36,925 bases of DNA from Porticoccaceae bacterium (GTDB taxonomy: Bacteria > Pseudomonadota > Gammaproteobacteria > Pseudomonadales > Porticoccaceae). Under the pieces are notes generated by a model, which saw only the letters and a list, made by a program, of their open reading frames with translations, made no database searches and was not told the DNA's origin. The stretch covers positions 1-36,925 of the forward strand of contig JAFMBY010000018.1 of the NCBI GenBank assembly GCA_017858135.1. Reading direction: 5' to 3'. How positions within the stretch are numbered: the first letter of the stretch is position 1; each line of letters opens with the position of its first letter. Positions 1 through 36,925 of this stretch are shown here, piece by piece. A program made the translations under genes and the position numbers.

Positions 1-43
1 CGCGGAGTTGCAGTCCACTGCATTACCACTTTGCTACGGCGCC
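1..43 (-). tRNA. tRNA-Cys (GCA), 5' part only, cut by window edge
   Basis: Read on the minus strand from 43, the sequence begins GGCGCCGTAGCAAAGTGG, and the anticodon arm reads GGACTGCAACTCC, giving anticodon GCA. This closely resembles the 5' half of E. coli tRNA-Cys. The T arm and acceptor 3' strand lie outside the window. It follows pgsA on the same strand, a position often taken by tRNA-Gly/Cys/Leu genes in gammaproteobacteria. Confidence 0.9.
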
Positions 44-171
44 TATAAACTTTTTTACTCTCTCACCGGCTTCACTGCCACCAAAAATAGCTCTGAGCCC
101 GCTGCTGCTTGAGAGGCCGCTATTCTATGGATTACCAGCAATAAATCAACTGATTATCGCCTTGATATCAG

Positions 172-732
172 TTAGTCGTCAGCTGTGGCACTCAATTGAG
201 GCCAGGCCGCGCGAAGATAGTGAAACATTGACCACAGGGTTAGTGCCGCGGCGACATAGATGGCAATAAAGCCAAGGTTGGTCAGCAGCTCGTTTTCCGG
301 CTTAGCGGCGAGCAATACCGCGATGGCAACCATCTGCACCCAGGTTTTTACTTTGCCTATCATGGCGACGGCGACGGTGCCGCGATAGCCCATTTCGGCC
401 ATCCATTCGCGCAGCGCGGAGATAACAATTTCGCGGCCGATAATAATAATCGATGCAATGGAAAACCATGGGCTTGAATGCACTTCAAGCAGCACAACCA
501 TCGCCGCTACGACAATAAGCTTGTCAGCGACGGGATCGAGGAATGCGCCAAAGGGAGTGACTTGATTGTATTTGCGTGCCATATAACCGTCGACCCAATC
601 GGTTGCAGCCGCCACACCAAATATGGCGGCGGCGATCAGATTATGCCATTCCCATGACGTGTAGTAGATGGCAATAAACACTGGAATCAGTGCAATGCGC
701 AGCAGGGTCAGGATGTTGGGCAAGTTCCACAT
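172..732 (-). CDS. pgsA: CDP-diacylglycerol–glycerol-3-phosphate 3-phosphatidyltransferase
   Basis: This inner-membrane enzyme transfers a phosphatidyl group from CDP-diacylglycerol to glycerol-3-phosphate, the committed step to phosphatidylglycerol and cardiolipin. The 186-residue length is normal for the family. The CDP-alcohol phosphotransferase signature is visible from about residue 44 as DWVDGYMARK, then GAFLDPVADK, supplying the DG-AR-G-D-D metal and substrate residues. Several hydrophobic segments, such as LIAAAIFGVAAA and LIVVAAMVVLL, fit a polytopic protein. The start MWNLPNILT is the usual PgsA N-terminus. It lies 56 nt downstream of uvrC on the same strand, the common uvrC–pgsA pairing, with tRNA-Cys beyond it. 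Confidence 0.95.
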   Translation of the reverse strand: MWNLPNILTLLRIALIPVFIAIYYTSWEWHNLIAAAIFGVAAATDWVDGYMARKYNQVTPFGAFLDPVADKLIVVAAMVVLLEVHSSPWFSIASIIIIGREIVISALREWMAEMGYRGTVAVAMIGKVKTWVQMVAIAVLLAAKPENELLTNLGFIAIYVAAALTLWSMFHYLRAAWPQLSATADD

Positions 733-788
733 TGATAATCTTCTGTTTCAGATGGCTGGTTCGCGACTTTTTACGGCGTCTTTAGACG

Positions 789-2612
789 TTACTCATTGTA
801 CAGTGCACTGTAAATAGCATCAGCAACCTTTTTACTGATATTGGGTACTTTCATCAAATCCGCAACACTGGCTTTTTTCACTTCGCGGATGCCACCGAAG
901 TGTTTTAAGATATCTCGGCGTCGAGTCGGCCCGACACCCGGGATGCCTTCAAGCGGCGAAGTGCGGCGCTTTTTGTCGCGGCGCTGCTTATGCCCAGTGA
1001 TTGCGAACCGGTGTGCCTCATCGCGTATCTGTTGAATCAGGTGCAGTGCCGCCTGCTGCGGACGCGCGATGACGCGGTTATTTTGGTCTGCCAAGATTAG
1101 AGTCTCCAACCCAGGCTTGCGTGTGGTTCCTTTGGCGACACCGAGGATCATTACACCCACCACCCCCAAGTCGGTGAGCACTTCTTTGGCAATGCCGATC
1201 TGACCCTTACCGCCGTCAATCAAAAGAATATCAGGTAACTTGCCCTCGCCCTTCATCAATCTGGTATAGCGACGCCGTATGGCTTGCTCCATGGCGGCAT
1301 AGTCGTCGCCTGCGGTAATGTCTTCAATATTGAAACGGCGATAATCACTTTTCAACGCGCCACTGCCGTCGAATACCACGCAAGAGGCAACAACTGCCTC
1401 ACCACTGCTATGGCTAATATCGAAGCATTCGATGCGTTCCGGGAGGCTCTCCAACTCAAGAGTTTCCCGCAGTGACTCCATACGCTTTTCTTGGCTCTGC
1501 TTTGAGGCTAGCTTGCCAGACAGGTTTTGTTCCGCCGTGCGCTCTGCCAACTCGATCCATTTAGCCCGAAAGCCCCGCACTGAGTGACGAATTTCGAGTT
1601 TGCGCTGCACCTGCTGCTCCAACGCATCAGTGAGAGTCTCGGCGCTATCGATTTCAGCATTGAGTAAAATTTCTTTCGGCAGATCTGGCCGCCCGCCGCC
1701 CGACAGGTAGAGTAACGGCAGAAAATCATCTAATAGCTCGCCGACATTTTGGGCCAACGGTGCTTTTGGGTAATAGCTGCGACTGCCTAAAATGCGCCCC
1801 TGACGGATATAGAGCATATGCACACAGGCTTGACCATTGCTGATCGCTCCGGCCACCACATCAATGGTGCCCTTGCCTTTTTCGATTACCTGCTGAGTCT
1901 GGATTTGCCTCAGTGCGGCAATCTGGTCACGGGTCTCGGCGGCCTTCTCAAAGGCCAGAGCCTGAGAGGCTTTTTCCATATCGCGCTCTAGCTGCTTGAG
2001 GATTTTGTCGCCTTTTCCATCAAGGTAGAGCTGCGTTACATTAACGTCCGCAGCATAGTCTTCTCGACTAACAAGATCCACACAGGGCGCGGTGCAGCGT
2101 TTAATTTGATACTGCAAACAGGGTCGCGAGCGATTGTTAAAAAAGCTGTCTTCACACTGTCGTACTTTAAACGTCTTCTGCAAGAAACTCATGGTTTCGC
2201 GAACTGCATAAACACTTGGGAATGGCCCAAAGTAGGTTCCCTTGGCTTTTTTCGCGCCGCGATGAAAGGCCAGCCGCGGCCATTTATCCTTATCGGTAAG
2301 CAAAATATAGGGATAGCTTTTGTCGTCGCGCATCAAAATATTAAACGGCGGACGGCGTTGCTTGATTAGGTTGTGCTCAAGTATCAGCGCCTCGGTTTCA
2401 GTCTCGGTGACGGTCACGTCGATCTGCTCAATACGCTTGACCAATGCCGCAGTTTTTGGGCTCAGGCCGGTCTTGCGGAAATAACTGCTAACGCGGTTCT
2501 TAAGGTTCTTAGCCTTACCCACATAGAGTATTTCCCCTTCGGCATTGAACATCTGATAGATGCCCGGCCGCTGGGTCAGTGATTTGAGAAAAGTTGGGGG
2601 GTCAAAAGCCAT
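789..2612 (-). CDS. uvrC: Excinuclease ABC subunit C
   Basis: UvrC makes both incisions around a DNA lesion after UvrA/UvrB loading, in cytosolic nucleotide excision repair. The 607 residues match the family length. Domains in order: an N-terminal GIY-YIG nuclease (about 15–95, RPGIYQMF then ILYVGKAKNLKNRV); a cysteine cluster near 160; a UVR motif that binds UvrB (about 203–240, AFEKAAETRDQIAALRQ); the RNase H-like C nuclease (about 390–480, IECFDISHSSGEA and LLIDGGKGQ); and tandem helix-hairpin-helix motifs at the end (IPGVGPTRRRDILKHFGG). All are intact. No good Shine–Dalgarno is visible before the ATG at 2612. It is followed 56 nt later by pgsA, so the two are probably cotranscribed. Confidence 0.97.
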   Translation of the reverse strand: MAFDPPTFLKSLTQRPGIYQMFNAEGEILYVGKAKNLKNRVSSYFRKTGLSPKTAALVKRIEQIDVTVTETETEALILEHNLIKQRRPPFNILMRDDKSYPYILLTDKDKWPRLAFHRGAKKAKGTYFGPFPSVYAVRETMSFLQKTFKVRQCEDSFFNNRSRPCLQYQIKRCTAPCVDLVSREDYAADVNVTQLYLDGKGDKILKQLERDMEKASQALAFEKAAETRDQIAALRQIQTQQVIEKGKGTIDVVAGAISNGQACVHMLYIRQGRILGSRSYYPKAPLAQNVGELLDDFLPLLYLSGGGRPDLPKEILLNAEIDSAETLTDALEQQVQRKLEIRHSVRGFRAKWIELAERTAEQNLSGKLASKQSQEKRMESLRETLELESLPERIECFDISHSSGEAVVASCVVFDGSGALKSDYRRFNIEDITAGDDYAAMEQAIRRRYTRLMKGEGKLPDILLIDGGKGQIGIAKEVLTDLGVVGVMILGVAKGTTRKPGLETLILADQNNRVIARPQQAALHLIQQIRDEAHRFAITGHKQRRDKKRRTSPLEGIPGVGPTRRRDILKHFGGIREVKKASVADLMKVPNISKKVADAIYSALYNE

Positions 2613-2647
2613 GGTGCGATTGTAGCGGGTTTTACCGACAAAAGGCG

Positions 2648-4501
2648 TTATGAGAAGCGCTTATCACCCGCCTTACAATAATGTATCTCCGAGCTCTCAA
2701 CAGAGTAATTCCGATCTAACACGGTGCTAATAAAATGCCATTGATTGGTCATAGCGTCAGCGGTCAGGATTATCTCTGACCAACCGCGCCGAGCAGTGTC
2801 TACAGCAAAAAGCTCGACACTGGCATTTTGTATCGCTTGAGCCAGCACATCGGGATCGGTGGGCAGGTAAGTTTCCAGCCCGGGACTGTTGACCGCAGGC
2901 GTGCCGATCTCTACAGCGACGGCCTGACCCTTACTGTCGGCAAGATTAAACGCCCAGGCATTATGCGTGTCACCGGCGAGCACAATTGGGTTAGTCGCCT
3001 GTTCAGCAAAACTAGTGAGAACTCTATCGCGACACACAGCGTAGCCGTCCCAGGCATCGAGGTTGAACGGAAGTTGATCTGGCGCTAGTAGCTGCATCAT
3101 CTCCAATATGTAGCGAATTTCTGGCTCGGCTTGATCGATTTTTAGCTGCTCACTGGTTAACATCGGAAGCCGTAACTTACCCATCAATACCTGCTGACCG
3201 ACGATCTGCCAGATGGCACCTCGCTGCTTGCTCGCCTGCAGTTGTGAATCTAACCATTGCTCTTGGTCCGCGCCGAGAATGGTTCTGCCGGGCTCAACTA
3301 GGGCCTCTTGTTTAAAGCTCTGGCTGTCCGGTAGGTAATACCAACCCTGAGGCAGAGTCTCGGCGGTGAGATCTTTAATGGTTGCATAATCATTCACTGG
3401 GATTGGCGTGCCCGAGGTAAAATCAAATGGCGTCACGATACGCTTGAGCTGCTCAGATGGTATTTTTGCAACGACCTGAGCCGCATCCTCCTGACTCACC
3501 AAACTGGCCTCCCCTGAGTCTGACAGCTGAAATAAGGCCGACTGCATGGGCAGGTCTTTGGCGTAATCCAAGGGCCGGTCGCGACCATGGAGACGCGTAT
3601 CCAACATAATTAAATCAGCCAGATTACCCAACTTAAAACTGCGGAAAATGGCACCCTGATCACCCATCGAACTGGTGCGAATCGGCATCCACTCATGATA
3701 GGCCTGACGGGCAATGCGCATCCGCGCCTGAAAATCGCCCTCATCGGCACTGTGGTTTTCAGCGCCGTCTTTCCAGGAGTCATTGGCCAGCTCGTGATCA
3801 TCCCAGACACAGATAAAGGGATGGCGAGCATGGACTAGCTGTAAATCTTCATCGCTGCGGTAGAGACCATAGCGCATGCGGTAGTCTTCAATACTAAGAA
3901 TTTCATTGCTCGGCTCGACATGGCGGCCGAGCTTATCGGTGGCCACAGCATTGGCATAGACGCCCTCGGCATACTCATAGATATAGTCACCCAGATGCAG
4001 CACCAGATCCAAATCGGTCTCGGCCATATGCCGGTACACATTAAAATAGCCCTGGGGGTAGTTGGAACAGGAACAAACACCGAGCCGGATTTGATCGATA
4101 TCGCCGACCGGCAAAGTACGTGTTATACCAACGGGGCTGGCAACACCATCCGCTAAAAAACGATAAAAATACTGACGGTTTGGGCTGAGTCCCGCGGCAT
4201 CAATTTTCACTGTGTAATCACGCTGAGCACTGGTTGACGTATCTCCGGCACTGACAATCTGCTTAAATTCACGATCTTTTGCTACCTGCCACTGACAGTG
4301 AATTGTGCTGTGCTGGCCACTGCCAGGAATTAACCGCGTCCACAAAATCACCCGATCAGCTAGCGGGTCGCCGCTGGCAACCCCATGGGTAAAATAAAAT
4401 GGCGCAGCCGCCTGAACGTCAAAGCCACGCAGTGCTAACAGGCCCAGACTTGCACTCATGCCCTTGAGTAACTGACGGCGATTTAAAGCGGAATTATTCA
4501 T
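2648..4501 (-). CDS. PhoD-family alkaline phosphatase, Tat-exported
   Basis: This is a metallophosphatase/phosphodiesterase of the PhoD family, likely periplasmic or secreted and able to release phosphate from organic esters. I start it at ATG 4501, giving 617 residues. That start gives a twin-arginine signal (NRRQLLKGMSASLGLLAL), and GAGA lies upstream. A longer reading would run into the upstream hydrolase and bury the signal. PhoD landmarks are the N-terminal FTHGVASGDP, then VCSCSNYPQG, LHLGDYIYEY, CVWDDHELAND, LIMLDTRLHGR and VLAGDTHNAWAF, with EIGTPAVNSPG near the end. These carry the metal-binding Asp, His and Cys residues. It begins 28 nt after the hydrolase stop, so the two are probably one operon. 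No Pho box was recognised. Confidence 0.9.
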   Translation of the reverse strand: MNNSALNRRQLLKGMSASLGLLALRGFDVQAAAPFYFTHGVASGDPLADRVILWTRLIPGSGQHSTIHCQWQVAKDREFKQIVSAGDTSTSAQRDYTVKIDAAGLSPNRQYFYRFLADGVASPVGITRTLPVGDIDQIRLGVCSCSNYPQGYFNVYRHMAETDLDLVLHLGDYIYEYAEGVYANAVATDKLGRHVEPSNEILSIEDYRMRYGLYRSDEDLQLVHARHPFICVWDDHELANDSWKDGAENHSADEGDFQARMRIARQAYHEWMPIRTSSMGDQGAIFRSFKLGNLADLIMLDTRLHGRDRPLDYAKDLPMQSALFQLSDSGEASLVSQEDAAQVVAKIPSEQLKRIVTPFDFTSGTPIPVNDYATIKDLTAETLPQGWYYLPDSQSFKQEALVEPGRTILGADQEQWLDSQLQASKQRGAIWQIVGQQVLMGKLRLPMLTSEQLKIDQAEPEIRYILEMMQLLAPDQLPFNLDAWDGYAVCRDRVLTSFAEQATNPIVLAGDTHNAWAFNLADSKGQAVAVEIGTPAVNSPGLETYLPTDPDVLAQAIQNASVELFAVDTARRGWSEIILTADAMTNQWHFISTVLDRNYSVESSEIHYCKAGDKRFS

Positions 4502-4529
4502 CTTATTTTTCTCTATAAAAAACTCAGTC

Positions 4530-5486
4530 TCAGGAAGAAAGCATGCTTGAGCGCCCAACCATTGCGCAGATTTCGTCCACTCTCTGACGACTCTTGGGGC
4601 TAAATTTCGCCAGCGAAATAAATCCATGAGTGCAGTCGTCTAAATGCAGGTGCGACACGGCGACTCCAGCCCGCCGTAATTGATCAACAAAGGCGAGCCC
4701 CTCATCGCGCAGCACATCGTACTCCGCAGTAACAATAATGGTGTCTGGCGCGACACTAAAATCGTTGGCAAAAAGAGGACTAGCACTAACCTGCTGCGCC
4801 TCTGCGATATTGTTCAAGTAGCTGTCACGGAAAAAATGTGCCACCGGCTTGCTCAATAATAAACCGCTACCGTATTTTTCGTAAGACGCTGACTGGCCGC
4901 GAAAATCCACCATCGGATAAAGTAACCACTGGAACGCCGGCACAGCACTCAACGTCTTGCCAGGCAGACTCTCAGCAAACAGTTGCATAGACAACACAGC
5001 CGCTAAATTGCCCCCGGCACTATCACCGCCTATGCCTATTTCCTGCGGATCGAGCTGCAAGCTCTGAGCATTGTCGATCACCCAGTTCCAAACGGCTAAA
5101 CCGTCCTCAAGCGGACCGGGGAATTTACAGTCTGGCGCTAGACGATAATCCACTGCAATCACATTGATCTGCGCCTTGTGCGCAAGCCGCTGACAAAAGC
5201 CATCATGACTGTCGAGGCTACCAATCACATAACCGCCACCATGAAAAAATACCAGCGAGCGGGTCACCGCGGAACTCGCTGGACGATAGATTCTGATCGC
5301 AACCTGATGATCGCCAACCGGCACCATCAGATCACGACTACTCACTGACTTGTTAGAAGCGGTAACACCCAATAGCCTATTGAGCAGATCGAAGACTTTA
5401 CGGAAGCCTGCCAAAGGTAATTTGTGCAATGAGACGACCATAGAAATCACGGCACAGAGTATTCGTTGACCGAGAATAAGCTTCAT
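4530..5486 (-). CDS. Alpha/beta hydrolase, HSL (hormone-sensitive lipase) family esterase
   Basis: This is a carboxylesterase/lipase-type alpha/beta hydrolase of 318 residues. It shows the HSL oxyanion-hole motif FFHGGGYVIGS (about 79–89), the nucleophile elbow GIGGDSAGGN (about 151–160, Ser in GDSAG), an acid in TAEYDVLRDEG and the histidine in CTHGF. Its natural substrate cannot be read from sequence; short acyl esters are typical. A hydrophobic N-terminus (LILGQRILCAVISMVV) could be a membrane anchor or an uncleaved signal. Its ATG overlaps the stop of the 47-codon monooxygenase relic as ATGA, so its translation may be coupled to that reading frame. Esterases beside Baeyer–Villiger-type monooxygenases usually hydrolyse the ester product, which suggests the ancestral pathway. 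Confidence 0.9.
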   Translation of the reverse strand: MKLILGQRILCAVISMVVSLHKLPLAGFRKVFDLLNRLLGVTASNKSVSSRDLMVPVGDHQVAIRIYRPASSAVTRSLVFFHGGGYVIGSLDSHDGFCQRLAHKAQINVIAVDYRLAPDCKFPGPLEDGLAVWNWVIDNAQSLQLDPQEIGIGGDSAGGNLAAVLSMQLFAESLPGKTLSAVPAFQWLLYPMVDFRGQSASYEKYGSGLLLSKPVAHFFRDSYLNNIAEAQQVSASPLFANDFSVAPDTIIVTAEYDVLRDEGLAFVDQLRRAGVAVSHLHLDDCTHGFISLAKFSPKSRQRVDEICAMVGRSSMLSS

Positions 5487-5626
5487 ACTGACTCGGCTAG
5501 TTTGTGGAGATCCAGATCATCCAGCTGAGGCTTGGCCATAGCTTCATCGTTGATACCGCGCTCAATGCACTTGATCGCCATATGGATACCAGTCATACCA
5601 GCACCGATAATAACTACCTTGGGCAT
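5483..5626 (-). pseudogene. Internally deleted flavin-containing monooxygenase relic (47 codons)
   Basis: Reading from ATG 5626 to the TGA at 5483–5485 gives a 47-residue frame. It opens with a textbook Rossmann dinucleotide-binding strand–loop–helix, PKVVIIGAGMTGIHMAIK (GxGxxG), as in flavin-dependent or Baeyer–Villiger monooxygenases. It then passes within a few residues to KPQLDDLDLHKLAESV and stops. About 450–500 residues of a normal enzyme are missing with the frame kept, so an in-frame internal deletion is the likely origin. The stop overlaps the hydrolase start (ATGA), as expected for the end of the original gene. A GGAGAG lies 13 nt before the start codon. That the tail comes from the same gene is my inference; the nucleotide-binding motif is seen directly. 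Confidence 0.7.
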
Positions 5627-5810
5627 GCGCAGAAAACTGCTCTCCAAGTTGCTAAATTGAGCATTTATTGGCTTACTAATGTGGACTGCCCCTATTAAAA
5701 TATTTTATTTGCCGTCGAGCTCTTTTGAGACATGGCTCGATCATTATTACGTCAAACTACGCTATCCCTCCCCACCTTATCAACCAGTATCGATTACTTT
5801 GGGGTCCTAT

Positions 5811-7106
5811 TTACAGCGCCAACTGCAGCGTACGCAGAACATGTTGCTGCACATTAGCCGGAACCCCCAGATCAATAGCAACATCCTGCCACTTAGAAAA
5901 TGCATCGATTGTGCGCTGAAGAATTTGCTTTTCCTTGCCCTGGGGCAGGCCAGCATATTGCGCCAGATGCTTTAAATCACGGCGATCAAAATGGTTGGTT
6001 TTGCCATTGATACTGAGCTGATGATTGCGGGTAAACCCACTGCCCTCTGAATGACACAGATCATAGGCTGGCGACAGATCCCACTTGCCATTTCTGTCCA
6101 TCATAAAGGCGAAGTTCTTAACGTGATCATCTTGATTACAGCCAACAATATTGAAAACGATTCGACGGAATTGTTCTTCGAAGGCTTTCTTGGGAATATC
6201 CAAGCGCTTCATTGCCATAAACAACTGTTCGTAAGAGTAATACCCACTTTCATAATAATCATAGTGCGCGAGCGCAGCGAAGGTCTGAACAAATTTCTTG
6301 CCACCATTGGCATCGCGATCAAAGCGACGGGTCATAAAATGGTTGCGGCCATTCTCTGAGAAGATGCGGCTTTCCATCATGTCAATGCCACACTCTTTGG
6401 CCATCAAGTGATAACTGTATTCGAGCAGGCCATACCCTGAAGGGTCTGCCACACCCCAATCACCGCTAAATCTTACGCCGTCGAATTTGATTAGCCAGTG
6501 CTCAAATCCCGCTGGTAGGTGGAGCTGCCCGGAACGCACATGCTGTGTCTGCGGATTAAACGCGATAATCGCTTTAGCGCGCGCGCCACCTGCCGACGTG
6601 CCGACCCTGAGGATGTCGAGTAAGGCCTCCTCTCCGTCCGCTTCAGTGAATTTCGCATTTAGGGTTGCCTTGCTGGCAAAGGCTATTGAGGCGAGCTCGG
6701 TTAGGTCCTCTATTGCCAGCAATTTGCCTTCGTCCATGTCAGGCCCCGCAGAAGGCTCAAATTCCAATGCACCCATTCCCCGTGTGCCGGTGTAACAGAG
6801 GCGGTCTACCGCATTAAAGTCCGCCGGCTTGCGCCCGGTTTGCGCCAACCACACATCGATCAGTCTCTGCCCGTATTTATCTGGCAGGCTATCGGCAATT
6901 AGTCCCGGCATACCGTGAAAAGCTCGCGGATGTAGGTCGGGAAACTGATAGATATGCCTTCCTTGCACTGGCATCATCAGCGGCGCCGGCTCAACGCCAA
7001 ATCTTTCAAACTCAGGGTCATATTCAAAACGAGCGAAACGCTCGCTGCCGTCCATCGCAACATAACCGATAGTGGTACCCCAGAGTTTTACCGTCGCAGT
7101 GGTCAT
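5811..7106 (-). CDS. hipA: HipA-family serine/threonine kinase toxin
   Basis: This is the toxin of a type II toxin–antitoxin pair, a 431-residue protein kinase. HipA of E. coli phosphorylates glutamyl-tRNA synthetase and causes growth arrest and persistence; the target here is not known. The N-terminal HipA subdomain covers roughly 10–115. The glycine-rich loop holding the autophosphorylated serine is GTSAGGARAK (Ser171). The catalytic loop is NQDDHVKNF (about 324–332) and the metal-binding DLSPAYDL about 343–350, so the kinase looks active. The start at 7106 overlaps the hipB stop (ATGA), the standard coupling. No convincing terminator follows before the next gene on the strand. Confidence 0.93.
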   Translation of the reverse strand: MTTATVKLWGTTIGYVAMDGSERFARFEYDPEFERFGVEPAPLMMPVQGRHIYQFPDLHPRAFHGMPGLIADSLPDKYGQRLIDVWLAQTGRKPADFNAVDRLCYTGTRGMGALEFEPSAGPDMDEGKLLAIEDLTELASIAFASKATLNAKFTEADGEEALLDILRVGTSAGGARAKAIIAFNPQTQHVRSGQLHLPAGFEHWLIKFDGVRFSGDWGVADPSGYGLLEYSYHLMAKECGIDMMESRIFSENGRNHFMTRRFDRDANGGKKFVQTFAALAHYDYYESGYYSYEQLFMAMKRLDIPKKAFEEQFRRIVFNIVGCNQDDHVKNFAFMMDRNGKWDLSPAYDLCHSEGSGFTRNHQLSINGKTNHFDRRDLKHLAQYAGLPQGKEKQILQRTIDAFSKWQDVAIDLGVPANVQQHVLRTLQLAL

Positions 7107-7438
7107 TCGATTTGATCACCCCAGCGAATTCCCGATTCAGCGACGCGCGCCTTCTTGGTATGCTTGGCTGCAGACAGTACTTCGGCCATTGGTGAATCAA
7201 AGGTTTCAGGCAGGAACGCATCAACGGCCGTTGTCATGCGCAGTGCTTTCATCAGCTTGAGCCATGATGCCATTTGCCCATCCTGACCGGCTTCGATACG
7301 GCGCAGTGTGGCGACGCCAATGCCCGCTTCTTCAGCCAAGCGCGTTTGCGAGAAGCCTTGCTGCTTGCGGACACGTGCCAGCCTGCGACCCATCTCACTG
7401 AGGGTGATCTCTTCTGGTGTCAAATAATCGATTTTCAT
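7103..7438 (-). CDS. hipB: HipB-like antitoxin, XRE/Cro-type DNA-binding protein
   Basis: This is a 111-residue antitoxin and autorepressor partner of HipA. The helix-turn-helix spans about 15–70 (MGRRLARVRKQQGFSQTRLA, then GIGVATLRRIEAGQ), a clear XRE-type fold. The remaining ~40 residues end in ESGIRWGDQIE and are longer than the tail of E. coli HipB (88 aa). The extra tail may contact HipA. It is first in the operon and overlaps hipA by 4 nt. It lies directly behind an AT-rich region with repeated ATGATCTC boxes and inverted repeats, the likely operators. The start at 7438 is the only in-frame ATG near the HTH; the Shine–Dalgarno is poor. Confidence 0.88.
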   Translation of the reverse strand: MKIDYLTPEEITLSEMGRRLARVRKQQGFSQTRLAEEAGIGVATLRRIEAGQDGQMASWLKLMKALRMTTAVDAFLPETFDSPMAEVLSAAKHTKKARVAESGIRWGDQIE

Positions 7439-7645
7439 GCTATCAAATATGATCTCTTTTGATGTTTATTTACCATTTAGATATTACATATGATATTCAA
7501 TTTAGTGGTAAATATATCATATAGCAACAAAAAAAACAGAATCTTCAATATTTAACTATCAATCATGATTTTAATTTAGCTTAAATAATTATTTTACGAT
7601 CACTTATGATCTCTTTTTATTTCTTTTATCTGCAAAGATGATCTC
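7439..7645 (-). promoter_or_regulatory. AT-rich hipBA control region with repeated operator-like boxes
   Basis: The 377-nt gap between hipB and dusA has no gene. Next to hipB it is very AT-rich. The 13-mer TATGATCTCTTTT occurs at 7448–7460 and again at 7605–7617, with the shorter ATGATCTC also at 7638–7645, 32 nt further on. Inverted repeats are ATCAAA/TTTGAT (7442–7463), ATTTACCA/TGGTAAAT (7468–7475 with 7506–7513) and ATATGATAT/ATATCATAT (7488–7496 with 7514–7522). By analogy with E. coli hipBA autoregulation these are candidate HipB operators. I cannot place the promoter with confidence. From 7646 to 7815 I see only the unresolved dusA leader. Confidence 0.5.
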
Positions 7646-7815
7646 AGCATTCTATTTCTTGATAGCGACAACCTGTTCAGTTCTAGCCTCATTCAAGATA
7701 GCCTTGCTCGACGCTCATGCTGAACAGCGCACTGCAGGGTAAAAGTGTGTAAAATCACCGCCTTTCAGCAACCATCAGACTCTTGAGCGAGGCGCGCAGC
7801 GAATGGTTAATAGCG

Positions 7816-8790
7816 ATGATCGATAGAAAGTTCTGTGTCGCCCCCATGCTCGACTGGACAGACCGCCACTGCCGTTATTTTTTACGGCTTATCAGCCAGC
7901 AAGCGGTGCTCTACACCGAGATGGTGACAACCGGTGCGATCATTTATGGCGATGCCGAGTACCATCTGCAGATGGACCCGTTCGAACATCCGGTGGCACT
8001 GCAGTTGGGTGGCAGCAATCCTGCTGATCTCGCGATGGCGTGCAAAATGGCCGCCAAATACGACTATGCCGAAATTAATCTAAACTGTGGCTGCCCCAGC
8101 GACCGCGTGCAAAATGGAATGTTCGGCGCGGTAATGATGAAAAATACCGAAATCACCGCGAACTGTGTGTCAGCGATGCGTGACGCGGTGGATCTACCGA
8201 TTACGGTCAAGCACCGTATTGGTGTTGACGACTATGATTCCTATGACTTTCTGCGCGATTTTGTCGGCCGGGTTGCCGAGAGCGGCTGTGAGGTGTTTCT
8301 AGTGCATGCGCGCAAGGCTTGGTTAAAAGGACTCAGCCCAAAGCAGAATCGTGAAATACCGGAACTAAACTATGATCGCGTCTATCAGCTAAAAAAAGAT
8401 TTCCCGCAATTGGAGATTATTATCAATGGTGGCGTGACGACCCTTGAGCAGTCTCAGGCGCATCTGTGCCATCTTGACGGGGTGATGGTTGGCCGTGAGG
8501 CCTATACCAATCCATACTTGCTGGCCAGCGTCGATCAAGATATCTATGGTGCCACCCACAAGATAAAATCTCGGCGACAAATCGCTGAAGAGTTTCTACA
8601 ATACGTGGATAGAGAGCTCACCAAGGGCACTAAATTAAATGCCATGACCCGACACATATTGGGCCTGTTCCACGGTATGCCAGGCGCCCGGCAATACCGA
8701 CGCCATATTAGCGAAAACGCCTTTAAACCCTCAGCGACGATTGAGGTTTTAACCACCGCACTGCAAAAGACATCTGGAGCACAACACTAA
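7816..8790 (+). CDS. dusA: tRNA-dihydrouridine(20/20a) synthase
   Basis: This cytosolic flavoenzyme reduces uridines 20/20a in the D-loop of tRNA using NADPH and FMN. The DusA subgroup is clear from the N-terminal [18 protein letters not shown], from EMVTTGAI, from the catalytic-cysteine motif [16 protein letters not shown] (Cys93), and from [19 protein letters not shown] and [11 protein letters not shown] chose ATG 7816 (324 aa), so the protein starts just before the barrel. A TTG at 7783 would add 11 residues without a better ribosome site. The stop overlaps the tal start by one base (TAATG), so dusA, tal and the TerB-like gene form a coupled operon. Confidence 0.93.
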
Positions 8791-9755
8791 TGAGCAACAC
8801 TAAAAGTAAACTTGCCCAACTCAAAGAGATGACCACGGTGGTTGCCGATACCGGCGACTTTGATGCGATTGCACAGTATTCACCTGAAGATGCAACCACC
8901 AACCCTTCACTGTTATTAAAAGCCGCACAGATGCCAGCCTATCGCGGCCTGGTCGACTCAATCGTTGCCACAACCATGAATGGCAGACAGTCTAGTGATG
9001 AACAGCTCGCGGACTGCATGGATCGGCTGGCGGTAGGCTTCGGTGAAAAAATTCTCGAACAAATTCCAGGAAGGGTTTCGACAGAAGTCGATGCGCGACT
9101 CTCCTTTGATGCGCAGGCGTCGATTAATAAGGCACGTCATTTAATCCACCTCTATGAGCAGGCCGGCATTAGCAGAGAGCGCGTTTTAATCAAGATGGCG
9201 TCGACTTGGGAAGGTATTCGCGCGGCACAAGAACTGGAAAAAGAAGGTATCAACTGTAACCTGACACTGCTGTTTAACTTCACTCAAGCAGTCGCTGCGG
9301 CCGATGCTGGCGCATTTTTGATTTCGCCCTTTGTTGGTCGAATTCTCGACTGGTACAAACTCTCAACCGGTCTCAGTGAATATGAGCCGGCAGATGACCC
9401 CGGCGTGCAGTCGGTAACCCGAATTTATAATTACTACAAACAAACCGGCTACAACACCGTGGTGATGGGCGCGAGCTTTCGCAATACCGATGAGATTACC
9501 GAGCTGGCCGGCTGCGATCGTCTGACCATCAGCCCGCAATTACTGCAGGCGCTGGATGAAGACTACGGCATTCTGGAGCGCAAACTAGACCCTGCGGACA
9601 CCGGCTCGAAAATTCATTACCAACTCGGCGCTGAAAGTGGGTTCCGATTTGAATTAAATCAAGACGCCATGGCCACAGAGAAGCTCGCTGAGGGGATCCG
9701 TGGGTTTGTTGCCGATCAGATTAAATTGGAAACCTGGTTAAAAGACTTAAGCTAA
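8790..9755 (+). CDS. tal: Transaldolase (TalB type)
   Basis: Transaldolase moves a dihydroxyacetone unit between sedoheptulose-7-phosphate and glyceraldehyde-3-phosphate in the non-oxidative pentose phosphate pathway, in the cytosol. The 321 residues match the TalA/TalB length. Family motifs are the N-terminal [13 protein letters not shown] (about 34–46), the Schiff-base lysine in [13 protein letters not shown] (Lys135; Lys132 in E. coli TalB), [11 protein letters not shown] and [12 protein letters not shown]. It starts on the last base of the dusA stop and its own stop overlaps the next ATG in the same TAATG way. CTGGAG lies 11 nt upstream of the start. Confidence 0.97.
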
Positions 9756-10210
9756 TGATTGATAAAATTAAGGCATTCTTTGCCAAAAACGTCGTTGATA
9801 GCGAGGACAGTTCCCTTAGTGGCGAGCAGTTGGCGACAGCGGCCTTGCTGATTGAAGTAATGGTTATCGACGGCAATCTCGGCGAAGATGAGCTGCAAGC
9901 GATCAGTGCCACGCTCAGCCAAATGTTGGGGATTAGCGCTACGCAGGTTGATGAGCTTATTTTGCTGTCGCGTGATGAAGTCGCTGAAGCCACCTCACTC
10001 TACCAATTTACCCGTGAGATCAATGCTCATTTTGAGCATGACAAAAAACTCGATCTGATGACGGCAATGTGGCGCGTGGCATTTGCCGATGGGCATCTCG
10101 ACAAACATGAAGAAGGGATTATTCGCCGGGTGGCCGACCTGTTGCACCTGCGCCACAGCGAGTATATTCAGTGTAAATTAAACGCCCGAAATAACGCAGC
10201 CAACGCTTAA
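9755..10210 (+). CDS. TerB-like (tellurite-resistance TerB family) protein
   Basis: This is a 151-residue soluble, mostly helical protein of the TerB/COG4103-like family. Two related acidic motifs, VMVIDGNLGEDEL (about 35–47) and AFADGHLDKHEEGI (about 108–121), match the internally duplicated acidic helical repeats of TerB domains. These can bind a divalent metal. Family biochemistry is poorly defined, and the TerB name does not show that this gene gives tellurite resistance. It is the last gene of the dusA–tal operon (TAATG overlap) and ends 19 nt from the convergent STAS gene, with no clear terminator between them. No signal peptide is visible. Confidence 0.75.
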   Translation: MIDKIKAFFAKNVVDSEDSSLSGEQLATAALLIEVMVIDGNLGEDELQAISATLSQMLGISATQVDELILLSRDEVAEATSLYQFTREINAHFEHDKKLDLMTAMWRVAFADGHLDKHEEGIIRRVADLLHLRHSEYIQCKLNARNNAANA

Positions 10211-10229
10211 AATCGTCACCGGGTGTTGT

Positions 10230-10715
10230 TTACTGATCTGACTCAAGAGCTCTAATCAAATCAGTAAAATCATTGCTGCTTTCGGGATTGAGCTGCACCA
10301 GCAGCTTGTGCGCCTCTAAGACCTGCTTGCGAATTTCATCAACTTCCGCATTGACCGACGCGATGCTGTGCAGTTTGGCATTGATGTTGGGGACCTGCTG
10401 AAAAATATCAAAGAGATCGTCAAACCCCATACAATCCAAGGTGCGCAAGATGCTCGGATTCTGACAGAAGACCTGCACATCAATGCCATACTGCTTTCGA
10501 CAGTGCAGCCCCAACTTGGCCATTAGCCCTAACGTGGTACTATCGAGCCCTTCTGCTTCGAGCATATCGACTACGACGTTCTTCACATCGCTGCTACCAA
10601 AAATGGTTTCCATATGGCGATTTAATGATCCACACAGCGTGACTCTCACATCTCCGACAAGCTTAATGAGGTAGTTACCCTCCTCGTCAGAAACCAGAAT
10701 TCGGCCTTCGCTCAT
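10230..10715 (-). CDS. STAS-domain anti-sigma-factor antagonist
   Basis: This 161-residue protein has an N-terminal STAS domain (about 7–105) and a helical tail. The switch-loop motif GLDSTTLGLMAKLG (about 57–70) supplies Ser59 and Thr60/61 in the position phosphorylated in SpoIIAA-like proteins. When dephosphorylated, such proteins bind an anti-sigma factor or other partner. The gene starts one base after the PP2C phosphatase stop, so the phosphatase is very probably its activator. The pairing resembles HsbR/HsbA of Pseudomonas, where the STAS protein titrates FlgM and also affects biofilm formation. No anti-sigma kinase or sigma factor lies nearby, so the partner must be elsewhere. The tail after residue 105 is predicted helical and is not assigned. 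Confidence 0.85.
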   Translation of the reverse strand: MSEGRILVSDEEGNYLIKLVGDVRVTLCGSLNRHMETIFGSSDVKNVVVDMLEAEGLDSTTLGLMAKLGLHCRKQYGIDVQVFCQNPSILRTLDCMGFDDLFDIFQQVPNINAKLHSIASVNAEVDEIRKQVLEAHKLLVQLNPESSNDFTDLIRALESDQ

Positions 10716-10716
10716 G

Positions 10717-11901
10717 CTACATCCCTCTGGTCAGCAGGAGAACAGAAATATCGTCTTGAGGATCTTCGATGTCGTCAACAAATAGCACTTCTTTCAGCTT
10801 GTCGATAGTCACCGAACTGGATGCCAGATACTTTAACAATGTCTGCTCTTTATCGACTATCTCTTTATCGGGAACCAGATCAAAGACGCCATCAGATAAC
10901 AACACCAGCGCAAAGCGCTCGGGCAGAGTCATCTCTTCAACTACCCAGGTGGCATCTTCAAATATTCCCGCCGGCTTACCCTTGCCGGGAAGAAACCGTG
11001 CCTGACCCTCGGTGATCAAAATCGGGGCCGGCTGCTGGGCACCGATCACATAGCGAAACTGTCGTGTCTGGGTATCCAATGACCCAGCGACGATAGTCAG
11101 ATGCTTGCCCAATCCGGTGGCGAGAAGCTGGTTGTTGATATGCTCAACCAAGCCCTCGGGGGCCTGAGCGAGAGCCACATAGTCCTTTTCCAACTGGTGC
11201 CGGCGAATCACCCGGCCAATCATAAAACGTAGCAGAACGGTAACAAAGGCGGACGATGCACCGTGTCCCGAAACATCAGCAAAATAAAATAGCAGGTAGC
11301 GACCGAGGACAAAATTGTAGCCAACAAAGTCGCCACTCAAATAGAGCGAGGGCGTGATTGAGTGCGAAATCTCATAGTCGCCAAATTGCAGCGGACTTTC
11401 AGGCATTAGGTTTTTTTGAACTTCAAGGCCAGCTAGCTGGTCCTGTTTCAGCAGCCTTAAACTCTCTTGTAGATCTTCATTACTCTGCTCCAACTCTGTA
11501 CGATAGAGTCTTTTCTGCAGGCGTGATTCAGCAAGAATACCAACACGTTTAAGGATGGCTGCAAGCTCTGCATCGCTAGTTTCAGGAAATACAACATCGG
11601 CTACACCGAGACGAAAGTACTCGGCAACGCATTGATTATCGCCTGGCGCTAACGCGACAACAATAAGAAACTCTTTGGCCAATGCGGCTATATGAGCTCG
11701 CTCAGCACTGCTATCGATCGATGTTTGTCCTGCACTGATAATAACTGGCTGAACCAGTGGATCGATGCACTGAGACCGAATCGCCTCAATATTTTGTACT
11801 GTGGACACCTCACAGCCAAGCGTTTGCAGACTTTGACTTAAGCCTTGAAGACTGGATTCCTCCTGCCCAAGGAGAAAGATTAGGCCTGACGGAGTTTTCA
11901 T
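10717..11901 (-). CDS. PP2C (SpoIIE/RsbU-type) phosphatase with degenerate receiver domain
   Basis: This 394-residue protein has three parts. The N-terminal domain (about 5–120) is receiver-like. It lacks the acidic pair (FLLGQEES instead of an Asp pair) and the phospho-acceptor Asp (VIISAGQ), so it is probably a pseudo-receiver. A coiled coil spans about 125–160 (TELEQSNEDLQESLRLLKQD). The PP2C domain (about 165–394) has its metal-binding aspartates in LSGDFVGY (Asp191), FADVSGHG (Asp209), LLSDGVFD and DDISVLLL, so catalysis should be intact. It probably dephosphorylates the STAS protein encoded one base downstream. The input signal is unlikely to be conventional phosphorylation. Confidence 0.87.
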   Translation of the reverse strand: MKTPSGLIFLLGQEESSLQGLSQSLQTLGCEVSTVQNIEAIRSQCIDPLVQPVIISAGQTSIDSSAERAHIAALAKEFLIVVALAPGDNQCVAEYFRLGVADVVFPETSDAELAAILKRVGILAESRLQKRLYRTELEQSNEDLQESLRLLKQDQLAGLEVQKNLMPESPLQFGDYEISHSITPSLYLSGDFVGYNFVLGRYLLFYFADVSGHGASSAFVTVLLRFMIGRVIRRHQLEKDYVALAQAPEGLVEHINNQLLATGLGKHLTIVAGSLDTQTRQFRYVIGAQQPAPILITEGQARFLPGKGKPAGIFEDATWVVEEMTLPERFALVLLSDGVFDLVPDKEIVDKEQTLLKYLASSSVTIDKLKEVLFVDDIEDPQDDISVLLLTRGM

Positions 11902-11989
11902 GACTAATCCGGCTGTCGCAGGTTGCGGTTAAACATAGTGTATTGTTCTTTTCATTATTGGCCTCCGCAACGGCCCAGTCAAATATCTA

Positions 11990-12721
11990 TTAGTATTCGT
12001 CAAAATCACCGAAATCGTCTTCGATAACACCATCATTGACTAAGTATCGACTGCGCTGAAGATAGACATCTCTGACAAACAGATACTTGTCACCCGATAT
12101 CATTTCGTCCAGCTCTAACAGACTGACTCTTGTCGTCAGCAAGTCTAAGGCTCTGGCAGAATTTCGAAACCGTATATTTTCCGCATAGGACAATGGACTG
12201 GTTAAGCTATCGACGAACTTACTCGGGGCATCTCTCAGCGTTGACGGCCCAACCAACGGCAACATTAGATACGGGCCCTCTCCCACTCCCCAGACACCCA
12301 GTGTTTGACCGAAGTCTTCACCATCACTTTTGCTCATACCTGCACGTTCAGCAACATCAAATAAGCCGGCGACTCCAATCGTCGAATTGATCAAAAATCG
12401 ACCGCTGTCATAACCCGCTTGACTAAACTTACCCTGCAGCAGGTCATTGACCACATTGGTAACCTCATCGAGATTACTGAAGAAATTACTGACCCCGCGT
12501 TCAAGCACATTGGGCATAATTGCTGTATAGGTAACAGCCACTGGCCGCAGAGCGAAATGATCGAGGCGTTCATTAAAGTAGAATACAGGGCGATTAACAT
12601 CTTCAAAGCGATCGGTGTCATCTGCCTGCGCCAATATCGCCAGCAGCGGTATTGATAAGATAATTGTAACCAGCACTCGAAAGACCATTGGTTTCGCTGC
12701 AGTGGCGGGTGACGATTTCAT
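11990..12721 (-). CDS. mlaA: MlaA/VacJ-family outer-membrane lipid-asymmetry protein, no lipobox
   Basis: MlaA sits in the outer membrane, removes phospholipids from the outer leaflet and passes them to MlaC. The 243-residue product has a signal peptide (hydrophobic IILSIPLLAILAQA, cleavage probably before DDTDRF). Typical MlaA blocks follow: FEDVNRPVFYFNERLD, RPVAVTYTAIMP, SNFFSNLDE, FGQTLGVWGVGEGPYLMLP and YLFVRDVYLQR near the end. The canonical protein is a lipoprotein, but there is no cysteine at the signal cleavage site or elsewhere in the chain. It must therefore be held in the membrane by its body alone. It stands 94 nt downstream of bufC on the same strand; the other mla genes are not in the window. 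Confidence 0.9.
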   Translation of the reverse strand: MKSSPATAAKPMVFRVLVTIILSIPLLAILAQADDTDRFEDVNRPVFYFNERLDHFALRPVAVTYTAIMPNVLERGVSNFFSNLDEVTNVVNDLLQGKFSQAGYDSGRFLINSTIGVAGLFDVAERAGMSKSDGEDFGQTLGVWGVGEGPYLMLPLVGPSTLRDAPSKFVDSLTSPLSYAENIRFRNSARALDLLTTRVSLLELDEMISGDKYLFVRDVYLQRSRYLVNDGVIEDDFGDFDEY

Positions 12722-12815
12722 AAGTTACTCACAACTCATTAGCATTTTTCTTGAGCCGCATTTTACTGGTCAAACTGCACGGCGTACACTGTGGAATCCA
12801 TCTCAATGGTAAAAA

Positions 12816-13586
12816 TTAGTGAAATCCGCAAATAATATCTTTACTGCGCAATGTAGTAAGAAGTTCAACACCAAATTCAACCATGGCGTCGGGATTGGAA
12901 TGCTCAAGCTCGCCAGCTAGTTTAAGTAGTGCGGCCCTACCGGTAATCATCTCGTCAGCTAAAATCTGCAGTAAACGCCGAGTTGTCGGGTTGATTTCAA
13001 TAAACCCAACCTGCATCTGACGATCGCGATAAACGATGATATGGGTTGTATCAGCCTGCTCTGGAGATGGCTGAAAATCTCGTCCAATTCTGTGTACTGG
13101 ATACTGGTAGCTAAGCACCCAGGCCAGCGGAGAGATTACGGGCTGATCGGCAAGCAAGTCACCGTCGAGTTTAACCTTAGGGAGCTCGATGGCCGACACA
13201 TCCAGGGCTAATTCCACCCACTCGTAATGAGCCAGCTCCAGCATAAACCCGGGATCTGTCGTCTGAGGAATACGTTCGCTCTGCAAGTAGTGCAAGAACT
13301 CACTACCAATCTCTAAAAAGTAAGGGCTGTGACTCTGATGGCGATGGACAAAATCGCGCACCAGCGACACCCACCTGTCCGTATCGGTTATAGATTTTAA
13401 GATAGGAAACCCATTGGCGATGAAGGACTCGATGTTGTTGAAAAACAGGTTTCTATAGATTGCTAGGCGGCGATCCTCAATCCCTTCAGGCGCCGAGTTC
13501 GACAGCGGATTTCTAATGTGGCCAGCAAACTCAAATTGCACACGCTGAAAAAGTGGCTGTGAGGCAACCGTGAACTCTCTATTCAT
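12816..13586 (-). CDS. bufC: BufC/HvfC-type DUF2063 partner protein of a DUF692 oxidase
   Basis: This 256-residue protein has an N-terminal DUF2063 domain (about 10–105), with the characteristic RRLAIYRNLFFNNIESFIA followed by GFPILKSI. A C-terminal domain (about 150–250) contains INPTTRRLLQILAD. In characterised systems (MbnC, HvfC, BufC) this partner binds the DUF692 iron enzyme and presents the precursor peptide to it. Its ATG overlaps the bufB stop by 4 nt (ATGA), so the two products should be made in equal amounts. The next gene on the strand is mlaA, not the DoxX-like protein often found here. I cannot judge its peptide-binding residues by eye. Confidence 0.87.
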   Translation of the reverse strand: MNREFTVASQPLFQRVQFEFAGHIRNPLSNSAPEGIEDRRLAIYRNLFFNNIESFIANGFPILKSITDTDRWVSLVRDFVHRHQSHSPYFLEIGSEFLHYLQSERIPQTTDPGFMLELAHYEWVELALDVSAIELPKVKLDGDLLADQPVISPLAWVLSYQYPVHRIGRDFQPSPEQADTTHIIVYRDRQMQVGFIEINPTTRRLLQILADEMITGRAALLKLAGELEHSNPDAMVEFGVELLTTLRSKDIICGFH

Positions 13587-14431
13587 ACTGCATCCAACCG
13601 ACTAGTCACGCAGTGCTTGCTCTGACAGTCTCTAATCTGTTCAACCTCAGCCAGTAAATCATCGACCGGTGGAATATTAAAATCTCTCTCCAAAAGAGTT
13701 GGAAAGTCTCCAAACTGGCAATAAGCCGCATCTAGCAGTCGCCAAACCGGATCAATCACATTTGCGCCATGGGTATCGACACGCAGATCTTCCGCTTCTT
13801 TATAGTGGCCGGCTATGTGAGCGTAGGCAATACGCTCCCCTGGCAGCGCCGCCAAAAATGCATAGGGATCGTAATGGTGGTTGATGCTGTTGACATAGAT
13901 ATTGTTAACGTCGAGCAGCAGATTGCAGTCGGCCTTTTTAAGTACCGCATTGAGAAAATCGATCTCTGACATTTCCTGCTGTGGCGCGGCATAGTAAGAG
14001 ACGTTTTCCATGGCAATGCGCTCGCCGAGAAAATCCTGAACCTGCATAATTCGCTGCGCTACATAGTCAACTGCTTCTTCGGTAAAGGGGATTGGCATCA
14101 AGTCATAGAGATGGCCGCTATCGCTGCAATAGCTTAGGTGTTCGCTGTAACAACGTATTGAGTGCTCAGAGATAAACCTCTTGATGGCGCGCAGCAGGTC
14201 CCAGTCAAGCGAGGAGGGAGAGCCGATAGAGAGAGAAAGTCCGTGGACGACAAAGGGGAATTTTTCGGTGTACCTGCGCAGAGAGGCCCCGTAACGACCG
14301 CCGACATTAATCCAGTTTTCCGGTGCGACCTCCATAAACTGCACCTGCTCAAGAGACACAGAGGAAAGCGGTTCGCAAAGCGACCGCCTCAACCCCAAGC
14401 CTGCCCCCTGAACAGGGTAGTGCTTTTTCAT
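13583..14431 (-). CDS. bufB: DUF692 multinuclear non-heme iron oxidase (BufB/HvfB, MNIO)
   Basis: MNIO enzymes use two or three iron ions and O2 to convert precursor cysteines into heterocycles such as oxazolone/thioamide or 5-thiooxazole groups. The 282-residue chain is a TIM barrel of normal size. Likely metal and active-site residues are spread over the barrel strands: EVAPENW, VVHGLSLSIG, SEHLSYC, AMENVSYY, LLDVNNIYVN, HIAGH, DTHG and LLERDFNIP, the usual DUF692 pattern of His, Glu, Asp and Asn. It overlaps bufC by 4 nt and lies 65 nt after bufA. That gap holds a weak ACGTAT/ATACGT inverted repeat (14437–14463). Its own ribosome site is weak, whereas bufA has a strong one. Confidence 0.93.
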   Translation of the reverse strand: MKKHYPVQGAGLGLRRSLCEPLSSVSLEQVQFMEVAPENWINVGGRYGASLRRYTEKFPFVVHGLSLSIGSPSSLDWDLLRAIKRFISEHSIRCYSEHLSYCSDSGHLYDLMPIPFTEEAVDYVAQRIMQVQDFLGERIAMENVSYYAAPQQEMSEIDFLNAVLKKADCNLLLDVNNIYVNSINHHYDPYAFLAALPGERIAYAHIAGHYKEAEDLRVDTHGANVIDPVWRLLDAAYCQFGDFPTLLERDFNIPPVDDLLAEVEQIRDCQSKHCVTSRLDAV

Positions 14432-14496
14432 TCGCTACGTATCTAAGACGATCTAAAATACGTCAGAATGAAAAATAATACTGGCAAATGAGTGCA

Positions 14497-14895
14497 TTAA
14501 GCTGCTCCACCGCACTTGCCTTCACTATCGGCTTTTTCACCACCGCATGTCCCCTCTTGGGCAGCTTTTTCACCACCACATTTTCCTTCACCGCATTTTC
14601 CTTCGGCTTTGGCTTTATCCTCTCCACATTTGCCTTCACCAGCTTTGTCTTCACCAGTTTTATCTTCGCCGCACTTTCCCTCAGTTTTGGCTTTGTCTGC
14701 ACCGCATTTTCCTTCACCGCATTTACCCTCGGCACCGCCAGCAGCAAGGTTGTAGCCAGATCGCAATTGATCAGCTTGAAAAGGGTTTTCAGCGGCAAAT
14801 GTTGGTGCCGCTAGTGCGACAGTAGAAAGGGCTGTGGCAGCGACAAAAGCTGAGCCAACAGCAGTGACAAGCGGATTGGTGTTGTGTTTATTCAT
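14497..14895 (-). CDS. bufA: BufA/HvfA-type cysteine-repeat RiPP precursor (bufferin/oxazolin-like)
   Basis: This is a 132-residue exported precursor. The start at 14895 is fixed by AAGGAG 8 nt upstream; longer readings have no such site. A Sec signal peptide covers about 1–35 (TALSTVALAAPTFAA, cleavage before ENPF). After a short linker comes a low-complexity Gly/Lys/Glu/Asp region from residue 55 to the end with eight cysteines: 59, 64, 74, 90, 101, 106, 117 and 128. Seven are in EGKCG and one in EGTCG. EGKCG is the motif modified by HvfB/HvfC-type enzymes in Haemophilus copper-binding RiPPs, and related bufferins buffer periplasmic copper. Which cysteines are modified here is inference. 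bufB and bufC follow on the same strand. Confidence 0.88.
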   Translation of the reverse strand: MNKHNTNPLVTAVGSAFVAATALSTVALAAPTFAAENPFQADQLRSGYNLAAGGAEGKCGEGKCGADKAKTEGKCGEDKTGEDKAGEGKCGEDKAKAEGKCGEGKCGGEKAAQEGTCGGEKADSEGKCGGAA

Positions 14896-14973
14896 TCGAC
14901 ATTCTCCTTGTTGTGGCAACGTTGCCAGATCATTCTCCATATATCTCACTCCAGAACGGAATTGAGACGCTTC

Positions 14974-15003
14974 TCTGACCCAACTGTTGCAAAGAAGTTT
15001 CAC
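14974..15003 (-). promoter_or_regulatory. Possible ECF-type promoter upstream of bufA
   Basis: On the minus strand, GTGAAACTT (from 15003) is followed 15 bases later by GGTCAGA (ending at 14974). The arrangement resembles an extracytoplasmic-function sigma promoter (GAACTT-like –35, TCTGA-like –10). It lies about 80 nt before the bufA start, in the 166-nt gap after hrpA. Buf operons are often controlled by ECF sigma factors. The match is short and could be chance, and no sigma/anti-sigma gene is present in the window. Confidence 0.3.
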
Positions 15004-15061
15004 GGTTGGGCAGTTTTTAGTTCAGCCGTTTTTAACCAGCACAATCTCGACCGGGGTAGTC

Positions 15062-18000
15062 CTAACCAGCCTGCACTCGAAATCGTCTCAACTGCTCATC
15101 AAGTGTAGTCCAGCTTTTTTCGAGGCGCTTCAGAGAAACCGGAACGCGCGTCTTCAACTGTTGAGCAAACAGCGATACGCGATATTCCTCGACATACCAG
15201 CAATAGTCGAGCAAGGCTGTTTCCAGTTCACTGGAAAGCGGCTGATCATCGACCAATGCCGCTTTGCATGGCGCCAATAACGCATTGATCGCGGTGATAT
15301 AGTCGCGGTCTTTGCTGTGCTGTGTCGTCAGCTTATCGAGTCGCACCTGAATCGCCCTGATGTATCGCGGGTATTGACTGATGATTTCGCCAGTGACGTT
15401 TTTTAGCGTTGCTGAGGCAAACAACCAGTCGAGCTGATTGCGAATATCCTCAGCGGCATAGATCGCCGGCAAACCTAAACTGCGCAGTTGCTTTTGCAGA
15501 TCATGCAATCGCGGTAATAATGACTCAATGGCGCCAGTATAGTCCTGAGCAAGCCCGACCACCTGACCAATACCAAACTCATAGGCCTGATCAAACTGTT
15601 GTTGATCTCTAACAATTCTCTGACCTGCAGCCTGCGTTGCGGAAGCTGCCAGAGCGGAGGAAACAGCCTGAGCGGAGGAAACAGCCTGAGCGGAGGAAAC
15701 AGCCTGAGCGGAGAAGATAGCCTGAGCGGAGAAGATAGCCTGCTGAAAACTAGCACTAATTAGCGCATCGATTACCTGCTGACGCTCACCAATTTTTGCT
15801 GCGGAGAGCGCAAGGTCTTTGCCTCGCAGCAGATGTTTATGCAGATATCTGACCTGCTCACGGCCGCGGATTAGCGCCAGACGGAGTTGACCTTGACGAC
15901 TCACCTTCTCCGCCTGCAACGGATTATCCATCACCTCGAGCGCCACACAATCGCCGCAATCGCGCAGAGCCGGCCAAGCTTTAATGCTAATGTCTCCATG
16001 CTGCAGTGCGACTTCTTCTGGCAATTCAAAATCCCACTCCGTGATTCCCTTCCGCGAGGCGCTTTGGTCGGCGGCCTTCTCCAGCCCCTGGCTAATTTGC
16101 TGCTTAAAGTCGCGCTGCAATTGCTCGAGACTTCGCGCCATAGCGATGGCGACACCATGCTCATCCTCCAGCACAAAATTCATCTGATACCAGTCGTCAA
16201 GACTGTCCTGCCGCCACTGCTCAGATTCAATAACGACGCCGCTCACCGTTCGCAAGTGGGCCGCAAGCACCTCGACCAGAGGTTTGTCTTGAGGCTTAAC
16301 TTTGCGCAAAAAGGCATCGACATGATCGGGCACCGGAACAAAATTTCGCCGCGTCTGCTTCGGCAAGCTTTTCACCAAAGCGATACATTTGTCACGCAAC
16401 ATACCTGGCACCAACCATTCAAAAAAGTATCTCGGCAATTGATGTAAAAGGGCTAAGGGTACAACTGCACTAACGCCATCTTCGATATGACCGGGTTCAA
16501 AGTGATAGCGCAGCTGATAGCTGATGCCTTGGCAGCTAATAGTTTCCGGAAACTGCGCCTGCTCGTCTTGAGAGAGTCCACGCAGCAACAGATACTCTTT
16601 CTCCAGCATCAGCAGTTGTGGATTTTTAGTCTCAGCTTGCTTGCGCCATTTTTCAAAGGCCGCCAGATTGTAGATACCCTCGGGAACGCGCTGATCATAA
16701 AAGTCGAAAATCACCTGCTGCTCGACCAACAGATCACGACGCCGAAAGCGGTCTTCCAGTGCTTGTAGCTCTTCAACCAGTTTGTGGTTGTGGCGATAAA
16801 ACTCGCCTTTACCGCGATAGCCCTCTTCCACCAGCGCCTGCTGAACAAAGACTTTTCGCGCTTCCTGTGGCGCAACCTGGCCGTAGACGCGGTTTTTGTT
16901 TTCAACAATGCTCAGGCCAAACAATGTTTGGCGCTCTTTGGCCATTACCTGACCGGATTTTTTATTGTAAAAGGGTTCGCTGTAGCTCTTTTTGACTAGG
17001 TGCGCCGCCAGTGGTTCGAGCCAGTCGGAATCGATTTTTGCCACGGTTAAGGCGAACTGCTTGGTGGTCTCCATCAGTGAGCCGGCCATCAGCCACTTCG
17101 GTGGTTTTTTACTTAATCCAGAGCCAGGAAAGATAAAAAATTTGCGATTGCGGGTGCCGAGATATTCCCACTTATCTTGCAGGATGCCCACCTGCCCAAG
17201 CAGGCCTGAGAGGATTGAACGATGTATGGCATCCTGCTCCGCAGGCTCAGTATTGACATTCAGCTTAAGCCCGCGACAAGCGGTGTGAACCTGATGATGC
17301 AGGTCTCGCCATTCGCGCATGCGTAAATAGGAGACGTAATGAGTCTTGCAGTAACGGCTGTATTGATTGCCCGACAAATTTTGGCGCTGCTCTTCAAAAT
17401 GTCGCCACAAATTTAGCAGTGAGACGAAATCGGAGTTTGGCTCTTGCCATTTTTTATGACTCTGATCTGCAGCCTGCTGCTTATCAGCCGGGCGCTCACG
17501 GGGATCCTGAATACTCAAACCAGTGGTAATAATCATCACTTCGGCGAGACAGCCATTGTTGGCAGATTCTAGTAGCATTCGCGCAAAACGCGGGTCCAGA
17601 GGAATATTGACTAGACGCTTGCCAAGACTGCTTAACTTGCCGTCTTCGGTCACCGCCTGCAATTCTTCCAGCAGCTTAAAGCCATCACTGATCATGCGTT
17701 GGTCTGGGGGGTCGACAAAGGGGAAGTTGCGGATATCACCAATTCTCAGATGCAGCATCTGCAAAATAACCGCAGCCAAATTAGTGCGCACGATTTCCGG
17801 GTCGGTAAATGCTGACCGGCCCTGAAAGTCCTCTTCCGAATAGAGCCGATAACAGACGCCGTCGGCAACCCGACCACAGCGTCCAGCACGCTGATTGGCA
17901 CTGGCCTGAGAAATTGCCTCTATAGGTAGCCGTTGCACTTTGCTGCGGAAGCTATAACGCGACACGCGCGCTCTGCCGGTATCGATAACATAGCGAATTC

Positions 18001-19090
18001 CCGGCACCGTCAGTGAGGTTTCCGCAACATTGGTGCTCAGCACAATACGCCGTCCACGGTGCGGCGAAAATATTTTGCTCTGCTCAGCAAGACTCAGCCG
18101 AGCATACAGCGGCACTACCTCTGTGTGCGGCAGTTGGGCGCGTTTAATGGCCAGATTAACCTCGCGTATTTCGCGCTCACCGCTGAGGAAAATAAGCACA
18201 TCTCCGGCTTTTTGATTGCTGTGAATATCTTGCAGGCAGTCGACAATCATCTGATCGCGATCACTTTCCACGTCATCCGGGTGGTTGTAGATAACCTCGA
18301 CCGGAAAGCTGCGACCAGAGACTTCGACTACCGGTGCATTATTAAAATGTTTGGAAAACTTGGCGACATCAATGGTCGCTGAGGTGATGATAATTTTTAG
18401 ATCGGGCCGCTGCGGCAAGAGGTTTTTTAAATAGCCGAGCAAAAAATCAATATTCAGACTGCGCTCGTGGGCCTCGTCAATAATCAAGGTGTCATAGCCA
18501 CTGAGGAAGCGATCCCGTTGAATCTCTGCCAGCAGTATGCCATCGGTCATCAGTTTGATCAGGCTATTTGGCGAACTCTGATCGGAGAAGCGCACCTGAT
18601 AACCCACGGCCTCGCCCAATTTGACCTGCAATTCGTCTGCAATACGGTTTGCTACGGTACGCGCGGCAATCCGCCGCGGCTGAGTGTGGCCAATTAAGCC
18701 TCTAACCCCGCGCCCGGCTTGCAGGCAGATTTTCGGTAACTGAGTGGTTTTACCGGAACCGGTTTCACCGGCCACGACGATCACTTGGTGCTTGCTGAGC
18801 AACTCGGCGATTTCATCGGCGCGCTCACTGACCGGGAGTTCAGGGTAGCTGAAAGAGGGAATAGTCTGACGACGATGTTCGGTCAATGTTTGCGTTTTCA
18901 GCAGAGCAGCATGCCATTGCTGCCAGCCTGCGTTGATATCACAGCCGCGCCTGTGCTGCTGCTCAAGCTCCCTCAGCTGGCGGCTAAGTCTGAAGCTGTC
19001 TCGGGTACTGGATGTTTGTTCGACCAACAACTGGAGTCGCTGAAAGTCTTGCTGACCGCTGGGTAGATCAGGCGCTTGCTGGTTTGTCAT
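15062..19090 (-). CDS. hrpA: ATP-dependent RNA helicase HrpA (DEAH box)
   Basis: HrpA is a cytosolic DEAH helicase linked in E. coli to mRNA processing and rescue of collided ribosomes. The 1342 residues agree with the ~1300-residue family. Motifs: Walker A GETGSGKTTQLPK (about 97–109), DEAHERS (about 202–208), SATIDVAKFS, and QASANQRAGRCGRV of motif VI. HA2 and OB-fold regions follow, then the long HrpA-specific C-terminal domain (DUF3418). An in-frame 18-bp tandem repeat inserts SAQAVS/SAQAIF units at about residues 1116–1146 of that domain. It starts 9 nt after dnaQ and is probably cotranscribed with rnhA and dnaQ. Confidence 0.95.
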   Translation of the reverse strand: MTNQQAPDLPSGQQDFQRLQLLVEQTSSTRDSFRLSRQLRELEQQHRRGCDINAGWQQWHAALLKTQTLTEHRRQTIPSFSYPELPVSERADEIAELLSKHQVIVVAGETGSGKTTQLPKICLQAGRGVRGLIGHTQPRRIAARTVANRIADELQVKLGEAVGYQVRFSDQSSPNSLIKLMTDGILLAEIQRDRFLSGYDTLIIDEAHERSLNIDFLLGYLKNLLPQRPDLKIIITSATIDVAKFSKHFNNAPVVEVSGRSFPVEVIYNHPDDVESDRDQMIVDCLQDIHSNQKAGDVLIFLSGEREIREVNLAIKRAQLPHTEVVPLYARLSLAEQSKIFSPHRGRRIVLSTNVAETSLTVPGIRYVIDTGRARVSRYSFRSKVQRLPIEAISQASANQRAGRCGRVADGVCYRLYSEEDFQGRSAFTDPEIVRTNLAAVILQMLHLRIGDIRNFPFVDPPDQRMISDGFKLLEELQAVTEDGKLSSLGKRLVNIPLDPRFARMLLESANNGCLAEVMIITTGLSIQDPRERPADKQQAADQSHKKWQEPNSDFVSLLNLWRHFEEQRQNLSGNQYSRYCKTHYVSYLRMREWRDLHHQVHTACRGLKLNVNTEPAEQDAIHRSILSGLLGQVGILQDKWEYLGTRNRKFFIFPGSGLSKKPPKWLMAGSLMETTKQFALTVAKIDSDWLEPLAAHLVKKSYSEPFYNKKSGQVMAKERQTLFGLSIVENKNRVYGQVAPQEARKVFVQQALVEEGYRGKGEFYRHNHKLVEELQALEDRFRRRDLLVEQQVIFDFYDQRVPEGIYNLAAFEKWRKQAETKNPQLLMLEKEYLLLRGLSQDEQAQFPETISCQGISYQLRYHFEPGHIEDGVSAVVPLALLHQLPRYFFEWLVPGMLRDKCIALVKSLPKQTRRNFVPVPDHVDAFLRKVKPQDKPLVEVLAAHLRTVSGVVIESEQWRQDSLDDWYQMNFVLEDEHGVAIAMARSLEQLQRDFKQQISQGLEKAADQSASRKGITEWDFELPEEVALQHGDISIKAWPALRDCGDCVALEVMDNPLQAEKVSRQGQLRLALIRGREQVRYLHKHLLRGKDLALSAAKIGERQQVIDALISASFQQAIFSAQAIFSAQAVSSAQAVSSAQAVSSALAASATQAAGQRIVRDQQQFDQAYEFGIGQVVGLAQDYTGAIESLLPRLHDLQKQLRSLGLPAIYAAEDIRNQLDWLFASATLKNVTGEIISQYPRYIRAIQVRLDKLTTQHSKDRDYITAINALLAPCKAALVDDQPLSSELETALLDYCWYVEEYRVSLFAQQLKTRVPVSLKRLEKSWTTLDEQLRRFRVQAG
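15653..15742. repeat. Five tandem 18-bp repeats inside hrpA
   Basis: Plus-strand units are AGCGGAGGAAACAGCCTG three times (15653–15706) followed by AGCGGAGAAGATAGCCTG twice (15707–15742). The unit length is divisible by three, so each copy adds six residues (SAQAVS or SAQAIF) to HrpA without breaking the frame. Identity within each subgroup is perfect, which implies recent slippage or strong homogenisation. Confidence 0.97.
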
Positions 19091-19099
19091 GAATAAATA

Positions 19100-19819
19100 T
19101 CAGTCGCCACTGCTCAACCACACACAGTTACCGCTGCTTGCGGCGATAGCATCAAGCTTCTGCTGGTGCAGCGCCAACTCATCATCACTGGGTTTGATGA
19201 TACGCAGCGCTGGTCGACTCTGCGGCAGGCGGCGTATGGCACTCTTGGTGCTGAGCTCGCCACTGTCGGAAGACTGCTGATCACTGATATTGAGGTTAAC
19301 CTGACCGCCGGTCATCAGTAGATAAACATCGGCGAGAATCTCTGCATCAAGCAGTGCGCCGTGCAGATCTCTCTGCGAATTGTCGACGCCATAGCGCTTG
19401 CACAGAGCGTCGAGATTGTTTTTTTGCCCCGGGTGTTTTTGGCGCGCCAGCGCCAAGGTATCAATGATTCGACAACCGCTTTCAATCACCTGATAGGCAC
19501 CACCGAGCTTGGCGATTTCATGATTGATAAAGCCGACATCAAAAGGGGCATTGTGAATAATCAGATCAGCACCGTCGACAAACTGCAAAAATTCGCGAGC
19601 GACCTGATCAAACAGCGGCTTGTCCTCAAGAAATTGATCGCTAATACCATGCACCTCCATCGCCCCTTCATCGACCTTGCGTTGAGGATTAATATATTGA
19701 TGGTAGTGTCTGCCGGTAAGCTTGCGCCCCACCAGCTCGACACAACCAATTTCAATAATGCGATGGTCCTGAGAGGTTTCCAGGCCGGTGGTTTCTGTAT
19801 CAAGAACAATCTGTCTCAT
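19100..19819 (-). CDS. dnaQ: DNA polymerase III epsilon subunit (3'–5' proofreading exonuclease)
   Basis: DnaQ removes misincorporated bases within the Pol III core. The 239-residue product has the DnaQ-type Exo motifs: VLDTETTGLE (Exo I, Asp8 and Glu10), IIHNAPFDVGFINHE (Exo II) and HGALLDAEILAD (Exo III with the catalytic His and Asp). After the exonuclease domain, GGQVNLNISD holds QVNLNI, a candidate beta-clamp-binding motif in the position of the E. coli clamp motif. The remaining C-terminus should bind the alpha subunit. It lies 34 nt after rnhA and 9 nt before hrpA on the same strand. In E. coli rnhA and dnaQ are divergent, so the arrangement differs here. Confidence 0.95.
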   Translation of the reverse strand: MRQIVLDTETTGLETSQDHRIIEIGCVELVGRKLTGRHYHQYINPQRKVDEGAMEVHGISDQFLEDKPLFDQVAREFLQFVDGADLIIHNAPFDVGFINHEIAKLGGAYQVIESGCRIIDTLALARQKHPGQKNNLDALCKRYGVDNSQRDLHGALLDAEILADVYLLMTGGQVNLNISDQQSSDSGELSTKSAIRRLPQSRPALRIIKPSDDELALHQQKLDAIAASSGNCVWLSSGD

Positions 19820-19853
19820 GGTCTCTGCTGCTTATATCATCGTATTTAAATTG

Positions 19854-20285
19854 TTAAAGTTCGTCGATACCGCGATTAGCCAACTCATCTGCGAGCTCAT
19901 TTTCAGCGTGTCCGCTGTGACCTTTCACCCAGTGCCAATCAATCTCGTGCTCACCAATCAGGGCGTCGAGTTTTTGCCACAGGTCGACATTTTTTACCGG
20001 CTGCTTACTCGCCGTTTTCCAATGGCGCTTTTTCCAAGCCGGCATCCATTCTTGGATACCTTTCAGCACATAGGTTGAATCTGACGTGATGGATATTTTG
20101 CATGGCCGAGTCAGCGCTGACAAACCCTCAATCACTGCGGTCAGTTCCATACGATTGTTGGTGGTGTCCGCCTCGCCACCGAACAGCGTTTTCTCCTTGT
20201 CGCCGTAGCGCATAAAAACGCCCCAGCCACCTGGGCCAGGATTCCCCCTGCATGCGCCATCGGTAAATATTTCAACTGCTTTCAT
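19854..20285 (-). CDS. rnhA: Ribonuclease HI
   Basis: RNase HI degrades the RNA strand of RNA–DNA hybrids such as R-loops and primers, in the cytosol. The 143 residues are close to the usual 150–155. Catalytic carboxylates are visible in [18 protein letters not shown] (Asp9), [12 protein letters not shown] (the Glu), [10 protein letters not shown] (the Asp of DST) and [12 protein letters not shown] (last Asp). The basic substrate-binding protrusion [16 protein letters not shown] is present. The ATG overlaps the upstream methyltransferase stop by 4 nt, so the two are translationally coupled, and dnaQ follows. Confidence 0.97.
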
Positions 20286-21124
20286 GGTCTTCCTTTAAGC
20301 TTATTGGTTTCGCTGTCAGTATTTTTATGTATAGCCCGCTTAATCCCATCGCTCACACCATAACCATTTTTAGCTGCGGCCCTCCAAGGACTTGCCGGCC
20401 CTGTAATACCTCGCGGCACACGTTTAACTGCATGGATCATATAGAAGTTACCCAGCGGGAAGCGAATCTTTTGACAGAGTCTTTCCCAGCGACTGTCACG
20501 CTCTGCCAAGCCGGGCGAATTCAGCGGCAGATGATAGGCGCCATGTTCTATTTGCACGACATGAAAGTTGAGTAACGATAGCCAGTCGATAACACGGGCC
20601 ATGCGCAGATTATGAAAACTGAACTGGGCCTGTTTGGAACACAGCTGCATCGGGTACTTGGCGATCCCCATAGGGCCACATGGGTTAAACAGGCAGAGCA
20701 GCAAGCTGCCTCCCGGCATCACTACTCGACTAGCCTCTGCAAGCACCGCCTTTGGTGAGGTGGAGAACTCAATAGCATGGTGCAGCAGCATTACGTCAAT
20801 GGTTGCCGACATCAGCGGCAACTCCATATAACTTGAAAGTGCTGCATGGCTGGCGTTGAGCTCTGAAGGATGCAGACTGAAACGATGAATTTGGTTAAAG
20901 CTATCGAGGGTCTCTATATCGTCGCTTAGCCCCAGTCGCAACATTCGATACCCCGGCAGCTGTGGAAACTTTTCACGCAGCACACGCCGCTCATGACGCA
21001 GTAAATAGCGCCCAAAATCGCTGTCTAGCCAACGTCGGATTTCCTCGGTCGAACTGCCGAGATCCTTAATCTTGAGTCGATTAAACAAGCTCTCGCCGGC
21101 GCGGCGAAAAGGCGTTAAAGACAT
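20282..21124 (-). CDS. YafS-like class I SAM methyltransferase-fold protein
   Basis: This 280-residue protein has a methyltransferase core. [13 protein letters not shown] at about 38–50 is followed by the motif I region [11 protein letters not shown], then [36 protein letters not shown], with strand 5 as [10 protein letters not shown] (pieces described separately by position about 102–150). Motif I has only one glycine where GxGxG is usual, so cofactor binding may differ or be lost. In enterobacteria a relative (yafS) occupies this same position before rnhA, which supports the assignment. The substrate is unknown. The C-terminal 40 residues are basic and look disordered. It is translated with rnhA (ATGA overlap) and is divergent from mltD. 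Confidence 0.78.
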
Positions 21125-21324
21125 AGTGAAGATGAGATTATTATCATGGGGTTCATTATGTTCGCTGAATTAAATAAAGGCCAGAGGATGATTTTGCATT
21201 GTCAACTCGTATCATTTTGACGTTAGCCTAGAGTGGAATAATCGATCCTGAGAATTGGGTGATTGTGTAGACTTCAGCTGATCGATACAATCCCGCTCCA
21301 ATCGCCAGATCAAGAGTACTCAAT

Positions 21325-22908
21325 TTGCTACCTGTTTCACCAAACGCCCTTACCCTACCTCACTATTTACGTTTAATTCTAACCTTAAGTTTAACGTTAG
21401 TTACCGTCGGCTGCACGCACCTGGTAGATCCTGAGAATGATATGGTTGTCGTGGAAGCGGTAACAAGTGTCGTCGAGATTGACGCGATTGATAGCGAGTC
21501 GACGGCAGCAAAATTACCTCTATCGATCGATGCGCCGACGAGTATAGAGCCCGAGGTCATTGACCTGTGGCAGAGACTTCGCGACGGATTCAGCTTGATG
21601 CCGAAGACGATGCCAGCAAGCGTGGCCAAACAACGCGATTGGTATCTGCGCAATCCGAGCTATCTGAAAACTGTTTTTGCCCGTGCCGAACCGTTTATTT
21701 ATTATGTCACCGAGCAACTCGATCAAGCCGGCCTGCCCCTTGAGCTGGCTCTGCTGCCGATCGTTGAAAGCACCTATGATCCCCTTGCCTATTCTCACAG
21801 CCACGCGGTAGGGCTGTGGCAGTTTATCCCGTCAACGGCAGCCTCTCTCGGTTTACGACGCGATCGCTGGTATGACGGCAGACGTGATGTTATCTATTCG
21901 ACCCAGGCCGCGATCACTTACCTAAAACAGCTTAACAATCGCTTTGATCAAGACTGGCTGTTGGCACTGGCGGCTTACAACTCTGGGCAGGGCTATGTTA
22001 GCAAATCGATCAAGCGCAACCGCAAAGCAGGTAAAGACACCGATTTTTGGTCGATCTCCCTGCCTCGGGAAACCCGCAATTATGTGCCGCAACTACTCGC
22101 ACTCGCCAGCTTGGTTCGCGATCCGCAAGAGTATGGGCTGGAACTGCCGGCGATGCCCAACGAGCCCTATTTTGAAATCGTCGAAATCAGCTCTCAAATT
22201 GACTTGGGCAATGTCATTGCACTTACCGACGTCGAATTAGCCGACTTTACACGCCTCAACCCAGCCTATCGTCGCGCTTTGACCCCGCCACAGGGAACGC
22301 ACAGTTTGCTGCTGCCGGTTGGCACGGCACAGCCGTTGAGAGATTTACTGGCGACGACGGACCCCAAGACATGGGTGCCGCACACAGAATACGCGGTCAT
22401 GAGCGGTGATACTTTATCTGAGATTGCGCTGCGGTTTGAGATCCCGACTGCTTGGCTGCGAGAGCGCAACAAGCTCAAAAATGACCAATTGCGGATTGGG
22501 CAGATCTTGCTGATTCCTCACGCTGGGAATAATGCCAATTACCAGGCGAGCTCAAAAAGCGGGGCCACAGAGCCTAATTATTACACCGTGCGCCGCGGCG
22601 ATTCGCTGTGGTCCATCGCCAAACAGTTTAATACCAGCATCAAACGTCTGCGCGAGACCAATAAACTTTCTAGTCATACGCTGCAGGTGAATGATCGCCT
22701 TGTGGTGGGCTCAAAGACCGCTGACCTGGCCTCGGAGAATGTTCGTAAACTCTCCTACCGAGTAAAGCGTGGCGACTCACTGTCACTGATCGCGAGCAAG
22801 TTTGATATTGCAATAAGGGATATTACGCGCTGGAATAAGATTAGCCGCAATGCGTTGCTGCAGCCTGGGCAGCGTCTGACACTCTTTATTAACGCATTAA
22901 AGATCTAA
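21325..22908 (+). CDS. mltD: Membrane-bound lytic murein transglycosylase D with LysM repeats
   Basis: MltD cleaves peptidoglycan glycan strands with formation of 1,6-anhydro-muramic ends, acting from the outer-membrane inner face. The 527-residue product begins at a TTG codon (21325); no in-frame ATG or GTG occurs between the upstream stop at 21268 and the signal sequence. An AAGAG lies upstream. The lipobox is LVTVGC (Cys30). The SLT catalytic domain is about 120–275, with the catalytic glutamate in LLPIVESTYDP (Glu148), then GLWQFIPSTA and ALAAYNSGQG. Three LysM repeats follow (about 357–400, 420–465, 475–522), each opening like VRRGDSLWSIA. It ends at a strong hairpin terminator. Confidence 0.94.
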   Translation: MLPVSPNALTLPHYLRLILTLSLTLVTVGCTHLVDPENDMVVVEAVTSVVEIDAIDSESTAAKLPLSIDAPTSIEPEVIDLWQRLRDGFSLMPKTMPASVAKQRDWYLRNPSYLKTVFARAEPFIYYVTEQLDQAGLPLELALLPIVESTYDPLAYSHSHAVGLWQFIPSTAASLGLRRDRWYDGRRDVIYSTQAAITYLKQLNNRFDQDWLLALAAYNSGQGYVSKSIKRNRKAGKDTDFWSISLPRETRNYVPQLLALASLVRDPQEYGLELPAMPNEPYFEIVEISSQIDLGNVIALTDVELADFTRLNPAYRRALTPPQGTHSLLLPVGTAQPLRDLLATTDPKTWVPHTEYAVMSGDTLSEIALRFEIPTAWLRERNKLKNDQLRIGQILLIPHAGNNANYQASSKSGATEPNYYTVRRGDSLWSIAKQFNTSIKRLRETNKLSSHTLQVNDRLVVGSKTADLASENVRKLSYRVKRGDSLSLIASKFDIAIRDITRWNKISRNALLQPGQRLTLFINALKI

Positions 22909-22909
22909 C

Positions 22910-22947
22910 CCAACAAAGCCGTTATTTGCGGCTTTGTTGGACGTTTT
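22910..22947 (+). terminator. Intrinsic terminator after mltD (convergent with ppiD)
   Basis: A 12-bp perfect stem, CCAACAAAGCCG (22910–22921) with CGGCTTTGTTGG (22929–22940), encloses a 7-nt loop. It is followed by ACGTTTTTCG. It begins 2 nt after the mltD stop and lies 19 nt from the convergent ppiD stop, so it probably separates both transcripts. Confidence 0.85.
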
Positions 22948-22966
22948 TCGGGGACGCTGCCCGGTG

Positions 22967-24823
22967 TTAACGTTCTATGTCTGCGTCGCCGAGCATCGCG
23001 GCCTGAATGGCCTTTAGTTCGCGACTGCCATTGGCGGAAATGCCGGCGTAGCTCAAGCTGGCTTTCTGATCGTTACTCAGCTTGCTGCTGTCTCCGGCCT
23101 CAACACCGGTTAAGGCAACCACCACAAAATCACCATTGCGCGTGTAGAAGCTTTCAATCATATCCTCAGTGGCCGTGGCCGGCAGCTGGAAGACAAAGCG
23201 CTTGACCTCATTATTGACGCCACCGGTACTGCGCTTGGCATCCAAAACGACCTGCCAATCCAGATCTTCACTCTTGGCAACGGCTTCCACTTGCTCACCG
23301 GAGTCTACTCTGGCCATCAGTGCTGCACCACGCTGCGCCAGGCTGGCCCGGGCCAATTCGTCGCTCAGAGATGCCACGACCGATGCCTTCACTTCAGCCA
23401 ACTCTTTCTGACGGGCAGGGATATAGCTATTCAGTTTAAGCACCAGGTAACGATCATCGCCCAACTCCAGCACTTCACTGGCGTATTTGTCCTCTAACAC
23501 TTCGGCACTGAATGCCGCCTTGACCACCGCTGGATAGGCCGCGATGCCGGCTGTATCTGCGCGCGTAAAGGGCTCTGACACCTGAGCAGTCAACTGCAGG
23601 TCGTCGGCAATCTCTGCGAGGGTTTCAGCGTTGTAGCTTAACTCTTTTAACTTAGCGAGCTTCTCGACCAACCAAACATCGGTGAGCTCTGCGATCAACT
23701 CTTGTTCAATACGGCCTCGCTCAGTGTCGAAGTCGACGCTCTGCTGCTGAATATCGAGCAATTTAATCAAGTGGGTGCCGCTTTCAGTCTCAATCGGGGC
23801 GGAGACTTCGCCGACCTGAAGGGCAGCCAGTGCCGCCTCGAACGCTTCTGGAAAGGTATCACCAGAGGTATAACCCAGATCGCCACCAAAATCAGCAGAA
23901 CCAACATCTTCAGAGTACTCTTTGGCCAATGCGTCAAACGCCTGGCCCGCCTCTAACTTGCCATTTATCTCACTTAACAGCGCCGCATCAGGCTGTGACA
24001 GCAGTATGTGTGCTGCTTGGCGAGACGTGGTCGACTCCAGCGTTTCAAGCTGTTCGTCGTAGCGGGCTCTTAACTGTCCTTCGCTGATCTGTTGCTTCTC
24101 GCTGAAAAGGGTTGGGCTAAGTTCGATATAATCAACCACTACCTGCTCTTCGGCCATGTAGCGCTGTTTATTTGATTGATAGTAGTCTTCGATCTGCGTA
24201 TCGCTCAGCTGCACTGTATCAATCGCAGCCTGCAGCGGCAGGGTCATATAATAGTAATCGCGCCGTTGCTCGGTAATGCTAGCCAACAGGTTAAGTTCAC
24301 TTTTGGTAATGAAACTAGAGGCGTCAAAACCGCGGACATACTGCTCGATCAATAGATCGTCTTTTAGCATCGCCAAAAAGGTGCCGCTGGTGTATCCCTG
24401 ATTGCGGATAGTATAGAGATAGAGATCCTGATCGAAACTGCCATCATCTGCCTGAAACGCTGGCGTTCCAAGTAGTAACTTGCTGGTGGTGCGTGACGAG
24501 ACGCCCATACCACCAGATTTCGCCGCCTGAGAGATAAGCTTGCGGCCAATAATTTGTTCAACCACCTGTGGGCGGATTAACTCATCGCTGAGTAGTGCCG
24601 CGTCGAGGCCTTCATTTTCACTGAGGATGCGTCGCTTTTCGTTGTTAATTGCCTGTTGCACACTTAGTTCTGTCACCTGTTCACCATTTACGATGACCGC
24701 AGTTTCAGACGCGCTACCAGATACAGACAGTGAGCCAATGCCAGAGAAAGCAAAGACTATCGCAATCAAGATTACAATCCCGAAAGCAATACCCTTCATA
24801 TTATTTCTAAAACTGTCCAACAT
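22967..24823 (-). CDS. ppiD: Periplasmic folding chaperone/peptidyl-prolyl isomerase PpiD
   Basis: PpiD is anchored in the inner membrane and helps newly exported proteins leaving the Sec translocon. The 618 residues match the ~620 of the family. An N-terminal membrane anchor (about 12–33, IAFGIVILIAIVFAFSGIG) follows LDSFRNNMKG. An SurA-like N-terminal region follows, then the parvulin domain (about 265–365, from RQAAHILLSQ through GGDLGYTSGDTFPEAFE to ESGTHLIKLLD) and a C-terminal domain. Isomerase activity of PpiD proteins is weak or absent, so the chaperone role is the safer assignment. It follows hupB, as in E. coli, but a strong terminator between them suggests limited read-through. Confidence 0.94.
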   Translation of the reverse strand: MLDSFRNNMKGIAFGIVILIAIVFAFSGIGSLSVSGSASETAVIVNGEQVTELSVQQAINNEKRRILSENEGLDAALLSDELIRPQVVEQIIGRKLISQAAKSGGMGVSSRTTSKLLLGTPAFQADDGSFDQDLYLYTIRNQGYTSGTFLAMLKDDLLIEQYVRGFDASSFITKSELNLLASITEQRRDYYYMTLPLQAAIDTVQLSDTQIEDYYQSNKQRYMAEEQVVVDYIELSPTLFSEKQQISEGQLRARYDEQLETLESTTSRQAAHILLSQPDAALLSEINGKLEAGQAFDALAKEYSEDVGSADFGGDLGYTSGDTFPEAFEAALAALQVGEVSAPIETESGTHLIKLLDIQQQSVDFDTERGRIEQELIAELTDVWLVEKLAKLKELSYNAETLAEIADDLQLTAQVSEPFTRADTAGIAAYPAVVKAAFSAEVLEDKYASEVLELGDDRYLVLKLNSYIPARQKELAEVKASVVASLSDELARASLAQRGAALMARVDSGEQVEAVAKSEDLDWQVVLDAKRSTGGVNNEVKRFVFQLPATATEDMIESFYTRNGDFVVVALTGVEAGDSSKLSNDQKASLSYAGISANGSRELKAIQAAMLGDADIER

Positions 24824-24864
24824 ACGACTGTCCCTTCTTACGCTATCTGGTTGTTTATTTTATT

Positions 24865-24889
24865 AAAAAAGGCGCATCACCGATGCGCC
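24865..24889 (-). terminator. Intrinsic terminator after hupB
   Basis: Read on the minus strand, GGCGCATC (24889–24882), a GGT loop and GATGCGCC (24878–24871) form an 8-bp stem followed by six U residues (24870–24865). It sits 32 nt beyond the hupB stop, in front of ppiD. Confidence 0.9.
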
Positions 24890-24920
24890 TTTACCAAATA
24901 AAAAATCTTTTGGTAGTAAC

Positions 24921-25193
24921 TTAATTAACAGCGTCCTTCAACGCTTTACCAGCTTTAAAGCTAGGCACATTGGCGGCTTTAATCTGGATCTCTTGACCGG
25001 TCTGTGGGTTACGACCTGCGCGAGCTGCACGATGCTTTACAGCAAAAGTACCAAAGCCCACTAGTGAAACAGCGTCACCATTTTTGAGTGATCCAGTTAC
25101 TGCTTCAAGTGCTGAGTCAAGTGCACGTCCTGCAGAAGCTTTTGAGATGTCTGCGCCTGCAGCAATTGCGTCGATAAGTTCAGATTTATTCAC
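24921..25193 (-). CDS. hupB: HU family DNA-binding protein
   Basis: HU is a small nucleoid protein that bends DNA as a dimer. At 90 residues it has exactly the family length. The signature [20 protein letters not shown] (about 46–65) contains the DNA-binding arm with the RNPQTG tip, and the ending [15 protein letters not shown] is typical of HU rather than IHF. It has its own strong promoter (25295–25323) and its own terminator. This suits a highly expressed monocistronic gene. It lies between lon and ppiD, as hupB does in E. coli. Confidence 0.96.
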
Positions 25194-25294
25194 GGTATTC
25201 CCCTTTTATTGGAGTTAGTATTTCCTAGTCAGATAGAAAGGCTTTTTTAGACCAAACTCAGTGTACGTAAGGTCTCAAGCTCAATCGTGGTTAC

Positions 25295-25323
25295 GTTATA
25301 CCAATAGCCATTTCACGGGTCAA
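25295..25323 (-). promoter_or_regulatory. Sigma-70 promoter of hupB
   Basis: On the minus strand TTGACC (25323–25318) and TATAAC (25300–25295) are separated by exactly 17 nt. Each hexamer has 5 of 6 consensus bases, and TGG directly before the –10 adds an extended –10. The predicted start is near 25288, giving a leader of about 95 nt to hupB. Confidence 0.8.
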
Positions 25324-25344
25324 GCACCGTTTGCCGAAATGGCT
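25306..25344. repeat. Inverted repeat overlapping the hupB promoter
   Basis: AGCCATTTC (25306–25314) and GAAATGGCT (25336–25344) are perfect 9-bp inverted arms around a 21-nt centre, which has a smaller ACGG/CCGT pairing. One arm lies in the promoter spacer and the –35 lies in the centre. There is no U-run after it, so it does not look like a lon terminator. A protein-binding site or a cruciform is possible. Confidence 0.6.
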
Positions 25345-25357
25345 AAATTCTTTAACC

Positions 25358-27772
25358 CTAATGGGTGCTGGGCCTGGAGGACCGTTGATCAGGAACTTGG
25401 GGCGTACTGGCGCGATTAAATTCTTCTTCGCTCAAAGATTCCGGGCTGTGCTCTAGAGCAATGGCTAACACTTCGTCGATCCACTTCACCTGACAGATCG
25501 TAAGATCCGCCTTGATGTTGTCGGGTATCTCCTTCAAATCACTACCATTATCGTCTGGGATAATGACCGTTGTGATACCGCCACGGTGCGCTGCAAGAAG
25601 CTTTTCTTTCAAGCCACCAATCTTCAGGACCTGTCCCCGCAGTGTTATCTCACCGGTCATAGCCACATTTGCCTTAACGGGTATGCCAGTCAAAACTGAT
25701 ACTAGCGCCGTGCACATACCAACGCCAGCAGAGGGTCCATCTTTTGGCGTTGCACCCTCAGGCACGTGGATATGCAAGTCGTTCTCCTGATAAAAATCTC
25801 TACGGATCCCAAGTGTCTTGGCGCGACTTCTGACCACAGTCAGAGCCGCTTGAATGGATTCCTGCATCACATCACCCAGTGAACCGGTCTTGATAACGCG
25901 GCCTTTACCAGGAATCGCTGCGGATTCTATCGTCAGTAGCTCTCCACCGACCTGAGTCCAGGCCAGACCTGTCACCTGCCCTATCTGGTTCTCAGCCTCG
26001 GCGCGGCCGTAATCAAAACGCCTAACCCCCAACAATGCTTCCAGCTGCTCAGGCTTGACCAAATCAGTAGACGCGGCGCCATCGCGAACATGCTCCGTAA
26101 CAATCTTGCGGCAAATCTTAGCAATGTCTCGATCCAGTCCACGCACACCCGCTTCACGCGTGTAGTATCTGATGGCATCCTGCAACGCCCCTTCGGTGAT
26201 CTCTAATTCGCTGTCTTTCAACCCATTGGCTTTACGCTGTTTGGGTACTAGATATTTTTCAGCAATCGCAACCTTTTCACCTTCTGTGTAGCCAGGAATC
26301 CGAATAACCTCCATGCGGTCGAGCAGCGGACCGGGAATATTCATCGAGTTGGCGGTACAGATAAACATGACATCAGAAAGATCGTAGTCAACCTCCAGAT
26401 AATGGTCATTAAAAGTATGGTTCTGCTCCGGATCGAGCACTTCTAACAATGCTGATGCAGGATCACCGCGCTGATCCATACCCATCTTGTCAATTTCATC
26501 GAGCAGAAACAGCGGATTTTTAACCTTCACTTTAGACAGCTTTTGAATCACCTTGCCTGGCAGCGAGCCGATATAGGTTCGCCGATGACCACGAATTTCT
26601 GCCTCATCGCGGACACCACCAAGACTCATACGCACAAACTGCCTGCCGGTTGCGCGCGCGATAGACTCGCCGAGCGAGGTCTTGCCGACGCCCGGAGGTC
26701 CAACCAAACAGAGTACTGGGCCCTTGAGTTTTTTAACCCGTTGCTGCACAGCGAGGAACTCCAAAATACGTTCTTTCACCTCTTCCAGGCCATGATGGTC
26801 TTCATCTAGGGTCTGTTGTGCCTCAACCAAATTGTGTTTGATACGACTTCGCTTTTTCCAAGGAACGCCAATCATCCAGTCGATATAGTTGCGCAACACC
26901 GAGGCTTCAGCAGACATCGGCGACATCATCTTTAGCTTGCCGAGCTCCGATTTGGCTTTTTCTAGAGCTGCTTTTGGCATGCCTGCTTCATCGATTTTAA
27001 TATCCAACTGGTCAATCTCTGACCCGCCGTCATCCATATCGCCCAATTCTTTCTGAATAGCTTTCATCTGTTCGTTCAGATAGTACTCGCGCTGACTCTT
27101 TTCCATCTGCTTTTTAACACGACCGCGAATGCGTTGCTCAATCTGGAATAGATCAATTTCGGACTCCATCAGGCCCATTAAATGCTCAAAGCGCTCAGTG
27201 AGGTCGGCGACTTCCAAAACGTCCTGCTTTTGCTCAATACTCAAGGTCATGTGGGAGGCGATGGTATCAGCGAGGCGATTGGCATCCTCGATGCCGCTGA
27301 CGGTGGCAATCACTTCTGCGGGAATTTTCTTGCTTAAATTGACATACTGCTCAAACAGCGACATTGCCGAGCGCGTTAACACTTCAGCCTCACGCTCATC
27401 GAGATCGCCATCTGCAAGCTCTTCAAGCTGCGTGTACATAAAGGCCTCGCCCTCGGCCGCATCTATCAGGCTGACGCGAGCCACGCCCTCGACCAGTACC
27501 TTGAGAGTGCCATCGGGCAATTTGAGCATCTGCAGTATTGTCGCTAGGGTGCCGACAGAATAGAGATCCTCAAGCGCGGGATTGTCATCCGCTGGATTGC
27601 GCTGGGCAACCAACACAACCTGCTTGTCATTTTCCATGGCATCTTCCAATGCCGTAATGGACTTTTCTCTGCCAACAAACAGAGGCACAACCATATGCGG
27701 ATAGACGACGACATCGCGCAGCGGCAGCAGCGGATAAGTCATGTCTTGGGATTTAGTTGGATTAACGGCCAT
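25358..27772 (-). CDS. lon: ATP-dependent protease La
   Basis: Lon is a cytosolic homohexameric AAA+ serine protease that degrades misfolded and regulatory proteins. In many bacteria antitoxins such as HipB are substrates. The 804 residues are normal (784 in E. coli). Domains in order: N-terminal substrate domain (about 12–205), coiled helices, AAA+ module with Walker A GPPGVGKTSLG (about 358) and LLDEIDKMG, and the C-terminal protease with the catalytic serine in PKDGPSAGVGMCTAL and the catalytic lysine in LRGQVLKIGGLKEKLL. GAGG lies 6 nt before the ATG at 27772. The C-terminal tail after LSEEEFNRA is rich in Ser, Pro and Arg and varies between species. Confidence 0.97.
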   Translation of the reverse strand: MAVNPTKSQDMTYPLLPLRDVVVYPHMVVPLFVGREKSITALEDAMENDKQVVLVAQRNPADDNPALEDLYSVGTLATILQMLKLPDGTLKVLVEGVARVSLIDAAEGEAFMYTQLEELADGDLDEREAEVLTRSAMSLFEQYVNLSKKIPAEVIATVSGIEDANRLADTIASHMTLSIEQKQDVLEVADLTERFEHLMGLMESEIDLFQIEQRIRGRVKKQMEKSQREYYLNEQMKAIQKELGDMDDGGSEIDQLDIKIDEAGMPKAALEKAKSELGKLKMMSPMSAEASVLRNYIDWMIGVPWKKRSRIKHNLVEAQQTLDEDHHGLEEVKERILEFLAVQQRVKKLKGPVLCLVGPPGVGKTSLGESIARATGRQFVRMSLGGVRDEAEIRGHRRTYIGSLPGKVIQKLSKVKVKNPLFLLDEIDKMGMDQRGDPASALLEVLDPEQNHTFNDHYLEVDYDLSDVMFICTANSMNIPGPLLDRMEVIRIPGYTEGEKVAIAEKYLVPKQRKANGLKDSELEITEGALQDAIRYYTREAGVRGLDRDIAKICRKIVTEHVRDGAASTDLVKPEQLEALLGVRRFDYGRAEAENQIGQVTGLAWTQVGGELLTIESAAIPGKGRVIKTGSLGDVMQESIQAALTVVRSRAKTLGIRRDFYQENDLHIHVPEGATPKDGPSAGVGMCTALVSVLTGIPVKANVAMTGEITLRGQVLKIGGLKEKLLAAHRGGITTVIIPDDNGSDLKEIPDNIKADLTICQVKWIDEVLAIALEHSPESLSEEEFNRASTPQVPDQRSSRPSTH

Positions 27773-28015
27773 GGTTACCTCGAATTATCTGGAGCGGGGC
27801 TTCTCGCCCGGGTTGAGATGTATCTGCGGGGTCTTCTTCACACTACTAGTTTCGCAACGGCAGCAGAGCGACATACAGATAGATCAATCTTGTCATGAGA
27901 CTAGTGTTTTATATTGGGACTCGCAGAGCAAAAAACAACCTCCAGCCTATGCATAGTTGACCAAAACGTGCTTTTTCAGCCAAATGCCCCTTTTCAGGGT
28001 AATTTTTACGGGCAT
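27773..28015. other. Leader and upstream region of lon, no gene seen
   Basis: Together with 28016–28115 this is a 343-nt gap between lon and clpX. Besides the clpX terminator and the hairpin near 28053, it must contain the lon promoter. I found a TATAAA on the minus strand (27913–27908), but its best –35 (TTGTTT) is 19 nt away. No convincing heat-shock promoter (CTTGAAA with CCCCAT) was found, although lon is a heat-shock gene in E. coli. Confidence 0.5.
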
Positions 28016-28037
28016 AAAAAAGGCGACTACAGTCGCC
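28016..28037 (-). terminator. Intrinsic terminator after clpX
   Basis: On the minus strand GGCGACT and AGTCGCC (28037–28022) form a GC-rich stem with a very short loop, followed by six U residues (28021–28016). It lies about 80 nt past the clpX stop and separates the clpPX transcript from lon. Confidence 0.85.
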
Positions 28038-28052
28038 TTTTCCAATCCTGAG

Positions 28053-28104
28053 GGTGCCTACTAGTATCTACTACTTGGCTCCTACTTGCCTACTAGAGAG
28101 CACC
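28053..28104. repeat. Imperfect hairpin and CTACT repeats in the clpX 3' region
   Basis: Fourteen-nt arms at 28053–28066 and 28091–28104 pair through GGTGC/GCACC and CTAGTA/TACTAG with a 3-nt mismatch between. GCCTACTAG occurs directly at 28056–28064 and 28088–28096, with CTACTAC and CTACTTG copies between. It lies between the clpX stop and the terminator. Confidence 0.5.
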
Positions 28105-28115
28105 TAAGTGAGAAA

Positions 28116-29402
28116 TCATCCCTCGTCGTTTGCCAGTTTCTGCTCATTTTTTTCATAGACCAAAAGCGGCTCATTTTCGCCATTGATCACAGCCGCATCG
28201 ACCACCACTTTAACAACACTGGTCTCTGAGGGTATTCGGTACATGGTATCAAGCAGAACTGTTTCCAGAATTGAGCGCAGACCTCGCGCGCCAGTCTTTC
28301 GCTCAATCGCCTTGTCGGCAATCGCATCCAGAGCATCGCGACGCAAATCCAGATCAACACCTTCCATGTTAAACAGGGCTTGATACTGTTTAAATAGCGC
28401 ATTCTTGGGCTCTACCAAAATATTCACCAACGCATCCCGGTCGAGTTCCTGAAGTGTCGCCACGACGGGCAGTCGACCGATAAACTCAGGGATCAGTCCG
28501 TAGCCGATCAGATCGCTAGGCTGAACATCGAGCAGTGTTTCACCAATCGATTTTTGACTATCTTTGCTACTTACCTCAGCACTGAAACCGATACCGCCTT
28601 TTTCCGAGCGATCTCTAATAACTTTTTCAAGCCCGGCAAACGCGCCTCCACAGATAAACAGAATATTGGACGTATCCACTTGCAGGAACTCCTGCTGTGG
28701 ATGCTTGCGACCACCCTGAGGTGGCACCGAGGCAACGGTACCCTCAATCAATTTCAGCAGTGCCTGCTGAACACCTTCTCCCGACACATCACGGGTGATA
28801 GAAGGGTTGTCCGATTTGCGAGAAATCTTGTCAATTTCGTCGATGTAGACAATTCCACGCTGGGCCTTGTCGACGTCGTAATCACATTTCTGCAACAGCT
28901 TTTGAATGATGTTTTCAACATCTTCACCGACATAACCAGCTTCGGTAAGCGTGGTCGCATCGGCAATCGTAAAGGGAACATCCAGCATCCGAGCCAACGT
29001 TTCAGCCAGCAGTGTTTTACCACTACCTGTGGGTCCAATCAGCAGAATATTACTCTTGCCCAACTCGACATCTGAGCCATCAACGCCAGACTCACTCACC
29101 TGCAAGCGCTTGTAATGATTGTAAACGGCTACCGACAAAATTCGTTTTGCACGCTCTTGGCCAATCACATAGGCATCAAGGTTACCCTTGATGTCAGAAG
29201 GAATTGGCAACTCCTCGTTGCCATCACTTGACTCGGCGACTACTGCCTCTTCAGAAATAATGTCATTGCAGAGATCAACACACTCATCGCAGATATAGAC
29301 TGACGGACCTGCAATCAGGCGCCGTACTTCATTCTGATTTTTGCCGCAGAATGAGCAGAAGAGAAGCTTTCCGCCTTCCCCTAAAGTGTCATCGTCGCTC
29401 AT
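28116..29402 (-). CDS. clpX: ATP-dependent Clp protease ATP-binding subunit ClpX
   Basis: ClpX unfolds tagged or specific substrates and feeds them to ClpP, in the cytosol. The 428 residues match the family. The N-terminal zinc-binding domain has its four cysteines in [11 protein letters not shown] and [10 protein letters not shown] (about 16–45). The AAA+ module has Walker [18 protein letters not shown] (about 117–133) and Walker [11 protein letters not shown]. The sensor regions and the ClpP-binding loop region ([15 protein letters not shown]) follow. It lies 89 nt downstream of clpP and ends before a strong terminator. Confidence 0.97.
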
Positions 29403-29491
29403 TGTATACCTCCGATAAAATCAACAAAACTGATATAAAACAGATCGTTAAAGTCAATATTTAATGCGTCAAGAGAGAAAGGCTAGCCGCT

Positions 29492-30124
29492 CTACCCGCG
29501 CTTGTCCAGCACGTCATCGACCAGCCCATAAGACTTGGATTCTTCCGCACTCATAAAATTATCACGCTCAGTATCTTCAGATACCTTTTTAACCGTCTGG
29601 CCTGTGTGCTTCGCCATCAGATCATTGAGACGTGCTTTGATTTTGAGGATTTCTTGAGACTGAATGTGGATATCAGTCGCCTGTCCCTGAGCACCGCCGC
29701 TGGGCTGGTGAATCATTGTTCGAGAATTTGGCAGACAGTAGCGTTTGCCTTCTGCTCCTGCGGCAAGCAAGAAAGCACCCATGCTAGCAGCCTGACCAAT
29801 ACACATGGTACTGACATCCGGCTTGATAAACTGCATGGTGTCATAGATAGACATACCCGCGGTGACTGAACCACCAGGGGAATTGATGTAGAGATGGATA
29901 TCTTTGTCTGGATTCTCAGACTCCAAAAACAGCATCTGCGCAACAATCAGGTTGGCCATATGATCTTCAACCTGACCGACCAAAAAGATGACTCGCTCTT
30001 TTAACAGCCGCGAGTAAATATCATACGCTCTCTCACCTCTAGAGCTCTGTTCGACCACCATTGGCACCAGACCACTGGCTTGAACATCGCCTATAAGACC
30101 GCCGTTTGCTTGCTGAAAATTCAT
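29492..30124 (-). CDS. clpP: ATP-dependent Clp protease proteolytic subunit ClpP
   Basis: ClpP forms the 14-subunit barrel serine protease that works with ClpX. The 210 residues include a short N-terminal region probably removed by self-processing; the mature part begins near [14 protein letters not shown]. The catalytic triad is visible: Ser in [16 protein letters not shown], His in [15 protein letters not shown], and the later Asp in NDLMAKHTG to ERDNFMSA. The substrate-binding [13 protein letters not shown] is intact. The gene lies between tig (116 nt away) and clpX, the classic order. Confidence 0.97.
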
Positions 30125-30240
30125 CGCTTCCTCGCTATTTTTTTGACTGACTTCAATACCTAACTATCTATACGCATGAAATCAAGGCTCCGGATCCTAG
30201 AATCCTGCCATGCCCTATCTTTTCACGGCTCAAAGCGATC

Positions 30241-31563
30241 TTAAGCTTCTTCTGCGCCTGGCTCAGGATCCGGCTTAACAGCATCCTCATAAGAACACTC
30301 TTCGTCAGTCACTTTCGCCTTTGACAGCACTAACTCAGTAACCTGGTCTTCCAAAACAACACCTTCGACAGAGCTCAAAAGCTCCTGCTGACTGTAATAA
30401 TAGTCGACGACTTCCTTCGGCTGCTCATAGGTTGAGGCTATTTCGTTAATTCTTTCCCGCACACTATCTTCATCGGGAGTAATCTCTTCAACTTTAACGA
30501 TCTCAGAGACGATCACACCCAATGCGGCGCGGCGTTCGGCCTTATCTCTGAACATGTCATCCGGAAGCATACTGAGATCAATTTGCTGACCACCACCAAA
30601 CTGCTGGACCATCTGCTGCTTGAGCTGCGTAATCTCATTGGCAACCAAGGCACTGGGTAACTCGACTTGATTGAGATCAAACAACTGACTCATCACCCGA
30701 TTTTTAATTTTGTTGCGAACCGCATTGCGCAGCTCACGCTCCATATTGTTGCGCACATCTTCACGGAACTTCTCTTCACCGCCGCCGCTGACGCCATAGA
30801 GTTTAAAGAACTCATCGTCCATCTCTGGCAAGTGCTTTGACGACACCGAATTGACCACAACAGCGAATTCTACTTTTGCGCCCTTGAGTTCGTCAGCGTG
30901 ATAGTCCTTCGGAAACTTGAGCTTAAGCACCTTTTCATCGCCAGCGCTGACACCTATCAGGCCGTCTTCGAAGCCTGGAATCATGCTGTTTGAACCGAGC
31001 ACAAGGTCTTGACCTTCGGCCTTACCACCAGCGAATTCTTCGCCACCTTTAGTCCCGACATAGTCGATATTGACTTGATCGCCCTCTACGGCAGGCTTAT
31101 CAGACACTTCAAAGGTCGCCTGCTGATTGCGCAGCACATCGATCATTTTATCAACGTCAGCGTCACTCAAGTCGGTCACAGGACGAGTCACAGCAACCTT
31201 GGCTAAATCGGCAAGTACGATTTCTGGATAAACTTCAAAGACAGCCAGATACTCAAGATCTTGGCCCTCTGAATCATTGATATCATCAATACGAGGTTGA
31301 CCTACCGGCTGCAATTTTTCTTGAGAGATCGCTTCGTAGAAGCTGGAATTGACTATTTCGCCAATCACTTCCTGGCGAACACCTTTCCCGAACTGCTGCT
31401 TGACGACTTTCAGCGGCACTTTACCTTTGCGAAAACCTTTGATACTGACAGTTTTAGTGGCTTTCTGAAGACGCTGAGTGACTTCATTCTCAATACGGTC
31501 GGCAGGAACACCTATCTTAAGTTGACGCTCAAGACCAGTGCTAGACTCGATGGAAACCTGCAT
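30241..31563 (-). CDS. tig: Trigger factor (ribosome-associated chaperone, PPIase)
   Basis: Trigger factor binds near the ribosomal exit tunnel and shields nascent chains. The 440 residues are normal (432 in E. coli). The N-terminal ribosome-binding domain carries GFRKGKVPLKVVKQQFGK (about 42–59), which contains the ribosome-docking GFRxGxxP signature. The FKBP-type isomerase domain is about 160–245 (DQVNIDYVGTKGGEEFAGGK), and a helical C-terminal chaperone domain follows with an acidic tail (DPEPGAEEA). Only 31 nt separate its start from the tRNA-Leu gene. Tig is therefore probably translated from a transcript processed at the tRNA. Confidence 0.97.
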   Translation of the reverse strand: MQVSIESSTGLERQLKIGVPADRIENEVTQRLQKATKTVSIKGFRKGKVPLKVVKQQFGKGVRQEVIGEIVNSSFYEAISQEKLQPVGQPRIDDINDSEGQDLEYLAVFEVYPEIVLADLAKVAVTRPVTDLSDADVDKMIDVLRNQQATFEVSDKPAVEGDQVNIDYVGTKGGEEFAGGKAEGQDLVLGSNSMIPGFEDGLIGVSAGDEKVLKLKFPKDYHADELKGAKVEFAVVVNSVSSKHLPEMDDEFFKLYGVSGGGEEKFREDVRNNMERELRNAVRNKIKNRVMSQLFDLNQVELPSALVANEITQLKQQMVQQFGGGQQIDLSMLPDDMFRDKAERRAALGVIVSEIVKVEEITPDEDSVRERINEIASTYEQPKEVVDYYYSQQELLSSVEGVVLEDQVTELVLSKAKVTDEECSYEDAVKPDPEPGAEEA

Positions 31564-31594
31564 GGATTTTCCTCACGATGATACTGGGTAAATT

Positions 31595-31679
<85 letters not shown>

Positions 31680-31973
31680 ATAAAACACACTTTTAGTATT
31701 AGGTAGGGTTGGGAGCCACGACTTACTCAAGGCTCACCTCTAAAAGCGGCGTGAAGTTTGCCACAGCCCTTGGCAATCAGCAACTAATTAGCATGTACAT
31801 CGGGGTAATTAAATCGTCTTGGCCGCGCAGACTGTAAAAACAGCCAACTGATTGACCCAGGTAAAAATATTTTCTTCCCGCGCGCCTGCATCTGTGCACC
31901 TGTGGACTATGCTTTACAAGAGCTTTACGAGACAAAAAGGCTTTATTTAAATAATCCAGAGAGGAGTAGAGAT

Positions 31974-32234
31974 ATGAAGAAGTACCATGTTTTGCTAATT
32001 GCCGCACTGGCTACCCTAGGCCTAAGCGCATGCGATAGAGATAAATCACCGGACGAAGGAACACCTCCAGCGACTGAAGAATCAAGCATGGTCGACTCAA
32101 TAGAGAGATCAGCCGACGATGCGATAAAAACCATGGAAGATACAATGGACAAGGCTTCGGACAGCATGAGTGAGATGATGGACGAGATGGCAGCTGACAC
32201 CGACGGCAACCCCTCAGAAGAGATAGAAGAATAA
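31974..32234 (+). CDS. Small acidic methionine-rich lipoprotein, function unknown
   Basis: This 86-residue product starts at ATG 31974, set by GAGGAG 8 nt upstream. It has a clear lipoprotein signal (YHVLLIAALATLGLSAC, with the cysteine at residue 20). After lipidation about 66 residues remain: a Pro/Glu linker, then a long helix from SMVDSIERSADD to MMDEMAAD with Ile, Met and Ala at regular spacing, ending in acidic GNPSEEIEE. Seven methionines lie within about 35 residues. The position-2 residue after Cys is Asp, which in enterobacteria favours inner-membrane retention. It resembles short helical lipoproteins that may oligomerise, but I recognise no family. A strong terminator follows. Confidence 0.8.
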   Translation: MKKYHVLLIAALATLGLSACDRDKSPDEGTPPATEESSMVDSIERSADDAIKTMEDTMDKASDSMSEMMDEMAADTDGNPSEEIEE

Positions 32235-32298
32235 TCAGTCGCTGGTAGCAGTGGTGACTGGCAACTATTGAGTAGTAAGCCGTAAGTAGCAGAGAATC

Positions 32299-32330
32299 AA
32301 AAACCCCGGTGCAAACCGGGGTTTTTGTTT
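32299..32330. terminator. Bidirectional intrinsic terminator
   Basis: AAAAACCCCGGT (32299–32310), loop GCAA and ACCGGGGTTTTT (32315–32326) form a perfect stem followed by GTTT. The A-run on the other side gives the U-run in the opposite direction. It lies between the lipoprotein and the convergent PEP-CTERM gene, and can serve both. Confidence 0.92.
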
Positions 32331-32388
32331 TGCCACAATCTAAACGGAAAAGAATCGCAGCAGGTCTGCGACATATCAAATAACCTAT

Positions 32389-33060
32389 CTATCCTGCGAC
32401 CTTCCGGCGACGCAGTCCAGCAAGACCCAATAATGCTGAGCCAAATAACCAAGCGGCAGCTGGAATGGGCACTTCATTGATACCAGCTACATAGAGGTCA
32501 GTCGATGTTCTGCCAACATTGTCATTGAATGCTCCCTGGCCAAAAATCTTCAGGGTTGTCAATCCAACATGTTGCAGCCCCAAGGTGATTTTGCCTGCAA
32601 TCACTGTGAGCAGATCCCAACCTCCCACATTACTGTGAATCAACACAGAATGGCCATTGGCCGTCGTGTGAGGCCCATTAATACCGACCTCAACTTGCTT
32701 GGCGACGCTAAAGACAAACTCAAGCACTTCGTCTAATTGCAAATTGTCGTCATCAGCTCCTGTTCCAGGTCCAGAGCCTGGTGTTTTACACTTATTGGCA
32801 GTCCCAGTAGTCCCTGGATCTATCGGCCCCTCGCACACACCTAAACCGGACAGATATCCAGCATCTAAATAGGCGTAAGCAGAACTGCCGCTCTGATAAC
32901 CGTAGACGTCTAAATCACCAAAGTTCAGAGGCTGCCCTCCGCGCTCATCTTCATCGCCATCAAAATCATAATCCCACGTCGCCGCCATCGAAAAACTAGC
33001 GGCAGATAAAATCAAGACACCTGTAAATATCTGCAGTAATTTAACAAAACCTGTATTCAT
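32389..33060 (-). CDS. PEP-CTERM-type sorted surface/exopolysaccharide-associated protein
   Basis: This 223-residue exported protein has a signal peptide (LLQIFTGVLILSAASFSMAA, then TWDYDFDGDED). It ends in the sorting tripartite motif VPIPAAAWLFGSALLGLAGL followed by RRRK: a Pro-rich motif, a membrane helix and an Arg cluster. Such proteins are normally processed by an exosortase and go to the cell surface or matrix. No exosortase or exopolysaccharide gene is in the window. The middle part has an acidic segment, two cysteines near VCEGPID and NKCKTPG, and glycine/serine-rich beta-like sequence without a recognised domain. Three AGGAGTT copies precede the start. Confidence 0.85.
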   Translation of the reverse strand: MNTGFVKLLQIFTGVLILSAASFSMAATWDYDFDGDEDERGGQPLNFGDLDVYGYQSGSSAYAYLDAGYLSGLGVCEGPIDPGTTGTANKCKTPGSGPGTGADDDNLQLDEVLEFVFSVAKQVEVGINGPHTTANGHSVLIHSNVGGWDLLTVIAGKITLGLQHVGLTTLKIFGQGAFNDNVGRTSTDLYVAGINEVPIPAAAWLFGSALLGLAGLRRRKVAG

Positions 33061-33064
33061 AACT

Positions 33065-33089
33065 AACTCCTTTAACTCCTGAAACTCCT
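33065..33089 (-). promoter_or_regulatory. Triple tandem Shine–Dalgarno before the PEP-CTERM gene
   Basis: On the minus strand AGGAGTT occurs three times at an exact 9-nt period (33089–33083, 33080–33074, 33071–33065). The last copy is correctly spaced from the ATG at 33060, with 6 nt after AGGAG. The two upstream copies are too far to initiate at this ATG but could hold ribosomes in standby. Confidence 0.75.
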
Positions 33090-33336
33090 ACGTAAGTAAT
33101 ACCTCGCACAACTACCCTTCTTCCAGAAACAAACCACTCAAGGGAAAATGCGAACAAATCCACAATTTTGGAACTTAAATAAAAACTGCTTAACAGGCTA
33201 GATAAACGTAGTTCTCATTCTTGGGAAAGTCAAAAAATTAACACCCTTTAGACGGAGATTTTTGGGTGGGCAGTTAAGCTTAGATAGGCAGTCAAAACGA
33301 ATAGAGAAAAAACCAGCAGAATGTTTTAAATCTATA

Positions 33337-33969
33337 TCAATCAGATGATTGAAGAGGCTTTGCAATAAACATATCAACAGCGCAGCGAGTGACTTCTTCA
33401 ATTTGTGCAGTATCGGTGTAGATACCATCAATCAGCAGCTTGGCAATCCCATGCAGGGCACCCCAGATCACCTGAGAGGTACGCAACGGATTGTCGCCAG
33501 CGATCAAGCCGCAGCGCTGCCAAGTGCGCACCATATCGACCTGATGTTGAAAACACGGATAGGCGACATCGCGCAGCTCCTCGGTGCTGTTCTGTTGTTT
33601 CCAGATACTGCGCCCAAACATCAATTCATACTCTTCAGGACTGTCGACGGCAAACTGAATGTAGCCATTCACATAGCCCTCAAACTTTTCCAACATGGTC
33701 TTATTGCCATCATCAAACCCCGCCATCGCAGACTGGTGCCTGCGTCGAAAGCCCTCTGCGGCAATGGCGCAGAGCAAGTCATTTTTATCGGAGAAGTGGT
33801 GATAGGGAGCGGTGCGCGAGACCCCTGCCCGCTCGGCCAAGCGCCGCAGGGATAAGTTCTCAATGCCTGCCTCTGCAATAAGTTGTTTTGCCGACACTAG
33901 CAGTGTCTGACGCAGATCACCGTGGTGATAGTTTTGACGAGCGAGCTTTTCGGGTGCGTTTAAATTCAT
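33337..33969 (-). CDS. TetR/AcrR-family transcriptional regulator
   Basis: This 210-residue repressor has the TetR helix-turn-helix at about 15–60: NYHHGDLRQTLLVSAKQLIA, then LSLRRLAERAGVSRTAPYHH and FSDKNDLLCAIA. The C-terminal ligand domain (about 75–205) resembles the family with a WxALHG motif, here VIWGALHGIAKLLIDG. I start it at ATG 33969, not the in-frame ATG at 33990. A TTGACA/TACATT promoter places transcription initiation at the 33969 codon itself, and 33990 falls inside that promoter. fadH is divergent and is the natural candidate target, with an acyl-CoA or other lipid-like ligand as a guess. Confidence 0.88.
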   Translation of the reverse strand: MNLNAPEKLARQNYHHGDLRQTLLVSAKQLIAEAGIENLSLRRLAERAGVSRTAPYHHFSDKNDLLCAIAAEGFRRRHQSAMAGFDDGNKTMLEKFEGYVNGYIQFAVDSPEEYELMFGRSIWKQQNSTEELRDVAYPCFQHQVDMVRTWQRCGLIAGDNPLRTSQVIWGALHGIAKLLIDGIYTDTAQIEEVTRCAVDMFIAKPLQSSD

Positions 33970-33975
33970 GGTAGC

Positions 33976-34004
33976 AATGTAGCAATACATCTTGACACTG
34001 TCAA
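33976..34004 (-). promoter_or_regulatory. Leaderless promoter and palindromic operator of the TetR gene
   Basis: On the minus strand TTGACA (34004–33999) and TACATT (33981–33976) are 17 nt apart, with TGC forming an extended –10. Only six bases separate the –10 from the ATG at 33969, predicting a leaderless mRNA. The –35 is half of a perfect palindrome, TTGACACTGTCAA (33992–34004), a likely autoregulatory TetR site. Confidence 0.65.
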
Positions 34005-34231
34005 AATCCCCCCTTAACCTAACTTGCAGAGGTTAGCCAAAAGTCGAAAAGTCGCTTGCAACACTAAGATGCTACAGCGAGAACCTGATGAACAGAGAAA
34101 ACGTATCAGCGAGAAGGGCTTTTAGCGTTTCTATTGATGAAAATCATGTCGCGGACACTGCAACTGTCAGCCTGCGTATAAAAATTTACTGCCGTACTAA
34201 TGCTCGGCAGACGTCACTATCCAAGTGTTAA

Positions 34232-36292
<2,061 letters not shown>

Positions 36293-36327
36293 TTAACACA
36301 ACAGTAATCCTTGCAACGTGGGGCCAA

Positions 36328-36370
36328 GCAACGGATCATGCGCGCTGAACAAACATGCGTGCTCCGTTGC
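36328..36370. repeat. Long stem-loop between fadH and the flavin reductase gene
   Basis: GCAACGGA (36328–36335) pairs perfectly with TCCGTTGC (36363–36370). Inside, GCGCGC (36340–36345) pairs with GCGTGC (36357–36362) with one G–U, leaving a 4-nt bulge and an 11-nt loop. No U-run follows, so it is more likely an intercistronic RNA structure than an intrinsic terminator. Confidence 0.7.
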
Positions 36371-36426
36371 CGCTCCATAGCAACAGGCAAGAGCAACTTA
36401 CAAAGAATCACTTTTATAGAAGAATT

Positions 36427-36906
36427 ATGTCTGATCAAAAACAGCAAACCCTCGACTTCCGCAATGCTCTAGGTAGCTTTGCCACTGGCATCACCGTTAT
36501 CACCGCACTCGGCCGAGATGGCCAAAAGGTCGGCATGACCGCAAACAGCTTTAACTCGGTGTCACTGGACCCGGCGCTGGTACTCTGGAGCGTCGGTCGC
36601 GACGCCAACTGTTTTGATGACTTTATCGGCGCAGAGTCCTTTGCCATTCATGTGCTGGCCGCCGACCAAGAAGCGATATCGAATCGCTTCGCCAAAAGCG
36701 GTGTGGACAAATTTGCTGGCATAGATTGCTCTGAGGGTCTAGCAGGAATACCGATCCTGCCCCACTACAGCGCCTGCTTTCAATGTCAGATTGAGAACCA
36801 ATATGAAGGCGGTGACCATGTGATTCTGGTCGGCCGAGTTATTGAGTTTAGTGACAAAGGTCTCGAGCCACTGATCTTCAGTCGCGGCAAATACGCAACG
36901 CTGTAA
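36427..36906 (+). CDS. Flavin reductase family protein (FMN-binding split barrel)
   Basis: This 159-residue protein is of the flavin reductase-like family, which includes HpaC and other small components that supply reduced FMN/FAD to two-component monooxygenases. The typical opening is FRNALGSFATGITVITALG (about 11–29), followed by GMTANSFNSVSLDPALVLW with the Ser/Thr-rich flavin site, FAIHVLAADQ, and VILVGRVIEF near the end. I start it at ATG 36427, since family members begin just before the DFRNALG block; an in-frame ATG at 36355 would lie inside the intercistronic hairpin. It is complete (stop 36904–36906). No partner oxygenase is visible before the window ends. Confidence 0.88.
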   Translation: MSDQKQQTLDFRNALGSFATGITVITALGRDGQKVGMTANSFNSVSLDPALVLWSVGRDANCFDDFIGAESFAIHVLAADQEAISNRFAKSGVDKFAGIDCSEGLAGIPILPHYSACFQCQIENQYEGGDHVILVGRVIEFSDKGLEPLIFSRGKYATL

Positions 36907-36925
36907 CGACTTCAGTCCCGCAGTC

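Follow-up and report, generated by a model that had tools for sequence, protein, structure and literature searches.

An EGKCG-peptide locus (hvfABC) of a Porticoccaceae bacterium and its unlinked, co-inherited HvfX gene

The window, by which we mean the whole 36,925-nucleotide stretch analysed (contig C100 of a 2.4 Mb genome in 139 contigs, estimated 96.5% complete), carries three genes for a cysteine-rich peptide that the first-pass annotation had read as a compact bufABC cluster, unusual for having neither a DoxX gene nor an ECF sigma factor nearby and for running towards an outer-membrane mlaA gene. Is such a locus a remnant, part of an envelope-lipid system with its neighbour, or a complete system whose remaining member lies elsewhere? 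We favour the last, at a probability of roughly 0.8: that this is an hvfABC locus of a SAR92-clade gammaproteobacterium, with HvfX encoded in trans and hvfA probably driven by an ECF sigma factor, whose product would be a thiooxazole peptide serving against metal or thiol stress.

The hvfABC genes and their class

The genes of the window that bear on the question are these:

hvfA, 14497..14895, minus strand: 132-aa captophorin/oxazolin precursor with seven EGKCG motifs and one EGTCG motif
hvfB, 13583..14431, minus strand: MNIO (DUF692, PF05114) peptide maturase
hvfC, 12816..13586, minus strand: DUF2063/NGO1945_C partner protein
mlaA, 11990..12721, minus strand: 94 nt past hvfC, on the same strand

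Transcription of hvfABC runs from about 15.0 kb to 12.8 kb, with 65 nt between the hvfA and hvfB ORFs and a 4-nt overlap of hvfB with hvfC. HvfA opens with an Ala-rich N-terminus, followed by NPFQADQLRSGYNLA and then by the eight motifs, with eight Cys in all; read by eye in this sequence and its congeners, the N-terminus resembles a Sec signal peptide and is a putative one, and comparison with the congeners reveals a conserved NPFQADQLRSGY leader. The precursor scored 63.9 bits against the NCBIfam KCGExKCG_twice domain NF050137 (cut-off 19.5) and 42.4 bits, under the cut-off of 95, against the full-length HvfA equivalog NF050188; it had no Pfam match at E 0.001, hence no DUF2282. HvfB, the sole PF05114 match of the whole genome (350 bits, Pfam), reached 441 bits against the NCBIfam HvfB family NF003818 (cut-off 360), and its nearest solved relative by sequence is the MNIO 3BWW (E 8.7e-77). 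HvfC scored 306 bits against the NCBIfam HvfC family NF050145 (cut-off 142) and matches PF09836 and PF22106 in Pfam; its nearest solved relative by sequence is the DUF2063 protein 3DEE (E 3.1e-13). Because the NCBIfam scores exceed curated cut-offs, we dismiss a chance origin of these assignments. Coordinates, Pfam and NCBIfam together bear out the earlier description of a precursor with seven EGKCG and one EGTCG motifs, followed by overlapping DUF692 and DUF2063 genes in an HvfA/B/C-type RiPP locus. The name "buf" has to go, as the BufB model gave HvfB only 265 bits, below its cut-off of 310.

Judged by sequence, the locus is a member of the known EGKCG captophorin/oxazolin (HvfABC) class: a repeated EGKCG precursor adjoins an HvfB-type MNIO and a DUF2063 partner of the HvfC/PME1 type, and the one feature of the H. 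influenzae arrangement that is missing is an HvfX gene inside the operon. The DUF2282 precursor and BufB equivalog of Bufferin Buf1 are both absent. Bufferins Buf1 (DUF2282) and Buf2 share with the window the MNIO, the DUF2063 partner and a Cys-rich precursor, whose signal is putative in the window's case; the locus differs in its precursor without DUF2282, its sub-threshold BufB score and the lack of an adjacent sigma gene (Antoine et al. 2025, PMC12452194). According to the same paper, Buf_EGKCG/oxazolin precursors number about 2,000 proteins and measure 31-506 residues, and their core genes come "in various combinations."

The nearest published locus is the likewise DoxX-less mmrABC/bulbicupramide locus of Microbulbifer, also a trio of MNIO, DUF2063 protein and precursor with EGKCG repeats, for which a change of -8 Da was reported for a two-Cys cassette (Tang et al. 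2025, PMC12538549); the main text of that paper mentions neither DoxX nor sigma factors and judges the flanking ORFs unrelated. Fontiphorin and the captophorins share the EGKCG precursor, the MNIO and the DUF2063 partner (PME1), and in this group EGKCG peptides carry 5-thiooxazoles and bind Cu, and DoxX is noted as a possible contributor (Gadgil et al. 2026, PMC13097082). Both systems come from other taxa, and seven 5-thiooxazoles have been demonstrated in fontiphorin; unlike mmrABC, the window's locus comes with an ECF-type promoter candidate and an unlinked HvfX. The oxazolin locus hvfABCX of H. influenzae shares the EGKCG repeats of HvfA, HvfB, HvfC and an HvfX in the genome, and has six modified Cys against the eight Cys of the window's HvfA; in nontypeable H. 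influenzae HvfX lies in the operon, in the window's genome on another contig (PMC13419390). The latter source, a 2026 preprint, terms HvfX "yet uncharacterized."

Nor does the number of motifs set the peptide apart. The first-pass annotation had seen in eight motifs, were all of them modified, a high-capacity metal sponge; HvfA holds 4-10 Cys across 20 congeners, and Microbulbifer MmrA five to eight (PMC12538549), so eight is ordinary and we dropped the idea of an exceptional metal capacity. The closest named hvf loci belong to marine Porticoccaceae/Pseudomonadales MAGs, to MOLA455 (85%) and to HTCC2207 (86%), with HvfB identities of 83-89%. NCBI taxonomy places HTCC2207 in the SAR92 clade, and the window's genus would appear to be that clade. 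The locus itself is ordinary, and well described in other genera.

Pfam DoxX matches three proteins of the genome, on contigs C33, C91 and C58, and none on C100. One of them belongs to the HvfX subfamily:

HvfX, C33:46181-46834: DoxX-like protein, 220 bits against NF050144 (cut-off 80)

The second scored 39.8 bits against the same model and the third did not match it. The reported absence of DoxX is correct for the window and its contig and wrong for the genome, and with HvfX encoded in trans, on another contig, we rejected the reading of a system without DoxX.

Upstream elements of hvfA and hvfX

What might control a locus with no sigma gene beside it? Upstream of hvfA we found two features, the second of them tentative:

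ECF-type promoter candidate of hvfA, 14974..15001, minus strand: GAAACTT-N15-GTCAGA
Possible 5'-leader hairpin, 14943..14968, minus strand: just downstream of the -10 box

The promoter candidate is conserved within the genus. GAAACTT or GGAACTT, N15 and GTC(A/T)GA precede hvfA in 18 of 20 congeners, the misses being G065 and G069 (G003, G015 and G070, at contig ends, were left out of this set). A matrix built from 11 sites, without the window's own genome and its nearest group, gave the window's site 23.3 bits and the next best site in the window 11.5. The genome has a single exact match to the pattern; allowing one mismatch raises the count to 2, fewer than the 8 of a backwards control, and therefore no regulon can be defined. 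A sigma-70 promoter for hvfA was rejected: four sigma-70-like sites fall in 11900-15100, where 3.9 are expected, none of them upstream of hvfA. The hairpin stem was predicted in all 20 congeners folded singly, and consensus folding gave weak support (0 or, under default scoring, -0.16; -7.8 kcal/mol when ribosum scoring was used); a search of 14400-15100 against Rfam returned one match, below threshold.

Outside the genus set, a broader form of the pattern, defined after some loci had been viewed, is present in 14 of 55 scannable loci and absent from the other 41 (L229, L187 and L200, with no usable start or precursor ORF, were excluded); block shuffles gave a mean of 0.06 and a maximum of 2. 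Six of these 14 loci are labelled Porticoccus, some are near kin of one another, and one or more could belong to the genus. The pattern lies 83-101 bp before the assigned start in 12 of them and 113 and 198 bp before it in the others, with a spacer of 15 in 13 loci and of 16 in one.

When one mismatch is tolerated, a similarly laid-out element, GGAAT(T/C)T-N15-(A/C)TCTAA, precedes hvfX in 22 of the 24 genus genomes and is missing in G003 and G028; the G015 match sits elsewhere in the alignment. This pattern has one match in the window's own genome, and its control none. Elements of this type are similar to sigma-E/AlgU promoters. Matrices built from the hvfA and hvfX upstream regions did not recognise each other's sites, and an ECF-like pattern upstream of hvfX was found in none of 20 genomes outside the genus, some of whose start codons are uncertain; for these reasons we put co-regulation of hvfA and hvfX forward as a hypothesis, and for this genus only.

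Sigma region 4 has 16 genome matches, 15 of them over the cut-off and none on C100. A scan of 10 of the 16 sigma genes gave a best hvfA-matrix score of 14.7 (L173, right at a gene start) and a best hvfX-matrix score of 12.0 (L174). RpoE is encoded (TIGR02939, 308 bits), and the 398 bp preceding its gene contain no such site. That no ECF sigma factor lies in the window was rightly noted; that this is unusual does not follow. Expression of the hvf-homologous genes of H. influenzae depends on the ECF factor RpoE2 (Nasreen et al., PMC7907618), whose gene lies in the msrAB-dmt region, with locus tags distant from those of the hvf genes. Sigma/NrsF genes are reported for Buf1 but not for Buf2 BGCs (PMC12452194), and hvfA has its own ECF-type promoter candidate. 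We conclude that an ECF sigma factor encoded elsewhere probably activates hvfA and that hvfX may be controlled similarly.

The same promoter lends weight to another view of the locus, in which its primary role lies in oxidative/HOCl or thiol stress of the envelope, not in copper, its thiooxazole peptide forming an ECF-controlled thiol-stress module with HvfX as redox partner. The hvf genes of H. influenzae are strongly RpoE2-dependent under HOCl (PMC7907618), and mmrABC of Microbulbifer did not respond to Cu, its proteins going undetected in proteomes with or without copper (PMC12538549). Against this, EGKCG products, that of mmrABC included, bind Cu (PMC13097082; PMC12538549). We consider a primary role in thiol stress possible, if doubtful.

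Distribution of HvfX and the neighbourhood of hvfABC

HvfX is inherited together with HvfB, although the two are mostly unlinked in the order. In a sample of 293 genomes of the window's order at completeness >= 90%, 137 genomes have an HvfB above its cut-off and 126 an HvfX, MNIOs scoring under the HvfB cut-off being ignored; 123 genomes have both, 14 have HvfB without HvfX, 3 have HvfX without HvfB and 153 have neither. Put otherwise, 123 of 126 HvfX genomes carry HvfB, and 14 of 137 HvfB genomes have no HvfX over the cut-off. The two genes lie within 10 kb of each other in 41 of the 123 (all <3 kb) and not in 82; among the latter, the two share a contig in 20, separated by 97 kb or more, and lie on different contigs in 62, where in any single case a contig break between neighbours is possible. 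HvfX is therefore more often unlinked than linked, and the DoxX-less locus is not the oddity it had been taken for. Since published EGKCG core genes vary in their combination (PMC12452194) and 82 of 123 genomes have the two unlinked, we do not take operon linkage of HvfX as defining the class. In G248 one HvfX copy, on C8, adjoins an MNIO below the HvfB cut-off, at least one case of its kind, and some HvfX may therefore serve other MNIO clusters.

The genus sample of 50 genomes, 22 of which have a detectable KCGExKCG precursor domain, repeats the pattern: hvf is accompanied by HvfX in 22 genomes and stands alone in 1, HvfX stands alone in 2, and 25 have neither. G070 was scored hvf-positive from its mlaA-side locus (hvfC and hvfB, the latter cut off by the contig end), and G032, whose MNIO is of another type with 33% identity to HvfB, was not. 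The genome with hvf alone is G069 (76% complete), and those with HvfX alone are G028, which keeps an hvfC remnant, and G031 (85% complete, mlaA not found). A DEAD-box helicase gene and a MATE gene flank HvfX in all 24 HvfX-bearing genus genomes, the MATE gene falling past the contig end in one. A DoxX protein of any kind occurs in 45 of the 50 genomes, so the association is specific to the HvfX subfamily. Our search of the literature, from which supplements and most subscription papers fell outside, found no report of an unlinked HvfX that tracks HvfB.

Could this co-occurrence reflect shared ancestry alone, with no functional link? Independent contrasts are few in the genus: on a tree of 48 of the 50 genomes (G019 and G031, with no locus, left out), hvf and HvfX each need five changes, and HvfX changes with hvf in 3-4 of five independent contrasts and opposite to it in none, too few for significance alone. 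Across the order, however, the association recurs: among the matches listed, HvfX is commoner in HvfB genomes in 13 of the 14 families that vary in HvfB, with one tie and none reversed (sign test, p 0.0002, on family-labelled genomes only and ignoring kinship inside families). This recurrence, with the specificity for the HvfX subfamily among DoxX proteins in the genus, makes ancestry alone an improbable explanation.

Decay is less probable still. A truncated cluster that had lost its DoxX function, with a product made and not properly used, would fit the absence of DoxX from the window's contig and from 21 congeneric hvf loci, which have no matches to the three DoxX proteins of the window's genome, and the G028 remnant is evidence of hvf decay within the genus. 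But hvfABC is open and conserved in congeners (HvfB 74-89%, HvfC 52-80% identity), and an intact, co-inherited HvfX is encoded elsewhere in the genome; we give decay very little credence.

The gene following hvfC is the sole MlaA match in the genome. Of 22 congeneric MNIO loci, 21 show the order hrpA-hvfA-hvfB-hvfC-mlaA-spoIIE-like-STAS, several of them clipped by contig ends, the exception being G032 with its different MNIO. From congeners lacking a precursor match we took 26 further loci at mlaA: in 24 of them hrpA adjoins mlaA with no hvf match between, the gap measuring about 0.1-0.4 kb, and 1.1 kb in G006, and the other two are G070, with hvfC and hvfB up to the contig end, and G028, with its hvfC remnant. 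Because mlaA adjoins hrpA with or without hvfABC, it is an inherited neighbour that gives no evidence of a lipid link, and we rule it out as an operon member. The run towards mlaA that the first-pass annotation had singled out is synteny of the genus. That hvfABC and mlaA form an envelope-lipid system, with a peptide for outer-membrane asymmetry instead of metal, is scarcely credible: mlaA does follow hvfC by 94 nt on the same strand, with no terminator-like site listed between them, but hrpA and mlaA are neighbours in those 24 loci without hvf, a weak sigma-70-like site, at chance level, lies just before mlaA, and Antoine et al. do not use the word "mlaA" in their main text (PMC12452194).

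A proposed role for the HvfABC peptide

Gene identities, fixed synteny, HvfX co-inheritance and upstream elements conserved within the genus are observed; chemistry, export and copper binding we infer from characterised relatives. By analogy with those relatives, HvfC would presumably bind the HvfA leader and present the EGKCG repeats to HvfB, which, using iron and O2, would convert Cys to 5-thiooxazoles. The modified peptide would then be exported to the periplasm, where it could chelate Cu(I) or otherwise shield the envelope from thiol or metal stress. HvfX, the fourth member, would act from its site between the DEAD-box helicase and MATE genes, largely kept or lost with hvfABC, and an unlinked ECF sigma factor would turn on hvfA and perhaps hvfX. 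The HvfA product is, going by its relatives, probably a modified, copper-binding peptide; a copper response of the window's hvf locus is no more than possible, the mmrABC proteins having gone undetected under Cu stress. We likewise infer, and put no higher than that, which sigma factor acts, that both loci are co-regulated and that HvfX acts on the HvfA peptide.

A bolder version is tentative: HvfX would be a dedicated trans partner of EGKCG peptide biology, selected together with hvfABC, and in this clade both loci would be under ECF control through envelope or thiol stress, not copper. If true, such shared control would explain the silence of mmrABC under copper in culture. As none of the 20 hvfX upstream regions outside the genus matched, we place less weight on it, and on the main explanation too.

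What is new here is that HvfX is unlinked yet co-inherited, and that hvfA has a conserved promoter candidate. Surveys based on gene neighbourhood would count such clusters as DoxX-less. The co-inheritance of HvfX makes its role testable through simple gene removal, and the conserved ECF-type promoter candidate leads to a definite hypothesis about the inducer of EGKCG loci unresponsive to copper.

hvf-related genes in two congeners

One congeneric genome (G028) carries a remnant of hvfC between hrpA and mlaA, the genes that flank hvfABC in the window, and a second (G032), a congener without hvfABC, carries an MNIO of a different type:

L148 4496-4939, hvfC remnant, G028
L049 7764-8570, MNIO with 33% identity to HvfB, G032

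The remnant has 42% identity over 148 aligned amino acids; a precursor search of G028 returned no match, and an intact HvfX, the DoxX-like protein encoded elsewhere in the genome, is retained. The hvf locus of G028 is decaying. The G032 gene lies close to a contig end, and its upstream neighbourhood falls past that end.

Leader and promoter-like elements

Two further elements were noted in the source genome of the window:

window 14943-14968, minus strand, 5' leader of hvfA, imperfect inverted repeat
L173 1109-1141, site that partially matches the promoter matrix of hvfA (14.7 bits), directly 5' of the start codon of an ECF sigma gene

Both arms of the inverted repeat differ in sequence among congeners, and consensus folding gave it weak support under default scoring. 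The sigma gene has FecI-like matches, which are weak.

A tandem repeat in hrpA

The neighbouring gene, encoding an HrpA-like helicase, contains a repeat within its coding sequence:

window 15648-15742, minus strand, 18-bp tandem repeat

Its 5.3 copies (94% matches) encode an extra Ala/Ser/Gln-rich stretch, at approximately residues 1117-1148, that falls inside the helicase's DUF3418 match.
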